Origin: a bacterium
GTDB taxonomy: Bacteria; UBA10199; JAIBAG01
Direction: 5' to 3'
Length of the DNA: 64,000 nucleotides
NCBI GenBank assembly: GCA_019695305.1
Contig: JAIBAG010000006.1
Coordinates: forward strand, 1 to 64,000
This document shows, piece by piece, positions 1-64,000 of this stretch. The position numbers and the translations under genes were made by a program. Numbering within the stretch: position 1 is the first letter of the stretch; each line of letters opens with the position of its first letter. The notes under the pieces were generated by a model. The model saw nothing but the letters and a program-made list of their open reading frames with translations. It made no database searches and had not been told where the DNA came from.

Positions 1-414
1 ACGTTGACTAGGTAGTAAATGGTGTAATTGATTTTCAAAGACGTATTGATAAACTGTTTCGTGACTAACGCTTAAACCTGGGTGATCCTTGCTGATCCGA
101 CCTGCTATAAGCTGTGGCGACCAGCCTTCTTCGAGTTTAACCCTCACATAATCTAGGATTTGAGGATGCAGGATCTGCTTTTTACGTCCTCGTCTGGAAC
201 GTCTTTCTTGCGCCAGATTACGGGCAATGACGGGAGAATAAGCTTCAGGCATCTCTCTAAATGAGTTCTTTTTTAACTCCCGGCTAATGGTTGTGTGGCT
301 GAACCCTAGCTCTTTGGCTATGGCGCGCCCTTTTTTACCTCTCAGCTTTAGCTCCCAAATCCTTTCTCTGTCTATTTCGCTTATTAGCTTATATTTCCTC
401 TGTTTTTCTACCAT
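1..414 (-). CDS. IS30-family transposase, N-terminal part (cut by window edge)
   Basis: Translation from the ATG at 414 runs open to base 1 (138 codons) with no stop. It begins MVEKQRKYKLISEIDRERIW, followed by a helix-turn-helix (residues about 25-50, including GFSHTTISRELKKNSF) and a second helical part with GWSPQLIAGRISKDHPGLSVS and the HETVYQYV segment. This is the standard N-terminal DNA-binding half of IS30-family transposases; the DDE catalytic domain lies outside the window. The ORF has no visible stop or frameshift here, so it may be intact beyond the edge. Upstream, 420-437 holds a small inverted repeat (CCTAGT / ACTAGG), but I could not define the terminal inverted repeat. It lies directly downstream of the HEPN/MNT module and points away from it. 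Confidence 0.85.
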   Translation of the reverse strand, partial: MVEKQRKYKLISEIDRERIWELKLRGKKGRAIAKELGFSHTTISRELKKNSFREMPEAYSPVIARNLAQERRSRRGRKKQILHPQILDYVRVKLEEGWSPQLIAGRISKDHPGLSVSHETVYQYVFENQLHHLLPSQR

Positions 415-458
415 GCACGCCTAGTATCACAACTAGGTGGTGCATCTATTGTTTGAAC

Positions 459-827
459 TCAGAAGCTGCTTAACAGCGCCTGAACGGCTTCGTAGAATTT
501 ACTAATATTTTTGAGATAAGCCAAGTCGGCAAAACCAATGTAATCGTGTACCGACATATTGCGACTTTTTAAAAAACCAAGCCACAAATCCAAATCATCC
601 ACATACCCTGCCTTATGAGCTTCCCTTATCACATCCCGTGGGTTGTATACTTCCACACCTGTTTCATCTACTTTGCTTTTTAAAAACTTCCAGGTGTACT
701 CAAAACATACCTCGTATCGCTTACAGATAGAATCAAACACAAGTTCATTGGTTACCGCTTCTTCCTCATGCTTTAAAGCTTCTTTTAGTTTTTTGATGGC
801 CACTTGTAATTTTTTATCCGTTGTCAT
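459..827 (-). CDS. HI0074/HepT-type HEPN protein (putative toxin or substrate-binding partner) b
   Basis: A 122-residue all-helical protein of the HI0074 family (nucleotidyltransferase substrate-binding protein, HEPN superfamily). The conserved core WKFLK, the PRDVIREA segment and the HEPN RX4HXY motif (R89, H94, Y96 in SRNMSVHDY) are visible. HEPN proteins of this type act as RNases or as partners that are modified by an adjacent minimal nucleotidyltransferase. I chose the ATG at 827 over the in-frame TTG at 842 because a strong GGGAGGAG ribosome-binding site lies just upstream, inside the end of the preceding gene. It overlaps the XRE-MNT gene by 14 bases, so translation is probably coupled. 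Whether it is toxic cannot be read from sequence. Confidence 0.8.
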   Translation of the reverse strand: MTTDKKLQVAIKKLKEALKHEEEAVTNELVFDSICKRYEVCFEYTWKFLKSKVDETGVEVYNPRDVIREAHKAGYVDDLDLWLGFLKSRNMSVHDYIGFADLAYLKNISKFYEAVQALLSSF

Positions 828-1380
828 GTACTCCTCCCTCAATCAAAAACAGCCAATCCATAAGACTTCCTGTTAGAAAAATAAAATCTTTTTTGTTATC
901 GTCTATAAAATCCTTATCAGCCCTGCAAAAATTTACCAAATCTACTTGATAGAGTACATTTTCCTCTTTATCGCACCAATCATCTTTAATGTCGATGAGC
1001 TTAAAATACTCCTCCAAGGAAATGCCTTTTTGCGCATAACAACCCACGTCGTAATCAGAAAACTTTTTATAAAGGCCGCGCGCGCGTGAACCAAAAAGAA
1101 AAAAAGTGATGTGAGGATAGGCGCTGTGCAAAGCATCAATTAAGCCGGCAATAGGCCTCCACACCGGATCTTTAGCCTGTGTTTTTACAATATCCAGAGG
1201 ATCACGCCCTATTTTTTTGGCCAAAGTTAAAATAGCAGGCTGAAACACAGCATGACCGGAAAGATAATAATTAATGGTATTACGATGAAGCTTGGTTTTA
1301 CGGGAAAGTTCTAAAACCGAAGGAATACCCGAGCGTTTCATACAGGCGAGAAATCTTTTTTTATCCAAAGAATACTGCAC
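814..1380 (-). CDS. XRE-type HTH fused to minimal nucleotidyltransferase (MntA-like antitoxin)
   Basis: A 188-residue fusion. Residues about 14-65 form an XRE-like helix-turn-helix (VLELSRKTKLHRNTINYYLSG). Residues about 88-150 form a minimal nucleotidyltransferase with the GSRARG motif (G97, S98), the SDYDVG acidic pair (D109, D111) and a third acidic residue, D147, in YQVDLVNF, so the catalytic site looks intact. MNT proteins pair with HEPN proteins and in known type VII systems neutralise HepT by AMPylating it. Fusion to a DNA-binding domain suggests autoregulation. The start is a GTG at 1380; no Shine-Dalgarno is seen upstream, and the GTG lies inside a 25-bp palindrome. The ATG at 1341 is an alternative but would cut into the region before the HTH. 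It is flanked on both sides by HI0074-type HEPN genes. Confidence 0.8.
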   Translation of the reverse strand: MQYSLDKKRFLACMKRSGIPSVLELSRKTKLHRNTINYYLSGHAVFQPAILTLAKKIGRDPLDIVKTQAKDPVWRPIAGLIDALHSAYPHITFFLFGSRARGLYKKFSDYDVGCYAQKGISLEEYFKLIDIKDDWCDKEENVLYQVDLVNFCRADKDFIDDNKKDFIFLTGSLMDWLFLIEGGVHDNG

Positions 1381-1397
1381 AATTAAATTGTGCAGTA
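1373..1397. promoter_or_regulatory. 25-bp near-perfect palindrome, candidate operator
   Basis: Twelve-base arms (TACTGCACAATT and its exact complement) flank a single central base. It covers the GTG start codon of the XRE-MNT gene. A symmetric site of this size at the promoter or start of an HTH-encoding gene is typical of autoregulatory operators of toxin-antitoxin loci. Binding by the adjacent XRE domain is inference. Confidence 0.65.
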
Positions 1398-1435
1398 AGA
1401 CGGTTAAAAAGTAAAGGGAAATTAATAATCTGTTT

Positions 1436-1825
1436 TCAGGGCTTTTTCTTCAACAACTGCAAGGTTTGCTCAAAATAAGGAACATACCCCTGAATACGGC
1501 TATAAATCTGGCTTGCCTTGGTTTGGTTATAGGTATGGGACGTTTCGTTTCTATCGGTCAGCATCCCTAACCATACCTCTTCATCATCAATCCATTGAGA
1601 GGCGTAGGCTTTATTAAGAGTTTCGCGCGGCGTTCCGCAATCAATCCCTTCTTCCTGCAAAAATTTTTGCAGGGTTTTCCAGCACAATTCAAATACAAAC
1701 TCAAAGCGCTGAATAGTACCGTCTATATACAAATCACCGGTACCAGGATTTTGCAGAGCTTCTTTAAGCCGAACCAATACATCAGTAAAATTTTTGAGTA
1801 AATATTCAGTACGTTCATTGTTCAT
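1436..1825 (-). CDS. HI0074/HepT-type HEPN protein a
   Basis: A 129-residue relative of the protein at 459-827, again of the HI0074 family. It shows FVFELCWKTLQKFL, the PRETLNKAY segment and the HEPN motif RX4HXY (R92, H97, Y99 in DRNETSHTY), which matches HI0074 itself more closely than the other copy does. It is the first gene of the three on the minus strand, 55 bases upstream of the XRE-MNT gene. No own MNT partner precedes it; prfB ends 44 bases upstream. The ATG at 1825 has only a weak AAAGAAAAG purine stretch. Having two diverged HEPN proteins around one MNT is unusual; the more common arrangement is one of each. Confidence 0.8.
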   Translation of the reverse strand: MNNERTEYLLKNFTDVLVRLKEALQNPGTGDLYIDGTIQRFEFVFELCWKTLQKFLQEEGIDCGTPRETLNKAYASQWIDDEEVWLGMLTDRNETSHTYNQTKASQIYSRIQGYVPYFEQTLQLLKKKP

Positions 1826-1868
1826 ACCAAACTTTTCTTTTCTAACTTATTTTTTTGACCTTTTTAAT

Positions 1869-2961
1869 CTAACAACTCTTGAGCAAATAATCCCTAATAA
1901 ACCCATCCAGCTCCCCATCTAAAACCCCCTGGCTATCGGAGGTTTCAAAATCGGTACGATGGTCTTTAATCATTTGATAGGGGTGCAACACGTACGAGCG
2001 AATTTGCGAGCCCCAGGCAATGTCTTTTTTGTTGGCTTCTACCACCGCCTGCTCGGCACGTCTTTTTTCCATTTCTAACTCGTACAATTTGGCTTTGAGC
2101 ATTTTCATGGCCACGGCGCGGTTTTGATGCTGGCTGCGTTCATTTTGACATTGCACCACAATGCCTGTGGGCAAATGCGTCATACGCACGGCCGAATCGG
2201 TTTTATTTACCTTTTGCCCACCTGCTCCACCAGCCCTATAGGTATCAATGCGCAAATCCGCCTCTTTCACTTCGATGTCGATATCATCCTCAACATCGGG
2301 ATACACAAAGACGGAGGCAAACGACGTATGACGGCGGGAATTGGCATCAAAGGGCGAAATACGCACCAAACGGTGCACCCCTACTTCGGCTTTTAAATGA
2401 CAATACGCATAGAGGCCGCTTACAAACACAGTGACCGAGCGATACCCTGCACCATCACCTTCGGTAAAATCAATCATCTCGGTTTTATAGCCCTTCTTCT
2501 CGCAAAAACGCAGATACATGCGCAGCAAAATGGAAACCCAATCGCACGATTCGGTGCCACCAGCGCCGGCGTTAATTTGAAAAAAGGCTGATGATTTATC
2601 CTGCGGACCCGAAAGCATTTTTTGAAATTCAATGCGAGCCAAATCGCTTTTAACTAAGTTTAAGTAAGAATTGATTTCAGATTCGGAGGAGGTATCACCG
2701 GCCTCTATAGAGAGATCGTAGAGAGTTTTCGCGTCGGATAAATGAGTTTCTACACTGTCCCAATCGGCTTTTTTGGATTTTAAGTCATCAACCTCGGCCA
2801 TGGTTTTTTTGGCCTTGTCCTGATCATTCCAAAAACCTTCACGTACACTTTCGTTTTCAAGTCCCTTTAACAAATCCAGTTTTTTAGGGACGTCAAAGTG
2901 ACCTCCGTAAACTTTGCCAGGTGTCGTTTAATTGATTGTACTTTTCTAAAATATCTTTCAT
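1869..2961 (-). CDS. prfB: Peptide chain release factor 2, with +1 programmed frameshift
   Basis: RF2 terminates translation at UGA and UAA. The first 22 codons run from the ATG at 2961 to CTT (2898-2896), followed by in-frame TGA at 2895-2893. A +1 shift (skipping T2895) continues as GAC GTC CCT and reads through to the stop at 1869, giving 363 residues. The slippery CTT-TGA-C and an upstream CGGAGGT anti-anti-SD match the classic autoregulated RF2 frameshift site. The body shows the RF2 recognition tripeptide SPF (in VRISPFDANSRRH) and the catalytic GGQ loop (AGGAGGQKVNKTDSAVR). It is the last gene of the phoH-pgpH-ybeY-lnt run, about 95 bases after lnt with an inverted repeat in the gap. 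Confidence 0.97.
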
Positions 2962-2970
2962 TTTGAAGAA

Positions 2971-3052
2971 GTGAATGGTGGATGGTGGATAGTGAATAGA
3001 AAGAAAAATTTTCTCTTTTTACCATTCACCATCCACTATCCACTATCCACCT
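2971..3052. repeat. Imperfect inverted repeat of GTGGATAGT-type units
   Basis: Between lnt and prfB, a stretch built of GTGAATGG / GTGGATGG / GTGGATAGTG units (2971-2998) faces its complement (3020-3052) across an AT-rich loop. It can form a long hairpin just after lnt on the transcribed strand. The units resemble low-complexity intergenic repeats found in many environmental genomes; a second relative is the GGGTGAA array near 57.4 kb. Confidence 0.7.
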
Positions 3053-3056
3053 TTTA

Positions 3057-4610
3057 TTATCTTCCAACAATGCGCCTTATCACAATAGCAATTACAGAGG
3101 AACCAGCCAGCGCAAAACACACCCACGCCACCCAATCACCATAAAGAGTATAGGTACTCATTTTTTCAATAGGATAAACAGCACGTACCAGATACCCAGC
3201 CTCAAAAGGAGGAAGCGTGGCCTCCACCATGCCATGAGGGTTTATCACCGCAGTGAGTCCCGTATTGGTAGCACGCAATAAATAACGCCTATTTTCTAAA
3301 GCCCGCATCTGCGAAAACACCAAATGTTGATACGGAGCCGAAGTATTGCCATACCAAGCATCGTTAGTTAAATTAGCCAACACGTTAGAGCCAGCCCTGG
3401 TTTGGCTACGGGCTAAATCGGGAAAAATATCTTCGTAACAAATAAGAGCACCCAATTTTAAACGGCCATGTTCTACCACTACCGGTTCTTTTCCTGGAGT
3501 AAAATCTCCTACAGCTACTGTTAGCCTGCGCGCAAACGATAAATATTCCTTAAATGGAATATATTCACCAAAAGGTACTAAATGGCGCTTGTGATAAATA
3601 CTTTTAATTTGTGCCTTGGTATCTAAGTAAAAAGATGAATTGTAAACCAATTGCGCTACACCATCTTCTTGTATACTTACAGCCCCAACATACAGTGGCA
3701 TGGGCAATACCGTGCGGCCTCGCCAAAATAAATAGGGGAAATCGGTATCGTCTTTTAAATTAACCGTAAAGGGATAGGCTGTTTCGGGCCAAATTGCAAG
3801 CTCGGCACCCTCTTCGGTAGCTTTTTCGGTAAGCTTTAAATGCTCATCTACATTTTCTTTAGCCACGCGCACATTCCACTTCATGTCCTGCGAAATATTG
3901 CCTTGCACCAAAGCCGTAAGCACCCCGTTGTCATTTTGCGCTACATCATCAAATGTAGATGCTTTACGCGCCAAGTTTAAAAAGACGGAAAAAACAACAA
4001 TAACTAAAAGTACCACCGCACGCACCACCATGCCCTCTCGCCTTTTTTCAAAAACATGAAATAAAATATCAGCTAAAAGTGCATTTATAAGATAAATGAG
4101 TAAATTTAAACCATACATCCCCGTTACATCAACCCACTCAAAATACTGTAAAAAACTCCCCTGCGAATAAGCCGGCATGGCCCATGGGAAACCGCCCACA
4201 GGAAAATAGGTACGGCAAAAATCCATTGTCACCATTAAAATAGTAAAACTAACAAAAAATGGAATGGGCAAATAAATGGATATTTTATGGGCCAGCCAAT
4301 TACTGGTAGCCCAATAGAGCGATAAAATAACAACAATAAGAAGAAGCACACCAACAGACTCATAAAATCCAAGCCCGCCAAAATTAGTCATGGCGTTAAC
4401 AAGCCAATACAAACTTCCCGCATAAAAAATAAAAGCAGCAGTAAACGATTTAATAAAAAGTTTTTTTGAATTTTTAAATTGGCAGTACAAGAGTGGAACT
4501 AAAAAAAACCAGGCCAAATACCCCATTTCGGGCAAGCGATGCCCAAAAAAAACGGTCGGATAAATAAAAATTCCGGCCAAACCGGTTAATAAAATACAAA
4601 GTAAAAGCAT
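3057..4610 (-). CDS. lnt: Apolipoprotein N-acyltransferase
   Basis: Inner-membrane enzyme that adds the third acyl chain to apolipoproteins at the periplasmic face. The N-terminal half has six or more hydrophobic segments, followed by a nitrilase-type domain with the catalytic triad E276 (WPETAYP), K341 (YHKRHLVPFGEYIP) and C391 (ALICYEDIFPD). The length, 517 residues from the ATG at 4610, matches the family. An in-frame TTG at 4667 would add 19 residues and overlap ybeY, but has no RBS. With the ATG, the junction is TAATATG directly after the ybeY stop, which suggests reinitiation. Its presence supports a diderm cell. Confidence 0.95.
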   Translation of the reverse strand: MLLLCILLTGLAGIFIYPTVFFGHRLPEMGYLAWFFLVPLLYCQFKNSKKLFIKSFTAAFIFYAGSLYWLVNAMTNFGGLGFYESVGVLLLIVVILSLYWATSNWLAHKISIYLPIPFFVSFTILMVTMDFCRTYFPVGGFPWAMPAYSQGSFLQYFEWVDVTGMYGLNLLIYLINALLADILFHVFEKRREGMVVRAVVLLVIVVFSVFLNLARKASTFDDVAQNDNGVLTALVQGNISQDMKWNVRVAKENVDEHLKLTEKATEEGAELAIWPETAYPFTVNLKDDTDFPYLFWRGRTVLPMPLYVGAVSIQEDGVAQLVYNSSFYLDTKAQIKSIYHKRHLVPFGEYIPFKEYLSFARRLTVAVGDFTPGKEPVVVEHGRLKLGALICYEDIFPDLARSQTRAGSNVLANLTNDAWYGNTSAPYQHLVFSQMRALENRRYLLRATNTGLTAVINPHGMVEATLPPFEAGYLVRAVYPIEKMSTYTLYGDWVAWVCFALAGSSVIAIVIRRIVGR

Positions 4611-4611
4611 A

Positions 4612-5064
4612 TTAAAGGCGTGTATCTGCCAGAAGCGAATAATCTGTGATATGAAGGACCTTAGCAATTAGTTTTTTTTCAGCAGCCACCATTTTCTTTT
4701 TGGCGCTTAATGTATGGTGATCGTACCCTGTTAGATGCAGCAAGCCGTGAAAAACAAGAAACATCATCTGCTGAGGTAAAGAATGATTAAGCTTTTTAGC
4801 TTGGCGGGCAGCTACAGCCGGGCAAATAAATATATCACCCAAAAATGGATTGAGACTAACGGGAAAACTTAAAACATCGGTAGCACCCCTTTTATGCATG
4901 TACCGGCTATTAAGCGCAGCCATTTTTTGTGGCGATACAAAATGGAGCCCTATTTCCCCCTGCCCTTTAATATTTAATATCTTAAGCGCCTTCGTGAGGT
5001 TTTTTACGAAATAATGGCGAGACGTTGGATAGCGAGTTTGAGAGTTGTGGAGGATAAGGTCCAT
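4612..5064 (-). CDS. ybeY: Endoribonuclease / rRNA maturation factor YbeY
   Basis: A zinc-dependent protein needed for 16S rRNA 3' maturation and ribosome quality control. The signature HGLLHLTGYDH supplies the three histidine ligands; TDVLSFP and GDIFIC are also family hallmarks. The ATG at 5064 (150 residues) follows AGAGGGGA at good spacing, whereas the longer frame starts with TTG at 5103 and has no support. The gene overlaps the 3' end of the pgpH-like gene by 83 bases in a different frame, a long overlap that implies tight coupling. Order phoH-pgpH-ybeY-lnt is conserved in many bacteria. Confidence 0.95.
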   Translation of the reverse strand: MDLILHNSQTRYPTSRHYFVKNLTKALKILNIKGQGEIGLHFVSPQKMAALNSRYMHKRGATDVLSFPVSLNPFLGDIFICPAVAARQAKKLNHSLPQQMMFLVFHGLLHLTGYDHHTLSAKKKMVAAEKKLIAKVLHITDYSLLADTRL

Positions 5065-7393
5065 TGTTGTCGTTCCCCTCTGCCGTATTCTCGGGATATT
5101 CAATCCGTTGATGGTAGATGGCGGATAATATTTTTACAAAAGCATTGGCTATTTGATGAAGGTCTTTTAAAGTTAAATCACATTCATCTAATTGTTCATC
5201 TACAAAATGCATGTTAATAAGTTTTTCTACCGTGGCCTGAATTTTATGCGGACTTTTTTCAGGCAAAGCACGCACTGCGGCTTCTACTGTATCGGCCAAC
5301 ATAATAATACCGGCTTCTTTGGTTTGCGGCTTGGGTCCTTCGTAACGGTAATCACGTTCATCCACTTTATCCATAGTTGGATCGGCCAGTTTTTTGGCTT
5401 TTTCGTAAAAAAAGCCAATGAGCTTAGTTCCCTGATGTTGCGGTATCATATCGGTAATTTTTTGTGGCAACTTGAACTCTTTAGCCATGGCAATACCATC
5501 ACTGACGTGGGCAGCAATAATGAGAGCACTCATTGATGGAGATAATTTGTCATGTGGATTAATACCTTTTTGATTCTCAATAAAATACTGTGGCTTTTTC
5601 ATTTTACCAATATCGTGATAATAGCTAGCAACACGTGCAAATAAAGGATTAGCACCAATAGCCTGAGCGGCCGCTTCCGATAAAATACCCACCAATTGAC
5701 TATGATGATAAGTACCGGGTGCTTTCCAAATCATTTCTTTTAATAAAGGATGACTCAAGCTTGCCAGCTCTAATAATTTAATATCGGTTGTATAATTAAA
5801 AATAACTTCGGTGACGGTTGTAAGTGCTAACACAATAATAGAAGTAAAAATACCACCTAAAAAGCCTGAAAGCGCATTAAGTAAAATAGGCATAGCCGCC
5901 ACAGATTCGGCTTCCATGCCTAAATTAATAAGATTCATCGAATACACCACCAGCGCATTTACCAAACCTGTTAAAACGCCACAGTATAAAACCGAGCTTC
6001 GTTTATCAACATAAGCAATAGCGTGAGCAGCAAACACACCGCTAATCATGTAATACACGGTCATCTCCAAATTACTTTCCAAAAAGATGCCCGAAAACAA
6101 ACTTAAGATAATTGAAAAAATAAGAGCGGTTTCGGAGTTAAGAATAAAACGCACCAGCATGGCGCCACCGGCAATAGGAATAGCATAATATAATGTGGTT
6201 ACACTAAGCGAAAATGGAAAAGCATCTTTAATGGAACTCGCCATAAACACGCTTACGCGCAACAGTATCAAAAAGAATAACAGTGACGTGCCCAAAAACA
6301 CTAAATCTTTGCGATTAGGTTTAAATTTACGAATGTATTTGGAAGCATAATAATAGACAATAGCCAAAACAAGATTAACAAACAGAAATACGCCCAAAAA
6401 ACTAAACGCTTTTTTAGACTGCTGATGCGCCTTACGGATACCTTCAAGCACGGTTAAATGCCAGGGTTCAAAGCGATCGCCACTGCGCACAATAGATTCA
6501 CCACGCTTCACTTTAATAACAATGTTGTTTACATGTTCGGTAGCTTTAGAACGCCGTGCATCTGTTTCGGCAGCATTATAAACCAAGCTTGGTTTTAAAA
6601 GTGACAGCGATACGTTTTTTAACAAGGTAAAATGTTCAGAGGTTAAAAATTCTAAATGCAAAACATCCCGTAAAAAACCTGTTTTCAGCCCTTCCATCTT
6701 GGCCATCACATCATCTAAACTTACAATGTCGTTTGCATCGGTTTTAAGCACTTCGGCAAAATTTCCTTCACTTACTTTTTCTCTAAAGGTAAAACCCTTT
6801 TCCAAAACTGATTCTAATTCCGATTTATTAAGAATAACGGGGGTTACATACATCTCACGGCAAATAGTAATAAGTGCTTTTTCTAGAGGACCATTAAAAC
6901 GGTATTTTCTAAAGAGCGCGTAAGCATCATCACTAATAATACCTCCCAAGGCTTCCTGAAATTCGCTACGAAGCTGAAATTCCAAAGCTTCATCCAAAAC
7001 ATCGCGTCCCTTAAAAAAGGCCGCATTCTGTATCAAAAATTGACGCGATCCTAAAAAAGCCTCCGAAATTTTTTGAGCTGTTTTAGAAGATACTAGAGGA
7101 TCATAATCGTACACAGGACGCACGGCTTGAGAAGCATCAAGCTTTAGTTTTTGCGTTGAGAGCGCATCTATAATTTCGTAATTTTGATCGGCCTTAATAT
7201 CTTTAATAGCAACCGAACCAACACTTAAATGCTGAGGAAGTTGATCAAGATTAAAAGTAAGTAATATGGTTACTATTAACCCCAGTACAAGTAAAAGCCC
7301 CACATTGGCAAAGTTATCAAAACGGGCCTTTATGACCGGATCTTCAATTTTAGAGTTTAAGTTTTCTGAAACTTTATCAAAAAGATTTATCAT
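4982..7393 (-). CDS. 7TMR-HD membrane phosphohydrolase (PgpH-like cyclic-di-AMP phosphodiesterase family)
   Basis: An 803-residue membrane protein. It has one N-terminal transmembrane segment, a large extracytoplasmic 7TMR-HDED domain (to about residue 310), seven hydrophobic helices (about 335-560), then a cytoplasmic HD domain with YHHSQLVGILSEAA, the HD pair in ASYYHDIGKMKKP, and IIAAHVSDG. Proteins of this architecture (PgpH, YqfF) hydrolyse c-di-AMP in the bacteria studied; activity here is inferred from family. The ATG at 7393 follows the phoH stop in the TAATATG arrangement, preferred over an in-frame GTG at 7405 inside phoH. Confidence 0.9.
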   Translation of the reverse strand: MINLFDKVSENLNSKIEDPVIKARFDNFANVGLLLVLGLIVTILLTFNLDQLPQHLSVGSVAIKDIKADQNYEIIDALSTQKLKLDASQAVRPVYDYDPLVSSKTAQKISEAFLGSRQFLIQNAAFFKGRDVLDEALEFQLRSEFQEALGGIISDDAYALFRKYRFNGPLEKALITICREMYVTPVILNKSELESVLEKGFTFREKVSEGNFAEVLKTDANDIVSLDDVMAKMEGLKTGFLRDVLHLEFLTSEHFTLLKNVSLSLLKPSLVYNAAETDARRSKATEHVNNIVIKVKRGESIVRSGDRFEPWHLTVLEGIRKAHQQSKKAFSFLGVFLFVNLVLAIVYYYASKYIRKFKPNRKDLVFLGTSLLFFLILLRVSVFMASSIKDAFPFSLSVTTLYYAIPIAGGAMLVRFILNSETALIFSIILSLFSGIFLESNLEMTVYYMISGVFAAHAIAYVDKRSSVLYCGVLTGLVNALVVYSMNLINLGMEAESVAAMPILLNALSGFLGGIFTSIIVLALTTVTEVIFNYTTDIKLLELASLSHPLLKEMIWKAPGTYHHSQLVGILSEAAAQAIGANPLFARVASYYHDIGKMKKPQYFIENQKGINPHDKLSPSMSALIIAAHVSDGIAMAKEFKLPQKITDMIPQHQGTKLIGFFYEKAKKLADPTMDKVDERDYRYEGPKPQTKEAGIIMLADTVEAAVRALPEKSPHKIQATVEKLINMHFVDEQLDECDLTLKDLHQIANAFVKILSAIYHQRIEYPENTAEGNDNNGPYPPQLSNSLSNVSPLFRKKPHEGA

Positions 7394-7394
7394 A

Positions 7395-8360
7395 TTACTG
7401 TTCACTTTTTTCGTAAGCGGTAATAATGCGTCCCACTAATTGATGCCGAGTAACATCACTAGCATTCATAAAGTGAAAGGCAATTCCTTCTACATCTTTT
7501 AAAACATTGACCGCATGCGACAATCCACTCATTTTTTCGCGCGGCAAATCAATTTGGGTTGTATCGCCGGTTACAACTACTTTAGAACCCAAACCAATAC
7601 GTGTTAAAAACATTTTCATTTGTTCACGTGTAGTATTTTGGGCTTCATCTAAAATAACAAAAGAGTCTGCTAGCGTACGCCCTCGCATAAAAGCAAGCGG
7701 CGCCACTTCAATATCGCCCCGCTCCAACATTTTTAAAATTTTTTCGGAATCCAGCATATCGTGTAAAGCATCGTATAAGGGACGCAAATAAGGATCTATT
7801 TTTTCCACCAAATCACCCGGTAAAAACCCCAGCTTTTCACCGGCTTCAATAGCTGGGCGTGTTAAAATAATGCGCGACACCTCTCCTTTTAAAAAAGAAG
7901 TTACCGCCATCGCCATGGCTAAAAAAGTTTTTCCTGTTCCCGCCGGCCCCAAACCAAATACCAAATCGTTTTGCAAAATAGCCCGCATATACTGGGCCTG
8001 CCCTGTAGAACGGGGAGCAATCACCTTTTTTTTACCTGGAATAAAAATGGAATCGAGATAAAGATTTCCCAGCTTTAAATTATCATCTTCGGATAAAAGT
8101 TTAATGGCCTGCTCAATATCACGTCCCAGAATGGGATAGCCCTTTTTTAAAAGCGTGTAGAGCTGATTGAGGATATTTTCTACAAGTTTGATGCGTTCTT
8201 TTTGGCCAGAAATGTGTAAATGCCCGCCACGGACATTGATATCTACCCCTAAACGGTCTTCAATAGAACGCAAATTGTTATCGTGAGGTCCAAAAAGAGA
8301 ACGAGCCAGATTATTATCGTCGAAGTTGAGTTTGATAACTTGAGCTGTGCTGTGTTTCAT
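7395..8360 (-). CDS. PhoH-like ATPase
   Basis: A 321-residue P-loop protein of the PhoH/YbeZ family. An N-terminal KH-like part (about residues 10-75) precedes the Walker A motif GPAGTGKTFLAMAMAV and Walker B FVILDEAQNTT, then TRIGLGSKVVVTGDTTQIDLP. YbeZ partners YbeY in rRNA processing in other bacteria, which fits the gene order here. ATG at 8360; the nearest purine run (AAGGG) is rather far upstream. It begins 23 bases after the yjbQ-like stop. Confidence 0.93.
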   Translation of the reverse strand: MKHSTAQVIKLNFDDNNLARSLFGPHDNNLRSIEDRLGVDINVRGGHLHISGQKERIKLVENILNQLYTLLKKGYPILGRDIEQAIKLLSEDDNLKLGNLYLDSIFIPGKKKVIAPRSTGQAQYMRAILQNDLVFGLGPAGTGKTFLAMAMAVTSFLKGEVSRIILTRPAIEAGEKLGFLPGDLVEKIDPYLRPLYDALHDMLDSEKILKMLERGDIEVAPLAFMRGRTLADSFVILDEAQNTTREQMKMFLTRIGLGSKVVVTGDTTQIDLPREKMSGLSHAVNVLKDVEGIAFHFMNASDVTRHQLVGRIITAYEKSEQ

Positions 8361-8383
8361 GCTGACTGTGAAAACCCTTTTTT

Positions 8384-8836
8384 TTACTTTCTAGGGGCTG
8401 GGGCCTTCTCCTCGGCTCCGTCACCCATCACCTGAATCATCACTTCGCGTCGGCCAATTTTATCGTCAAAGTCATATACCACAACTTCCTGCCAGGGACC
8501 TAAAAAAAGTTTTCCGTCTTTTATGGGAATACTCAATGTTTGCGGAAGAAGCAAGGCTCTTAAATGAGAAGACTCACGACCTGTTCCCGAACGTCTTTGA
8601 GGGCGCTCTCCCTCCTCATCACTCACAAAAGAACTAATTAGTTGCTTTAATGATTCTTGAATAAGCTTATCATTTTCAACAAGAATTATACTGGCAGCCG
8701 ATTTAGGCAAATATATGGTGAGTAAGCCATTTAAAACCTGAGACTCCCTCAAGGCGCGCTTGATATCATGGGATACAATAAACGAATCAATTTGAAGAGT
8801 TGTATTAAAATAGGCATTAAGTACAAAATTTTTCAT
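8384..8836 (-). CDS. YjbQ/UPF0047 family protein
   Basis: A 150-residue protein with the family C-terminal signature HLRALLLPQTLSIPIKDGKL followed by LGPWQEVVVYDFDD and the RREVMIQVMG end. Members have been described as secondary thiamine-phosphate synthases, but the physiological role is unsettled. The usual histidine in the PHTTAA-like segment is replaced (LPKSAASII), and the region 70-90 is more charged (EEGERPQRRSGTGRE) than usual, so activity may differ. First gene of the minus-strand phoH operon by position. Confidence 0.75.
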   Translation of the reverse strand: MKNFVLNAYFNTTLQIDSFIVSHDIKRALRESQVLNGLLTIYLPKSAASIILVENDKLIQESLKQLISSFVSDEEGERPQRRSGTGRESSHLRALLLPQTLSIPIKDGKLFLGPWQEVVVYDFDDKIGRREVMIQVMGDGAEEKAPAPRK

Positions 8837-8918
8837 CCGTTATAGAAGTGTAGCCAAAAAAGAGAGTAATATCAAGGAATAAACTTTATAAGTACTCGTT
8901 TTTACTAAATATTTTAAT

Positions 8919-8967
8919 GCAACTTTTTTGAGGTTTTTCGCACTTTTTGAGGACAGTTCTCCGATAA
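8919..8967 (+). promoter_or_regulatory. Candidate promoter-like motif (GCACTTTT, N12, TCCGATAA)
   Basis: Upstream of the transglycosylase gene, GCAACTTTTTT at 8919 and GCACTTTT at 8940 precede TCCGATAA at 8960-8967, ten bases before the ATG. The GCCGATAA-type element resembles the -10 box of flagellar sigma-28 promoters; near-identical arrangements stand at 11011-11037 and 45021-45046. The function is not established. Confidence 0.35.
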
Positions 8968-8977
8968 TAATGGTAGA

Positions 8978-9787
8978 ATGATGTATTACATGCGAACAAA
9001 CAACACGAATAAAACCGGCAACAAACACCAAGATTACCGTTCGTCGCGTACTAACACCACCTCATTTACCGATATTCTTAATCAAAAACAAGGAGTTACA
9101 CTACAAGCACCTCTATCGGAAGCGCCCAATAGTTTAATTGGCAGAGGAGCCAATTGGCAAAATGTATCAAAAGCTCCCCTCGCCCCTGAATTTCCCAATA
9201 CCCCTCAAGGACCAGAATCATTTGGGGACGATCGTACCGTTCCTAAAAACTACCGTAAAAATACAGTTTTTGCCAAACAGGGAAAAATCCTGGAAAGAGA
9301 TTTAATGCTTGATGGAGAAGTAACTGCCTCACGCCCTCAGAAATTGGAAAGCTATAAAGAGCTTATTGTTAAATACTCTAAAAAATACAATCTCGATCCC
9401 AATTTGGTGGCCGGGATGATGAAACAGGAATCTAATTTTAATCCCAAAGCAAGGTCACACGTAGGAGCCAAAGGTCTGATGCAGCTTATGCCCGGCACAG
9501 CTAAAATGATGGGGGTAAAAGATATTTATGACCCCGAACAAAATATTGCCGGAGGCACCAAATATTTGCGAGAAATGCTCGATCGTTTTGATGGCAATGT
9601 AACACTGGCCGTAGCCGCTTACAACTCAGGGCCTGGCAATGTAGAAAAATACGGCAACAAAGTACCGCCCTTTAGCGAAACACAAAATTACGTAAAATCC
9701 GTCGCGCGTCACTCCGAATCCATCCGCCTGGGTGGGTCGTTTGCCAATCTGGATACACCCACCAAACCCAAGTACCGCGTTACTTAA
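8978..9787 (+). CDS. Lytic transglycosylase (SLT domain)
   Basis: A 269-residue protein with a Ser/Asn/Pro-rich N-terminal half (to about residue 125) and a C-terminal SLT lysozyme-like domain. The catalytic glutamate is in MMKQESNFNPKARSHVGAKG, followed by GLMQLMPGTAKMMGV, NIAGGTKYLREML and AVAAYNSGPGNVEKY. It cleaves peptidoglycan with 1,6-anhydro ends. I see no clear signal peptide, which is odd for a periplasmic enzyme, and resembles flagellar or phage-type SLT proteins. The ATGs at 8978 and 8990 are both possible; neither has a strong RBS. It diverges from the phoH operon. Confidence 0.9.
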   Translation: MMYYMRTNNTNKTGNKHQDYRSSRTNTTSFTDILNQKQGVTLQAPLSEAPNSLIGRGANWQNVSKAPLAPEFPNTPQGPESFGDDRTVPKNYRKNTVFAKQGKILERDLMLDGEVTASRPQKLESYKELIVKYSKKYNLDPNLVAGMMKQESNFNPKARSHVGAKGLMQLMPGTAKMMGVKDIYDPEQNIAGGTKYLREMLDRFDGNVTLAVAAYNSGPGNVEKYGNKVPPFSETQNYVKSVARHSESIRLGGSFANLDTPTKPKYRVT

Positions 9788-9791
9788 TAGT

Positions 9792-10430
9792 TTAAGATAA
9801 TCCTGTTTTATTTTGATTAAGATAAGAAACCAAATCTTGGCGCATGGCAAGGTAGTTGTTTTTTTCTTCGTCCGATTTAAAGGCAGGTGCCACAAAGGTA
9901 ATACCTGTCATAAAAGTATCGGGATCTTCCTCGGGTTCGGCATATACCACCATACCATCGGTTTTAAACAGCACAGGGCCGTTTTTATGAGGAAGAGATA
10001 GTTCAAAATGGTAAACAGCATGCAGAGGCAATTTTTCATCGGCCACCAAGCGAACACCACCCTCCGAAATATTCACCAGAGAGGCCTCTACTCTTTTGCC
10101 ATCACACGATAAATAAATTGGAATAGGAACGTTTACACGAATACGTTCCGATTCACGGCGGTTAATAATGTTAAACGAGCTAAAATCGGCATTTAATTTA
10201 TACACTCCCGCTTTTTGGCCTGTAGCCTTAAAACGCACAATACCACGTCCATTGGCCGCCACAAAAAAACCACTGCGATCTTTACCGTTAATATCCGATT
10301 TGGGATCTACAACAAGAAAAGAGTGGTCTTCAATACCGGTTAGCATTAAAGCCTCGGTTAAGCCCTGGTCGTCTAAAAAAATATAGCGAGCTTTGGGATC
10401 TAAAATTTCTTTTAAGTTTGAAATAGTCAT
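9792..10430 (-). CDS. PilZ domain protein
   Basis: A 212-residue protein with a YcgR-like N-terminal part and a C-terminal PilZ domain whose c-di-GMP binding motifs are visible: RRESERIRVNVPI (RxxxR type) and the LVNISEGGVRL (D/N-x-S-x-x-G) motif. It probably senses cyclic-di-GMP. The ATG at 10430 (MTISNLKEIL) is chosen; the frame is open further upstream to 10496, but that part lies in a dispersed repeat between this gene and trmL and gives an unlikely N-terminus. No strong RBS is visible. Confidence 0.87.
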   Translation of the reverse strand: MTISNLKEILDPKARYIFLDDQGLTEALMLTGIEDHSFLVVDPKSDINGKDRSGFFVAANGRGIVRFKATGQKAGVYKLNADFSSFNIINRRESERIRVNVPIPIYLSCDGKRVEASLVNISEGGVRLVADEKLPLHAVYHFELSLPHKNGPVLFKTDGMVVYAEPEEDPDTFMTGITFVAPAFKSDEEKNNYLAMRQDLVSYLNQNKTGLS

Positions 10431-10437
10431 TTTTAGC

Positions 10438-10516
10438 CGATCGCTTATCGCAGATCGTTTATCGCAAAGAAAAACTGGATTTAATCTTGCGATCAACGAT
10501 AAGCGATCAGCGATTC
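10438..10516. repeat. Dispersed inverted repeat of GCGATAAGCGATC-type units
   Basis: The left arm (10438-10467) and the right arm (10488-10516) share ATCGCTTATCG and ATCG blocks in opposite orientation, so they can pair. The right arm supplies the last codons of trmL. A related copy with GCGATAAACGATCTACGATC lies at 63229-63258 upstream of the activase gene. Confidence 0.7.
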
Positions 10517-10960
10517 ACGAATTTGCCGCAAGGCTTCACCGGCTACCATGGCCACGCTGCTGGATAGATTAAAGCTACGGATAGGACCAGTCATGGGTAT
10601 AGTCAGTGTGTAGTCGGCGTTTTTTTCTAAAAGATCTTTGGAAAGCCCGGCAGTTTCGGGCCCAAACACTAAAAAATCATTTTCTTTAAAACTAACCGAA
10701 GTATACGGCCTTTTGGATTTTGTCGTCAAATAATAATAGCGTCCGGTAGGATATTGTTGTTGAAGAGCCTCAAAAGACTCATGATAGGTTAAGTTGACAT
10801 GCTCCCAATAATCGAGCCCTGCACGCTTTAAATAGCGATCGTCGGTAGAAAAACCCAAAGGTTTTACTAAATGAAGTTTAAGCGATAGCCCGGCACACAA
10901 ACGCGCAATGTTACCGGTGTTAGGCGGAATTTGGGGATTTACCAAAACAATATTAAGCAT
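10493..10960 (-). CDS. trmL: tRNA (cytidine/uridine-34 2'-O)-methyltransferase TrmL
   Basis: A 155-residue SPOUT (SpoU) methyltransferase. It begins MLNIVLVNPQIPPNTGNIAR as in E. coli TrmL, contains KRAGLDYWEHV, FGPETAGLS and the knot region IPMTGPIRSFNLSSSVAMVAG. It methylates the wobble base of tRNA-Leu species. The ATG at 10960 is chosen over the ATG at 10975 because it matches the family start exactly and has AGAAAG in front. Its final residues (ESLIAYR) come from a dispersed repeat, so the C-terminus has been rewritten by repeat insertion without loss of the core. Confidence 0.93.
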   Translation of the reverse strand: MLNIVLVNPQIPPNTGNIARLCAGLSLKLHLVKPLGFSTDDRYLKRAGLDYWEHVNLTYHESFEALQQQYPTGRYYYLTTKSKRPYTSVSFKENDFLVFGPETAGLSKDLLEKNADYTLTIPMTGPIRSFNLSSSVAMVAGEALRQIRESLIAYR

Positions 10961-11010
10961 GGAACTTTCTTGCATACAAAAGCCTTATTTTTAAAGCTTT
11001 ATTTAAAAAC

Positions 11011-11037
11011 GCAACTTTTTTATAAGCTTGCCGATAA
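11011..11037 (+). promoter_or_regulatory. Candidate sigma-28-like promoter (GCAACTTT, N11, GCCGATAA)
   Basis: GCAACTTT at 11011-11018 and GCCGATAA at 11030-11037 have the 11-base spacing of flagellar sigma-28 promoters; the -10 octamer is identical to the E. coli consensus, but the -35 part differs. It ends ten bases before the ATG of the small secreted protein, so a transcript would be nearly leaderless. Confidence 0.4.
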
Positions 11038-11047
11038 TACAAGTAAG

Positions 11048-11371
11048 ATGATTAAAAAGCTGCTCCTCATTACCTTTTTACTGCTGGCCTCAACAGCCGC
11101 CCAAGCTCATAGCTTGAGGGTGGTAAGCTTTGCCCCGTCTTTTTTCTATTTACCCTATTATTCTTCCTTTTATTATTCACCCTTTGTACGTCCGATCTAT
11201 TTTACCCGCTATCCTCAATCTTATGCGGCTCAACTTACCCCTGTTGGCGAGGCTTTAAGGGCTGAGTGGGAAAATTATGACCAAAAAACTGCGAAACAGG
11301 AAGAAATATCAACCCCCCAGGCAACTTTAGACGGTTCTGATGTTATCTTAAAAAAGATACAAACCTATTAA
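11048..11371 (+). CDS. Small secreted protein, aromatic-rich, unknown
   Basis: A 107-residue protein with a clear signal peptide (MIKKLLLITFLLLASTAAQA, cleavage before HSLRV). The mature N-terminus is strikingly aromatic (APSFFYLPYYSSFYYSPFV), followed by a charged tail (ENYDQKTAKQEE). The start is the ATG at 11048; the longer open frame has no signal and no RBS. It precedes the NdvB-like gene by 57 bases on the same strand, so it may belong to the same transcript. I do not recognise the family. Confidence 0.6.
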   Translation: MIKKLLLITFLLLASTAAQAHSLRVVSFAPSFFYLPYYSSFYYSPFVRPIYFTRYPQSYAAQLTPVGEALRAEWENYDQKTAKQEEISTPQATLDGSDVILKKIQTY

Positions 11372-11428
11372 GATTTAACCCTTGTTACCCATATCAAGCT
11401 CTGCTAGAAAGCCACAGCCCTTACGCTT

Positions 11429-14026
11429 ATGAGATCTTCTTCGATTGCGATTTTAACTACCACTGTTGTTATCAGCTTTCTACTGTGGGTATTTATCAAT
11501 AAACCTCACCACCCTGTAGAATCAAGCTACCCTATCAACAGTATTTCATTTAATCCGTATCAACGTTACGAATCGCCCTTTAACGGCACGGTTATTACTC
11601 CCGATCATTTAGAAAAAGACATTCAGCTCCTTAAAAATAAATCTAAAACTCTGCGTTTGTATAGCTCCACTTTTGGTATGGAAATTACCCCCCAGGTAGC
11701 CAAAAAATATAAACTGAGCGTGATTGGCTGCGCTTTTATTCAGTATAAATTGGTTGATAACCCCCAAAATGATATAGAAGTAGACGCAGCCATTGAAATG
11801 GCCCGTAATAACAGAAATGTAACTAAACTTATTATTGGTAACGAAACACAGCTGCACAAAACCGTACCACAAGAAGAATTGGTAACCTATTTGGAACGGG
11901 CTCGCAAAAAATTACGCACTCCAGTATCCACAGCCGAACCTTGGGATTTTTGGATTACTAACCCTGAATTTGCCGATAATGTAGATTTTATTGCTATACA
12001 CGTACTACCTTACTGGGCCGAAATTCCTATTAATGAGGCCGTAGATTATGTAGTAGGCAAATACCGTGCGGTAAAAAACATGTATCCGTACAAAGAAGTA
12101 TTTATTGCCGAAACAGGCTGGCCCAGCGATGGCCCTCAAAGAGGAGCGGCAGTTCCTTCTGTAACAAACCAGGCACAATTTGTTCGCGACTTTATTGAAC
12201 GCGCCGAAAAAGAAAAAATTCCCTACAATATCATTGAAGCATTTGATCAACCCTGGAAACAATCCACAGAAGGTAATGTGGGAGAACACTGGGGCATTAT
12301 GGATGCCGACCGTCATGACAAATTTCCTATCAAAGGTCCGGTATTAGAAGATCCAAATTGGAAATACTGGGCTTTTGCCTCTACTATTTTGGGACTACTG
12401 GCCTCTAGTCTTTTTGTTTTAAGACGCCACGATCTGCATTTAAAAGGACGTATTTTTTCGGTATTCATGTTTCAGCTGGCAGCGGCTCTGGCCACACAGC
12501 TAGCCCGAGAAGCCTCCGATCAATACATGTCACCCGGAGACATTATTTTTTGGATGATTGTCATTACAGCTCAAACCCTGCTTGCTATTATTTTACTGAC
12601 GGATGCGGTAGAAATTGCCGACGTGGTGGGTAATGCACCGCTTAAAAGGCGCTATCTCCCGGCAAATGCCGATTTACCTCCAGATGCCCCTTTTGTTTCT
12701 ATCCATTTAGCTTGCTGTAAAGAACCACCGTCGATGGTGATTGCTACTATTGATAGCTTAGCTAAACTGGAATACCCCAACTACGAAGTGATTGTGGTTG
12801 ATAACAATACTCCCGATGAAAACCTATGGAAGCCCGTAGAAGCACGCTGTAAAGAGCTTGGTAAGCGTTTTAGATTTTTTCATTTAGAAAAATGGCCAGG
12901 CTTTAAAGCGGGAGCCCTTAATTTTGCATTAAAACAAACCGACCCACGTGCACAAGTTGTAGGTGTGGTAGACGCCGATTATGTAGTGGCCTCTAATTGG
13001 CTAAAAGCCACTCTTCCCTATTTTATTGCCGATAAAGATATTGCTTTAGTGCAAGCCCCGCAAGAACATCGTGAATGGAGTGATAATTTATTCACGCGTA
13101 TGGAAAACGATGAGTACACCGGCTTTTTTAGAATTGGCATGGTTCAGCGTAACGAACACAATGCTATTATCCAGCACGGCACCATGACACTCATCGACAG
13201 AGCTACATTAGTAAAGCTAAATGGCTGGGCCGAATGGTGCATTTGTGAAGATGCCGAACTGGGTTTACGTATCTTAAATGAAAAGAAAAAATCGGTTTAT
13301 CTCGATCACGCTTTTGGCCATGGACTTGTGCCCGATAGTTACGAAGCCTATGCCAAGCAACGTTTTAGATGGGCTTATGGGGCCATGCGTATTTTGCGAC
13401 ATCATTGGAAAACCATGTTTGGTTTAGAAGGTAATTTAAATCCGGCACAACGCTATCAGTTTGTTAAAGGCTGGCTTCCCTGGATTGGTGATTCGCTCCA
13501 CCTGCTCTTTACCTTTACAGGCTTGTTGTGGAGCGGCATGCTTATTTTTGATCCGCTTAAAACAGAATTTCCTGAGCCTATCTTTATTTATCCCGCGCTG
13601 GCACTGGTTGTATTACGTATTTTAGGTACTTTATGGACCTACACGGCTCGTGTAAAAATTGGCAAAAGAAGAACACTGATGGCCATGATAGCCGGAGGCG
13701 CTCTTACTCACCGTATTGCACGCGCTGTGATGCAGGGTTTAATTACCAACTCACAACCTTTCTATCGCACACCTAAAATGGATAAAGATGCCCCCATTCT
13801 TAAAAACCTGTTATCGGTACGCGAGGAAATTTTCTTTACTACTCTTTTATATGCATCGGCCTTTGGTGTTTATCGTGTTTTTGGAACCGTTAATTTTTCG
13901 GCCATTATTTGGATTGTTGCACTCATCATTCAAAGCTTTCCCTATTTAGCAGCCATTACGGCCGCTTTAGTAAGTGGTGCTTCTAGCCTAAAGCGCAAAA
14001 TGGAAATAAAGCAAAAAGCCGCATGA
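11429..14026 (+). CDS. NdvB-like glucan synthase: GH17 domain fused to GT2 glycosyltransferase
   Basis: An 865-residue inner-membrane protein. After an N-terminal transmembrane anchor, residues about 40-300 form a GH17 (beta-1,3-glucanase or transglycosylase) domain with likely catalytic glutamates E139 (IIGNETQL) and E228 (IAETGWPSDG). Two to three membrane helices (about 315-390) lead to a GT2 processive transferase with VVDNN, the DAD motif (D515, D517), the ED pair (E607, D608, in CEDAELGLR) and QRFRWAYG at 644, then further membrane helices. This order is that of NdvB-type proteins of Pseudomonas and Bradyrhizobium, which make periplasmic beta-1,3-linked (cyclic) glucans while the GH17 domain remodels chains. 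The product is inferred. No strong RBS is seen. Confidence 0.85.
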   Translation: MRSSSIAILTTTVVISFLLWVFINKPHHPVESSYPINSISFNPYQRYESPFNGTVITPDHLEKDIQLLKNKSKTLRLYSSTFGMEITPQVAKKYKLSVIGCAFIQYKLVDNPQNDIEVDAAIEMARNNRNVTKLIIGNETQLHKTVPQEELVTYLERARKKLRTPVSTAEPWDFWITNPEFADNVDFIAIHVLPYWAEIPINEAVDYVVGKYRAVKNMYPYKEVFIAETGWPSDGPQRGAAVPSVTNQAQFVRDFIERAEKEKIPYNIIEAFDQPWKQSTEGNVGEHWGIMDADRHDKFPIKGPVLEDPNWKYWAFASTILGLLASSLFVLRRHDLHLKGRIFSVFMFQLAAALATQLAREASDQYMSPGDIIFWMIVITAQTLLAIILLTDAVEIADVVGNAPLKRRYLPANADLPPDAPFVSIHLACCKEPPSMVIATIDSLAKLEYPNYEVIVVDNNTPDENLWKPVEARCKELGKRFRFFHLEKWPGFKAGALNFALKQTDPRAQVVGVVDADYVVASNWLKATLPYFIADKDIALVQAPQEHREWSDNLFTRMENDEYTGFFRIGMVQRNEHNAIIQHGTMTLIDRATLVKLNGWAEWCICEDAELGLRILNEKKKSVYLDHAFGHGLVPDSYEAYAKQRFRWAYGAMRILRHHWKTMFGLEGNLNPAQRYQFVKGWLPWIGDSLHLLFTFTGLLWSGMLIFDPLKTEFPEPIFIYPALALVVLRILGTLWTYTARVKIGKRRTLMAMIAGGALTHRIARAVMQGLITNSQPFYRTPKMDKDAPILKNLLSVREEIFFTTLLYASAFGVYRVFGTVNFSAIIWIVALIIQSFPYLAAITAALVSGASSLKRKMEIKQKAA

Positions 14027-14991
14027 TTGAATCTCCTTTAGAACCTCGAAGTCGCAATAGCGCTGCCACTCGCTTTGACCCTCCCGTAAAACGCTATCAG
14101 TGGTTTCCGCAAAGCGACATGAGCTTTGACGAATTCAAAAAAATCTTTTGTGACAAATTAAAACTGGCTACCGAAAAATTTGATAACATGATCACCCACG
14201 GCGGGATTTATGTAGAAACCAACCGCATTTTAAAAGAAACGATTCCCGAAAAAGTTTTTAAGAATGTGGCCATTACGCTGTATCGTTTTTTAAGTGAGCC
14301 GGAGGATATTCCCCTCAATGACAAGCACATCCTTTATAACAACCAAGGTTTAGTGGCCGTGAATAAGCCCGCATGGCTCCCTACCCAAGGAACACGCGTG
14401 AGCCTTTTGTACACACTCGAAAATAAGTTAAGAGAATTTTTAAAACGCCCCAAGCTTACGGCCCTGCATAGACTTGATCGCCAAACCAGTGGTGTGGTTT
14501 TATTCAGTGACGATGAGAAACGTATTGCCTGGGTGATGAAACAATTTGAAAACAATAGCATCCACAAACAGTATCACGCCTGGATTGAGAAAAAGCCGGA
14601 GCAAGATACATGGGAAACAACAGGCTACATGGTGCGTGATTTCTCGAGACTCCCCAAAATTTATTTTAAACTAGCCGCCGAGAAAAAGGACGACAAATCG
14701 CGTTTTAGCCACACACGCTTTAGCTACAAAGGCGAAAAAGATAAGCTCCATTTAATTGAAGCTTCCCCCATTACCGGACGTACACACCAGATACGGGTGC
14801 ATTTAAAACATCTGGGATTTCCTATTGTGGGTGATGATTTATACGAGGGAAATACAAGCATTGCCCCCAGAACTCAGCTGCATGCGTTAAGCTTAACGCT
14901 CCCTGGTTTAGAATCGAAAAAAACGATGATTCTTACTGCTCCTATCCCCGAGGATTTTATAACATTTCAAAAATCAAACTATCTTGTATAA
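14023..14991 (+). CDS. RluA-family RNA pseudouridine synthase
   Basis: A 322-residue enzyme isomerising uridine in rRNA or tRNA. An S4-like segment (about residues 45-65, KFDNMITHGGIYVETNRI) precedes the catalytic domain with HRLDRQTSGVVLF (catalytic D152), GRTHQIRVHLKHLGFPIVGD and LHALSL. The ATG overlaps the stop of the preceding glycosyltransferase gene as ATGA, so the two are co-translated, although no functional link is evident. The RNA target cannot be assigned between RluA, RluC and RluD types. Confidence 0.9.
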   Translation: MIESPLEPRSRNSAATRFDPPVKRYQWFPQSDMSFDEFKKIFCDKLKLATEKFDNMITHGGIYVETNRILKETIPEKVFKNVAITLYRFLSEPEDIPLNDKHILYNNQGLVAVNKPAWLPTQGTRVSLLYTLENKLREFLKRPKLTALHRLDRQTSGVVLFSDDEKRIAWVMKQFENNSIHKQYHAWIEKKPEQDTWETTGYMVRDFSRLPKIYFKLAAEKKDDKSRFSHTRFSYKGEKDKLHLIEASPITGRTHQIRVHLKHLGFPIVGDDLYEGNTSIAPRTQLHALSLTLPGLESKKTMILTAPIPEDFITFQKSNYLV

Positions 14992-15031
14992 ATCCTTCAT
15001 ATAAATTAAAAAATTATCTATACTCTCCATC

Positions 15032-16324
15032 ATGTCTCTTGCGGCTTACAAACAAAAAATTAAAACTCTCTCCGAGCGGATCATAGAAGCTCAAAAACCT
15101 ATTCGTATATTGGATGCCATTAAATGGGAGCCCTGGGTTGAAGCCGAAATTAAAAAGTGGAAATTTAAAAGTTTTCCTCATTTAAGTCCCGCTGATTATG
15201 CTAAAATCAAATTAGGATATAATCCGGCTCACAAAAAAGAGGAGTTTGTAGAAATTGCAGCTCAAATTGTTAGAAGCCTTGGGGCAAAAGATCCCGTTGG
15301 CCGCTTACTTCTTTCGATGACCGAACAATATATCGACGTGATACACATGGTGGAATCACGCGGAACTAAAAAGTTTTGGGAATATTCCAAAAAACTCTAC
15401 GGTTCCCCCAAAGACCACTTTTACGACAAGAATAAATCAACCCTCGATTTGGGTTTTATGCTCAATAATATTTTGGGGAAAATCCATGACTGCACCCCTG
15501 GCCCCGAGCAAATAGAAGATATTTCAGCGGGAAGAGCCGTCAACATATTAAATAAGCGTTTTAAAGATTATTTTCACGGGCTACCGGTAAAAGCACTTAT
15601 TTCGGATGGTATTATTGCTGATGCCGCAGCTGGCAGTGACAAAGTAAAAATAAAGCGGGGTGCTACATTTTCTAAACGAGATATTGATATTTTAGAAGTT
15701 CACGAGGGCTGGGTTCATTTAGGAACAACATTAAATGGAAAAAGTCAGAGCGTTGCCAAATGGCTGAGTAAGGGTCCTCCTCGCTGCACTACCACTCAAG
15801 AGGGGCTGGCTGTTATCATGGAAATTTTTTCGTTTCATACTTATCCTAAGCGCGCACAAACAATCAACAACCGCATTTTAGGCATTAACATGGCAGAAGA
15901 TGGTGCCAATATTTTAGATGTAATCCGTTTTTTTAGAGACCAGGGTTATGACGAAAATGAATGTCTTACCATGGCTAAACGTGTTTTTCGGGGAGGTCCA
16001 TTGGAAGGCGGAGCCCCTTTTACAAAAGATATTGTTTATTGCCGTGGCTTTGTAGAAAACTATAACTTCATGCGTGCGGCTATTCGCCTTGGAAAACCTC
16101 ATCTCATTCCTTTTTTATTTGTGGGAAAAGTGAATGTTCAGGACATCCCCCTCTTATACCGCCTGCATCAGGAAGGTATTGTTGATGCACCCAAAATTCT
16201 CCCCCCACAATTTCGCGATTTAAATGGAGTGGCCGTATGGATGGCTTTTTCTAGTTTTCTTAATCAGATTGATATGAACTTAATTCAGAAACACTACGAT
16301 GATTTGTTTAAGAAGTATCTTTAA
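15032..16324 (+). CDS. QEGLA-motif metalloprotease-like protein (DUF1704 / MATCAP-like)
   Basis: A 430-residue protein of the family named flavohemoglobin expression-modulating QEGLA motif protein. It has the HEGWVH motif (H224, E225, H229), which is the HEXXXH zinc site of MATCAP-type carboxypeptidases, and TTQEGLA with Q256 and E257. The eukaryotic relatives remove C-terminal tyrosine from tubulin; the bacterial substrate is unknown. The rest is mostly helical. It is preceded by 40 bases of AT-rich sequence and followed directly by a palindromic repeat. It stands alone without an evident partner gene. Confidence 0.8.
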   Translation: MSLAAYKQKIKTLSERIIEAQKPIRILDAIKWEPWVEAEIKKWKFKSFPHLSPADYAKIKLGYNPAHKKEEFVEIAAQIVRSLGAKDPVGRLLLSMTEQYIDVIHMVESRGTKKFWEYSKKLYGSPKDHFYDKNKSTLDLGFMLNNILGKIHDCTPGPEQIEDISAGRAVNILNKRFKDYFHGLPVKALISDGIIADAAAGSDKVKIKRGATFSKRDIDILEVHEGWVHLGTTLNGKSQSVAKWLSKGPPRCTTTQEGLAVIMEIFSFHTYPKRAQTINNRILGINMAEDGANILDVIRFFRDQGYDENECLTMAKRVFRGGPLEGGAPFTKDIVYCRGFVENYNFMRAAIRLGKPHLIPFLFVGKVNVQDIPLLYRLHQEGIVDAPKILPPQFRDLNGVAVWMAFSSFLNQIDMNLIQKHYDDLFKKYL

Positions 16325-16437
16325 GAGTAACCCCCTCCTGAGCCTCCCCCTTACTTTAAGGGGGAGGGACATCTGCACAATTTTGTAAGCAAGTCCTCCT
16401 CCCTTAAGGTAAGGGAGAAAACAGAGGTGGGTTACTC
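16325..16437. repeat. Palindromic dispersed repeat, copy 1 (GAGTAACCC ... GGGTTACTC)
   Basis: A 113-bp element bounded by the exact inverted repeat GAGTAACCC / GGGTTACTC, with internal hairpin CTCCCCCTTACTTTAAGGGG and GTCCTCCTCCCTTAA. It begins immediately after the stop codon of the QEGLA gene and ends six bases before the stop of the convergent deaminase gene. A clear relative is at 48418-48533. Confidence 0.8.
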
Positions 16438-16443
16438 TTTGTC

Positions 16444-16920
16444 TTAATATGGCTGATAAAACGCACTCCTCGTCCACACTTTAAACAACTCCACAGCTTC
16501 TTTCCGCAAAACTCCACTCTTAATTTTCATCTTGGCTTTCCCTAATTTATTAAGAGTACGATTCGACACACTCAGCTCGTTAAAACCCGCCCGTGCCGCA
16601 TCGGCAATAGTTGCTCCATAAACAATTGTGCCAATCCGTGCCCAATGAATGGCCGCAAAACACATGGGACAAGGTTCGGTTGTGGAATAAATTATGCAAT
16701 CCGATAAATCGATTGTTTTGAGCTTCTTACAGGCTAAACGAATAGCAGTGACCTCAGCATGAGCTGTGGCATCGCCGTTTTTCCACACATGATTATGAGT
16801 GGCCACAATAATTTTTCCGTTTTTGACAATGACCGCTCCAAAGGGCGATTGTCCCTTTTTAAAACCAGTTTTAGCGGCAAAAATTGCCTTTTTCATATAT
16901 TTTTTGTCTAGTGAGCTCAT
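16444..16920 (-). CDS. CMP/dCMP-type nucleoside deaminase, guanine deaminase-like
   Basis: A 158-residue zinc deaminase with HAEV (H54, E56) and PCPMC (C84, C87). The context TAHAEVTAIRLACKKL, SDCIIYSTTEPCPMCFAAIHWARI and the C-terminal FKVWTR segment resemble Bacillus guanine deaminase GuaD more than tRNA adenosine deaminase TadA, whose longer form carries different loops. Guanine to xanthine conversion is thus likely but not certain. ATG at 16920, no clear RBS. It diverges from the bufferin operon, sharing a 124-bp intergenic region. Confidence 0.8.
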   Translation of the reverse strand: MSSLDKKYMKKAIFAAKTGFKKGQSPFGAVIVKNGKIIVATHNHVWKNGDATAHAEVTAIRLACKKLKTIDLSDCIIYSTTEPCPMCFAAIHWARIGTIVYGATIADAARAGFNELSVSNRTLNKLGKAKMKIKSGVLRKEAVELFKVWTRSAFYQPY

Positions 16921-16987
16921 AAAAATTATAAACTTAGTTAAAATTAACTTGTCGCCATAAAATAACTTCTATACCTTCCTTCTATCA

Positions 16988-17018
16988 CGAAACTTCTGTG
17001 GATTCACCACAAAGTTCG
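16988..17018 (+). promoter_or_regulatory. Stem-loop in the bufA leader
   Basis: CGAA-CTT-TGTGG pairs with CCACA-AAG-TTCG (two single-base bulges) around a five-base loop, 26 bases upstream of the bufA ATG and just before its AGAGGA ribosome-binding site (17031-17036). It may be an mRNA-stabilising or regulatory leader structure. A weak TTGTCG / TATACC pair with 15-bp spacing lies upstream (16949-16975). Confidence 0.4.
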
Positions 17019-17044
17019 TCACTTTTAGACAGAGGAAAAACTTT

Positions 17045-17308
17045 ATGAAAAAGAAAACAGTTGGCACTTTAGTTGCCACAGCCGCTTTTGGTTTAATGCT
17101 TGCCGGAAATGTTATGGCCACCGATGACCATGCTGCCGGAACCGAAACAACCGTTAAATGCAAAGGCGTTAACGAATGTAAAGGCCACGGAGCCTGCCAC
17201 AGCGCCACCAACAGTTGCGCCGGCAAAAACGAATGTAAAGGTAAAGGCTGGGTAAAAACAGCTACCGAAAAAGAATGTACCGATAAACACGGTACAGTTG
17301 AAAAGTAA
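17045..17308 (+). CDS. bufA: Bufferin-type RiPP precursor, BufA2-like periplasmic metallophore
   Basis: An 87-residue precursor with a signal peptide (residues 1-25, AAFGLMLAGNVMA) and six cysteines at 39, 45, 51, 58, 64 and 78 in the repeating context CKGVNECKGHGAC and SCAGKNECKGKGW, ending KECTDKHGTV. This pattern matches BufA2-type bufferins, whose cysteines are converted by a DUF692 multinuclear iron oxidase to thiooxazole-type heterocycles that bind copper in the periplasm. The two following genes encode exactly those partners (DUF692 and DUF2063), which makes the call strong. RBS AGAGGA. An intrinsic terminator follows within five bases. Confidence 0.88.
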   Translation: MKKKTVGTLVATAAFGLMLAGNVMATDDHAAGTETTVKCKGVNECKGHGACHSATNSCAGKNECKGKGWVKTATEKECTDKHGTVEK

Positions 17309-17312
17309 GACA

Positions 17313-17340
17313 AAAAAACCCCTCGCAAGAGGGGTTTTTT
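17313..17340 (+). terminator. Intrinsic terminator / attenuator between bufA and bufB
   Basis: CCCCTC (17319-17324), loop GCAA, GAGGGG (17329-17334) and six T; the flanking A6 extends the stem. It stands between the precursor gene and the oxidase gene, whose ATG is only seven bases after the T run. The GAGGGG of the stem is the only Shine-Dalgarno-like sequence in front of bufB. Confidence 0.9.
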
Positions 17341-17347
17341 ATTTCCT

Positions 17348-18199
17348 ATGAATTTTCCCTTTTTAGGTTTTGGCTTAGGTCTCCGCCCCAAGCATTATCC
17401 CACCATCACAACCCACTGGCCCAAGGTGGATTGGTTTGAAGCTTTATCTGAAAACTACATGATCCCGGGTGGACAACCCCTTTATTACTTAGATCAAATC
17501 GCTGCACGCTATCCTATAGTTCTCCACGGCGTGTCGATGTCCCTAGGCTCGGCTGACCCCATCAACAGAAAACATTTAAATGAATTAAAAAAACTGATGG
17601 CGCGTACCAAGGCTCGTTGGGTGTCCGATCACCTGTGCTGGACCGGTATTCAGAAACAAAACTCGCACGATCTTTTACCCTTGCCCTATACCGATGAAGC
17701 GCTCCACAATATTGTTTCCAAAATAAAACAAGTTCAAAACGAATTAGGGCAAGCTATTTTGGTAGAAAATGTTTCCAGCTATTTGGAATATACCCATTCC
17801 CATATTACCGAATGGGATTTTTTAAAGTTAGTCGCCCAAGAATCGGGTTGTTACCTCTTGCTCGATATTAACAATATTTATGTGAGTGCTAAAAATCACA
17901 ATTTTGATGCTGTAACGTATATAAATGCCATCCCTCAGGATAAGGTAAAACAGTTTCATCTGGCAGGTCATAGCAATTTAAAATCATTTTTACTCGATAC
18001 GCACGATCACGCGGTTAAAAAATCGGTATGGGAACTTTATCGTTACGCTTTAAAACGCTTTGGCCCCGTATCCACCATGATTGAACGAGACGATAAAATT
18101 CCAGCATTTGAAAAGCTTTTTGAAGAATTACAAATTGCAAAAAGGATTTATGAGGACGAGTTTACAAAAAACCCAAAATCTTATCTGGCGGCTTCTTAA
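17348..18199 (+). CDS. bufB: DUF692 multinuclear non-haem iron-dependent oxidase (MNIO), BufB
   Basis: A 283-residue TIM-barrel enzyme that modifies cysteines of the bufferin precursor. Family metal-site positions are present: H60 (LHGVSMSLGS), D94-H95 (SDHLCW), H107 (HDLLPLPYT), E140-N141 (LVENVSSY), D173 with INNIYV, H204/H208 (FHLAGH), TDHAV-type histidines near 219-221 and the IERDD segment near 250. The start (MNFPFLGFGLGLR) is typical of the family. It overlaps bufC by 50 bases. Iron content and the exact modification are inferred from the characterised Caulobacter bufferin systems. Confidence 0.92.
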   Translation: MNFPFLGFGLGLRPKHYPTITTHWPKVDWFEALSENYMIPGGQPLYYLDQIAARYPIVLHGVSMSLGSADPINRKHLNELKKLMARTKARWVSDHLCWTGIQKQNSHDLLPLPYTDEALHNIVSKIKQVQNELGQAILVENVSSYLEYTHSHITEWDFLKLVAQESGCYLLLDINNIYVSAKNHNFDAVTYINAIPQDKVKQFHLAGHSNLKSFLLDTHDHAVKKSVWELYRYALKRFGPVSTMIERDDKIPAFEKLFEELQIAKRIYEDEFTKNPKSYLAAS

Positions 18200-18947
18200 A
18201 GAACCCGAAGGAGTTGCAAAAGCTCTTAAGCGGAAAAAGATTTCTCTGCCCATTAAAGCGGGTAAAAAGCTCACCAGCGTGGAGCGATTGGATATTTATG
18301 CCAATATGTATTTTTTTAGAATCCGCGACGCCTTGATGAGTGATTACAAAGCGTGTTATCACGTGCTTGGCCATGACACCTTTCATAATCTGATTACCGA
18401 TTACTTGCAAAAAAACCCATCCCGTTATTATTCGCTGCGTTTCACGGGAGAAAAGCTGGCCACTTTTTTAAAAAAACATCCCCTATCAAAAAAACACCCC
18501 TATAGTTCAGATTTAGCTTCTCTTGAATGGGCACTGCTTGATTCGTTTGACGCTGCCGATGACAAACCTCTTACCATGGAAGATCTAAAAGCTTACACGC
18601 CAGATTCATGGGCCAATGCAACACTCACCACAAGCCCTTCGGTCATACTTATAAAATCGGCCTGGCCTCTCAAAATGATTTATGAGGCAGGCATAAAAAA
18701 GAAAAAATTGGGAAAAATAAAAAAGGAAGAAACGTATATCTGCGTATGGCGACAAGACTTTAAAGTTTATTATAGAACTCTTTCCAAAACAGAAGCAGGC
18801 CTTCTTAATAAACTTAAAAAAGAAATTACCGCCGGAGAACTTTCTCAAAAAATAGCCAAAACAGTGAAAACAGATGAAGCCCCACAAGAAATCGCCCGTT
18901 ATTTTAAAAAATGGATGCAAGCTGGACTTATCCTGAAACAATCGTAA
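18150..18947 (+). CDS. bufC: DUF2063 protein, BufC (precursor-recognition partner of the MNIO)
   Basis: A 265-residue protein. The N-terminal part (about 1-95) matches DUF2063 (SVERLDIYANMYFFRIRDALMSDY, HDTFHNLITDYLQKNPSRYYSLRF), the partner that recruits the RiPP leader or precursor to the DUF692 oxidase. The C-terminal half (about 130-265) is a winged-helix-like, lysine-rich domain. ATG at 18150 with AAAAAGGA five to six bases upstream, inside the bufB gene; the longer open frame to 18081 is not supported. Its 3' end overlaps the convergent SAM hydrolase gene by 20 bases. Confidence 0.88.
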   Translation: MRTSLQKTQNLIWRLLKEPEGVAKALKRKKISLPIKAGKKLTSVERLDIYANMYFFRIRDALMSDYKACYHVLGHDTFHNLITDYLQKNPSRYYSLRFTGEKLATFLKKHPLSKKHPYSSDLASLEWALLDSFDAADDKPLTMEDLKAYTPDSWANATLTTSPSVILIKSAWPLKMIYEAGIKKKKLGKIKKEETYICVWRQDFKVYYRTLSKTEAGLLNKLKKEITAGELSQKIAKTVKTDEAPQEIARYFKKWMQAGLILKQS

Positions 18948-19713
18948 CCTTATCCCCTACTTTTAATTTCCAAAGCGTAGCCAGATTCGCCTTAAAGCGT
19001 GCCATTTCAAGCAAGCCATGGCTGCTAAAAACCATCACGGGTTTTCCAACGGGTACTTGCGAATAGGTTTGATGAAGTATAGAAAACTTTTTGTTTTTAA
19101 CCGTTACCGTAAATTTCTTTTTTAACAAAGCGATAGCTGCCGCTTTGGGAATACTCGTCATGCAATTTCCAAACTTATCAATATACACAATACGCCCGCT
19201 TACTTTTTGTTTGGAAATTTGATTCTGATAAAGATCAAGTACAACAGGCTTTTTAATTTTTGTTCCAATACGAGACGGTTTTACACCTTTAGCCAAATGC
19301 GCAGCAACAGGACAGAATAAATCACGACCATGAAAGGTAGAGCTTAAAGCCCTGGGAAAATATTTTTTATTAGTTATTTCATATACCGTTACTTTTTTAC
19401 TTTGGAGGTAAACAAGACTAAACAATCCATTATCGGGCCCCACAAAAAAATGCCCATCGGCCTCCACAATAATAGGTTTACGGCTACTCCCTACTCCCGG
19501 ATCCACAACTCCTACATGCACTGTACCTTGAGGATAAGTGCGGGTAGCAACTCCCAGTACAAAAGCACCATCGGCAATATTATAGGAAGCAATATGGTGT
19601 GAAATGTCGGCAATAACAGCTTTTGGATAGGTGCTGTAAACAGCTCCATGCAAAGAACCCACGTAGGCATCTTGAGTGCCAAAATCGCTTGTGAGTGTAA
19701 CAAGGCCTTTCAT
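18928..19713 (-). CDS. SAM hydroxide adenosyltransferase (DUF62 / chlorinase-fluorinase family)
   Basis: A 261-residue protein with TLTSDFGTQDAYVGSLHG, VVDPGVGSSRKPI, GPDNGLFSLV and the C-terminal FGNCMTS segment. Relatives hydrolyse S-adenosylmethionine to adenosine and methionine; dedicated halogenases need extra loop residues that I cannot verify here, so the hydrolase role is more likely. It starts with ATG overlapping the stop of the phosphatidyltransferase gene (ATGA), hence a two-gene operon. Converges on bufC. Confidence 0.88.
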   Translation of the reverse strand: MKGLVTLTSDFGTQDAYVGSLHGAVYSTYPKAVIADISHHIASYNIADGAFVLGVATRTYPQGTVHVGVVDPGVGSSRKPIIVEADGHFFVGPDNGLFSLVYLQSKKVTVYEITNKKYFPRALSSTFHGRDLFCPVAAHLAKGVKPSRIGTKIKKPVVLDLYQNQISKQKVSGRIVYIDKFGNCMTSIPKAAAIALLKKKFTVTVKNKKFSILHQTYSQVPVGKPVMVFSSHGLLEMARFKANLATLWKLKVGDKVTIVSG

Positions 19714-20576
19714 GTTATTGTGTCTTTAATCTGCTTTACAGCTTTGCCCCAACGATATTCTAAACTAAAATACCAAAGATTTAACGGCACCAAAATATAA
19801 ATAAAAATAGCTATTAGAGGATACGGCGAAAAAGCCATACATAATACACCTATTAATAGCGCTGTGTTGTGATGACTCTCCCCCATCCAGGTCCAGGAAC
19901 GCATCATGGGTTCTAAAACTTCTTTTATTTTTTCGCGCGCCTCGGGTGAATAAGCCACATGTCGGGTTTGTGCCATGGAATCATTTACAAAGTAAAGTTG
20001 AATAAACATACACATGCCCAAAAAGGTCCCCACCACATCCCATTTTTGGGCCGATTGTTTGATAATACGCCGAGCATCATCCTGATTCATGGGCGTTTCA
20101 GGCTGATCTGCCAAAAAACCTTGGTATAAAATTTTAGCAGCATCATAACGCCAGCAATGAATAGCCACACCCGCTCCCGACACAATCATCAAATACAATA
20201 CCGGCAAGTTGTGCGCCTGAAAATAGCCCGAAAAATAAATACCCAGCCAATAGGAGAGTACCCAAAAGAAATCACAAGCGCCATCTACAATACGACCTAA
20301 CGGACTTGTTTGTCCGGTAAGACGAGCTACCTGCCCATCGGAACAATCAAACACAATAGTAAGCATCACCAAAAGTGCCGATAGAATAAAATGATGCCTT
20401 AAAACCATGTAAGCTGCCAAAAAACCGGTAAGCATACTCAGCGTACTGATTTGATTGGGCGAAAATTTAAGTTTAATAAAAAGAGGCACCAAAAAATGGG
20501 CCACCCTACGGTAAAAGTAATAATCTAGCCATTCTTCCACCGAACGGGGTTTAAGCGATTTTTCAAAATTGGTCAT
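19710..20576 (-). CDS. CDP-alcohol phosphatidyltransferase family protein
   Basis: A 288-residue membrane enzyme with the signature D77-CSDGQVAR and downstream G...D...D (SPLGRIVDGACDFF), followed by four to five hydrophobic segments. It transfers a phosphatidyl or phospho-alcohol group from a CDP-activated donor. The substrate is not clear: a roughly 70-residue charged loop (about 150-215, MNQDDARRIIKQSAQKWD onward) between helices is longer than in phosphatidylserine or phosphatidylglycerol-phosphate synthases. Divergent from yqgE with 55 bases between. Confidence 0.85.
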   Translation of the reverse strand: MTNFEKSLKPRSVEEWLDYYFYRRVAHFLVPLFIKLKFSPNQISTLSMLTGFLAAYMVLRHHFILSALLVMLTIVFDCSDGQVARLTGQTSPLGRIVDGACDFFWVLSYWLGIYFSGYFQAHNLPVLYLMIVSGAGVAIHCWRYDAAKILYQGFLADQPETPMNQDDARRIIKQSAQKWDVVGTFLGMCMFIQLYFVNDSMAQTRHVAYSPEAREKIKEVLEPMMRSWTWMGESHHNTALLIGVLCMAFSPYPLIAIFIYILVPLNLWYFSLEYRWGKAVKQIKDTIT

Positions 20577-20631
20577 AATGAGGAATTAAAAAATACTTGT
20601 TTTTACACATTTAAGTGCTACTTTTACCCGA

Positions 20632-21180
20632 ATGATTACGGAAAATCCATGCTTTTTAGTGGCCATGCCTCAATTGATGGATCCCAATTTCGTAAAAAGT
20701 GTTGTTATCATGATTCATCAAGCTAGTGATGGCGCCATGGGACTTGCCATTAATAATGCCTTCCCTGATTTATCCGTCGACCGCTTTGCGCGCACACAGG
20801 GAATGGAATATCATCCTTCATTTATTGATGTGCCGGTGTATTGTGGAGGACCTGTACAACCTGAAAGTGGCTGGATTTTGCACACCAATGACACTCTTGA
20901 AGAAAAGCAAAAAATTGCTGACGGACTTTATTTTAGTGTTACCAAAGAATCGTTAGAAAAACTTTTACAAGAAGAAGGAAAACCCTTTAAACTCATTTTA
21001 GGCTATGCCGGATGGGATGCAGGACAACTTAAACAAGAAATGATTGATGGCTCTTGGATTACAGCCCCCATCAACACCACTCATTTATTTAAAACCAATC
21101 CTGACGAGGTTTGGAAAAACGTTTTAACCGATATGGGAATTAACCCTGCCAATTTGTTGATTGGCGGCGGCGTTCACTAA
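20632..21180 (+). CDS. YqgE/AlgH family protein (DUF179)
   Basis: A 182-residue protein with the family marks LVAMPQLMDPNFVKSVV, GAMGLAINNA, VYCGGPVQPESGWILH, and LGYAGWDAGQLKQEM. The function is not firmly known. Begins at ATG 20632, five bases after a CCCG; no clear RBS. First of a run of plus-strand genes ending at 24342. Confidence 0.92.
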   Translation: MITENPCFLVAMPQLMDPNFVKSVVIMIHQASDGAMGLAINNAFPDLSVDRFARTQGMEYHPSFIDVPVYCGGPVQPESGWILHTNDTLEEKQKIADGLYFSVTKESLEKLLQEEGKPFKLILGYAGWDAGQLKQEMIDGSWITAPINTTHLFKTNPDEVWKNVLTDMGINPANLLIGGGVH

Positions 21181-21203
21181 TTCATTAATTAATGGAGAAT
21201 GAC

Positions 21204-21788
21204 ATGAAAACTAAACTCTTATCATTTTTAGGCCTGCTTATTTTATTAAATCTTAATGCGTGCGGCTATAATAGCCTGGTATCAGCCGATGAAGCCGTAT
21301 CAGGAAGTTGGGCTCAGGTTGAAAATGTCTATCAAAGACGAGCCGATCTTATTCCTAATTTGGTAGAAACAGTGAAAGGTTATGCTTCTCACGAAAAAGA
21401 AACTTTGGAAGGTGTTATTGAGGCCCGCTCCAATTTAACCAAAATCAATCTCACAGCTGAAGACTTGGACAACCCCGAAAAAATGGCACGTTTTCAGGAA
21501 GCTCAAAATCAAATCACGTCTGCTTTAAGTAAGCTTATGCTTCTTAAAGAAAGTTATCCCGATTTAAAAGCAAACCAAAACTTTTTAGCATTGCAAAGTC
21601 AATTGGAAGGCACCGAAAATCGCATTGCCGTAGAACGCCAACGTTTTAACGAAGCTTCACAATATTACAACACCTTACGCCGTAAATTTCCCACGGTATT
21701 AATTGCCAAAATGTTCGATTTTAAAGAAAAAGCTTATTTTAAATCGGACGCAGGTAGTGAAAAAGCTCCTACGGTGAAGTTTAACTGA
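21204..21788 (+). CDS. LemA family lipoprotein
   Basis: A 194-residue LemA protein. The N-terminus is a lipoprotein signal (LLILLNLNAC, Cys near residue 20), then the coiled family core SWAQVENVYQRRADLIPNLV, ETVKGYASHEKETL, EGTENRIAVERQRFNEA and YYNTLRRKFPTVL. The ATG at 21204 has GGAGA at good spacing, preferred over the ATG at 21192 that overlaps that RBS. Located directly before two TPM-domain genes, the typical LemA-TPM arrangement of unknown envelope function. Confidence 0.93.
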   Translation: MKTKLLSFLGLLILLNLNACGYNSLVSADEAVSGSWAQVENVYQRRADLIPNLVETVKGYASHEKETLEGVIEARSNLTKINLTAEDLDNPEKMARFQEAQNQITSALSKLMLLKESYPDLKANQNFLALQSQLEGTENRIAVERQRFNEASQYYNTLRRKFPTVLIAKMFDFKEKAYFKSDAGSEKAPTVKFN

Positions 21789-21799
21789 TTGCTACAGAG

Positions 21800-21827
21800 G
21801 TAGGGGCATGGCGTTTCATGCCCCTAC
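21800..21827. repeat. Perfect 11-bp hairpin (GTAGGGGCATG ... CATGCCCCTAC)
   Basis: Eleven-base perfect stem with a six-base loop between lemA and the first TPM gene. The sequence type (GGGGCATG...CATGCCCC) recurs in many unrelated bacterial genomes as a short mobile palindrome. No T tract follows, so it is not a simple terminator. Confidence 0.75.
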
Positions 21828-21836
21828 AGGCAACGC

Positions 21837-22622
21837 ATGAGAATTGTTTATCTTGCCATCTGTTTCATTCTTTTTTCCGTCGCCTCTTCCGCGTTAGAAA
21901 TTCCCTCTCGTCCCACTGGTTATGTATCCGATTTTGCTGGCATCCTCTCTTTTAGCGACAGGCAGCAAATTGAAACTGTATTAAGGAGCCACGAGCAAAG
22001 TACATCCAATCAAATTGCTGTGGCTATTTTTAACAGCTTAGAGGGAGAAAGCCTGGAAGACTTTTCTATTCGTTTGGCCGACACCTGGAAAATTGGCCAA
22101 CAAGGCAAAAACAACGGAGTGATCCTCCTCATTTTTACAGAAGATCGCAAAATACGCATTGAAGTAGGTTATGGTTTAGAACCTTATTTAACCGACGCTC
22201 TCTCCGATCAAATTATCCGTAATGTAATAGCACCTCAATTTAAACAGGGAAAATACGCCCAGGGAATTTTAAACGGCGTCAATAGTATCATGGCAATAGT
22301 AGGTGGCGATACAACCGGCTTTACACCCTCACCCTCCCAGCATTCACACAAAAAAAATAATGGCGACTTTGGCATTATTATTTTGATTTTAGTTTTAGGA
22401 GCGCTTATCGACTTTTTACGTTATACTTTTTATTTTATAAGCAACCGTGCTTATCATAATCGTTACAGTGTGCTGGAATGGTTTTTTAGATTTTCGATAC
22501 TCTTGTTTATCTTAAAAATTCTAGCTTCAAGCCGTCATTCGGGAGGCTCACGCAGCAGCAGTGGTGGTTTTAGCGGAGGTGGTGGACGATTTGGTGGCGG
22601 TGGCGCTAGCGGAGGATGGTAA
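21837..22622 (+). CDS. TPM-domain membrane protein (YgcG family)
   Basis: A 261-residue protein: signal peptide (to about residue 19), TPM domain (about 25-155, GYVSDFAGILSFSDRQQIET, GVILLIFTEDRKIRIEVGYG, and LTDALSDQIIRNVIAPQFK), a linker, two hydrophobic helices, and a serine/glycine-rich tail ending SGGGGRFGGGGASGGW. The architecture is that of YgcG-like proteins next to LemA. The ATG follows a hairpin; no RBS is evident. Confidence 0.9.
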   Translation: MRIVYLAICFILFSVASSALEIPSRPTGYVSDFAGILSFSDRQQIETVLRSHEQSTSNQIAVAIFNSLEGESLEDFSIRLADTWKIGQQGKNNGVILLIFTEDRKIRIEVGYGLEPYLTDALSDQIIRNVIAPQFKQGKYAQGILNGVNSIMAIVGGDTTGFTPSPSQHSHKKNNGDFGIIILILVLGALIDFLRYTFYFISNRAYHNRYSVLEWFFRFSILLFILKILASSRHSGGSRSSSGGFSGGGGRFGGGGASGGW

Positions 22623-23072
22623 ATGTTTGAACGATCTAAAAGCCCCTCCTTCTTTTTTTCAAAAAAGGAACGGGAAACTATTATAAATAAAATTAAGCAC
22701 GCCGAACTCAAAACATCGGGCGAAATTCGTGTACATGTAACAGGCAAAAAACCGGATGATCTATACGCATATGCTATAAAACTTTTTGAAGAGATGGGCA
22801 TGACCGCCACACAGAAACGTAATGGCGTATTAATTGTTCTGGCGTCTAAATTGAATCACTTTACAATAATTGGGGACGAAGGCATTAATAATGTTGTCCC
22901 TCAAAATTTTTGGCAGGATGTAGTAGAAAGTGTTACACCACACTTTAAACAAAACTTTTTTGCTCAAGGTTTGTGTATTGGCATTGAGCAAATTGGCAAT
23001 AAACTAATTCAGTATTTCCCATACGAAAAACAGGATGTGGATGAATTGAGTAATGAAATTACTTATTCATAG
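22623..23072 (+). CDS. TPM-domain protein (second copy, soluble)
   Basis: A 149-residue TPM (TLP18.3/Psb32/MOLO-1) domain protein without signal peptide: FFSKKERETIINKIKHAELKT, SGEIRVHV, KRNGVLIVLASKLNHFTIIG and VVPQNFWQDVVESVTPHFK. It begins with the ATG directly after the stop of the preceding TPM gene, so coupled translation is likely. Together with LemA and the larger TPM protein it forms a conserved three-gene set. Confidence 0.88.
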   Translation: MFERSKSPSFFFSKKERETIINKIKHAELKTSGEIRVHVTGKKPDDLYAYAIKLFEEMGMTATQKRNGVLIVLASKLNHFTIIGDEGINNVVPQNFWQDVVESVTPHFKQNFFAQGLCIGIEQIGNKLIQYFPYEKQDVDELSNEITYS

Positions 23073-23107
23073 ATAGCCATCCACACAAAAAGAAATAAGA
23101 GGTTTTT

Positions 23108-23515
23108 ATGGTAAACATGAGTTTAGAATATAAAGGTGATTTAGAAGTAAAACTCACGCACGGCCCTTCAGGTACCATCGTGCACACCGATGCCCCAGTG
23201 GATAATCAGGGACGCGGCCGCAACTTTTCACCTACAGATCTTTGTAGCGCTTCGCTTGCCTCGTGCATGATGACCATCATGGGCATTTTGGCCAAACGTG
23301 AAAACTGGGACTTAACGGGCACCACCTGCTCCATTACAAAAGAGATGACACCTCCCCCACGCCGTATTGCTCGTATAGGGTTAGAATTTACCTTTCTCAC
23401 CTCATTTGCTCCAGATAACCGTAAAAAACTGGAAAATGCCGCTAAAACTTGTCCGGTAAGTTTGTCACTCCATCCCGATGTAGTGGTAGACTTAAAATTT
23501 AATTATAAGGAATGA
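23108..23515 (+). CDS. OsmC family protein
   Basis: A 135-residue OsmC/Ohr-type protein with NFSPTDLCSASLASCMMTIM and AKTCPVSLSLHPDV, giving the two conserved cysteines (in LASCMMT and KTCPVS) used in peroxide reduction. GTI near residue 23 and the RIARIGLEFTF strand fit the family. RBS AAGAGG. Its last codons overlap the next gene (ATGA). Confidence 0.93.
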   Translation: MVNMSLEYKGDLEVKLTHGPSGTIVHTDAPVDNQGRGRNFSPTDLCSASLASCMMTIMGILAKRENWDLTGTTCSITKEMTPPPRRIARIGLEFTFLTSFAPDNRKKLENAAKTCPVSLSLHPDVVVDLKFNYKE

Positions 23516-24342
23516 TTTCAATTGCCCTCATCGGCTTAGGCTCTGCTGGCCGCTCGCGACTTAAAGCTGTAAACGAAAATCCTAATTTTCAATTGGCCGG
23601 TATTGCCTCCCGTCGCTCAGAACTGCAAACCATCACTTGGGATGAAGTTTTAAAACGAGATGATATAAAAGCCGTGGCCATTTCTACCGAAAACACCCAA
23701 CATGCTTTGCTGGTAAAAGAAGCTCTTACTCACAATAAACATGTTCTCTGTGATTATCCTTTAGCCTTTACAGCAAGTGAAGCCTCTTCTCTTTATCAAT
23801 TAGCCGGCGAAAAGAAACGCATTCTTCATACCGAACACATTGGGCTTTTAACCAAAGCGCATCTTCAAGCCAAAAACGATCTTCAAACGATGGGTGTCTT
23901 TTTAAACGGCTCCATTCGTTTTACCGCTGGATGGAATACTAAATTGGCAGACCCTGCCTACACTGGTCCCCTCCCTTTTTTAGCACTATCCAGACTTGTT
24001 CAAGCCGCCGAACTGCTGGGAGACCTTCAAATTGTAAAGCATAAATTTATTTGTAATTCAAATACTTATAAGCTAAAAATTGAATTAAAAGTTGAACCGT
24101 CTGGCAACATCTTATTATTTGAAGAACATCGCGCCGAAAACCTCCCTCGCTTGCGTCGTTTTGAATTTACTATGGAACAAGGCCCCCTGACGATGAAAGC
24201 AGGAGTAGGCAACGAGAACTTATTTGGACAAGATTTAGCCTGGTTTTATGAGCGTATCACCCATCAAAAACCCTGCTATTATAATGAGAGTAGAATGATA
24301 AAAGTCATTGGGCAATTAGAACACATTAAGACTGAAGCATAA
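23512..24342 (+). CDS. Gfo/Idh/MocA-fold oxidoreductase resembling biliverdin reductase
   Basis: A 276-residue protein with an N-terminal Rossmann fold (ALIGLGSAGRSRLKAV) and HNKHVLCDYPLAFTASEA. The C-terminal half matches the biliverdin reductase pattern: RILHTEHIGLL, LNGSIRFTAGW, LPFLALSRLVQAAELLGDLQ and VGNENLFGQDL, equivalent to the EEH, GSLLFTA, GISRLTWLVSLFGEL and GVNKNIFLKDQ segments of animal BVR. Reduction of biliverdin to bilirubin is thus plausible, but no haem oxygenase gene lies in the window, and a sugar dehydrogenase-like role cannot be excluded. Coupled by ATGA to osmC. Confidence 0.65.
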   Translation: MISIALIGLGSAGRSRLKAVNENPNFQLAGIASRRSELQTITWDEVLKRDDIKAVAISTENTQHALLVKEALTHNKHVLCDYPLAFTASEASSLYQLAGEKKRILHTEHIGLLTKAHLQAKNDLQTMGVFLNGSIRFTAGWNTKLADPAYTGPLPFLALSRLVQAAELLGDLQIVKHKFICNSNTYKLKIELKVEPSGNILLFEEHRAENLPRLRRFEFTMEQGPLTMKAGVGNENLFGQDLAWFYERITHQKPCYYNESRMIKVIGQLEHIKTEA

Positions 24343-24640
24343 CCCAAATATCATCCCCCTCTACCATCACTGGATAACTTTTTACGCATAATTCAGGAAC
24401 GCTAGGATTTTGCCCATCACTTACCTTAAATTGCCATCCATGAAAGGGACAAATCACCACCCCATCACGCACTTCACCCCCTGCCAAGGGAGCCCCTTGA
24501 TGCGGACATACATTATCAATAGCATAGAAATGGCCTTCATGACGAAAAATAGCAATTTCGTCATTACCCACTAAAAAAGCCTTCCCTTCCTTGACAGGCA
24601 CATCGTTTGTTTTACATATTTTTATTTTATCGAAGCTCAT
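24326..24640 (-). CDS. Rieske [2Fe-2S] protein (NirD/ferredoxin-like)
   Basis: A 104-residue single-domain Rieske protein with both cluster motifs: CPHQGAPLAGG (C-x-H) and CPFHGWQF (C-x-x-H). Small soluble proteins of this kind are NirD-like subunits or electron carriers for oxygenases. No partner oxygenase or nitrite reductase is in view. ATG at 24640 with AGGA just upstream; its 3' end overlaps the convergent biliverdin-reductase-like gene by 17 bases. Confidence 0.92.
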   Translation of the reverse strand: MSFDKIKICKTNDVPVKEGKAFLVGNDEIAIFRHEGHFYAIDNVCPHQGAPLAGGEVRDGVVICPFHGWQFKVSDGQNPSVPELCVKSYPVMVEGDDIWVMLQS

Positions 24641-24738
24641 CCTGTCCTTTTTTGCCGGATACTTTTTTCCAGGTTACCTCTTTTTATATAAGTTAGGTTT
24701 TTAACCCTACTATAAATCAACTAGTTACAAAACATTTT

Positions 24739-24755
24739 TTGGCATCTTCTTTGCT
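24739..24755 (+). promoter_or_regulatory. Sigma-54-type promoter candidate (TTGGCA N6 TTGCT)
   Basis: TTGGCA (24739-24744) and TTGCT (24751-24755) have the exact GG-N10-GC spacing of -24/-12 elements. It lies 22 bases before the ATG of the secreted protein. No enhancer or activator gene is seen nearby. Confidence 0.5.
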
Positions 24756-24777
24756 CTCTTTATAGCAATTCTAAGCT

Positions 24778-25257
24778 ATGAAAAAAGCTATACTTTTTAT
24801 ATCACTTTTATTCAGTTTTTACGGCTCGGTTCTAGCTTCAGAAAACGCCCCTGTTAAGCTAGCCGATTCTTCCCGCTTTTATGAGCATAAAATGGGTGTC
24901 ATCCTTACTTCCTTAAGCGCTAATGCCTATGACAGCATTATTGAAGGCGTCCCAAACAGCAGGCTCCTATTTGAAATTAAACGAAACTCTCCTGAATGCT
25001 TTGACGAAGAAGAATATGCACTAAATTGTACTATGCGGATTGAGTGCAACAAAGAAGAGAGACGTAATTTATTAGTTTGTCCTCTTTCTACATTTAACAA
25101 AAGCGACAACGAAGAATTATTTTTATTAAAAGACACTACTGATGAATTTTATATTCAGGTGGTACTCACCTATCCGCGTATTATTACTCACAACCCTGTA
25201 CGTGAAGTAATTGAACGGTCGCCCGTGATGAGTTTAGACGAACTTCCCCAAGGATAA
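24778..25257 (+). CDS. Secreted protein of unknown function
   Basis: A 159-residue protein with a signal peptide (MKKAILFISLLFSFYGSVLA, cleavage before SENAP). The mature part contains four cysteines (in SPECFDEEEYALNCTMRIEC and LLVCPLS), likely paired in the periplasm, and a beta-rich C-terminal part. It ends one base before the convergent citrate synthase stop. I do not recognise the family. No clear RBS; a sigma-54-like site precedes it. Confidence 0.6.
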   Translation: MKKAILFISLLFSFYGSVLASENAPVKLADSSRFYEHKMGVILTSLSANAYDSIIEGVPNSRLLFEIKRNSPECFDEEEYALNCTMRIECNKEERRNLLVCPLSTFNKSDNEELFLLKDTTDEFYIQVVLTYPRIITHNPVREVIERSPVMSLDELPQG

Positions 25258-25258
25258 A

Positions 25259-26554
25259 TTATTCCCGATTTTCCATAGCAACATAATCACGCGTTTCATG
25301 CCCAATATAAATTTGACGTGGGCGACTAATTTTTTGTTCTTTGTCCATAATCATTTCACGCCATTGAGCAATCCAGCCCGGCGTACGGCCCACAGCAAAC
25401 AACACCGGGAACATAGCCATGGGAAATTTCATAGCCTGATAAATAAGACCCGAATAAAAATCGACATTGGGATAAAGCTTACGTTCTACAAAATATTCAT
25501 CCTGAAGGGCAATGCGCTCCATCTCCAGCGCAATATCTAAAAGTGGGTTTTTACCCAACACATCAAAAACTTCGTAGGCAATTTTTTTGATAATTTTTGC
25601 ACGCGGGTCGTAATTTTTATAAACACGGTGACCAAACCCCATAAGCTTAGCTTCCCCCGCTTTTACCTTACGGATAAATTCAGGAACTTTATCAACCGAG
25701 GCTATTTCCTTTAATTGGCGCAAAACGGCTTCGTTGGCACCACCGTGTAACGGGCCATAAAGAGCTGCTGTTGCTGCCGAGTAAGCCGAAAAAGGATCTA
25801 CACGAGACGAACCAACGCCACGCATAGCCGAGGTTGAACAATTTTGTTCATGATCGGCATGCAGAATAAAAAGAACATCCAAGGCTTTTTCTAATACCGG
25901 GTTAGGCTTGTATTTTTTCTCGGTCATTTTAAAAAGCATGTTTAAAAAGTTACCGGTATAGCTTAATTCGTTATCGGGATACACATAGGGCAAACCACGA
26001 CTAAAACGGTAGGAATATGCCGATATGTTAATCACTTTTCCCATCAAACGATATGTTTGCAAACGACGTGACGACTCCTCCTCCACATTTTTAGCATCGG
26101 GATAAAAAGTAGACATAGCCGCCATGGAGCCCACTAAAATTCCCATGGGATGGGCATCGTGCAAAAAGCCATCTTCAATAAATTTTTTGATTTTTTCGTG
26201 AATCATGGTGTGCATGGTGATTTTTTCCTGCCATACACGAAAACGATTTTTAGTAGGAAGCTCCCCTTTAATAAGCAAATATGCTACTTCCAAAAAATTG
26301 CTCTTTTCGGCCAATTGCTCAATAGGGTAACCTCGATATTCCAAAATTCCTTTATCGCCGTCCAAATAGGTAATTTTACTTTTGCAGCTGGCGGTATTTA
26401 AAAAGGCAGGGTCATAGCTCATAATCCCAAAATCATCAGCATCGGTCTTGATTTGACGTAAATCGGGCGCCTTAATAGCACCTAATTCGATAGGTATTTC
26501 GTATTGTTTGCCGGTTCTATTGTCGGTAATGCTCAAAGTATCACGTTTAGCCAT
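25259..26554 (-). CDS. gltA: Citrate synthase
   Basis: A 431-residue type II (hexameric-type) citrate synthase, first enzyme of the TCA cycle. Key segments: ILEYRGYPIEQLAE, FILHADHEQNCSTSAMRGVG (catalytic His), AALYGPLHGGANEAVL (His), and LMGFGHRVYKNYDPRA, with the catalytic Asp in the later VDFYSGLIY segment. ATG at 26554 with an AGGGGG run in front. It has a near-consensus promoter of its own and is separated from the rod-shape operon by 104 bases. Confidence 0.97.
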   Translation of the reverse strand: MAKRDTLSITDNRTGKQYEIPIELGAIKAPDLRQIKTDADDFGIMSYDPAFLNTASCKSKITYLDGDKGILEYRGYPIEQLAEKSNFLEVAYLLIKGELPTKNRFRVWQEKITMHTMIHEKIKKFIEDGFLHDAHPMGILVGSMAAMSTFYPDAKNVEEESSRRLQTYRLMGKVINISAYSYRFSRGLPYVYPDNELSYTGNFLNMLFKMTEKKYKPNPVLEKALDVLFILHADHEQNCSTSAMRGVGSSRVDPFSAYSAATAALYGPLHGGANEAVLRQLKEIASVDKVPEFIRKVKAGEAKLMGFGHRVYKNYDPRAKIIKKIAYEVFDVLGKNPLLDIALEMERIALQDEYFVERKLYPNVDFYSGLIYQAMKFPMAMFPVLFAVGRTPGWIAQWREMIMDKEQKISRPRQIYIGHETRDYVAMENRE

Positions 26555-26593
26555 GACATCCCCCTAAGGTAATAAGAATATTAAAGATTTTAT

Positions 26594-26622
26594 ATTCTAC
26601 AGAAAGTTTAGAAACCTGACAA
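26594..26622 (-). promoter_or_regulatory. Sigma-70-type promoter of gltA
   Basis: On the minus strand TTGTCA (26622-26617) and TAGAAT (26599-26594) are separated by exactly 17 bases. The predicted start would give a leader of about 33 bases before the gltA ATG. Confidence 0.65.
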
Positions 26623-26658
26623 ACAATTAAATAGGCTCTATTAAGTCTTAAAACCTGA

Positions 26659-27768
26659 TTATGAGAACATAAAACGCCGCATGCTGATATTGAGTAAAAG
26701 ACCAAAACCCAACCAATTGGTAAGCAAATTAGACCCACCGTAGCTTAAAAAAGGCAAAGGAACACCCGTAAGGGGCATTAAGCCCAAAACCCCACCCAAA
26801 TTGATGGCCATATGCCAAAAATAGAGCGCACAAATACCCAAAGCCACAAAAAAGCCGTATTTTTCAGGCGAATGAGATGCCACCGACAAACCCAGAAAAA
26901 GAAATAGCAGAAAAAGCATCAGCACCACAAAACTACCAAAAAAACCCCATTCTTCAGCCAGCACCGGAAAGATAAAATCGGTATGACGTTCGGGGATAAA
27001 TTTAAGCTTGTGGTTTTGCCCCTTTAAAAAACCTTTTCCCCAAAACTCGCCCGAACCCACCGCAATTTTAGCCTGCACCACGTGATACCCAGAACCTTTA
27101 CGATCCAATTCGGGATTTAAAAAATTCTTCACGCGGTCTTTTTGGTAAGGCGACAAAAAAAACATATAGGCCACAACAACAAGCACAACACCCAAAATAC
27201 CAAAAGTAGCCACTACCCGCATTTTTACTCCATGCACTAAAATCATCGTGATATAAATAAGTCCAAAGAAGAGACTAGATCCCAAATCACCCTGTTTTAA
27301 AATAAGTAAAAATGGAACCAGTACAAACACCATGGACGGTAATAAACCCACAAAACCCAGTGGTCGACGGGCATCGAGCGACGATAAATAACGCGAAAAA
27401 CCTAAAATAAAACCCAGCTTGGCAATTTCTGATGGTTGCAAGCGCATACCGGGTAAAATTTGAATCCAGCTTTGCGATCCCGACACGCGATGACCAATCA
27501 CCAACACTAAAATAAGAAGAATGATTGAAATACCGTATAACACATAACTTGAAGAGTAAAAAAAACGGTAATGGATACTGGTAGTCACCAGTAATGTTAA
27601 AATACCCACACCTGTCCACATGAGTTGAGCTTTAAAATAATTTTCCTGGGCATCCGTACCAAAGCTAGAAGTAGCGCTAAATAAGTTGACTAAACCAATG
27701 GCCGATAACACCATCACCACTATCAACAGTGGCCAGTTAAAATTGGTAATGAGTCGTCTATCAAACAT
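26659..27768 (-). CDS. rodA: Rod shape-determining peptidoglycan glycosyltransferase RodA
   Basis: A 369-residue SEDS-family polytopic membrane protein that polymerises glycan strands during elongation. About ten membrane helices; motifs WIQILPGMRLQPSEIAKLGF, LKQGDLGSSLFFGLIY (with the catalytic-region Asp), FIPERHTDFIFPVLAEEWGF and PFLSYGGSNLLTNWLGFGLL. The ATG at 27768 is three bases after the mrdA stop, with GAGGAA as RBS. Last gene of the mre operon. Confidence 0.96.
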   Translation of the reverse strand: MFDRRLITNFNWPLLIVVMVLSAIGLVNLFSATSSFGTDAQENYFKAQLMWTGVGILTLLVTTSIHYRFFYSSSYVLYGISIILLILVLVIGHRVSGSQSWIQILPGMRLQPSEIAKLGFILGFSRYLSSLDARRPLGFVGLLPSMVFVLVPFLLILKQGDLGSSLFFGLIYITMILVHGVKMRVVATFGILGVVLVVVAYMFFLSPYQKDRVKNFLNPELDRKGSGYHVVQAKIAVGSGEFWGKGFLKGQNHKLKFIPERHTDFIFPVLAEEWGFFGSFVVLMLFLLFLFLGLSVASHSPEKYGFFVALGICALYFWHMAINLGGVLGLMPLTGVPLPFLSYGGSNLLTNWLGFGLLLNISMRRFMFS

Positions 27769-27771
27769 TTT

Positions 27772-29706
27772 TTATTCCTCCACGCCTCCTGATGCTTCTG
27801 TATCTCCTGTATGACTCTTGCGTTTTTCCATTTCCTCACGACCTATAATTTTATCGAGATAGGCATTAATCACTTCCATAGCCACTGGAGCCGCTGCCCC
27901 CGAACCGCTACCGCCGTTTTCAATAATAACAGCCACGGCAATTTTAGGGTCATCATAAGGAGCAAATGAAACAAACCAACCATGAGCCACACGCCGTGAG
28001 TTCATTGCCAATTTTGAATCGTGACCAATTACCTGCGCCGTTCCCGTTTTACCGGCAATCATGTAAGGCGAGGCGGCAACCCGTTTGGCTGTTCCTTCTG
28101 GGCTATGCACCACATTAATCATCCCCTGCTGAATAGGTTTGATATGATCTTCAGGGATAACACGTTTTCCTTTTTCTCCACTAATTTCACGCACCACTTC
28201 TCCGTTGGGATCAACAATCTTTTTTGCTAAATGAGGCGTAATCTCGTAACCCCCGTTAGCAATAAACGAAACCATGCGTGCAGCCTGCAGCGGCGTTACC
28301 AAATCGTATCCTTGCCCAATAGAAATAGAAAGAGTTTCACTTTCAATCCAGGGTAACTTAAAACGCTTTTCTTTCCATTCACTGCTAGGAATAAGCCCTG
28401 CTTGTTCAAATGGGATATCAATGCCGGTTTTGTGCCCATAACCAAAATAGCCAGCATATTCTTTAAGCTTGTCTACCCCTACAGCCAAGCCCACTTTGTA
28501 AAAATACACATCGCACGATTGAGCAATACCGCGCAACAAAGCCACCGCACCATGCCCACCATGATTCCAACATTTAAAAAATCGGCTTCCAAACTGTATG
28601 CCTCCCCCACAATTAAAAGTGGTTGTTAAATCAACCTTACCTGTATCTAGTCCCGCTAGTGCTGGAACCATTTTATAAATGGAACCTGGAGGATATGTTG
28701 CTTGAATAGCCCTGTTTAAAAGAAATTTATCTTCATCAAAATTAATTTTTTGCCAATATTCCTTATCGATGGTTTTGGTAATCCGATTAGGATCATAACC
28801 GGGGGAACTATAGAGAGCTAATATTTCTCCCGTATTTGGATCTATCGCAACAACGGCTCCTCTCCTTCCAGCCACCGCCTTTTGGGCCGCTACCATAGTG
28901 TCGTAATCGAGGGTGGTCATCAGGGAATTGCCTTGCTGAGGGGCAATACTGGCCCGTTGTTCCAACAATTCTAAAGCCTGATTTCCTGTAACGGCCTTAC
29001 CACGGGCATCTACAACCTGAGCATCAACACCATCAATACCGCGCAAATCCAAATCGTAAGATGATTCTACACCGCTAGCCCCCATTAAATCGCCTTGAGA
29101 ATAACGACCAGGATGTTCAGCCTCCAGTTTTTCCAATCCTTTTTTATCGGGCTCTTTTAAATAGCCAAGGGCATGCGCAAAAAGTTCGGGAAACAGATAC
29201 GTACGCAATTGCCACTCTTTTACTTCTACCCCTTCTAAATATAAACCCTGATTCTCATCATATTCGGGTTTTTCGTATTGGCGCAGGGTAGTCACCCAAT
29301 CGTAGGGGGCATCATCTACAATGGTAACAGGTGTAAACGCCGCTTCAAAACGAGCATCATCTAACTTTTTTAAAATATCTTCTTTTTTAAGCGGAATAAT
29401 TTTGGTGAGACTATCTAAAGTTTTATCCTTATTTTTAAGATACTGACGGATAATGGAGATTTCCATATACGGGCGGTTATCGGCCAACACGCGTCCGTTA
29501 CGATCGGTAATAACTCCCCGGGTGGCCCTAATTTCTTTTTCACGCATAGCCACCTGGTCGGACAGGGACTTAAACATGTTACCCTGATAAATTTGCAAAT
29601 AAAACAAGCGTGACACCACAATGGAAAAAAAGATGAAAAACGCTAGCGACACAAAAGGAGCTTTCCTTTGCACAAACACAACATCTTCTTGTGAACGCAT
29701 GGCCAT
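27772..29706 (-). CDS. mrdA: Penicillin-binding protein 2 (elongation transpeptidase)
   Basis: A 644-residue class B PBP. An N-terminal transmembrane segment (about residues 17-36), the dimerisation/pedestal region (TRGVITDRNGRVLADNRPY), then the transpeptidase with the active-site serine in PPGSIYKMVPALAGLD (SxxK), the SCDVYFYKVG (SxN-equivalent) and KTGTAQVIGH (KTG). It forms the elongasome core with RodA. The start ATG directly follows the mreD stop in the TAATATG arrangement. Confidence 0.96.
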   Translation of the reverse strand: MAMRSQEDVVFVQRKAPFVSLAFFIFFSIVVSRLFYLQIYQGNMFKSLSDQVAMREKEIRATRGVITDRNGRVLADNRPYMEISIIRQYLKNKDKTLDSLTKIIPLKKEDILKKLDDARFEAAFTPVTIVDDAPYDWVTTLRQYEKPEYDENQGLYLEGVEVKEWQLRTYLFPELFAHALGYLKEPDKKGLEKLEAEHPGRYSQGDLMGASGVESSYDLDLRGIDGVDAQVVDARGKAVTGNQALELLEQRASIAPQQGNSLMTTLDYDTMVAAQKAVAGRRGAVVAIDPNTGEILALYSSPGYDPNRITKTIDKEYWQKINFDEDKFLLNRAIQATYPPGSIYKMVPALAGLDTGKVDLTTTFNCGGGIQFGSRFFKCWNHGGHGAVALLRGIAQSCDVYFYKVGLAVGVDKLKEYAGYFGYGHKTGIDIPFEQAGLIPSSEWKEKRFKLPWIESETLSISIGQGYDLVTPLQAARMVSFIANGGYEITPHLAKKIVDPNGEVVREISGEKGKRVIPEDHIKPIQQGMINVVHSPEGTAKRVAASPYMIAGKTGTAQVIGHDSKLAMNSRRVAHGWFVSFAPYDDPKIAVAVIIENGGSGSGAAAPVAMEVINAYLDKIIGREEMEKRKSHTGDTEASGGVEE

Positions 29707-29707
29707 A

Positions 29708-30268
29708 TTATTTTATATACTTTCTTTGGGAACTTTTGGCGGCAAACCAGTCGGCTCCGGTAACGCTCTTTTTACGCCTTGAGCTAGCGGAAGACCAAAA
29801 AGAAAAGGTTGTATCAAATAAGATAAGCAGCGGAAACGATACAACTCCGTTAACTAAGCTTTGCAATAAAATTTGCAGCAATGTGGTCCCCAAATCGAGC
29901 TCTACAAAATTAGGACTTAATACAAAACCAACAAAAAGAAGATGCGTAATAGAAAAAATAAAAACCCAAAAACATTTGGTGAGATAAGCCTCTGTATAAA
30001 TTTTATCCATCACCACCTGGATGAAAAAAAACAAAATAAGATGCGATAAAATAATATGGCCATGCACCATGCGCGAAAACACTTCGGCCATAAAAGATAT
30101 GATTGTAACGGCTACAAGTCCGCGCCCTGCCGGAAACTCGAACCCCACAAAAATAACCAAAATGGTGATAAGCCCAAGCCCCAGAGGAATACCAAACGGC
30201 GCTACATGAACGGTTATTTGCGGCACCAATAAAATAAGAGCCCAAATTGTGGCAAAAAGTGCACGCAT
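29708..30268 (-). CDS. mreD: Rod shape-determining protein MreD
   Basis: A 186-residue membrane protein with about five to six hydrophobic helices (ALFATIWALILLVPQITVHV, GIPLGLGLITILVIFVGF, AVTIISFMAEVFSRMVHG), placed between mreC and mrdA. The sequence of MreD is poorly conserved, so the position is the main evidence. The C-terminus is basic (SSRRKKSVTG). Confidence 0.88.
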   Translation of the reverse strand: MRALFATIWALILLVPQITVHVAPFGIPLGLGLITILVIFVGFEFPAGRGLVAVTIISFMAEVFSRMVHGHIILSHLILFFFIQVVMDKIYTEAYLTKCFWVFIFSITHLLFVGFVLSPNFVELDLGTTLLQILLQSLVNGVVSFPLLILFDTTFSFWSSASSRRKKSVTGADWFAAKSSQRKYIK

Positions 30269-30285
30269 AAAATAAAATGTTGCAA

Positions 30286-31098
30286 TTACTTTGAACTGCC
30301 TCCCGTAATCACAATCACTTCTTCCAGTGTATTAAAGTCAACCATGGGTAAAATATTATTATCGGCCACCACGTTGCCCACCGGAATTCCTTTGGGGTAT
30401 AAATCTCCCAAGCCCGATGTTAACAGCAAATCACCTTTATTAATAGGATAGCCCATTTGGAGATATTCTAGATGGCTCATAATGGGATACGGAGTAAATT
30501 CGGGCGAACGGCCGTTACCAACCACCATCGCTCTAATACGGCTTTGCTCATCTACTACGTCTACAGCAAAATGAGGGTCGGTCATAAGAAGCACCATCGA
30601 CGATGAATCAAATGCCTTAATAATTCGCCCCACCAAACCTTTAAGCGCAATAACAGGCATATCCACCATAACACCATCTTTTGTGCCGGCATCAACCCAC
30701 AAACTTTGCGATAACATGTTGGCATCATAAGCCGTAACCCGAGCCACAACACCATTATACCCCATAAAATGAAGGCTCTGATCTAAGCGCGCTTCCTGAT
30801 CTTTAATTTTAAGACGCTCTTTTAATGAGAGAATAAATAAATTTTGAAGATCAACAGTTTCCTGAAGTTTTTTATTTTCGTCCTTTACACCCACTAGCCA
30901 AAAGTAGTGGTCCCACGTATGTACCACACCATCGCGCACCGAACGCAAAGCGCGCGTAACAGGGCTTAAAACATTCACTAAAATGCGATCGATAAAAGAT
31001 GGATTACTTTTTGTTTGGGAGGCCTCTTGGCGCACTTGAAAAAAGAGAACAATAAGAAAAGCCAAAATTAAAACCAGCAAGCCCCTTTTTTTAAGCAT
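30286..31098 (-). CDS. mreC: Rod shape-determining protein MreC
   Basis: A 270-residue bitopic protein: an N-terminal transmembrane helix (LVLILAFLIVLFF), a coiled coil (about residues 70-105, DENKKLQETVDLQNLFILSLK), then the periplasmic beta domain with GYNGVVARVTAYDANM, DAGTKDGVMVDMPVIALKGLVGRI, and DLLLTSGLGDLYPKGIPVG. It links the cytoplasmic MreB to PBP2. Starts 37 bases after the mreB stop. Confidence 0.95.
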   Translation of the reverse strand: MLKKRGLLVLILAFLIVLFFQVRQEASQTKSNPSFIDRILVNVLSPVTRALRSVRDGVVHTWDHYFWLVGVKDENKKLQETVDLQNLFILSLKERLKIKDQEARLDQSLHFMGYNGVVARVTAYDANMLSQSLWVDAGTKDGVMVDMPVIALKGLVGRIIKAFDSSSMVLLMTDPHFAVDVVDEQSRIRAMVVGNGRSPEFTPYPIMSHLEYLQMGYPINKGDLLLTSGLGDLYPKGIPVGNVVADNNILPMVDFNTLEEVIVITGGSSK

Positions 31099-31135
31099 GA
31101 TTGTTTTTTAACTGTTTAGATGGGAATTAGGCAAG

Positions 31136-33385
<2,250 letters not shown>

Positions 33386-33412
33386 CTTTACACATACCAA
33401 TCGAGCAATGCT

Positions 33413-33471
33413 GTCATCCTGAGCGAAGCGAAGGATCTCGCAATGGATTCTTCGCTTCGCTCAGAATGACA
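33413..33471. repeat. Dispersed palindrome, copy 1 (GTCATCCTGAGCGAAGCGAA type)
   Basis: Arms TGTCATCCTGAGCGAAGCG and its complement (one mismatch in 22) around a GGATCTCGCAATGGATT centre, between the PpiD-like gene and cca, ending six bases before the cca ATG. The same sequence type is widespread across unrelated bacterial genomes. A degenerate copy lies at 35918-35972. Confidence 0.85.
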
Positions 33472-33476
33472 AAAAA

Positions 33477-34868
33477 ATGACTTTTACTCCCTCTCAATTT
33501 CCTTTCTTAAACGACGTCACAAGCGCCGGCGGGAAAATTTATCCGGTGGGTGGCTCGGTGCGCGATAGTCTACTGGGTAAAACTGTTAAAGATTACGATA
33601 TACTTGTTGAAAAAATACCTCTTGAAACTCTCATTACTCTTCTTAAAAAAACAGGCCATGTGAACGTGGTAGGGAAATCGTTTGGTGTCATTAAATATAA
33701 AAACAAAAAAGACGATACGCACGAATACGATTTAAGCCTGCCTCGCAAGGAAATATCAACCGGCAGTGGTCATAAAGATTTTGCAGTAGAGTTTGATCAC
33801 AATTTAAGTGTAACCGACGACTTAGGTCGTCGTGATTTTACAATTAATGCCATTGCCTTTGATGTATCTAACAACACCTACATTGATCCTTTTGGGGGCA
33901 TTAAAGATTTAAACAATAAAATACTGCGTCAGGTTTTTGAAAATACTTTTGTGGAAGATCCTTTGCGTTTAATGCGTGCCGTCCAATTTTCAGCCAGGTT
34001 AAACATGGCTCTTGATCCTAAAACTAAAGAAGGCATGATTAAAAATGCCAAGCTCATTAATACAGTAAGTAAAGAGCGTATTATTTTAGAAATAGGCAAA
34101 CTCTTTACAGCCGATAAGCCTTCACTCGGTTTTGACATCATGCGCGAGACGGGAATTTTACCGCTTATCTTTCCCTTTGTGCACGACATGATTGGTGTAT
34201 TACAACCCATGAAAAAAAATGAGGATGTTTACCAACACACCATGAAAGTGCTGGATGCCTCACGCCATGCTACCGAAATGGAAAAACCGGGCGATTTGGA
34301 TATTATGTTTGCAGCCCTACTCCACGATACCGGTAAACCCGCCACCAAAGGTTTTAGCGAAGAAAAACAAAAAACTACATTTTACAATCATCACAATGTA
34401 TCGCGCCGCATTGCTAAAAACTGGCTTAATACATACAAGGCCACCACTATTGGAGTTGATATTGGCAAAGTGCTTAATTTGGTAGGAAACCATATGTTTG
34501 AGGCTAAATCGTTTTATTCCGATAAAGCCATCCGCCGTTTTGTAAGCAAAGTGGGCATAGGACATATTTACGACTTAATAGATCTTAGAATTGCCGATAA
34601 AAAAGGCGGCAAATTTCCCAACAGTATGAAGGGCATTATGAACTTGCGCGTGCGTATCCGGGAGGAACTGGCCAAGCTACCTCCTTTTACAGCCAAAGAT
34701 TTAGCTGTAAACGGCCACGATTTAATGGCCATGGGATATGAAGCCGGACCTCTGTTGGGAATTATTCAAAAGCTTTTGGTAGAAAAAGTAATTGATGATC
34801 CCTCCTTGAACACCAAAGAAAATTTAGATACACTCATCAAAGAAAATTTTCCCAAGGACAAAGTATGA
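33477..34868 (+). CDS. cca: CCA-adding tRNA nucleotidyltransferase with HD domain
   Basis: A 463-residue class II nucleotidyltransferase with YPVGGSVRDSLLGKTVKDYD (GGSxRD and the catalytic DxD), DLGRRDFTINAIAFD, DPFGGIKDL and EDPLRLMRAVQFSARL, followed by an HD phosphohydrolase domain (LLHDTGKPATKG). This layout is that of bacterial CCA or poly(A) polymerase-type enzymes with HD repair activity; adding CCA is the most likely role. ATG at 33477, six bases after a dispersed palindrome, so the RBS region has been replaced by A-rich sequence. Confidence 0.92.
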   Translation: MTFTPSQFPFLNDVTSAGGKIYPVGGSVRDSLLGKTVKDYDILVEKIPLETLITLLKKTGHVNVVGKSFGVIKYKNKKDDTHEYDLSLPRKEISTGSGHKDFAVEFDHNLSVTDDLGRRDFTINAIAFDVSNNTYIDPFGGIKDLNNKILRQVFENTFVEDPLRLMRAVQFSARLNMALDPKTKEGMIKNAKLINTVSKERIILEIGKLFTADKPSLGFDIMRETGILPLIFPFVHDMIGVLQPMKKNEDVYQHTMKVLDASRHATEMEKPGDLDIMFAALLHDTGKPATKGFSEEKQKTTFYNHHNVSRRIAKNWLNTYKATTIGVDIGKVLNLVGNHMFEAKSFYSDKAIRRFVSKVGIGHIYDLIDLRIADKKGGKFPNSMKGIMNLRVRIREELAKLPPFTAKDLAVNGHDLMAMGYEAGPLLGIIQKLLVEKVIDDPSLNTKENLDTLIKENFPKDKV

Positions 34869-35326
34869 GAAAGAAAACGGATAAAACCTCATCGTATCTT
34901 AAAAAAGCCGATGCCCTCTTTGCCAAAAAAAAATACGCCAAGGCTATGCCTTTGTACGAAAAAGAATTGAAAAAAAACGGTGAAACTTTGGAATTGCTGG
35001 CGCGCCTCATTAAAACCCATTCGCTTATAGATAAACCCTGGACAAATGCCGACTTTGCCAAAAATTTGGATTGGACCATGAAAAGTCAGGAGCTTTCCAA
35101 TCCCGGTTTAAAACGTGTTCATGCCAAACTGGAACCGGTATGGAAAGAAATTACCCTTTTAATCAGTCAAATGATGGCTTGCGCCGAAGAAACTGAGGAT
35201 GATCTCATTGAAAAAATCATCAAACACAAAGAAAAAGCACTTTATCCTTTAGTAGAATCGCTACTTGCCTTAAAGCAGGCACAAAAAAAAGCCCTCAGTT
35301 TTTTAAAAGAACGTAAAAAAGCATGA
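34865..35326 (+). CDS. TPR-like helical protein of unknown function
   Basis: A 153-residue, strongly charged helical protein. The N-terminal part (SYLKKADALFAKKKYAKAMP, LYEKELKKNGETLELLARLI) looks like one tetratricopeptide unit. The rest is helical and lysine-rich. It is coupled by ATGA overlap to cca upstream and to coaE downstream, so it is real and co-translated, but its role is unknown. Confidence 0.75.
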   Translation: MRKKTDKTSSYLKKADALFAKKKYAKAMPLYEKELKKNGETLELLARLIKTHSLIDKPWTNADFAKNLDWTMKSQELSNPGLKRVHAKLEPVWKEITLLISQMMACAEETEDDLIEKIIKHKEKALYPLVESLLALKQAQKKALSFLKERKKA

Positions 35327-35913
35327 AAGTATACGGCCTCACAGGTTCTATTGCCTCGGGTAAAACAACAGTGTCGCGCCTTCTAAAAAAAAAGGGCCTG
35401 CCGGTGTTATGCGCCGATGAAGTAGCTCACCGCGCCATTCGTCCGCAAGGAAAAGCCTATCAAAAAATTGTTAAAACTTTTGGGAAAGAAATTTTAAAAA
35501 AAGACAAAACCATCAACCGTGCCATTTTAGGAAAAATTGTTTTTGAAAACATAAAAAAAAGAAAAAAACTCAATGCCATTGTACATCCGCAGGTGCGCAA
35601 CGACATGGCCCTTTGGCTGAAAAAGCAACACACCTTAAAAAAGAAAGCCGTTGTTTTAGACATCCCTCTTTTATTTGAAAGCGGATTAGATAAATTATGC
35701 CATCATGTGATTGTAGTTTATACCCCCGAAAAACACATGTTAAAGCGCCTTATAAAACGCAATAAATTTAAAACAGCCGAAGCTAAAAGCCGCATTAGCT
35801 CTCAAATGTCTATTGAACTAAAAAAGAAAAGAGCCGATTTTGTGATTGATAATTCGGGAACTTTGGCTAAAACAAAAAAACAAGTGGATACACTCATTAA
35901 AACAATGCTATAG
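35323..35913 (+). CDS. coaE: Dephospho-CoA kinase
   Basis: A 196-residue P-loop kinase that completes coenzyme A synthesis. Walker A GLTGSIASGKTTVSRLL, CADEVAHRAI, HPQVRNDMALWL, DIPLLFESGLD and the C-terminal DFVIDNSG are all visible. Begins at an ATGA overlap with the TPR-like gene. Confidence 0.96.
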   Translation: MKVYGLTGSIASGKTTVSRLLKKKGLPVLCADEVAHRAIRPQGKAYQKIVKTFGKEILKKDKTINRAILGKIVFENIKKRKKLNAIVHPQVRNDMALWLKKQHTLKKKAVVLDIPLLFESGLDKLCHHVIVVYTPEKHMLKRLIKRNKFKTAEAKSRISSQMSIELKKKRADFVIDNSGTLAKTKKQVDTLIKTML

Positions 35914-35917
35914 ACGC

Positions 35918-35972
35918 GTCATCCTGAGCGTTAGCGAAGGATCTCCTAGATTCTTCACTACATTCAGAATGA
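35918..35972. repeat. Dispersed palindrome, copy 2 (GTCATCCTGAGCG type, degenerate)
   Basis: GTCATCCTGAGCG ... CAGAATGAC with the central GGATCTCCTAGATTC; the arms have decayed compared with the copy at 33413. It starts four bases after the coaE stop and ends nine bases before the next ATG. Confidence 0.8.
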
Positions 35973-35981
35973 CAACACAAT

Positions 35982-36842
35982 ATGTCCGATAAAATTATTA
36001 TCACCTGTGCCCTAACCGGCGTGTTAACCGATCCTAAACGCCATCCTGTTCCTGTTACTCCAGCGGAAATGGCTAAAGAAGCAAGACGCGCCCATGATGC
36101 CGGCGCTTCTATTGTGCATGTTCATTTAAGACAACAACAAGAAGGCTTGGGTCATCTACCCTCGTGGGATCCAGATGTTTGCGAACAAGTGATCAATGCC
36201 ATTAAAAAAGAAGTACCCGATATCATCATCAACTTAAGCACGGGTGTAATTGGTAAAGATGTGAGCGGCCCTCTCTCATGCATCGAACGCGTAAAACCCG
36301 AATATGCCGCCTGCAATGCCGGCACGCTCAACTACTTAAAAATTAAAGCCGACGGCACCTGGGCCTGGCCTCCGATGATTTTTGACAATAACGTGGATAA
36401 AATTCAAAAATTTTTAGACGTGATGAACAAAGTAGGTACAAAGCCTGAGTTTGAATGTTTCGATACAGGCATTGTGCGCTCGGTAGGAATGTACGAACAG
36501 GCCGGCATGTGCAAAGATCCCTCGGTAAACTTTGTGATGGGAGTTGATAGCGGTATGCCGTGCGATCCCGAATGGCTCCCTCTTCTTCTTAAACTCGTAA
36601 AGCCCGGCACACACTGGCAAGTAACAGCCATTGGACGCGAAGAAATCTGGCCTCTTCATCAGCGCACTGCGGAGTTAGGCGGACATTTGCGTTCTGGCGT
36701 GGAAGACACTTTTTATTTGGCAGATGGGAAAAAAGTAGATTCAAACGGACCGCTCATTGAAGCACTGGCTAAAATTGCAATACAAACCGGCCGTGGTGTG
36801 GCGACTACTACTGAAGCCAGAAAAGCGTTGGGGTTTTCTTAA
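35982..36842 (+). CDS. Beta-keto acid cleavage enzyme (BKACE, DUF849)
   Basis: A 286-residue TIM-barrel enzyme of the 3-keto-5-aminohexanoate cleavage (Kce) family. It starts IITCALTGVLTDPKRHPVPV, has the zinc ligand pair VHVHLR, INLSTG, and GIVRSVGMYEQAGM, and VMGVDSGMPCDP. It condenses a beta-keto acid with acetyl-CoA and splits it to acetoacetate and an acyl-CoA. The substrate cannot be told; lysine fermentation partners (kdd, kal) are not in view. It has no strong RBS, sitting just behind a dispersed palindrome. Confidence 0.9.
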   Translation: MSDKIIITCALTGVLTDPKRHPVPVTPAEMAKEARRAHDAGASIVHVHLRQQQEGLGHLPSWDPDVCEQVINAIKKEVPDIIINLSTGVIGKDVSGPLSCIERVKPEYAACNAGTLNYLKIKADGTWAWPPMIFDNNVDKIQKFLDVMNKVGTKPEFECFDTGIVRSVGMYEQAGMCKDPSVNFVMGVDSGMPCDPEWLPLLLKLVKPGTHWQVTAIGREEIWPLHQRTAELGGHLRSGVEDTFYLADGKKVDSNGPLIEALAKIAIQTGRGVATTTEARKALGFS

Positions 36843-36845
36843 GCC

Positions 36846-37601
36846 TTATTCTTTAACCGCATAAGTTGCCTTTAAATATTTAAGAATCTCCTGCGATTCA
36901 TACAGGGCCGTTTGAGTATTGGGGTCAATCAAATAAGGCACCATCATCATCCCGCCTCGTTTTACAAGTTCCTGTCGCGGAGCTCCCTTAAAATGATAAT
37001 TGGGCAAAATAACTTTACGAATTTTGGGCAAAATATAATCGGTCAACTCGTGTTTACCCACATTATGCAGCAAATAAGGAATTTCCAGCTCGCATAAAAG
37101 CTCGCGCACCGGACGAGAGTATGGGCTCGATTCAAAACTATACAACTCTAAAAGCTTGGCTGGCTTTTTAGATTTTTTAGCAAACAAGCCAGCACCAGCA
37201 CGCAATTGGCTGGATATTTTAGATGTCTTTTTATTTAATAAACCCAGTTTCCATTTAAGCGGTGTTGGACGCTTGCCATAAGTTTTAAACAAATAATCAA
37301 TAATGTCGCCCGATTCATAAAGGGTAGTGTTTGTGTTGGGATCTACCAAAAAGGGCAGCTGCATTTTGCCACCCAACTTTTCTACTATGGGCCTAAAACG
37401 TGTTCCGCCTTTGGGGCACGGATAAATTATAACCTCCAAATCAAGCTCGGTTAACACCTCACGCACCAAACGGCAATAAGGGCCCCCTTCCATATCGTAC
37501 AGCTCGAGAGTCTTCTTAGGTTGAACGGGCATTCCATAAACTTGGGTGCCCCGCCACAGATTGATGGTTGATACTAGCGCTGAATTCCAAATTGATTTCA
37601 T
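36846..37601 (-). CDS. Tandem GST N-terminal (thioredoxin-like) domain protein
   Basis: A 251-residue protein made of two homologous glutathione S-transferase N-terminal domains: the first near residues 30-110 (LELYDMEGGPYCRLVREVLT, MQLPFLVDPNTNTTLYESGD) and the second near 145-245 (LELYSFESSPYSRPVRELLC, MMVPYLIDPNTQTALYESQE). The first keeps a cysteine in PYC, the second has PYS. Neither the helical GST C-terminal domain nor a fusion partner is present. It may be a thiol-redox or glutathione-binding protein. Convergent with the BKACE gene at a 3-base gap. Confidence 0.82.
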   Translation of the reverse strand: MKSIWNSALVSTINLWRGTQVYGMPVQPKKTLELYDMEGGPYCRLVREVLTELDLEVIIYPCPKGGTRFRPIVEKLGGKMQLPFLVDPNTNTTLYESGDIIDYLFKTYGKRPTPLKWKLGLLNKKTSKISSQLRAGAGLFAKKSKKPAKLLELYSFESSPYSRPVRELLCELEIPYLLHNVGKHELTDYILPKIRKVILPNYHFKGAPRQELVKRGGMMMVPYLIDPNTQTALYESQEILKYLKATYAVKE

Positions 37602-37770
37602 AATTTATGAGACATCGCTATTTTCCATATTCCTTTTTCTAAAAAAGCTTCTATGGTTTGGCGATGAGCCTTGTTGATTAAATTGGAGTGGGATAACAAT
37701 CCTATTCACGATTATATCAATATAATAGTGAAAATTAACTTTAAATACCGACACATATTAAATAAAAAAC

Positions 37771-37788
37771 ATTTACACTTCTGTAAAT
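37771..37788. promoter_or_regulatory. Inverted repeat ATTTACA-CTTC-TGTAAAT upstream of lipoprotein gene
   Basis: Perfect 7-bp arms with a 4-base spacer, 50 bases before the lipoprotein ATG. It could be an operator. The surrounding 37602-37837 is very AT-rich, with a TATAAT-like sequence (within CAATATAATAG, 37730s), and holds no gene I can support. Confidence 0.35.
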
Positions 37789-37837
37789 ATCCATCACTAT
37801 ATACCTTTATCCTATCAATTCTTAAAAAGGGGTTATA

Positions 37838-38599
37838 ATGCGTCTATCTAATTTTAAAAATCAAATCTGTCATTTAAGTCTTATTATTGTTTACTCGCTA
37901 TTGTTCATAAATTGCGATGGAACAACAGGAAATACTTCTACCTTTACCCTTCAAGGCTCCAGTACGTCGGCAGATGCCAGCGAAAGTGCTCCTGTTAACT
38001 TTTCGGTAAGCCCCAGCTCCCTCTTCATGAAAATTTATTCACTGGCAGTTTCTACGGATGAATTCTGTTCGGACCCCATCACTGTTTTTACAAATGAAGA
38101 ACCCGTAGAAGAAGATTTGACCCAAAACCCCACACTCGGCTCAGGCGACATTCCCGATGGAACCTACCCCTGCATCATCATTGAAATTTCAGACACCTTT
38201 ACCTATACACCCGATGCCACAGACGGAGCCTGCGAAGAGGGTGTGGAAGCATCCAAAGGTGTATGTAATGAAGGCCCACTTTTATTGTTTGATGGAACCG
38301 ACGGCGAATGCACCACCGGTGAAGACCGCGTGACCATTTATTTAAGTACGGCTAATACCATTGTAACCCCTGAAGACTATGATGAGGCTGGTTGCGATGA
38401 CGATACCGATTGTAATGGTTTTGTACCTCCTACAGCAGAGATCCCAACCCGTGGCGGTGCTTTGGGTGCGCCCTTGATTATTAGTGGCGACCAGTCGAGT
38501 ACATTTGTTGTAGATATTAATAACGGATTAGAATCGGTAACGGATGAGGAGGATAACGATTTATGCAGCATCGAGGATATCCGTTTCAGCTTTGAATAA
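37838..38599 (+). CDS. Putative lipoprotein, acidic, unknown function
   Basis: A 253-residue protein. N-terminal signal with lipobox LLFINC (Cys near residue 27). The mature part is acidic, Ser/Thr-rich and contains nine or more cysteines in loops (DGACEEG, GVCNEG, GECTTGED, GCDDDTDCNG, DLCSIED), suggesting disulphides or metal-binding loops; DDDTDCNG resembles calcium-binding loops. RBS AAGGGG at good spacing. No family recognised. It stands alone with its own terminator. Confidence 0.65.
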   Translation: MRLSNFKNQICHLSLIIVYSLLFINCDGTTGNTSTFTLQGSSTSADASESAPVNFSVSPSSLFMKIYSLAVSTDEFCSDPITVFTNEEPVEEDLTQNPTLGSGDIPDGTYPCIIIEISDTFTYTPDATDGACEEGVEASKGVCNEGPLLLFDGTDGECTTGEDRVTIYLSTANTIVTPEDYDEAGCDDDTDCNGFVPPTAEIPTRGGALGAPLIISGDQSSTFVVDINNGLESVTDEEDNDLCSIEDIRFSFE

Positions 38600-38622
38600 A
38601 GCTTTGCAGTAAAAACTTTAAA

Positions 38623-38657
38623 ACAAAAAAACCTTGGAGAAATCCAAGGTTTTTTTG
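38623..38657. terminator. Bidirectional intrinsic terminator
   Basis: AAAAAAACCTTGGA, loop GAAA, TCCAAGGTTTTTTT. It can serve both the lipoprotein gene (plus) and the fadH-like gene (minus). Confidence 0.9.
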
Positions 38658-38670
38658 TTAATGAAACCCG

Positions 38671-40692
<2,022 letters not shown>

Positions 40693-40726
40693 CTAGCACG
40701 GCTGTTTTAATTTTAAAGGAATTTTT

Positions 40727-41374
40727 ATGGATGAAAGCTTTTGGCACAACCGGTGGAAAAATAACGAGATTGCCTTTCATGAAGGAAAAGCTAATGCTCT
40801 GCTTGTGAAACATTTTTCTAAACTCTCATTGGTAAAAGGAAGCCGTATCTTTGTCCCCCTATGCGGTAAAACGGCCGATATCCATTGGCTACTCTCCCAG
40901 GGATATCATGTAGCCGGAGCGGAATTAAGTTCTCTTGCTATCGATCAACTTTTTACCGATTTAGGTGTTCAACCAAAAATTGATACACTCGGCAAACTTA
41001 CTCATTACAGCGCCAACAATATTGATATTTTTGTGGGGAATATTTTTGATTTAACTAGCGCAACACTTGGATCAATCGATGCTATTTATGACCGCGCCGC
41101 CTTACTAGCTTTACCTCAAGACTTACGCAAACAATACACAGCCCATCTGACAGCCATCACCAACAAAGCCCCGCAACTGATGATCGTTTTTGAATATGAT
41201 CAAACCAAACAAGAAGGCCCTCCATTTTCAATTAGCACAGAGGAAATAAAAGGACATTATGAAAAGACCTATCATATTTCTTTTATTGAAGGCGTAGAGG
41301 TACCGGGCGGATTAAAGGGAAAATGTGCAGCAACAGAAAATATTTGGCTAATTGATAGAAAAAGAACATTATAG
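40727..41374 (+). CDS. tpm: Thiopurine S-methyltransferase family protein
   Basis: A 215-residue SAM-dependent methyltransferase with FWHNRWKNNEIAFHEGKANA, RIFVPLCGKTADIHWLLSQG, GAELS and YDRAALLALP. The family methylates thiopurines and, in bacteria, selenium or tellurium species. RBS AAAGGA at good spacing. It starts the less conserved stretch up to 45.5 kb. Confidence 0.9.
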   Translation: MDESFWHNRWKNNEIAFHEGKANALLVKHFSKLSLVKGSRIFVPLCGKTADIHWLLSQGYHVAGAELSSLAIDQLFTDLGVQPKIDTLGKLTHYSANNIDIFVGNIFDLTSATLGSIDAIYDRAALLALPQDLRKQYTAHLTAITNKAPQLMIVFEYDQTKQEGPPFSISTEEIKGHYEKTYHISFIEGVEVPGGLKGKCAATENIWLIDRKRTL

Positions 41375-41387
41375 CATTCTAAATTTT

Positions 41388-41774
41388 ATGCCTGACAGTC
41401 AACCTAATGAAAGAAGTCTCAAAAAAGCAATATTGTGGAAACGCTTAAGCATGGCAGCTTATTCCACTGTTTTACTTATCTTTTTTTATTTCACCACGTT
41501 TACAACTTTTGCTTCGAATGGTAGTGTAATGCAGCGTTTTTTTATTGGTTTACTGGGTCTATTATTTTCATTTATTGGTTACGGATACGTCAAATTTTGT
41601 AAGGAATATATATTTTTATATAATCAACCCTCTTTTATAAAAAAAATTAGGGATAAACTCCTCCTTAATATACTGTACATGCCGAACGCCAACACCTTCA
41701 GATTGGGAGGTGTCACCCTTGCAGCAATCGGAATATGCATATTCCTTGCCTCCTTTATAGACACAAGTAGATAG
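41388..41774 (+). CDS. Small membrane protein, unknown
   Basis: A 128-residue protein with three hydrophobic segments (about 23-45, 50-72 and 105-125). The ATG at 41388 (MPDSQPNER) is chosen over the ATG at 41352 inside the methyltransferase gene. No clear RBS. No family recognised. Confidence 0.55.
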   Translation: MPDSQPNERSLKKAILWKRLSMAAYSTVLLIFFYFTTFTTFASNGSVMQRFFIGLLGLLFSFIGYGYVKFCKEYIFLYNQPSFIKKIRDKLLLNILYMPNANTFRLGGVTLAAIGICIFLASFIDTSR

Positions 41775-41796
41775 CTTCAATAATTTTGCAACAATA

Positions 41797-41925
41797 ATGT
41801 CTTTCACCTGGAATTTAAAAGATAATGAGTGCCAGCTGACAAAAGAGGGAACCTGTCGCATTGTTATTCACAAATCTGCAAACAACTATTGGGGCCTATC
41901 GGAAGTGTTTAATCTGCAATCATAA
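41797..41925 (+). CDS. Short ORF, 42 codons, doubtful
   Basis: ATG at 41797 to TAA at 41923-41925 encodes MSFTWNLKDNECQLTKEGTC then a further 22 residues ending EVFNLQS. No RBS and no recognised family. It could be a small protein or a gene remnant in an accessory stretch. Confidence 0.25.
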   Translation: MSFTWNLKDNECQLTKEGTCRIVIHKSANNYWGLSEVFNLQS

Positions 41926-41941
41926 TTTCAGTTGTAAAAAC

Positions 41942-42784
41942 CTAATTCACAAAAAAGAAAAACAGCCAACTTGCCAGCAGGGATAGAAATAACAAAATAG
42001 TATACTTCAAAATATATTTTTTAAGAGCATCGCTTCCCAGTGAGTAAATAAGGAATAATTTGGATACGTAAGAAGCGGCAATGGAAACAGCAAGCAAACC
42101 ACCTAATTGAATCACTCCCAAACTCCCGTCATCGTGCATTTGAATATTAGCTACAAACGATCCATGCACTTCAAATAGAGAAACCAGAAAAGTGAGAAGA
42201 GCAAGCCCTACTTCACCAAAAATATTTTGTAAAATTTTTGACAACGCCAGAATAAGCACAATAAAAGCTGAAAGCTTAAGGATAGATAAAATATCCAGCT
42301 GATGATCCGTTATGGCCATAGGCGCATCTGTAATCTTTTTAGATATAGCCATCATCAAACTTATCGTTAAAATTATAGGGCCAATGAAGATAACTAGTAA
42401 TGAAAAATGAAAATTATCGGCAGCAAAATAAAGGATACAAACACCTTCAAACAACATAGCGAGAGTAGCCGCTAAAAAAACAAGGGTGTCCGAAAAAACA
42501 TTTTGATAAGGAAATAGTTTGCTCTGACGAGCAAGATTAGCTGTTGTGGCGGTACTCGAAATAAAGCCTCCAAAAAAACCGCTAAACAGTGCCCCCTTTT
42601 TAGCCCCTAAAAATTTAACAGCAACTGACGCCATCACTTGTATGAAGGCTAATACAAAAATAATGGATACTATTTTTTTAGGCTTTAATAAGGCCCACGG
42701 ATCGACGGGAGTATTGGGTAAAATGAAAGTTAGCAGAAAAAGAACCAACAAGATAAAAACAGGTTTTAGCCACGCCTTAATCAT
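41942..42784 (-). CDS. DUF4010 membrane protein (MgtC-associated type, MgtC part absent)
   Basis: A 280-residue polytopic protein with about eight helices. The FSGFFGGFISSTATTANLAR segment is the DUF4010 hallmark. In most relatives DUF4010 follows an N-terminal MgtC/SapB domain in a protein of about 400 residues; here the N-terminus starts directly at the DUF4010 helices and no MgtC ORF lies upstream. It could be a truncated or a split form. Confidence 0.7.
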   Translation of the reverse strand: MIKAWLKPVFILLVLFLLTFILPNTPVDPWALLKPKKIVSIIFVLAFIQVMASVAVKFLGAKKGALFSGFFGGFISSTATTANLARQSKLFPYQNVFSDTLVFLAATLAMLFEGVCILYFAADNFHFSLLVIFIGPIILTISLMMAISKKITDAPMAITDHQLDILSILKLSAFIVLILALSKILQNIFGEVGLALLTFLVSLFEVHGSFVANIQMHDDGSLGVIQLGGLLAVSIAASYVSKLFLIYSLGSDALKKYILKYTILLFLSLLASWLFFFFVN

Positions 42785-42940
42785 AAGTTGCAGCTTCTTA
42801 TCTTCTTAAAAGAGAAATGTCAGCGATTTTAAATCAGTGTTTTTTTATTTTCCATACTCCTCGACGCGTGCCAGGCATCGGGGCTACAGAAGCCATGAAA
42901 CGCATAGGAACAGAAGGTTTTGAGTGTCATTGATTGATTT
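42785..42940. other. Intergenic, possible gene remnant
   Basis: An open frame without start at 42862-42933 reads RRVPGIGATEAMKRIGTEGF and stops at TGA. It looks like the end of a lost gene; no upstream reading frame continues it. Nothing else is supported. Confidence 0.25.
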
Positions 42941-43342
42941 TTAAAGGCTGATTTTTTCCAAATCCGTTACGGTACATTCAAAACAAAAGTGCATTTCATG
43001 ATCAAAATGGGTGTTATAAGTATAGGCCAGCTTTTTAATGTTACCGGTAACAGCAAGATATCCGGTTTTTGTTAGAGGAGTAAGAGAAAGTAAAAAGCTA
43101 TTAGGACTCATCCCCTTTAAAAATGCTTTACCGGTAAAAGACGAAGATAAAATTTTAAGGTCTCGATTAAAAGCTTCCACCGAAAAGCGCTCTACCCACA
43201 GCTCGTGCTGAGCACTAAAACCTGAGGAAGAAACTTCTACCCCCACTAAATAATCATGCGAGGTCGCATCCCTCTCCAAAACACGGCATTCTAAAAAAGA
43301 AGAGCCGCTCGCCAAGCGAAAAGAATGAAGGTTGTTATCCAT
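42941..43342 (-). CDS. WapI/DUF6228-like protein (possible immunity protein)
   Basis: A 133-residue beta-rich protein. The pattern ELWVERFSVEAFNRDLKILS, then GKAFLKGMSPNSFLLSLTPL, then TGYLAVTGNIKKL and HFCFECTVTDLEKI resembles the WapI/DUF6228 family of immunity proteins for contact-dependent toxins. The match is by pattern only. No WapA-like toxin gene lies in the window. ATG at 43342 without a clear RBS. Confidence 0.45.
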   Translation of the reverse strand: MDNNLHSFRLASGSSFLECRVLERDATSHDYLVGVEVSSSGFSAQHELWVERFSVEAFNRDLKILSSSFTGKAFLKGMSPNSFLLSLTPLTKTGYLAVTGNIKKLAYTYNTHFDHEMHFCFECTVTDLEKISL

Positions 43343-43440
43343 AAAAAGATTTGTAGCTGAAACGGGCGTACAATCAAGTTTTTTTACTAGAGTCTCACAG
43401 GCGTTTCAAACAGTCCCAAAATGAAACTACATACTATTAT

Positions 43441-43596
43441 ATGGTTAAAGATAAATACTTTATTTGTTTCGTATGGGATGCAGAAAAAGAAACTCAAAAC
43501 ATACTTGCACATGAATTAGCTTATGCAAAGGAAATGTGTGAAGGCGAAGGGGATTTTTTGCCAAGATCAATGTATGCTATTAGAATATCGCTTTAA
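43441..43596 (+). CDS. Short ORF, 51 codons, doubtful
   Basis: ATG at 43441 to TAA at 43594-43596 encodes MVKDKYFICFVWDAEKETQN then ILAHELAYAKEMCEGEGDF and a short tail. Its end overlaps the convergent zinc-ribbon gene by 30 bases. Composition is protein-like (amphipathic, no stops in a moderately AT-rich stretch) but there is no RBS or known family. Confidence 0.3.
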   Translation: MVKDKYFICFVWDAEKETQNILAHELAYAKEMCEGEGDFLPRSMYAIRISL

Positions 43597-44052
43597 CACT
43601 GATCTAAGAGGCGGTTTACATTTAAACCATCCCCTCCATACATCTTCAGCCACTCCTTGCTGTACCCAATAAGGCCATTTTTCTTTAGGCTCAATCCACC
43701 CCTCCCATAGCACCTTATCTTCATCATAAATGGTTAAAAAATCACCTATGCTAAGAGGCCAGAGATTATCGCGCGACGTCGGTTTGCTATCATCAACAAA
43801 ACACCAATCGCCTTCATACTCCATTCCCTGCTCAAAGAATAATTCTAGATGCCCTTGCATTGTTTTTTCTAAAACTTGATTGACTGGCTTAAATGCAAAA
43901 ATGGGCTGGTGGCAATGCCTGCAAATTTTATCTGGCCATAAAACAAGAGAGTAATTAAGCTTTTTACAACGCTGGCATATTTTTAAATAGTTAAAATTTC
44001 TAAGAAGAATAACTAACAAAACCAAAAAAGTTACTATTAGAAGATGTGGCAT
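43567..44052 (-). CDS. Membrane-anchored zinc-ribbon protein, unknown
   Basis: A 161-residue protein: one N-terminal transmembrane helix (LIVTFLVLLVILL), a zinc ribbon with CQRC and CRHC about 20 residues apart, and a Trp-rich C-terminal domain (DNLWPLSIGDFLTIYDEDKV, LWEGWIEPKEKWPYWVQQGV). No family recognised. In the accessory stretch. Confidence 0.55.
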   Translation of the reverse strand: MPHLLIVTFLVLLVILLRNFNYLKICQRCKKLNYSLVLWPDKICRHCHQPIFAFKPVNQVLEKTMQGHLELFFEQGMEYEGDWCFVDDSKPTSRDNLWPLSIGDFLTIYDEDKVLWEGWIEPKEKWPYWVQQGVAEDVWRGWFKCKPPLRSVLKRYSNSIH

Positions 44053-44124
44053 ATCATTGGTAGACTTGGTGTAACTAGGCCTGGTTACTTAAAAAATTTT
44101 ACGCTGTAAAAACCTAACCAATGA

Positions 44125-44790
44125 TTAAGCGCTTACTCTTGTGAAAAGTCCATCGAGCCTTATTAATACGCTTTTTATGCGAGCAAGCTTGCTAAAAATA
44201 GCATCAGCTGTAGTGGAATTCCATGTCACTGGGCTAGTAGCATAACTAAGTATCGTATCAATAATATCAATCTCCTTTTTAACATCAGTTGGCAAAAGCT
44301 CATTGGTAACCTCAATATAATCATAATAATCATAGGCGCTAGAACTTAGACGACTCAATTCAACAGAATCATTTCTCGAGCTTCTTGGTCTTGGTGTTTC
44401 CTTGTTCAAAATTACATACCCACTAGGCACCGCTTCAAGTGTATAGCTAATTTTCGAATAATAGTCAGGCTCCGACCTGACTTCTTGAGGGGCCAAATAC
44501 ATGTTGCTATGTGTGTTTGGCATTTCTTTCCATAAAGATATGAGCTCACTATTAGCCTGCTTTATAGCCTGAGATAGAGAAGCATAATTTGTAACCGCAT
44601 ATAGTCTAAGATCTTGAACCAATACAGCGGTATAACTGGGAGCTACTTTTATAAAATAACTTTCAACAACTTGAGCCTCATGAAGTGTATCAATGTTTTC
44701 GTCATCAGATGGCCCCTTATGAAGCAAGTAGTAATCTCTAAGCGATCCCAATGAATATTTTTCCGCAATTTCAGACAATGCCCATCCCAT
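44125..44790 (-). CDS. Hypothetical protein, unknown
   Basis: A 221-residue protein without signal peptide or recognised motif; Ser/Tyr-rich with an acidic C-terminal helical part (DVKKEIDIIDTILSYATSPV). ATG at 44790. Its downstream flank (44051-44121) holds the inverted repeat ATCATTGGT ... ACCAATGAT and an inner GTAACTAGG / CCTGGTTAC hairpin, which may form a terminator-like fold. Confidence 0.5.
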   Translation of the reverse strand: MGWALSEIAEKYSLGSLRDYYLLHKGPSDDENIDTLHEAQVVESYFIKVAPSYTAVLVQDLRLYAVTNYASLSQAIKQANSELISLWKEMPNTHSNMYLAPQEVRSEPDYYSKISYTLEAVPSGYVILNKETPRPRSSRNDSVELSRLSSSAYDYYDYIEVTNELLPTDVKKEIDIIDTILSYATSPVTWNSTTADAIFSKLARIKSVLIRLDGLFTRVSA

Positions 44791-45020
44791 ATAAACCTCA
44801 CGAGTTTAACAAACATACCCTCATTGCCGCTCAAGCAACTGAGAGCCACATTAATCCAAGACAGTAAAAAACCTAATTACGAGATTATGCCCGTTTATAT
44901 TTTCGGTATATCTTTAAGAAAGTTGCTAATTTTATAAGGGAGCGGCCGCTTAGTATGATTTTAAATAATGCTTTAAGTTTATAACTAATTAAAATTATTA
45001 AGCTTTTTAGTTTTTTAAAG

Positions 45021-45046
45021 GCAACTTTTTATTTTAGTTGCCGATA
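45021..45046 (+). promoter_or_regulatory. Candidate sigma-28-like motif (GCAACTTT, N11, GCCGATAA)
   Basis: Same elements and same 11-base spacing as at 11011-11037. No ORF follows on the plus strand; 24 bases downstream a strong hairpin begins, so a short non-coding transcript is conceivable. Confidence 0.35.
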
Positions 45047-45069
45047 AAAACACAGTTAATTACCTAGGA

Positions 45070-45114
45070 GCCAACTCTTGAAAGCTGAAAAAATTTCAAG
45101 TTTCAAGAGTTGGC
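45070..45114. repeat. 14-bp perfect hairpin with alternative pairing
   Basis: GCCAACTCTTGAAA pairs with TTTCAAGAGTTGGC (17-base loop). The loop contains a second TTTCAAG, so the CTTGAAA part can pair with either of two copies. It lies just after the stop of the minus-strand gene at 45125 but lacks a T tract on either strand. Confidence 0.75.
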
Positions 45115-45124
45115 CCTCTTACAG

Positions 45125-45514
45125 CTAGCAAAAATTTACATGCCGCACTTCAAAAATAGCTAAAATAAAATTTATTATAAAAGAAATAATAGCTCCACCC
45201 ATTATCCATGCAAGAGGTTTAAAAAGCCTGTCCATTTTTAGTTTTCCAAGATGCACCATATAAATATTGAGAACCACAAAAGAGATAATCCAAAAAAGTG
45301 GTGATATAAAAAATCCCGTCATTTTGGCACCCTTAAGAGAAAACAAAGGAATAAGAAAAAGAGGTGGCACAACAACACGAAAAAAACCAAAAACAAACGC
45401 TATTTTCTTGCTGGAACACTTGTACATCCAACGTAATCCCAAATAAAACCAGGCGGCATACACCGGTATTTTTAAAAGCGTCACCAGTACAAGCTCAATA
45501 TCTAAATTTTTCAT
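45125..45514 (-). CDS. Small membrane protein, unknown
   Basis: A 129-residue protein with four hydrophobic segments (VTLLKIPVYAAWFYLGLRW, FGFFRVVVPPLFLIPLFSL, FFISPLFWIISFVVLNIYMV and the final MGGAIISFIINFILAIFEV). The ATG at 45514 is preferred; the frame upstream begins with TTG at 45544. No family recognised. It is 47 bases downstream of the carboxylase gene on the same strand. Confidence 0.55.
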   Translation of the reverse strand: MKNLDIELVLVTLLKIPVYAAWFYLGLRWMYKCSSKKIAFVFGFFRVVVPPLFLIPLFSLKGAKMTGFFISPLFWIISFVVLNIYMVHLGKLKMDRLFKPLAWIMGGAIISFIINFILAIFEVRHVNFC

Positions 45515-45561
45515 CTGTTCTTTTGAAATTGTATTAGAAGACAACGGCAGACAGCCTTATA

Positions 45562-47172
45562 TTACACCGGCTCCACGCCATGCTTCCGGTCAGGTGTATT
45601 AATCTTTTTATTGGCCGTAAGCTTGAGCGTTTCAATCAACACCCGGCGTGTATCACGTGGATCGATCACGTCATCAATATAACCACCTTCAGCAGCCATA
45701 CTAAGCGCAATGCGTTCGCGGTAGAGATCGACCAATTCTTTTCTTTTGGCCTCCGGATCCGCAGCGGATTTTATTTCTTTGCGGAACACAATATTCACCG
45801 CCCCTTCTGCCCCCATCAAACTAATTTCGGCCGTAGGCCACGCGACGATTAAATCCGGACCGTAGGCTTTTCCGCACATCACGTAATAACCAGCACCGTA
45901 TGCTTTGCGTACAATTACCGTCATTTTAGGAACTGAAGCTCTCGAAGTGGCAAATAACATCTTCGCCCCATGACGAATAATACCTTTGTGCTCTACTTGC
46001 GAACCCACCATAAATCCGGGCACGTCTTGTAAATAAAGGAGCGGAATATTGTAGGCATCACACAAATTAATAAAACGCGCGGCTTTATCGGCTTCGTCTA
46101 CATTGAGCACACCCGCCATGTACGCCGGTTGGCTGGCCACAATACCCACGGAATACCCACCAATACGCGATAGCGCCGTAATAACACCTTGTCCAAATTT
46201 AGGTTTAATTTCTAAAAACTTCCCTCCATCCACAATTTTTTCCATCACCTTGCGCATGTCGTAAAACTGTTTGGAATTTTCTGGGATTAAATCGAGAATA
46301 CTATCATCAATACGTTCTACATTGCCCGCATCGCCGGACATCAAACGACTCAAGCGATCACTGTCATTGGCTTTGGGTTGTACTACCGGGGGTTTTTCAC
46401 CGGAATGCGACGGCAGATAACTGAGATACTGTTTGACGATTTCAATACATTCTTTATCATCTTTTACTTCTAAATCACCATTGCCACTCACTTCGCAATG
46501 CACCCGCGAACCACCTAAATCTTCTACACTCACATCTTCACCAATCACTGCTTTTACCAGCGGAGGACCGGCTAAGGCCATGGACGACGTCCCTTTCACC
46601 ATCGGTACAAAATCGGCAAGGCCAGCAACATATGCCGTACCAGCCGCACATGGCCCCATCATGGCGGCAATTTGCGGGACGACTCCGGACATTTTTACTT
46701 GGTCGTGAAACATTTTACCTGTCATGGCAAAACGCGAAGAAGCAATTTCTTGCACGCGGGCACCGGCAGAATCTAAAAGCCATACAAGAGGCACCCGCAT
46801 ATCCAGCGCCATTTCACGGATACGGTCACATTTGCGCTCGCCAACTTCACCAATGGTTCCGGCTATCACGGTAAAATCATACGCTATTACACACACACGG
46901 CGTCCCTGCACCAAACCATGACCTACTAAAATACCATCGCCCGGGGTGAGCTTGTCTTTTAAGGTAGGGTCATCGCCTTGGGCTGTTCCTAAAATACCCA
47001 TTTCAATAAAAGTACCCGCATCAAAAAGGAGATTAATCCTTTCCCGTACGGTAAGCTTGCCTGCCGCCTTTTGGCGCTTAACTTCATCGTCGCCCCCCAT
47101 TTTTAAAGCGGTTGATTTTTTGGATTGAATGTTTTGATTGAGTTCTTTAAGGTTAGCCATAATTTTTTGCAT
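45562..47172 (-). CDS. Acyl-CoA carboxylase, carboxyltransferase (beta) subunit
   Basis: A 536-residue biotin-dependent carboxyltransferase of the PccB/MccB type. Segments: KLTVRERINLLFDAGTFIEM, VIAYDFTVIAGTIGEVGERK, LLDSAGARVQE, MGPCAAGTAYVAGLADFVPM, LLYLQDVPGFMVGSQVEHKG and RKAYGAGYYVMCG. Substrate (propionyl-, methylcrotonyl- or geranyl-CoA) is not decided by what I can see; the biotin carboxylase subunit is not in the window. Divergent from acyl-CoA dehydrogenase with 51 bases between, which suggests a shared leucine, isoleucine or fatty acid degradation role. ATGs at 47172 and 47160 are both possible. Confidence 0.9.
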   Translation of the reverse strand: MQKIMANLKELNQNIQSKKSTALKMGGDDEVKRQKAAGKLTVRERINLLFDAGTFIEMGILGTAQGDDPTLKDKLTPGDGILVGHGLVQGRRVCVIAYDFTVIAGTIGEVGERKCDRIREMALDMRVPLVWLLDSAGARVQEIASSRFAMTGKMFHDQVKMSGVVPQIAAMMGPCAAGTAYVAGLADFVPMVKGTSSMALAGPPLVKAVIGEDVSVEDLGGSRVHCEVSGNGDLEVKDDKECIEIVKQYLSYLPSHSGEKPPVVQPKANDSDRLSRLMSGDAGNVERIDDSILDLIPENSKQFYDMRKVMEKIVDGGKFLEIKPKFGQGVITALSRIGGYSVGIVASQPAYMAGVLNVDEADKAARFINLCDAYNIPLLYLQDVPGFMVGSQVEHKGIIRHGAKMLFATSRASVPKMTVIVRKAYGAGYYVMCGKAYGPDLIVAWPTAEISLMGAEGAVNIVFRKEIKSAADPEAKRKELVDLYRERIALSMAAEGGYIDDVIDPRDTRRVLIETLKLTANKKINTPDRKHGVEPV

Positions 47173-47223
47173 TATAGAAATCTGCCTGTAAATGGCTAGA
47201 ACTAATTTTTAAGGAGAACCCCC

Positions 47224-48420
47224 ATGAGTCATACCGAAAACCGTCCCTACTTTACCCCCGATCACGAAATTTTCCGCAAGTCTGTCCGCAGCTATGTAGA
47301 AAAGGAACTCGCTCCCCACGCCAAACAATGGGAAAAAGATAAAAATGTACCTCGCGAAGTGTTTACCAAGCTTGCCGAGCAGGGATTTTTTGGGATTAAT
47401 TACGATGAAAAATATGGTGGGAGCGGATGCGACTTTTGGTACAAAGTAGCTTTTTGCGAAGAAATGGTGCGCACCCGCGCCAATGGTTTTGTAATGGATG
47501 TGATGGTACATACCGATATGACCACCCCGGCTCTCAATAAACTGGGCACCGAAGAACAAAAACAGGAATTTTTAGTCCCTGCTATTAAAGGCGAAAAAAT
47601 CGCCGCGCTGGGCGTTACCGAACCTGGTGCCGGCTCCGATGTAGCCCATATCCGCACCACCGCCCGCCGCGAGGGCGATGATTACATTATTAATGGTGCT
47701 AAAACTTATATTACCAACGGCTCACGCGCCGATTTTATTATTTTAGCCGTACGCACCGGCCCGGCCCTTACCAAAGAAAACTGGGATAGTGCCCATAAGG
47801 GAGTAAGTTTTATTCTTTTTCCTACGCGCGATAAAAACGGCAAACAAACCCCCGGCTTTAACATTGGCCGCCGTCTCGAAAAACTGGGGAATCATTCATC
47901 TAACACACACGAACTCAGTTTTGAAAACTGCCGCGTGCCCGCTAAAAACCTTTTAGGACAAGAAAATTTTGGTTTTTATTATATTATGACCAATTTCCAA
48001 GGCGAACGTCTCATTGCTGCCATCATGAGTGTGGCCGGCATGCGCATGATGTTAGAAGATGCTATTGCCTACGGCCAAACCCGCGAAGCTTTTGGACGCC
48101 CTATTATTAAGTTTCAGGTATGGAAACATCGCTTTGCCGAGTTAGCGACAGAGATTGAAGCCGCACAAGAACTGGTGTATCGCGCCACCGATTTGCATAA
48201 TCGCGAACTCCCGGCCGTTAAAGAAATTTCCATGGCCAAAATGTTTGCCACGGAACTGGCCAACAAAGTGGCCTACGAATGCATGCAATTTCACGGTGGA
48301 GCCGGCTATATGGAAGAATACGATATTGCCCGCATGTATCGCGATGTACGTTTATATAATATTGGTGCCGGTACATCGGAGGTGATGAATGAAATTATAT
48401 CGAAGTTGATGGGGCTCTAA
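47224..48420 (+). CDS. Acyl-CoA dehydrogenase
   Basis: A 398-residue FAD flavoenzyme oxidising acyl-CoA to enoyl-CoA. Motifs: LGVTEPGAGSDVAHIRTTAR, YIINGAKTYITNGSRADFII, CMQFHGGAGYMEEYDIARMY and RLYNIGAGTSEVMNEI, where the Glu in GTSE is at the position of the catalytic base of short-chain enzymes. RBS AAGGAGAA. The stop codon forms the first bases of a dispersed repeat. Co-localised with the carboxylase subunit, as in branched-chain amino acid degradation. Confidence 0.93.
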   Translation: MSHTENRPYFTPDHEIFRKSVRSYVEKELAPHAKQWEKDKNVPREVFTKLAEQGFFGINYDEKYGGSGCDFWYKVAFCEEMVRTRANGFVMDVMVHTDMTTPALNKLGTEEQKQEFLVPAIKGEKIAALGVTEPGAGSDVAHIRTTARREGDDYIINGAKTYITNGSRADFIILAVRTGPALTKENWDSAHKGVSFILFPTRDKNGKQTPGFNIGRRLEKLGNHSSNTHELSFENCRVPAKNLLGQENFGFYYIMTNFQGERLIAAIMSVAGMRMMLEDAIAYGQTREAFGRPIIKFQVWKHRFAELATEIEAAQELVYRATDLHNRELPAVKEISMAKMFATELANKVAYECMQFHGGAGYMEEYDIARMYRDVRLYNIGAGTSEVMNEIISKLMGL

Positions 48421-48533
48421 CCCCCTCCCGTCCTCCCCCTTAATTTAAGTGGGAGGAGCGAAGAAAGTCCTCCTCCCTTAAATTACCCCACAGGGGCCAC
48501 TTCGAGGAGGGAGGAGACAGTGGTGGGTTACTC
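48418..48533. repeat. Palindromic dispersed repeat, copy 2 (TAACCCCCTCC ... GGGTTACTC)
   Basis: Same layout as 16325-16437, with CTCCCCCTTAATTTAAGTGG, GTCCTCCTCCCTTAAATTA and GTGGTGGGTTACTC. It contributes the TAA stop of the acyl-CoA dehydrogenase gene and ends two bases before the ATG of the methyltransferase gene, so that gene has lost a normal RBS region. Confidence 0.8.
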
Positions 48534-48535
48534 TT

Positions 48536-49306
48536 ATGTCTCTCTTCCTCAAAATCCGTTCCTTCTTAAACTCTATTTTTTATTTCATCCGCCGTCACGT
48601 GCATTTAAGCCGTAGTAATTATTCCGAAGTATCAGCTCGCGCCCTAAACGACCTTCAGCCCGAAACAAAAAATGAAATAGAAAAACTCTCTAAACAGTAT
48701 CAAATTAAATTTGAAGATACTCTCAATCGAGGCAACAGCCTCGAAAACTACCACCTCCTCCATTTACTGGGCACCGTCCAAAAAAAATGGAACTGGATTC
48801 TTCCACAAAATAAAAACGTGTGCGATGTGGGCAGTAAAAATTTTTATTACGCCAAAACACTTGAAATATTTTTTAAGCCCCAAAGCCTTACCGGCATTGA
48901 GTTGGATGCTTTTGTATTGTACGATGACTTGCATACCCGCAAGAGTTACGCCGAGTTTTATTTAAAACAAATAGGCCGTAGCCGTTATTTACCCATCAAT
49001 TTTTTAAATTTTAGCGAAAAAACGGATATCATCACTCTCTTTTATCCTTTTGTTATTTCCGAACCGCTTATTCGCTGGGGGCTTCCTCTTTCGGAGTTTA
49101 AACCGGAGCTTTTTTTTAAACATGTGGCGCAAACCTTAAATGCCAATGGGCAGGTGCTGATCATTAACCAGGGCGATGAAGAATGGATAGCCGTTCAAAA
49201 ACTGGCGAAAAATGCTGGGCTCATACTTAAAGCCTCATACACCGCCTCCCAAACCCTACTCTACCGCAAACTAACCCCTATGGTTAGTTTATGGACGCTC
49301 CCTTAA
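48536..49306 (+). CDS. SAM-dependent methyltransferase-like protein
   Basis: A 256-residue protein. A basic, hydrophobic N-terminus (FLKIRSFLNSIFYFIRRHV) is followed by a class I methyltransferase-like core with KNVCDVGSKNFYYAKTLEIF (motif I), LTGIELDAFVLYDDL, DIITLFYPFVIS and the ANGQVLIINQGDEEW strand. The substrate is unknown. Directly preceded by a dispersed repeat and with no canonical RBS. Confidence 0.65.
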   Translation: MSLFLKIRSFLNSIFYFIRRHVHLSRSNYSEVSARALNDLQPETKNEIEKLSKQYQIKFEDTLNRGNSLENYHLLHLLGTVQKKWNWILPQNKNVCDVGSKNFYYAKTLEIFFKPQSLTGIELDAFVLYDDLHTRKSYAEFYLKQIGRSRYLPINFLNFSEKTDIITLFYPFVISEPLIRWGLPLSEFKPELFFKHVAQTLNANGQVLIINQGDEEWIAVQKLAKNAGLILKASYTASQTLLYRKLTPMVSLWTLP

Positions 49307-49376
49307 AAAAATTTCACCAAACGGGAGCTTGACGTGTAATAAATAAGGACTATAAATCCAAATACTTGGAGGGCAT

Positions 49377-49874
49377 ATGCGTGACGAAGAAAAGAATGAC
49401 GGTCCTATTAAAGTAGTAGACCGACGTAGATTTAACACCGATGGCAGCATGCGGGATGAGGCCCCCGAAGAAATTGCACAAAAACCACTTCCCAAAACAC
49501 CTCCTCCAGCACCCAAAGCTCCGCCACCACAAGCTGCTCCTGAGTCTCAACAAATACCTTCTTCACGAACCCCGGACCCCGAACCCCGGACCCCTTCTCC
49601 AAAAGGTGATTACGACATCAGTTTTCCACAATTTATTTTCTCACTCGCCTCTTCCATTCAAATGGCGTTGGGCCTTATGCCCAACCCCGTTACCAATCAA
49701 GTACGCATCAATTTGGCCAGCGCCAAACAAAGCATTGATATTTTAGCCATGCTCGAAGACAAAACACGTGGCAATTTAGACGAAGAAGAAGCGCAAATGT
49801 TAAAGCAGGTAATTTACGAATTACGGATGGTGTATGTAGAAGTAACCAACAAAATTAACGAAGCCAAAAAATAA
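49377..49874 (+). CDS. DUF1844 domain protein
   Basis: A 165-residue protein. The N-terminal half is charged and then proline-rich and disordered (residues about 38-75), containing two exact copies of a 14-base unit. The C-terminal half is the conserved DUF1844 domain (DISFPQFIFSLASSIQMALG, NLASAKQSIDILAMLEDKTR and EEAQMLKQVIYELRMVYVEV). Function unknown. Strong RBS TTGGAGGG. Immediately before htrA. Confidence 0.85.
   Translation: MRDEEKNDGPIKVVDRRRFNTDGSMRDEAPEEIAQKPLPKTPPPAPKAPPPQAAPESQQIPSSRTPDPEPRTPSPKGDYDISFPQFIFSLASSIQMALGLMPNPVTNQVRINLASAKQSIDILAMLEDKTRGNLDEEEAQMLKQVIYELRMVYVEVTNKINEAKK
49567..49594 (+). repeat. Exact 14-bp tandem duplication in coding linker
   Basis: GAACCCCGGACCCC occurs twice in a row inside the proline-rich linker of the DUF1844 gene. 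Since 14 is not a multiple of three, the copies are read in different frames. Confidence 0.85.
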
Positions 49875-49880
49875 AAACTT

Positions 49881-51362
49881 ATGAAACAAAATAAATCGCT
49901 TATTATTATCTTTTTAGCCGTCATTATTGGATCTTATTTTTTAGCCAATACACTGCTCGATCAAAAATCCAATCTGCCGCCCAACCCTGCTGCAACTCAT
50001 AACACAACAAATACCAAGCCTGACGAAAACTACTTTCACACCAATTCTAATCCTCTAGGCATGCCTGCTGCCATTGGCATTGCACAACCTAATAGTTTTG
50101 CCGAACTGGTTAAAAAAGTAAAACCGGCGGTTGTTAACGTTTCTACCGCAAAAGAAGTGCGTCAAAATCCTTATGCAGGCAATCCATTTTTTAACAACCC
50201 CTATCGCAACAATCAGCAAAATGCTTCCAAAGAAGCCTACAGCTTAGGAACCGGATTTATTATTAACGAAGAAGGCTATGTACTCACCAATTTTCACGTT
50301 ATTCAGGGAGCCGATGAAATTTCGGTAAAACTGGATGACGGCCGCGAGTTTAACGCCAAAGCGGTGGGACGCGATCAAAAGTTGGATATTGCCGTGCTTA
50401 AAATAGACGGCCAAGGTCCCTTCCCCTACACCAGCCTGGGTAATTCGGATGACATGAACGTGGGCGACTGGGTGGTGGCCATTGGTAACCCCTTTGGCTT
50501 GGGTCACACTGTCACCGCTGGCATTGTATCGGCCAAAGCACGCGTGCTGGGCGCTGGCCCGTATGACGATTTTATTCAAACCGATGCCTCCATTAACCCC
50601 GGCAATTCGGGCGGCCCTCTTTTTAATACCAACGGCGAAGTGATTGGCATCAATACAGCCATCATTGCTACAGGCCAAGGCTTAGGCTTTGCTATCCCCA
50701 TTAATATTGCAAAAGATATAGTACCGCAGCTTATTAGCAAAGGTTCTGTCTCGCGCGGCTGGCTGGGCGTGGCTATTAGAGAAATGACAAGCGACGAAAT
50801 AAAGGCTTTGGGTTTAACCCAGGCTACAGGCTCGGTTATTGGTACCGTAGTTAAGGGAGGCCCTGCCGACAAAGCTGGAATAAAAGCCGGAGATATTGTT
50901 TTAGAATTTAACGGTGAAAAGGTTGACAATGCCCACATGCTCCCTACGTTGGTAGCCAAGGCGCTGCCGGGCAGCCAGGCCAAAATTGTGTTTATGCAAG
51001 GAGGCTCCAAGTACGAGCGTACCATTACCCTGGGTTCCTTAGACGATCCCAACGCCTCGCTGGCTGGTGGTAATTTGGCCGAAACCACAATAGCCGGCAT
51101 GGACATGGTGGTGCGCGAGTTAACACAGCAAGAATTATCAAGCTACCGGGCCGGTGTTTTGGTAACTCAGGTTAAACCCTCTGGCGATGCCGATGCTTTG
51201 GGTATAGCTGCAGGAGATGTACTGGTAGAAATTAATAATACGGTAGTGGATGGTATGAAAACTTTTGTGGCCAAATACAATGCCGTGCAACCCGGTAAAA
51301 TTGTACGCTTAAGTTTAGTGCGCGATGGGCAAATTTTTTACATCGCGTTTAGAAAAGAATAA
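49881..51362 (+). CDS. htrA: Periplasmic serine protease, HtrA/DegP family
   Basis: A 493-residue protease-chaperone. An N-terminal membrane anchor or signal ([20 protein letters not shown]), a low-complexity linker, the protease domain with triad H139 (TNFHVIQG), D169 (KLDIAVLK) and S243 ([11 protein letters not shown]), then two PDZ domains (about 285-370 and 400-490, [17 protein letters not shown] and [11 protein letters not shown]). ATG 49881 six bases after the DUF1844 stop. The htrA stop and clpB ATG share a base (TAATG), so the protein quality-control genes are translationally coupled. Confidence 0.95.
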
Positions 51363-53935
51363 TGAGAACCGACAAGCTCACAATTAAAGCACAAGAAGCT
51401 CTGGCCGATGCGCAAAATACGGCGCTTGAAATGAGCCATCAGGAAATGAATGCCGAGCATTTGCTCAATGCTTTACTGAAACAAAAAGACGGCCTCATTA
51501 CTCCCCTCCTTCAAAAAATGGGGATAAATACAATAAGCCTTACAAACGATGTAGAACGTGAATTAGCAAAACTCCCTAAAGTTGAGGGAGCTGCCGGCGA
51601 ATACATGTCGCCCAAAATTCGCATTCTCATTAACGAAGCCACTAAAGAAGCAACCCGCTTAAAAGACGATTTCGTTTCTACCGAACATTTATTACTGGCT
51701 TATTTAAGCCAAAAAGATTTGCCCGCTCAGAAAATTTTAACCAAAAACGGTGTAACAGCCGATGCCCTGCTTAAATCGCTGGTTGATATACGTGGTAATC
51801 AACGCATTACCGATCAAAATCCCGAAGAAAAATATCAGGTTTTAGAAAAGTACGCGCGCGACTTAACAGCGATTGCACGCCAAGGCAAGATTGATCCCGT
51901 CATTGGTCGTGACGAGGAAGTACGCCGTGTGGTGCAAGTACTCTCCCGCCGCACTAAAAATAATCCAGTTTTAATTGGTGAACCGGGCGTTGGTAAAACT
52001 GCTATTGTGGAAGGTTTAGCAATAAGAATTGCCAATGGCGACATACCTGAAACTTTAAAAAATAAAAAAGTTGTAGCACTCGATTTAGGCGCTCTTATTG
52101 CCGGCACCAAATACCGCGGCGAATTCGAAGACCGTTTAAAAGCGGTACTAAAAGAAATATCCTCGTCTAACGGTGAAATTATTTTATTTATTGATGAGCT
52201 TCATACTTTGGTAGGCGCCGGTGGCGCCGAAGGCTCGATGGATGCCTCCAACATGCTTAAACCCGCTTTAGCGCGAGGAGAGCTGCGTTGCGTTGGTGCT
52301 ACAACACTCGATGAATACCGCAAGTACATCGAAAAAGATCCGGCCTTAGAACGCCGTTTTCAGCAGGTGTATGTGGGCGAACCAACGGTGGAAGACACCA
52401 TTGCCATTTTACGCGGGCTTAAAGAAAAATACGAAGTGCATCACGGCGTTAAAATTCAGGATGCCGCCTTGGTAGCAGCCGCTACCCTCTCCCACCGTTA
52501 CATTAGTGATCGTTTTTTACCCGATAAAGCAATCGATCTGGTGGATGAAGCGGCTTCCAAGTTACGCATTGAAATTGCTTCCATGCCTGCTCCTATCGAT
52601 GAAATTGAACGTAAAGTAATGCAGCTTTCCATCGAAAAACAGGCTCTTTCTAAAGAAGACAATCTGGCAAGTAAAACACGTTTAAAAGCAATTGATCAGG
52701 AACTATCGGAGTTAAAAGAAAAATCGGGCACGCTTAAAGCACATTGGCAAAGCGAAAAAAATGCCATTCAAAAAATTAGAGCTATTAAAGAAGAAATTGA
52801 ACAAACCAAAATTTTGGCCGAACGTGCCGAGCGCGATGGAGATTTAAACAAAGCCGCCGAACTTAAATACGGCAAGCTGCATGAGCTTGCTAAAAATCTG
52901 GAAGATCAAAACAAGAAACTGGCCGAGCTTCAGAAAGATCAAAAAATGCTGCGCGAAGAAGTGGGCGAAGAAGATATTGCCGGCATTGTAGCCCGCTGGA
53001 CAGGTATTCCGGTTTCCAAAATGCTGGAGGGCGAAGCCAAAAAGCTGCTCCGCATGGAAGAACGCTTAAAAGAACGCGTGGTAGGCCAGGAAAGCGCCGT
53101 CATCAAAGTTTCCAACGCCATCCGCCGCGCCCGTGCAGGTTTGCAGGATGAGCACCGCCCCATTGGTTCGTTTATGTTTTTAGGGCCCACCGGTGTAGGT
53201 AAAACCGAAACCGCCAAAGCTTTAGCCGAATTTTTATTTGATAATGAACAAGCCATGGTGCGCATTGACATGTCGGAGTTTATGGAAAAGCATTCTGTAT
53301 CCCGCCTGATTGGCGCACCTCCAGGCTATGTGGGCTATGATGAAGGCGGATATTTAACCGAAGCCGTACGTCGTCGACCCTACGCCGTTATTTTGCTCGA
53401 TGAAATTGAAAAAGCGCATCCGGATGTCTTCAACATTCTGCTCCAGATTTTAGATGACGGTCGTTTAACCGACGGTCAGGGAAGAACGGTAGATTTTAAA
53501 AATGCGGTGATTATCATGACGAGCAATATCGGCTCGCAACTCCTGCTGGAAGAAAGCAACATGAAAAAAGCGGAAGCGGGCGTGATGGAAATTTTAAAAA
53601 AATCATTCAAGCCCGAATTTTTAAACCGCGTGGACGATATTATTTTCTTTAGCCCGCTCAGTGAGGAAAACATTCGTCATATCGTGTCCATCCAAATGGG
53701 ACATCTGCAAAAACTCCTCTCTCGTCGTAATTTAAAAATTAAAGTGGATGAAAATGTACTGGATAACCTTGCAAAGATAGGATTCGACCCTGTTTACGGC
53801 GCCCGCCCTCTCAAACGCGCCATTCAAAAAATGATTCAAGACCCATTAGCAATTGAAGTGCTCGAAGGAAAATTTAAGGAAGGCGATACGATTAAGGCTA
53901 CGCTCGGGAAAAATGATACGATTGAGTTTAAATAA
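51362..53935 (+). CDS. clpB: ATP-dependent disaggregase ClpB
   Basis: An 857-residue Hsp100 protein. N-terminal repeat domain (about 1-145), first AAA module with [15 protein letters not shown] and [14 protein letters not shown], a coiled middle domain (about 405-525, [20 protein letters not shown]), second AAA module with [20 protein letters not shown] and [20 protein letters not shown], and the C-terminal domain. The length and middle domain distinguish it from ClpA/ClpC. It resolves protein aggregates with DnaK. Overlaps the htrA stop by one base. Confidence 0.97.
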
Positions 53936-53962
53936 AAAAGCCCCGGGCTGAGCCGGGGCTAT
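53933..53962. terminator. Intrinsic terminator, better in minus direction
   Basis: AGCCCCGG, loop GCTGAG, CCGGGGCT. On the minus strand it is followed by TTTTTT, so it is a good terminator for the secreted-protein gene; on the plus strand the T run is short. It lies directly after clpB. Confidence 0.85.
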
Positions 53963-53983
53963 TCAAGAGTAAAAACTTTATAT

Positions 53984-54370
53984 TTAGTCCTGCGGCATGT
54001 TACGAACCATGTTTGATAGAGATGCCTGCTCAATAATACTTGAATCATCAAAACTACAAGTGTTGTCCATATTAACAAAGCCCTGATAATCCTGCAAATA
54101 TATGCCACTAACATCAATATCACACACTTTCGCGGCAGATTTTATTTCTTGCATACATACAGCCGGATAATGAGTTATCTGACACACAGCCACCACATTA
54201 GCAGCAGCATCACAACAAGCATCCTCTGCATTTTTCGCCATAACAAATTGGCTCGAACTCACATCAGGAACAACTACCTTCTTATTAAAATTATAATCTC
54301 CAGCATAAGCAAATTTCATAAAGCTAAAACCCATCAATAAAACCAAAGTTGTTAAGATTGTATTTTTCAT
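53984..54370 (-). CDS. Small secreted cysteine-containing protein, unknown
   Basis: A 128-residue protein with a signal peptide (MKNTILTTLVLLMGFSFMKF and AYA cleavage before GDYNF). The mature part holds six cysteines (ACCDAAANVVAVCQ, YPAVCMQEI, AKVCDID, NTCSFDD), likely disulphide-bonded. RBS AAGGGG. Between two terminators, so monocistronic. No family recognised. Confidence 0.65.
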   Translation of the reverse strand: MKNTILTTLVLLMGFSFMKFAYAGDYNFNKKVVVPDVSSSQFVMAKNAEDACCDAAANVVAVCQITHYPAVCMQEIKSAAKVCDIDVSGIYLQDYQGFVNMDNTCSFDDSSIIEQASLSNMVRNMPQD

Positions 54371-54554
54371 AAAAATGCCCCTTTTCCATTTTCCGCCCAG
54401 TTAAACATGTAGGATTTATTGCAACAGATATGCCAAATTATAACCATTGAAATTACTGTGCTTTTTTAAAATATCCAGAACTAGAAGAGGCCCCATCCCC
54501 CCAAAAAAAATTAGGTTTTCAGGTGTCAAGTCATCATCAGATTAAACCCTAAAC

Positions 54555-54585
54555 AAAAAGCCCCCTTCAATAAGGGGGCTTTTTA
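54555..54585. terminator. Bidirectional intrinsic terminator
   Basis: AAAAAGCCCCCTT, loop CAAT, AAGGGGGCTTTTT. It ends the minus-strand cytochrome c peroxidase gene. The rest of 54371-54607 holds nothing I can support. Confidence 0.9.
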
Positions 54586-54607
54586 CATTCATTATATAAG
54601 CAATTGG

Positions 54608-55690
54608 TTAATTCGGATCGGCAGCCGGTGTTGTGGGGCTGCTCGGTGGTAAAACAGGTTCCTCAATATAAGTGGTGGGCAGCTTACCGGTAAGTGTGTT
54701 TAAAAAAGTAATAATCGAGGCCACATCATCACCCGATAAATCTTTGCCCAGCTGGTGTTTGCCCATCAACACCACCGCTTCATCCAGAGAAGCCACCTTG
54801 CCGTTATGAAAATACGGCGCCGTTTTGGCTACATTGCGCAGTGAGGGCACTTTAAAAAACATTTTATCGGCTTCGTTTTTGGTGTGATCAAAACGCCCCA
54901 AATCGCTCTGATCGGGATATGGAATAATCAGCCCCAGCTTTTGATACATGGCACCTCCCACATAAGTCCCCATGTGGCAGGTAATACAACCGGTATCCAC
55001 AAACTTTTTAAGCCCGGCTTTTTCGGCATCCGTCAGCGCCTTGTCGTCACCGTTAATATAGGCATCAAAAGCAGATGGGGTTGTAAGCCCGCGCTCAAAA
55101 GCACCGATGGCTTTTCCAAAATTGTTGTAGGTAACAGGGTCGGCTTCGCCCGGAAAAGCCTTTCCAAAGCTTTCCACATAACCAGGAATCGATTTCAACA
55201 AGGCAATCACACTGGCTTCATCTTTCATGGCCATTTCAACGGGATTAAGCACCGGCCCTTTGGCCTGTTCTTCCACCGTGGGAGCTCGCCCATCCCAGAA
55301 TTGTACAAAATGACCGGCGGCATTATAAACCGTGGGTGAATTACGCCCGCCCTTCTGCCCCTTATGCCCCTCCGAAACCGCTTTGTTATCCACACCAAAA
55401 GTACTTAAACCGTGGCAACTGTTACACGAAACATCATGGTTTTTGGACAAACGTTTATCGAAATACAACTGGCGCCCCAGATTTACTTTTTCTTCGGTAA
55501 CAGGGTTATCGGTGCTCTCCATCACGGGAGGCAACGCTCCAAAAGCAGCCAAAATGGCCCTGTCGGGATTTGCAGCCGGAGCACTCTGTTCTACCGGCTC
55601 TTCTTTTTTGGGAGCAACCGCTTCCTCCTTTTTACCACAACCATTAATCACAGCTGATAAAAGAAAAATAAAAAGCACACCCTTTTTCAT
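54608..55690 (-). CDS. Di-haem cytochrome c peroxidase (lipoprotein)
   Basis: A 360-residue protein with a lipobox (LLSAVINGCG), an acidic/proline linker and the two haem motifs CNSCH (about residue 89) and CITCH (about residue 235), with NSPTVYNAAG and FKVPSLRNVAKTAPYFHNG. This is the CcpA/MauG-type layout that reduces hydrogen peroxide with electrons from cytochromes. The C-terminal tail is proline-rich (PVLPPSSPTTPAADPN). RBS GGAGG. Lipid anchoring differs from classic soluble periplasmic enzymes. Confidence 0.93.
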   Translation of the reverse strand: MKKGVLFIFLLSAVINGCGKKEEAVAPKKEEPVEQSAPAANPDRAILAAFGALPPVMESTDNPVTEEKVNLGRQLYFDKRLSKNHDVSCNSCHGLSTFGVDNKAVSEGHKGQKGGRNSPTVYNAAGHFVQFWDGRAPTVEEQAKGPVLNPVEMAMKDEASVIALLKSIPGYVESFGKAFPGEADPVTYNNFGKAIGAFERGLTTPSAFDAYINGDDKALTDAEKAGLKKFVDTGCITCHMGTYVGGAMYQKLGLIIPYPDQSDLGRFDHTKNEADKMFFKVPSLRNVAKTAPYFHNGKVASLDEAVVLMGKHQLGKDLSGDDVASIITFLNTLTGKLPTTYIEEPVLPPSSPTTPAADPN

Positions 55691-55741
55691 AAGACCTCCA
55701 AATTAAAATTTGTGGAAAATTAAATGATTTTAAAATCTTCG

Positions 55742-57355
55742 TCAAAGTCTAATTTTTCTTTTGATGGACTGCATTAACGCCGTAGCTTCCTCCAACCTGA
55801 GCGCATTGGAAATAGCCATATAAACAAGAGAGGTCAGTAAAATGGGAACAAGGGGGACAAATAATCTGCCGTGGGGTAATACCAGCTGCAAAGCAAAACC
55901 CGCTCCTACCGATACAGCTGATGCGAGAATAATTTTAAACGTAGTAGCAATCAACTCATTATCCCAAACATCACTCGCCTTCTTTTTAAAGAAAAAAGCC
56001 AACAGCGCAAAATTAATGGAGGCTACAAGAGACGTGGACAGTGCCAATCCCCAATGAGAAAAGTGAAAATAAAAAACCATTAAATATCCCAACACAAAAT
56101 TAACCGCGATGGAAATAAGTGACACCCGCATGGGTAATTTGGCATCATCAAAAGCTAAAAAAGCCGGCTGATAAACTTTAATAAGGGCATAAAATCCAAG
56201 CCCCATCGCATAGGCCTTTAGCGCCAGAGCTGTTTGATAAGCATCATAATCGGTAAAATGCCCGTATTGATAAATAAGGCTGATAATAGGTTTTGCAAAA
56301 ACCATTAAACCCAAAGCCGATGGCACACATAAAAAAAGTGTCATCTGAATAGAACCTTTCAGTGTTTGTCTCAACTCCCCTTCTTTTCCCTGGGCCAGCA
56401 AACGAGCCAAAGCAGGAGCTGTGGCCAAACTTACCGCCACACCAAAAAGGCCGATGGGAAACTGCATGAAACGAAAAGCATAGGATAACCACGAAATACT
56501 GCCATCCGCTAAATAACTGGCAAAGTTGGTGTTGATTAAAACATTCACCTGCACGGCACTGGCCCCCACAATGGAGGGCAGCGTTAAAAGCAAAACTTTT
56601 TTAAGATTATCGTCAAAAAGAGGACGTGGAAAATGAAACCTGAACCCCAGCTTAAATAACAACGGCACCTGAATAATCCATTGCACCAGACCTCCCAACA
56701 AAGTGCCGATGGCCATCCCCAAAATAGCCTGGACAATTTCAAAGGCCGCATAAACAGGCTTGTCTCCTCCCTGCACGAGATATTTAAAACTGGAAGTCAT
56801 CATCTGCGGAGAAAGCAAAAAAGAAAAAAACAAACCCGCAATGATGGAACTGATATTAAAAAAGGTGGAAGCCGATTGTGGCAGGCCAAATTTTCCCTTG
56901 GCATTAAGCATGCCCATACAAACGGCCGCGAGTGATACAAAAAGAATGAAAGGAAACAACACACGGGTAAGTTGAATGGTAAGTTCCCTTTTTTCGGGAG
57001 AAAAACCGCTGGCTAAAAGCGTAACAATCTGCGGCGCAAATATAATTCCCAATGCACAGATAATTCCAAGAAAAATAAGAACAAATATTTTAAGCCGGCT
57101 GGCCAGACGAAAAGCCGCTTCGTCACCATCCGTCACCATTTTTTTTGAAAACACACTCACAAAACTCTGCGAGAGTGCTCCTTCGGCAAACAGATCACGC
57201 AAGAGATTGGGAATACGAAAGGCTGTAATAAAGGCATCAAGGGCAGGCCCCGCCCCAAAAAAGAAAGCAAACACCATCTCACGGATTAACCCCGCAATGC
57301 GGCTAAAGAAAACAGCAAATGTGGCAATGAGGGCGTTTTTTTTAACGGAGGACAA
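55742..57355 (-). CDS. murJ: Lipid II flippase MurJ
   Basis: A 537-residue MOP-superfamily membrane protein with 13-14 helices. The start SSVKKNALIATFAVFFSRIA followed by GLIREMVFAFFFGAGPALDA and IPNLLRDLFAEGALSQSFV is the MurJ signature. It flips lipid II across the inner membrane. The start is a TTG at 57355 that fits the family N-terminus; no RBS is seen, and a GGGTGAA repeat array lies just upstream. Confidence 0.95.
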   Translation of the reverse strand: MSSVKKNALIATFAVFFSRIAGLIREMVFAFFFGAGPALDAFITAFRIPNLLRDLFAEGALSQSFVSVFSKKMVTDGDEAAFRLASRLKIFVLIFLGIICALGIIFAPQIVTLLASGFSPEKRELTIQLTRVLFPFILFVSLAAVCMGMLNAKGKFGLPQSASTFFNISSIIAGLFFSFLLSPQMMTSSFKYLVQGGDKPVYAAFEIVQAILGMAIGTLLGGLVQWIIQVPLLFKLGFRFHFPRPLFDDNLKKVLLLTLPSIVGASAVQVNVLINTNFASYLADGSISWLSYAFRFMQFPIGLFGVAVSLATAPALARLLAQGKEGELRQTLKGSIQMTLFLCVPSALGLMVFAKPIISLIYQYGHFTDYDAYQTALALKAYAMGLGFYALIKVYQPAFLAFDDAKLPMRVSLISIAVNFVLGYLMVFYFHFSHWGLALSTSLVASINFALLAFFFKKKASDVWDNELIATTFKIILASAVSVGAGFALQLVLPHGRLFVPLVPILLTSLVYMAISNALRLEEATALMQSIKRKIRL

Positions 57356-57366
57356 GTAAAAAGTAA

Positions 57367-57393
57367 AGGGTGAAGGGTGAAGGGTGAAGGGTT
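57367..57393. repeat. Short GGGTGAA heptamer array
   Basis: Three to four units of AAGGGTG between the lipoprotein gene and murJ. Similar in kind to the GTGGATAGT units at 2971-3052. Confidence 0.75.
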
Positions 57394-57432
57394 AATTCTT
57401 CACAAAATACCCTACACCCCTCGCATCAAAGA

Positions 57433-58134
57433 TTATAACTCTTTAAAACTATCAATCACACTTTCAAGCTCGGTGCGATTAGGCGAAAAAGTATCTTTTA
57501 ACGTCCAGCTAATAAGCTGATGATAATTTGTAGGTGTTTCTACAATAGTATGAAAATACCAAATATCTAAATTATCACTCTTGGCTGTAATTTCATATTG
57601 CAGAGCCTTGTAGCCACCAATTGTTTTATAAACCGGCGCACTATAACGTACATCGGTTAACGGACGAATTAAATTTTGGCGAGTGAGTTCGGAATATTTT
57701 TCCAAAAACATCGACTTTTCCAAGTTAGCCTTAGCTTCACTTAGAGAAATGAAATATAGGTTCTTAGTAACATTTTCAATTTGGATGTCGGCCTTATCGT
57801 TTAAACCGGTGGTTACCGCCCAACCCGATTTCAACTCAACCTGACTTCTGTTATCAATAGTGCTACGTGCTGTACCCACCGAGGGAAATCCAGAAGGATT
57901 TGTTGCAGGCTGCCCTACTGGCATAAAGGTACTTGGGTCTTGGGGAGACGTAGAAGAACCCTGAGGCTGCACTGCAGTTGGCTGCGATGTGGAAGCAGGC
58001 GCCTGCACCGGAGGCGGTGTAGGGTCGCTACCAGCGAGCTTTTGTATAACTTGTTTAATTTGCGATTCACATCCCGTTAAAACCACTAAAAAAGCTAAAA
58101 AGAAAAGGCTCTTCATACGTAAACGAAATGGCAT
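57433..58134 (-). CDS. Lipoprotein, unknown function
   Basis: A 233-residue protein with lipobox LVVLTGCE (Cys near residue 22), a Pro/Ser/Gln-rich linker (about 35-85) and a folded C-terminal domain (about 90-233, including GWAVTTGLNDKADIQIENVT and GGYKALQYEITAKSDNLDIW, then YHQLISWTLKDTF). The C-terminal domain resembles PsbP/DUF1795-type folds that often stand alone as lipoproteins, but this is a weak resemblance. ATG at 58134 behind AGGAGGA; an ATG at 58116 is also possible. Confidence 0.65.
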   Translation of the reverse strand: MPFRLRMKSLFFLAFLVVLTGCESQIKQVIQKLAGSDPTPPPVQAPASTSQPTAVQPQGSSTSPQDPSTFMPVGQPATNPSGFPSVGTARSTIDNRSQVELKSGWAVTTGLNDKADIQIENVTKNLYFISLSEAKANLEKSMFLEKYSELTRQNLIRPLTDVRYSAPVYKTIGGYKALQYEITAKSDNLDIWYFHTIVETPTNYHQLISWTLKDTFSPNRTELESVIDSFKEL

Positions 58135-58246
58135 AAAAAAATCCTCCTATAAGGGTTGAGTTTCCTTTTATAAATGAAAACACAGAAAATTCACATATTT
58201 TTTCTTGAAAAAAATTAAAAAAAACATTACTTGAAGCTATATTTCT

Positions 58247-58582
58247 ATGAATGACAGTCGCATTTTTAGCTTTTTTCACAGGTCGTTTAAGAGCGTTTCT
58301 CGTCCTCAACGCGAGCAAATTTTGTGTGCCATGATTCGCATTAATTACGGCACTCCCTGGAAAGGGGATGCAAAAATTTTAGAAAACTTCTTCCCGATTT
58401 GGTTTCATAAAAGCCTCATAGTGGGCGGACTTACTCAACTCATTGAAGCCTTAAGCCCCTTTACCGATGAACCTACCGAGCATGGCTTTGACAAATCAGC
58501 TTCAGCTGGCCAAGGCATGCCGGCACGAGCACTAGAAGCAACAGCTTCAATCAACATCTTAACTACCGATATTCCCTTATAA
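58247..58582 (+). CDS. Hypothetical protein, unknown
   Basis: A 111-residue protein without signal or known motif. The N-terminal half is basic and helical (SFFHRSFKSVSRPQREQILC); the C-terminal half is alanine/serine-rich. ATG at 58247, no RBS. Divergent from the lipoprotein gene. It may be real as no better frame covers this stretch. Confidence 0.45.
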   Translation: MNDSRIFSFFHRSFKSVSRPQREQILCAMIRINYGTPWKGDAKILENFFPIWFHKSLIVGGLTQLIEALSPFTDEPTEHGFDKSASAGQGMPARALEATASINILTTDIPL

Positions 58583-58720
58583 TGTATCACGTTAGATATA
58601 TATACTTAAGATACTGTTTTTTATAGACTTTAAACCACACTACAGGCGCTAACTTAAGCGTTTTATTTTTATTTAAACAAAACATTGCTCTTTATCTAAC
58701 CCTTATGCTACCTTGAGGTC
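58583..58720. other. Intergenic, no gene seen
   Basis: AT-rich stretch upstream of the small ORF and RNA-binding protein gene. It probably carries the promoter and part of the leader; I could not define the boxes. Confidence 0.5.
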
Positions 58721-58864
58721 GTGTTTGCACAAATCAATTCGAGCTTAGCCGACAACTGGTCTACCCCAATTTTAGGCCCCTCAATTCGTTTGATGCCTGT
58801 ATCAATAATCTTCGAGGATTACAGCATAAAGCTGGATCAAGTCGAAAATAAAAACAACCTATAA
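58721..58864 (+). CDS. Possible small ORF (47 codons) upstream of the RNA-binding protein gene
   Basis: GTG at 58721 with GAGG four bases upstream opens a frame of 47 codons (VFAQINSSLADNWSTPILG onward, ending VENKNNL) whose TAA (58862-58864) overlaps the AAGGAG ribosome-binding site of the RRM gene. The arrangement fits a leader ORF coupled to the downstream gene. The peptide has no recognised family. Confidence 0.35.
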   Translation: MFAQINSSLADNWSTPILGPSIRLMPVSIIFEDYSIKLDQVENKNNL

Positions 58865-58873
58865 GGAGTGTTT

Positions 58874-59296
58874 GTGAGTAAGAAAGTATACGTAGGGAGC
58901 CTTCCCTATTCTGTTGATGATGAACAATTAAACCAAATGGCCGCCGAATTTGGTCAAGTCGCTTCTGCAAAAGTGATTATGGACAAGTTTACGGGTCAAT
59001 CCAAAGGTTTCGGATTCGTTGAATATGCAAACGATGACGATGCCGATAAAGCCATTAATGGTTTAAACGGAAAAGAAGTGGGTGGACGCACATTAAAAGC
59101 TAATGAAGCTAAGCCGATGGAACCTCGTGGTGACCGTCCTTTCAACCGTGGCGGTGGCCGTGGTGGTTTTGGTGGCGGACGCGGCGGCGGTGGCCGTGGC
59201 GGTTTTGGTGGTGGTCGTGGTGGAGACCGTGGCGGTGATCGCGGCAATGACCGTGGTGAACGCCGTGGCGGAGACCGTCCCCGTCGCTGGGAATAA
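58874..59296 (+). CDS. RNA-binding protein with RRM and Gly/Arg-rich tail
   Basis: A 140-residue protein with one RRM: RNP2 KVYVGSLPYS and RNP1 KGFGFVEY, followed by a C-terminal tail of RGG-like repeats (RGGGRGGFGGGRGGG, GDRGGDRGNDRGERRGG). Bacterial RRM-Gly proteins of this type are often cold-induced. The GTG at 58874 is chosen because AAGGAG (58863-58868) sits at the right distance; the in-frame GTG at 58868 overlaps that RBS. A bidirectional terminator follows. Confidence 0.92.
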   Translation: MSKKVYVGSLPYSVDDEQLNQMAAEFGQVASAKVIMDKFTGQSKGFGFVEYANDDDADKAINGLNGKEVGGRTLKANEAKPMEPRGDRPFNRGGGRGGFGGGRGGGGRGGFGGGRGGDRGGDRGNDRGERRGGDRPRRWE

Positions 59297-59325
59297 ACCC
59301 CGTTACAATTTGTGTAGTACAAATA

Positions 59326-59353
59326 AAAAGCCCCGCAAACGCGGGGTTTTTTA
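59326..59353. terminator. Bidirectional intrinsic terminator
   Basis: AAAAAGCCCCGC, loop AAAC, GCGGGGTTTTTT. It ends the RRM gene on the plus strand and, reading the other way, the universal stress protein gene. Confidence 0.92.
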
Positions 59354-60292
59354 TTGCCTTAAAAGAACAAGCACAGCTTTTAAATTTTGAGCCACTGCAA
59401 TAGCATGCGAATGATGGCTTAAAATGCTTTCGTTCCCATGCGGGGGAGCTGCCATCATCACACAATCCACCTCTTCTTTTTGCCCTATTGCCGCCATAGC
59501 ATCGGTAAAATGCCCTTTTACGTTTTGATACTCGTGATTCTGCCCCTGCCAATTAGCTAGCTCAAGAGCCTTTTCAATTTTTATTTCTTCGTTTACAGCA
59601 AAAGAGTTGGGTGCATGAACATGCACCACCGAAATTTGTGCATGTGTTAAACGCGCAAAATCAAGTGCCTTACGTAAGGCAATAAGCGCATAACTTGTGC
59701 CATCAAACGGAACAAGAATGTGTTTATAGGCAGCGGTTTTTGACTGTGGATGAACCAGTACCAGCGATAAAGGCGAATGCAAAATAAGCTCGTACGCTAC
59801 ACTCCCCTGCCTAAACGCATCAAAATTACTTTTGCCCTCGCATCCTAAAAACAACCAATCACAACCAGAACTCACCCCCATCCTATTTAACTCGCTGGCT
59901 GCATCCTCACCATATCCATACACAAACCCCAAATTATAATCATGCGTGCTTACTCCTGGCGTGGGTTCAAAAAGCTGCTTTATATTTTGCTCGCGTTCTA
60001 TAGAAGGCGAACTTCCTTGTGGCAAAACAGCATAAACCGAAAGCTGACTTTGATATAAAAACGCAAAGTGACTGGCCACCATAATAGTTTTATCGGCAAG
60101 TTCACTCCCATCATCGCCCACAGCCATACGCATGGGCTTATTAAAAAATATTTCGGGATGATAACCGGGTTTATCTAAAACAGGCTCAACATGAACGTGC
60201 GAACCCTCGGAAACCTGCTGATAAGCCAAGGATGCTAAAGGCTGCGTCGTATTTGTTTTTTCTGTTTTGCTGGCCTGGATATTGACGCTCAA
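59351..60292 (-). CDS. Tandem universal stress protein
   Basis: A protein of up to 313 residues with two UspA domains. The first begins near residue 52 (MRMAVGDDGSELADKTIMVA), the second near 190 (KHILVPFDGTSYALIALRKA). The ATP-binding G-x(2)-G-x(9)-G(S/T) motif is not clear in either. The start is uncertain: TTG at 60292 has no RBS and codes for a disordered N-terminus; an internal ATG at 60133 is at the first domain. The stop lies in the terminator shared with the RRM gene. Confidence 0.82.
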   Translation of the reverse strand: MSVNIQASKTEKTNTTQPLASLAYQQVSEGSHVHVEPVLDKPGYHPEIFFNKPMRMAVGDDGSELADKTIMVASHFAFLYQSQLSVYAVLPQGSSPSIEREQNIKQLFEPTPGVSTHDYNLGFVYGYGEDAASELNRMGVSSGCDWLFLGCEGKSNFDAFRQGSVAYELILHSPLSLVLVHPQSKTAAYKHILVPFDGTSYALIALRKALDFARLTHAQISVVHVHAPNSFAVNEEIKIEKALELANWQGQNHEYQNVKGHFTDAMAAIGQKEEVDCVMMAAPPHGNESILSHHSHAIAVAQNLKAVLVLLRQ

Positions 60293-60341
60293 AATTTACA
60301 TCGGGCCTGTAGATCGTAATTTTTTGCATCGGCCAAAAATG

Positions 60342-61064
60342 TTACTTTTTCTTGCCCATGAGGCGCAGCAAACTTAAAAACAAATTAATAAAATCGAGAT
60401 ATAAAATGAGCGCCCCATGAATGGCTTCTTTATGATCCTCCGCTGTTCCTTCGTTTCCAATAATGTTCGTCGCTTTAATTTTTTGCGTGTCGTACGCGGT
60501 AAGCCCTGCAAACACAATAACTCCTACAATACCATAAACCTTGCTTGCCGTAGACGTCATCATCGATGGAAAAAAGAGTGAAAGAAGTCCAAAACCAATC
60601 ATACCCCAAAGCCCCATCATGCAAAACGAGCCTACGGGCCCTAAATCGCGTTTGGTAATAAAACCAAAAGCCGATAGGCCAGCAAACGCAAATGAGGTGA
60701 TTCCAAAAACCTGCACAATACTTTCACGTGTATAAACAAAAAAGATAACCGAAAGTGTTAAGCCTGTTAAGAAACAGTAAAATAAATACAAACCTGTTGC
60801 TGCTGGTGCCGATATTTTTTGTACAAAAGCCGAAAAGCTAATCACGCACAAAACTTCGGCTATAAGCAAACCGTAAAAAACAATCTTGTTCATTAAAATG
60901 AGTCGCACCAGTTGCTCGTTAGAAGCTACATACATAGATGTGACAGCCGACAACAGCACACCAATAGCCATCCACATATAAACCCGCGACATAAAACGGG
61001 CATTTTCGGCCGCAATATCTTGGGGGGTGTTTTGGGGTTTTTGTAATTGTGAAATGTAATCCAT
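60342..61064 (-). CDS. Bax inhibitor-1/YccA family membrane protein
   Basis: A 240-residue protein with seven hydrophobic helices; the VYGIVGVIVFAGLTAYDTQK and GALILYLDFINLFLSLLRLM segments carry the conserved acidic pair of the family (TAYDTQ and YLDFIN), implicated in proton-gated calcium leak in the Bacillus relative. RBS AAAAGGAG. Confidence 0.93.
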   Translation of the reverse strand: MDYISQLQKPQNTPQDIAAENARFMSRVYMWMAIGVLLSAVTSMYVASNEQLVRLILMNKIVFYGLLIAEVLCVISFSAFVQKISAPAATGLYLFYCFLTGLTLSVIFFVYTRESIVQVFGITSFAFAGLSAFGFITKRDLGPVGSFCMMGLWGMIGFGLLSLFFPSMMTSTASKVYGIVGVIVFAGLTAYDTQKIKATNIIGNEGTAEDHKEAIHGALILYLDFINLFLSLLRLMGKKK

Positions 61065-61332
61065 ATGGGCTCCTTTTTGATAATGGGAAGATTATGCCTG
61101 AATTTTTAAGAGATACAATGGAAAGAATGTATAAACTTGTTGGCTGTTGCCACCTAACTCCATCAACGCCCCCATCAACACACTAGGGGCTGCAAACTGG
61201 CAATAGGTCCCATAGTAGTTAAGCAGTCTGGCAAAAATCGATTGCCAAGGTTAGTCCGCTTGGTCAAAAATGCCCTCTACTCTTTAAAGAAAAGAGTTTG
61301 ATTATTTCCTATAGGCCCGTTAAAAAACATGA
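61065..61332. other. Intergenic, imperfect direct repeat and small hairpin
   Basis: No gene supported. 61088-61125 (GATTATGCCTGAATTTTTAA then GAGATACAA) recurs with changes at 63072-63108. A hairpin ACTCTTT-AAAGA-AAAGAGT lies at about 61274-61292 ahead of the dehydrogenase gene. Confidence 0.5.
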
Positions 61333-62376
61333 ATGACTTCTACTTTTGCCTATGCAGCCCACAACCCTAAAGATCCTTTAAGCCCCCTCTCCATCAACCG
61401 TCGCGCTTTAGGACCACGCGATATATTAATCCGCATTGATTATTGCGGTGTTTGCCATTCAGATATTCATCAGGCCCGCGATGAATGGGGCGGTTCCATT
61501 TTTCCCATGGTTCCCGGTCACGAAATTGTAGGCACCGTTATTTCCCTGGGAAAGGACGTGAAAAGGTACCACATGGGCGATAGCGTAGGTGTTGGCTGCA
61601 TGGTGGATTCGTGCCGCCAGTGCTCGTCGTGCCAAGTAGGGCTGGAGCAATATTGTGAGGGAAAACTTGTTTTTACCTATAATTCTACAGAAAAGGACGG
61701 AACCCCTACTTATGGCGGGTATTCAAGCCAAATTGTGGTGGGCGAGGATTTTGTGCTTAAAATTCCTGATTCGTTAGCGCTAGATAAAACCGCTCCTCTC
61801 TTGTGCGCCGGCATCACCACCTACTCGCCGCTGGTTCATTGGAAAGCGGGACCTGGTAAAAAAATAGCCGTGGTAGGCTTGGGAGGGCTAGGGCATATGG
61901 CCGTTAAACTGGCCAAAGCCATGGGAGCCGAAGTAACTGTATTAAGCCAATCGCTGAAAAAAAAGGAGGATGGTTTACGACTAGGCGCTTCGCATTTTTA
62001 CTCTACGGCAGATGCTGCCACTTTTAAAAAATTATCCAAATCATTTGATTTGATCCTCAATACAGTATCGGTAGATTTGGATTGGAATCAGTATTTAAAT
62101 CTCCTAAAACGAGACGGCACCCTGGTACTACTGGGTGTTCCACCCAAAGCGCCTCCGGTAGAAGCTTTTAGCTTGATTGGAGCCAGAAGAAATTTGGCAG
62201 GTTCTTTAATCGGAGGCATTGCCGAAACACAGGAGATGCTCAATTTTTGTGGCAAGCACCAGATTGTATCCGATATTGAACTCATCCCGATGGCCTTCAT
62301 CAACCAAGCTTACGAACGCATGATTCGCGGGGATGTGCGCTACCGTTTTGTAATCGACATGAAATCCTTGGGTTAA
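61333..62376 (+). CDS. Zinc-dependent alcohol dehydrogenase (YahK/cinnamyl-type)
   Basis: A 347-residue medium-chain dehydrogenase. Catalytic zinc site C and H in [16 protein letters not shown] and VPGHEIVG; the structural zinc cysteines in [15 protein letters not shown] (with preceding MVDS); NAD(P) fold [20 protein letters not shown]. The subgroup is that of NADP-dependent aldehyde reductases such as YahK and Ahr. ATG at 61333. Confidence 0.93.
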
Positions 62377-62837
62377 GGCCTGAAAAAATAAAACAGATTG
62401 AGTACCGTTACTAAACCATCCACGATAGTAATTTCCAAAAATTTGAGGTTCACATATCCTCTTTTATGGACCAAGCAATCGAGGGCAAATTGAGAAAAGT
62501 TGGCAGCGGCAAAAAACAAAAAAAGAGGCTTTTGGGGTTCTACGGGATAAACTATAACTAAAATAGCCAAAAGAGAAACGGCAAAATTCATACCCCCCAA
62601 AAATTGCGTGGCCAGTTGCCCTGTAAGTGCCACAGGTCTGTCTACCGTATAACGGGCCAACACACCCCGAGCAAAAACAACAAAATAATAACCCGCCAAA
62701 AAATGCCAGAGGGCATTAATTAAAAATACATGATGATGACGGTAGAGAATATACGAACGCACATCCTCCTGAAAGAAAGAAGCAAAAACCAATATCACCA
62801 CCAAAACCAAGACGATCAAGCTTAAATTTTTTCTCAT
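62373..62837 (-). CDS. Small membrane protein, unknown
   Basis: A 154-residue protein with four hydrophobic segments ([57 protein letters not shown] and [18 protein letters not shown]). GAGGA lies in front of the ATG. The 3' end overlaps the convergent dehydrogenase gene by four bases. No family recognised. Confidence 0.65.
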
Positions 62838-63264
62838 GGAATCCTCGGCAGAAGTTAACTACCAGAAGTACGCTGATAAATAAAGGCAGCATTAAAGAAT
62901 TTTCTTCTTAGAAGCTAACAACATTGTTTATAGTATGTAACCCACAATAAAGATGGCTCTTGATATGACAGCCAATACCCGTTTTAATAAAGCTTCAATT
63001 GGCTTGCCCGTAAAAAAAGAAAAATAAATCGGAGTTTATAAACCTTCTACAGGGGCTTCTTTTAATGATGATGGATTATTCCTGAATTTCTGAGAGATAC
63101 AAATGGGAAGTGTAGGATTAAGACTGTACTGACATGTCAGTTTTTTATTGACTTAGATCATCTTAGAGCGTAAAAATCACCGAAATCTTTAGGTTTTCGA
63201 AGATCCTTACCTCAGACCCTCTCTTCCCGCGATCTGCGATAAACGATCTACGATCCACGCGAAC
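62838..63264. other. Intergenic region with repeats, no gene supported
   Basis: Contains a degenerate direct repeat of the 61.1 kb sequence (63072-63108), a 14-bp perfect palindrome ACTGACATGTCAGT followed by T6 (63128-63147), and a GCGATAAACGATCTACGATC-type dispersed repeat (63229-63258) that ends just before the activase gene. A 24-codon ORF at about 62953 is not convincing. Confidence 0.55.
63229..63258. repeat. Dispersed repeat (GATCTGCGATAAACGATC type)
   Basis: Shares the GATCTGCGATAA and GATAAACGATCT blocks with the inverted repeat at 10438-10516, in a different order, so both belong to one low-complexity family. It is located six bases before the activase ATG. Confidence 0.65.
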
Positions 63265-64000
63265 ATGACCCAAGAACTGATGATTGGCATGGATGTTGGC
63301 TCCACTACCGTTAAAGCTGTTGTTGTAGATCCCCAAACGCTTAAAATTCTGTGGAGCGATTATCAACGCCACGAAACACGTCAGCCCGAAAAAGTTCTCG
63401 AATTCCTCATCCGCATCGGTAACGAATTTAATTATGTTCCCAAAAATAATATCCGTCTCTTTATTACCGGCTCGGGAGCTGGACCACTGTGCACACCACT
63501 TGGAGCTAAATTTGTACAAGAAGTAAACTCGGTAACCTTGGCCGTTGAAAAACTCCATCCCGATGTAGGCTCGGTTATCGAACTGGGCGGCCAGGATGCC
63601 AAAATTATTATCTTTAAAAAGAACGAAGAAACCGGCGAAAAACAGGCCATCACCTCCATGAACGATAAATGCGCCTCCGGTACCGGTGCCACTATTGATA
63701 AATGCATGATCAAAGTAGGAGCCGATAAAAACTTATGCGGCAATCTCGTGTTTGATTCTACCAAACTCCACCACGTAGCTGCCAAATGTGGTGTATTTGC
63801 CGAAACGGATATCGTTAATCTTGTTAAATCTGGTTTGCCCGCTGGAGAAATTCTCAACTCTTTGGCCGATGCCATTGTAATGCAAAATCTCTCAGTACTC
63901 ACCCGCGGTAATACTTTGCGTCACCGTGTAATTTTACTCGGCGGCCCCAATACTTATCTCCCCTTTCTCCAACAATGCTGGCGCGAACGTATTCCCGAAA
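63265..64000 (+). CDS. 2-hydroxyacyl-CoA dehydratase activase (BadF/HgdC family), 5' part
   Basis: Translation from the ATG at 63265 stays open to the window end (245 codons). It begins MTQELMIGMDVGSTTVKAVV (ASKHA phosphate motif), then ITGSGAGPLC, VIELGGQDAKIIIFKKNEET, MNDKCASGTGATIDKCM and AKCGVFAETDIVNLVKSG, with RVILLGGPNTYLPFLQQ near the edge. The two cluster-binding cysteines of HgdC-type activators (in NDKCASGTG and AAKCGVFAE) are present. The family uses ATP to drive low-potential electrons into dehydratases or benzoyl-CoA reductase. The insertion with KNEETGEK is like that in large fused activase-dehydratase proteins. Downstream partners are outside the window. Confidence 0.88.
   Translation, partial: MTQELMIGMDVGSTTVKAVVVDPQTLKILWSDYQRHETRQPEKVLEFLIRIGNEFNYVPKNNIRLFITGSGAGPLCTPLGAKFVQEVNSVTLAVEKLHPDVGSVIELGGQDAKIIIFKKNEETGEKQAITSMNDKCASGTGATIDKCMIKVGADKNLCGNLVFDSTKLHHVAAKCGVFAETDIVNLVKSGLPAGEILNSLADAIVMQNLSVLTRGNTLRHRVILLGGPNTYLPFLQQCWRERIPE

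Follow-up and report, generated by a model that had tools for sequence, protein, structure and literature searches.

A very probable BufA2-type bufferin operon in an uncultured bacterium, with a tentative rule for its cysteine modification sites

Introduction

Does the gene cluster at positions 17045-18947 of contig JAIBAG010000006.1 encode a complete bufferin operon, and if so, does its peptide depart from the bufferins already described? The cluster lies in a 64,000-nucleotide stretch of DNA (positions 1 to 64,000 of the forward strand of the contig; hereafter the window) from an uncultured bacterium of GTDB lineage UBA10199, whose genome of 2.78 Mb, in 58 contigs, is 95.6% complete. The initial annotation had claimed that a six-cysteine precursor with a signal peptide, a DUF692 multinuclear iron oxidase (MNIO) and a DUF2063 partner follow in order and overlap, and that they form a complete bufferin operon outside the groups where such operons have been studied.

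Gene order and family membership

All three genes are indeed where they had been placed. They are read along the plus strand in the order precursor, DUF692/MNIO, DUF2063 protein, i.e., the bufA-bufB-bufC order of bufferin BGCs. The precursor gene bufA2 (17045-17308) encodes 87 residues, and a Shine-Dalgarno-like AGAGG (17031-17035) can be read 9 nt ahead of its ATG. The second gene, bufB (17348-18199), encodes an MNIO bufferin maturase of 283 residues, and bufC (18150-18947) its DUF2063 partner of 265 residues. The claimed overlap holds for only one of the junctions. With bufC starting at the ATG at 18150, bufB and bufC share 50 bp, while a gap of 39 bp separates the end of bufA (17308) from the start of bufB (17348) and rules out an overlap of all three genes. 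A TTG at 18081 was considered as the start of bufC and rejected, as the alignment with 14 relatives points to the ATG at 18150, giving 265 residues.

The initial annotation had named a profile search of the precursor as the place where a lack of bufferin homology would count against it. This search did not refute the claim: the precursor scores 75.5 bits against the NCBIfam model NF050166 (Cu_RiPP_BufA2, cut-off 60, E 2.9e-21). BufB reaches 374.7 bits against NF050167 (MNIO_BufB, cut-off 310, E 2.1e-112) and 358.9 bits against Pfam PF05114, and BufC about 54 bits against Pfam PF09836 (DUF2063, cut-off 27.2, E 1.7e-14). Membership in the three families is thus beyond chance. The fold comparison agrees, and together with the sequence comparison it assigns all three proteins to bufferin families with their key residues intact. 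Judged from its sequence, the window very probably carries an intact BufA2-type operon, bufA2-bufB-bufC, and the claim of completeness stands.

The Pfam search gave no DUF2282 match for the precursor, and the profile searches rule out membership in Buf1/DUF2282, the oxazolins (HvfA) and methanobactin. The sole match of the precursor in the PDB, the cytochrome c555 trimer 9l08, is weak (E 0.051) and was dismissed as chance.

The BufB enzyme and its BufC partner

The closest solved relative of BufB is 3bww, followed by TglH (8hci) and MbnB (7dz9), and its score against the MbnB model (58.6 bits) lies below the cut-off of 325. Residues D94, H95, E140, N141, D173, N175, N176, H204, H208, D217, H219 and E246 are invariant over 13 BufB sequences and are kept here. 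These acidic, histidine and asparagine residues are those expected of an MNIO centre, and the iron ligands would be among them. D248, nearly invariant in the same 13 sequences, occupies the position of the proposed catalytic base, which in FonB is D249 (PMC13097082).

According to Gadgil et al., MNIOs of the Lys-Cys type have Phe at position 250 and Arg at position 16 of FonB, and those of the Cys-Lys (BufA2) type have Asp at the 250 site with the 16 site unconserved (PMC13097082). In the BufB studied here, Asp249 (in ERDDKIP) is found at the site of Phe250, and Pro14 (in GLRP), not Arg, at the site of Arg16. Thus, the enzyme and the precursor, the latter with its CKG motifs, both agree with the Cys-Lys class.

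The AlphaFold model of BufC has a mean pLDDT of 90.7, and Foldseek aligns it to NGO1945 (3dee, E 1.1e-6) and to chain A of the TglHI complex (8hci_A, E 7.4e-6). The model indicates that BufC has the two-domain layout of MNIO partners, DUF2063 plus RRE (PME-type 1), which is described in PMC12452194. In profile searches, a 15-sequence BufC profile matches 3dee alone and weakly (E 0.017). Two further scores lie below their cut-offs, namely 23.2 bits for the NGO1945_C domain (cut-off 27) and 65.4 to 65.8 bits for the HvfC model NF050145 (cut-off 142), a model for the oxazolin partner.

Cysteine pattern of the precursor

The precursor starts with MKKKTVGTLVATAAFGLMLAGNVMA, after which comes the predicted mature part with its six cysteines, 62 residues long (residues 26-87, 17120-17305). 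In the predicted signal peptide (residues 1-25, 17045-17119), MKKK is followed by a hydrophobic stretch and by VMA, an end that resembles a cleavage site, and there is no lipobox cysteine. Judged by reading the translation alone, the pattern of n-, h- and c-regions is clear and of the Sec type, with the cleavage site placed by the same reading.

The cysteines are C39, C45, C51, C58, C64 and C78. Those at 39, 45, 58 and 64 stand in a C-x-G context; C51 and C78 do not. The precursor divides into two halves that resemble each other, with a pair of C-x-G cysteines plus one other cysteine in either half, and the near-repeats that had been noted in it are real: C-x-G-x-N-x-C-K-G is present twice, with Ala, not Lys, directly after C58. 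Six cysteines are reported for 90% of Buf2 (PMC12452194).

BufA2 is found in 9 of 46 genomes of the class, above the cut-off in all nine. The alignment of these nine precursors contains 18 invariant residues, among them all six cysteines and the glycines G41, G47, G60 and G66 at +2 from the C-x-G cysteines; at C51 and C78 this glycine is missing. The class pattern is C39-x-G-x-N-x-C45-x-G ... C51 ... C58-x-G-x-N-x-C64-x-G-x-G ... C78. The suspicion that the core pattern may differ in this host is not borne out, since the class precursors keep the pattern of the family. A BufA2 variant in genome G012 (L035:4723-5040) has eight cysteines, with two extra units in its second half (CGGKDG and the CGGKDG/CKGKN region), all of the C-x-G type. 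Eight cysteines against six provide a natural test of which BufA2 cysteines get modified.

In Buf1, modification is confined to the central cysteines, and the outer pair is joined in a disulfide (PMC12452194). Because C51 and C78 have no glycine at +2 and the extra units of G012 are all C-x-G, we liken these two to the outer cysteines of Buf1. We infer that C39, C45, C58 and C64 would be modified, while C51 and C78 would remain thiols or form a disulfide. Alternatively, the peptide could be a bufferin in which all six cysteines are converted, with a loss of 24 H, or in which some set other than the four C-x-G cysteines is modified. This is a serious alternative but a doubtful one: all six cysteines are invariant in the class, and every repeat cysteine of the EGKCG captophorins is modified (PMC13097082), whereas the restriction to the central cysteines in Buf1 and the missing glycine at C51 and C78 argue against it.

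The hairpin between bufA and bufB

The gap between bufA and bufB holds a terminator-like hairpin on the plus strand (17313-17340), AAAAAACCCCTC-GCAA-GAGGGGTTTTTT, with a 12-bp stem, a GCAA loop and a T-rich 3' arm. Its folding energy is -18.3 kcal/mol against a mean of -6.8 for shuffled sequences (z -4.56), none of the 200 shuffles is as stable, and the terminator scan also picks it up, with no other stem as long. No Rfam RNA that might explain it was found in the window. The obvious reading is that of a partial terminator, which would leave a surplus of substrate over enzyme. It may also gate the translation of bufB, because the only Shine-Dalgarno-like stretch before that gene, GAGGGG (17329-17334, 13 nt from the ATG), sits in its 3' arm.

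So strong a terminator-like structure could also mean that the operon is decayed or uncoupled, i.e., that transcription of bufBC stops here and the precursor works unmodified. We regard this as very improbable, as all three reading frames are intact and the active-site residues are conserved. Moreover, three loci from other phyla (L011, L015 and L016), where 65 to 151 bp separate bufA from the first possible start of bufB, have strong hairpins in these gaps too, and the genes downstream of these are likewise intact. In the class relatives, bufA and bufB abut or overlap or, in G033, read closely on, and the hairpin is absent, so any role of it in the expression ratio would be local.

No sigma-70-like site or recognisable promoter was seen ahead of bufA. 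The nine class loci have no motif in common there either, and the idea of a shared promoter or of an operator for a copper regulator was rejected.

Proposed function

By analogy with its studied relatives, the operon product is most likely a periplasmic copper buffer. In those relatives, the precursor is modified in the cytoplasm by BufC and BufB, which probably involves recognition of the signal peptide, and Sec export and periplasmic copper binding follow (PMC12452194, PMC13097082). By the same route, BufC would bind the precursor still bearing its signal peptide and offer it as substrate to BufB. This iron oxidase would turn cysteines, each minus four hydrogens, into 5-thiooxazoles. The modified peptide would then be exported by Sec, its signal peptide cleaved, and the thiooxazoles would chelate excess copper in the periplasm. 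The hairpin after bufA would end most transcripts and may cover the ribosome site of bufB, so that the peptide would be made in large excess over the enzyme.

The genome encodes two Cu-type P-ATPases that score above the TIGR01511 cut-off, so copper handling is relevant to this organism and the bufferin would form a further layer beside them; the idea that the genome has no other copper handling was dropped for the same reason. An HMA-domain search of the genome found no copper chaperones. Neither a copper regulator nor a DoxX gene adjoins the operon; the closest copies of DoxX lie on different contigs. One DoxX gene elsewhere in the genome comes near the HvfX model but stays below its cut-off (69.2 against 80).

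The peptide might instead buffer or detoxify another metal, such as gold, mercury or zinc, or act against oxidative stress. Bufferin operons are also named gold-induced genes, and fusions of MerC with bufferins exist; however, the Buf1 and Buf2 that have been studied act in copper stress (PMC12452194). No mercury or gold resistance gene was found beside the operon, and we consider a target other than copper unlikely.

Keeping copper as the ligand, we propose for the bufferins of this class that thiooxazoles arise at C39, C45, C58 and C64 and at no other cysteine, that a disulfide joins C51 to C78, that variants with extra C-x-G units raise the copper capacity, and that the hairpin sets the ratio of peptide to enzyme in the window genome. 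Taken as a whole, this proposal is tentative and rather less likely than not. If true, it provides a concrete and testable site rule for BufA2, for which modification sites are not given in PMC12452194 or PMC13097082.

Host and evolutionary origin

The host had been thought not to be an alphaproteobacterium, and ClpB agrees. The window ClpB is 77% identical to that of a genome of its own order, 66% to a genome of the class and 62% to two Hydrogenedentota MAGs, against 56-57% to alpha- and betaproteobacterial genomes. In the midpoint-rooted BufB tree, the window sequence pairs with a genome of the same order (G002, support 97/96), and the sequences from alphaproteobacteria, betaproteobacteria, myxobacteria and Hydrogenedentota fall together in a group of their own (support 100/99). 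A recent transfer from Alphaproteobacteria is thus unsupported, and inheritance within the class would be the simpler reading of these sequences.

The novelty that had been claimed for a bufferin operon outside the studied groups does not hold up. Related BufB loci are also found in Myxococcales, Hydrogenedentota and Melainabacteria MAGs, and since Buf2 bufferins have been reported in various taxonomic groups (PMC12452194), their occurrence here is no expansion of principle. It extends a known family of copper-buffering peptides to another uncultured bacterial class, with an operon that is intact but an ordinary BufA2, and leaves the concept of bufferins unchanged.

Other MNIO loci

The same genome has a second MNIO locus (L025:3863-5636; contig C23, about 10862-12635), again with a precursor, an MNIO and a DUF2063 protein, and this locus is less ordinary than the operon in the window. 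Its precursor of 77 residues has a signal peptide and only two cysteines, at the extreme C-terminus (EGACGQGSCG), and possibly belongs to the published CxxxxC precursor group (C-GQGS-C). The MNIO falls just under the cut-offs of HvfB (303.8 against 360) and BufB (286.3 against 310) and has Asn at the specificity site.

MNIOs beside precursors with a CGxGxCG-like C-terminal motif occur in eight genomes of the class (L050, L051, L052, L053, L054, L055, L056 and L057). The N-terminal part of these precursors is conserved, and most have KC[SGA]xDK/EK-type repeats ahead of the motif. No NCBIfam precursor model matched the CGxGxCG-type precursors that were scanned (seven aligned, the window genome's own included). 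The precursor at L049:1191-1466 is made up of CK[AG]KDx hexapeptides of the Cys-Lys type, repeated almost regularly and with seven cysteines in all. Next to it lie a DoxX-like gene and an MNIO of the BufB type, and its score against BufA2 is only 19.8 bits. An MNIO and a DUF2063-type partner are apparently fused in one reading frame at two loci: L011:3980-5683 (567 residues, hit by the BufB as well as the BufC queries) and L054:1465-3144 (a frame of 560 residues, with a presumed partner in its C-terminal half).

Ahead of the operon, the window encodes at 15032-16324 a protein that matches PF08014 (MATCAP) over the full length with 395 bits. This family takes its name from tyrosine carboxypeptidases of eukaryotic tubulin.

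Comparison with known systems

The closest known system is BufA2/Buf2 (Buf_6/12Cys), e.g., of Caulobacter vibrioides, which has the six cysteines, the bufABC order, the MNIO with its DUF2063 partner and, as predicted for the window precursor, a Sec signal peptide in common with the window operon. The latter differs in its hairpin between bufA and bufB, in having no DoxX gene alongside and in its non-alphaproteobacterial, uncultured host. Captophorins with EGKCG repeats (oxazolin HvfABC, fontiphorin FonABC) share the enzyme superfamily, the PME-type 1 partner and, presumably, the 5-thiooxazole chemistry. However, the window precursor is without EGKCG repeats, its MNIO has Asp instead of Phe and Pro in place of Arg16, and the scores stay below the HvfB and HvfC cut-offs. 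Buf1 (DUF2282) is alike in operon logic and presumed function, but its precursors are a four-cysteine family, and the window precursor has no DUF2282 match. Methanobactin (MbnABC) and TglHI have similar folds of MNIO and partner; in contrast to these systems, BufB scores below the MbnB cut-off and the window precursor has a predicted signal peptide.
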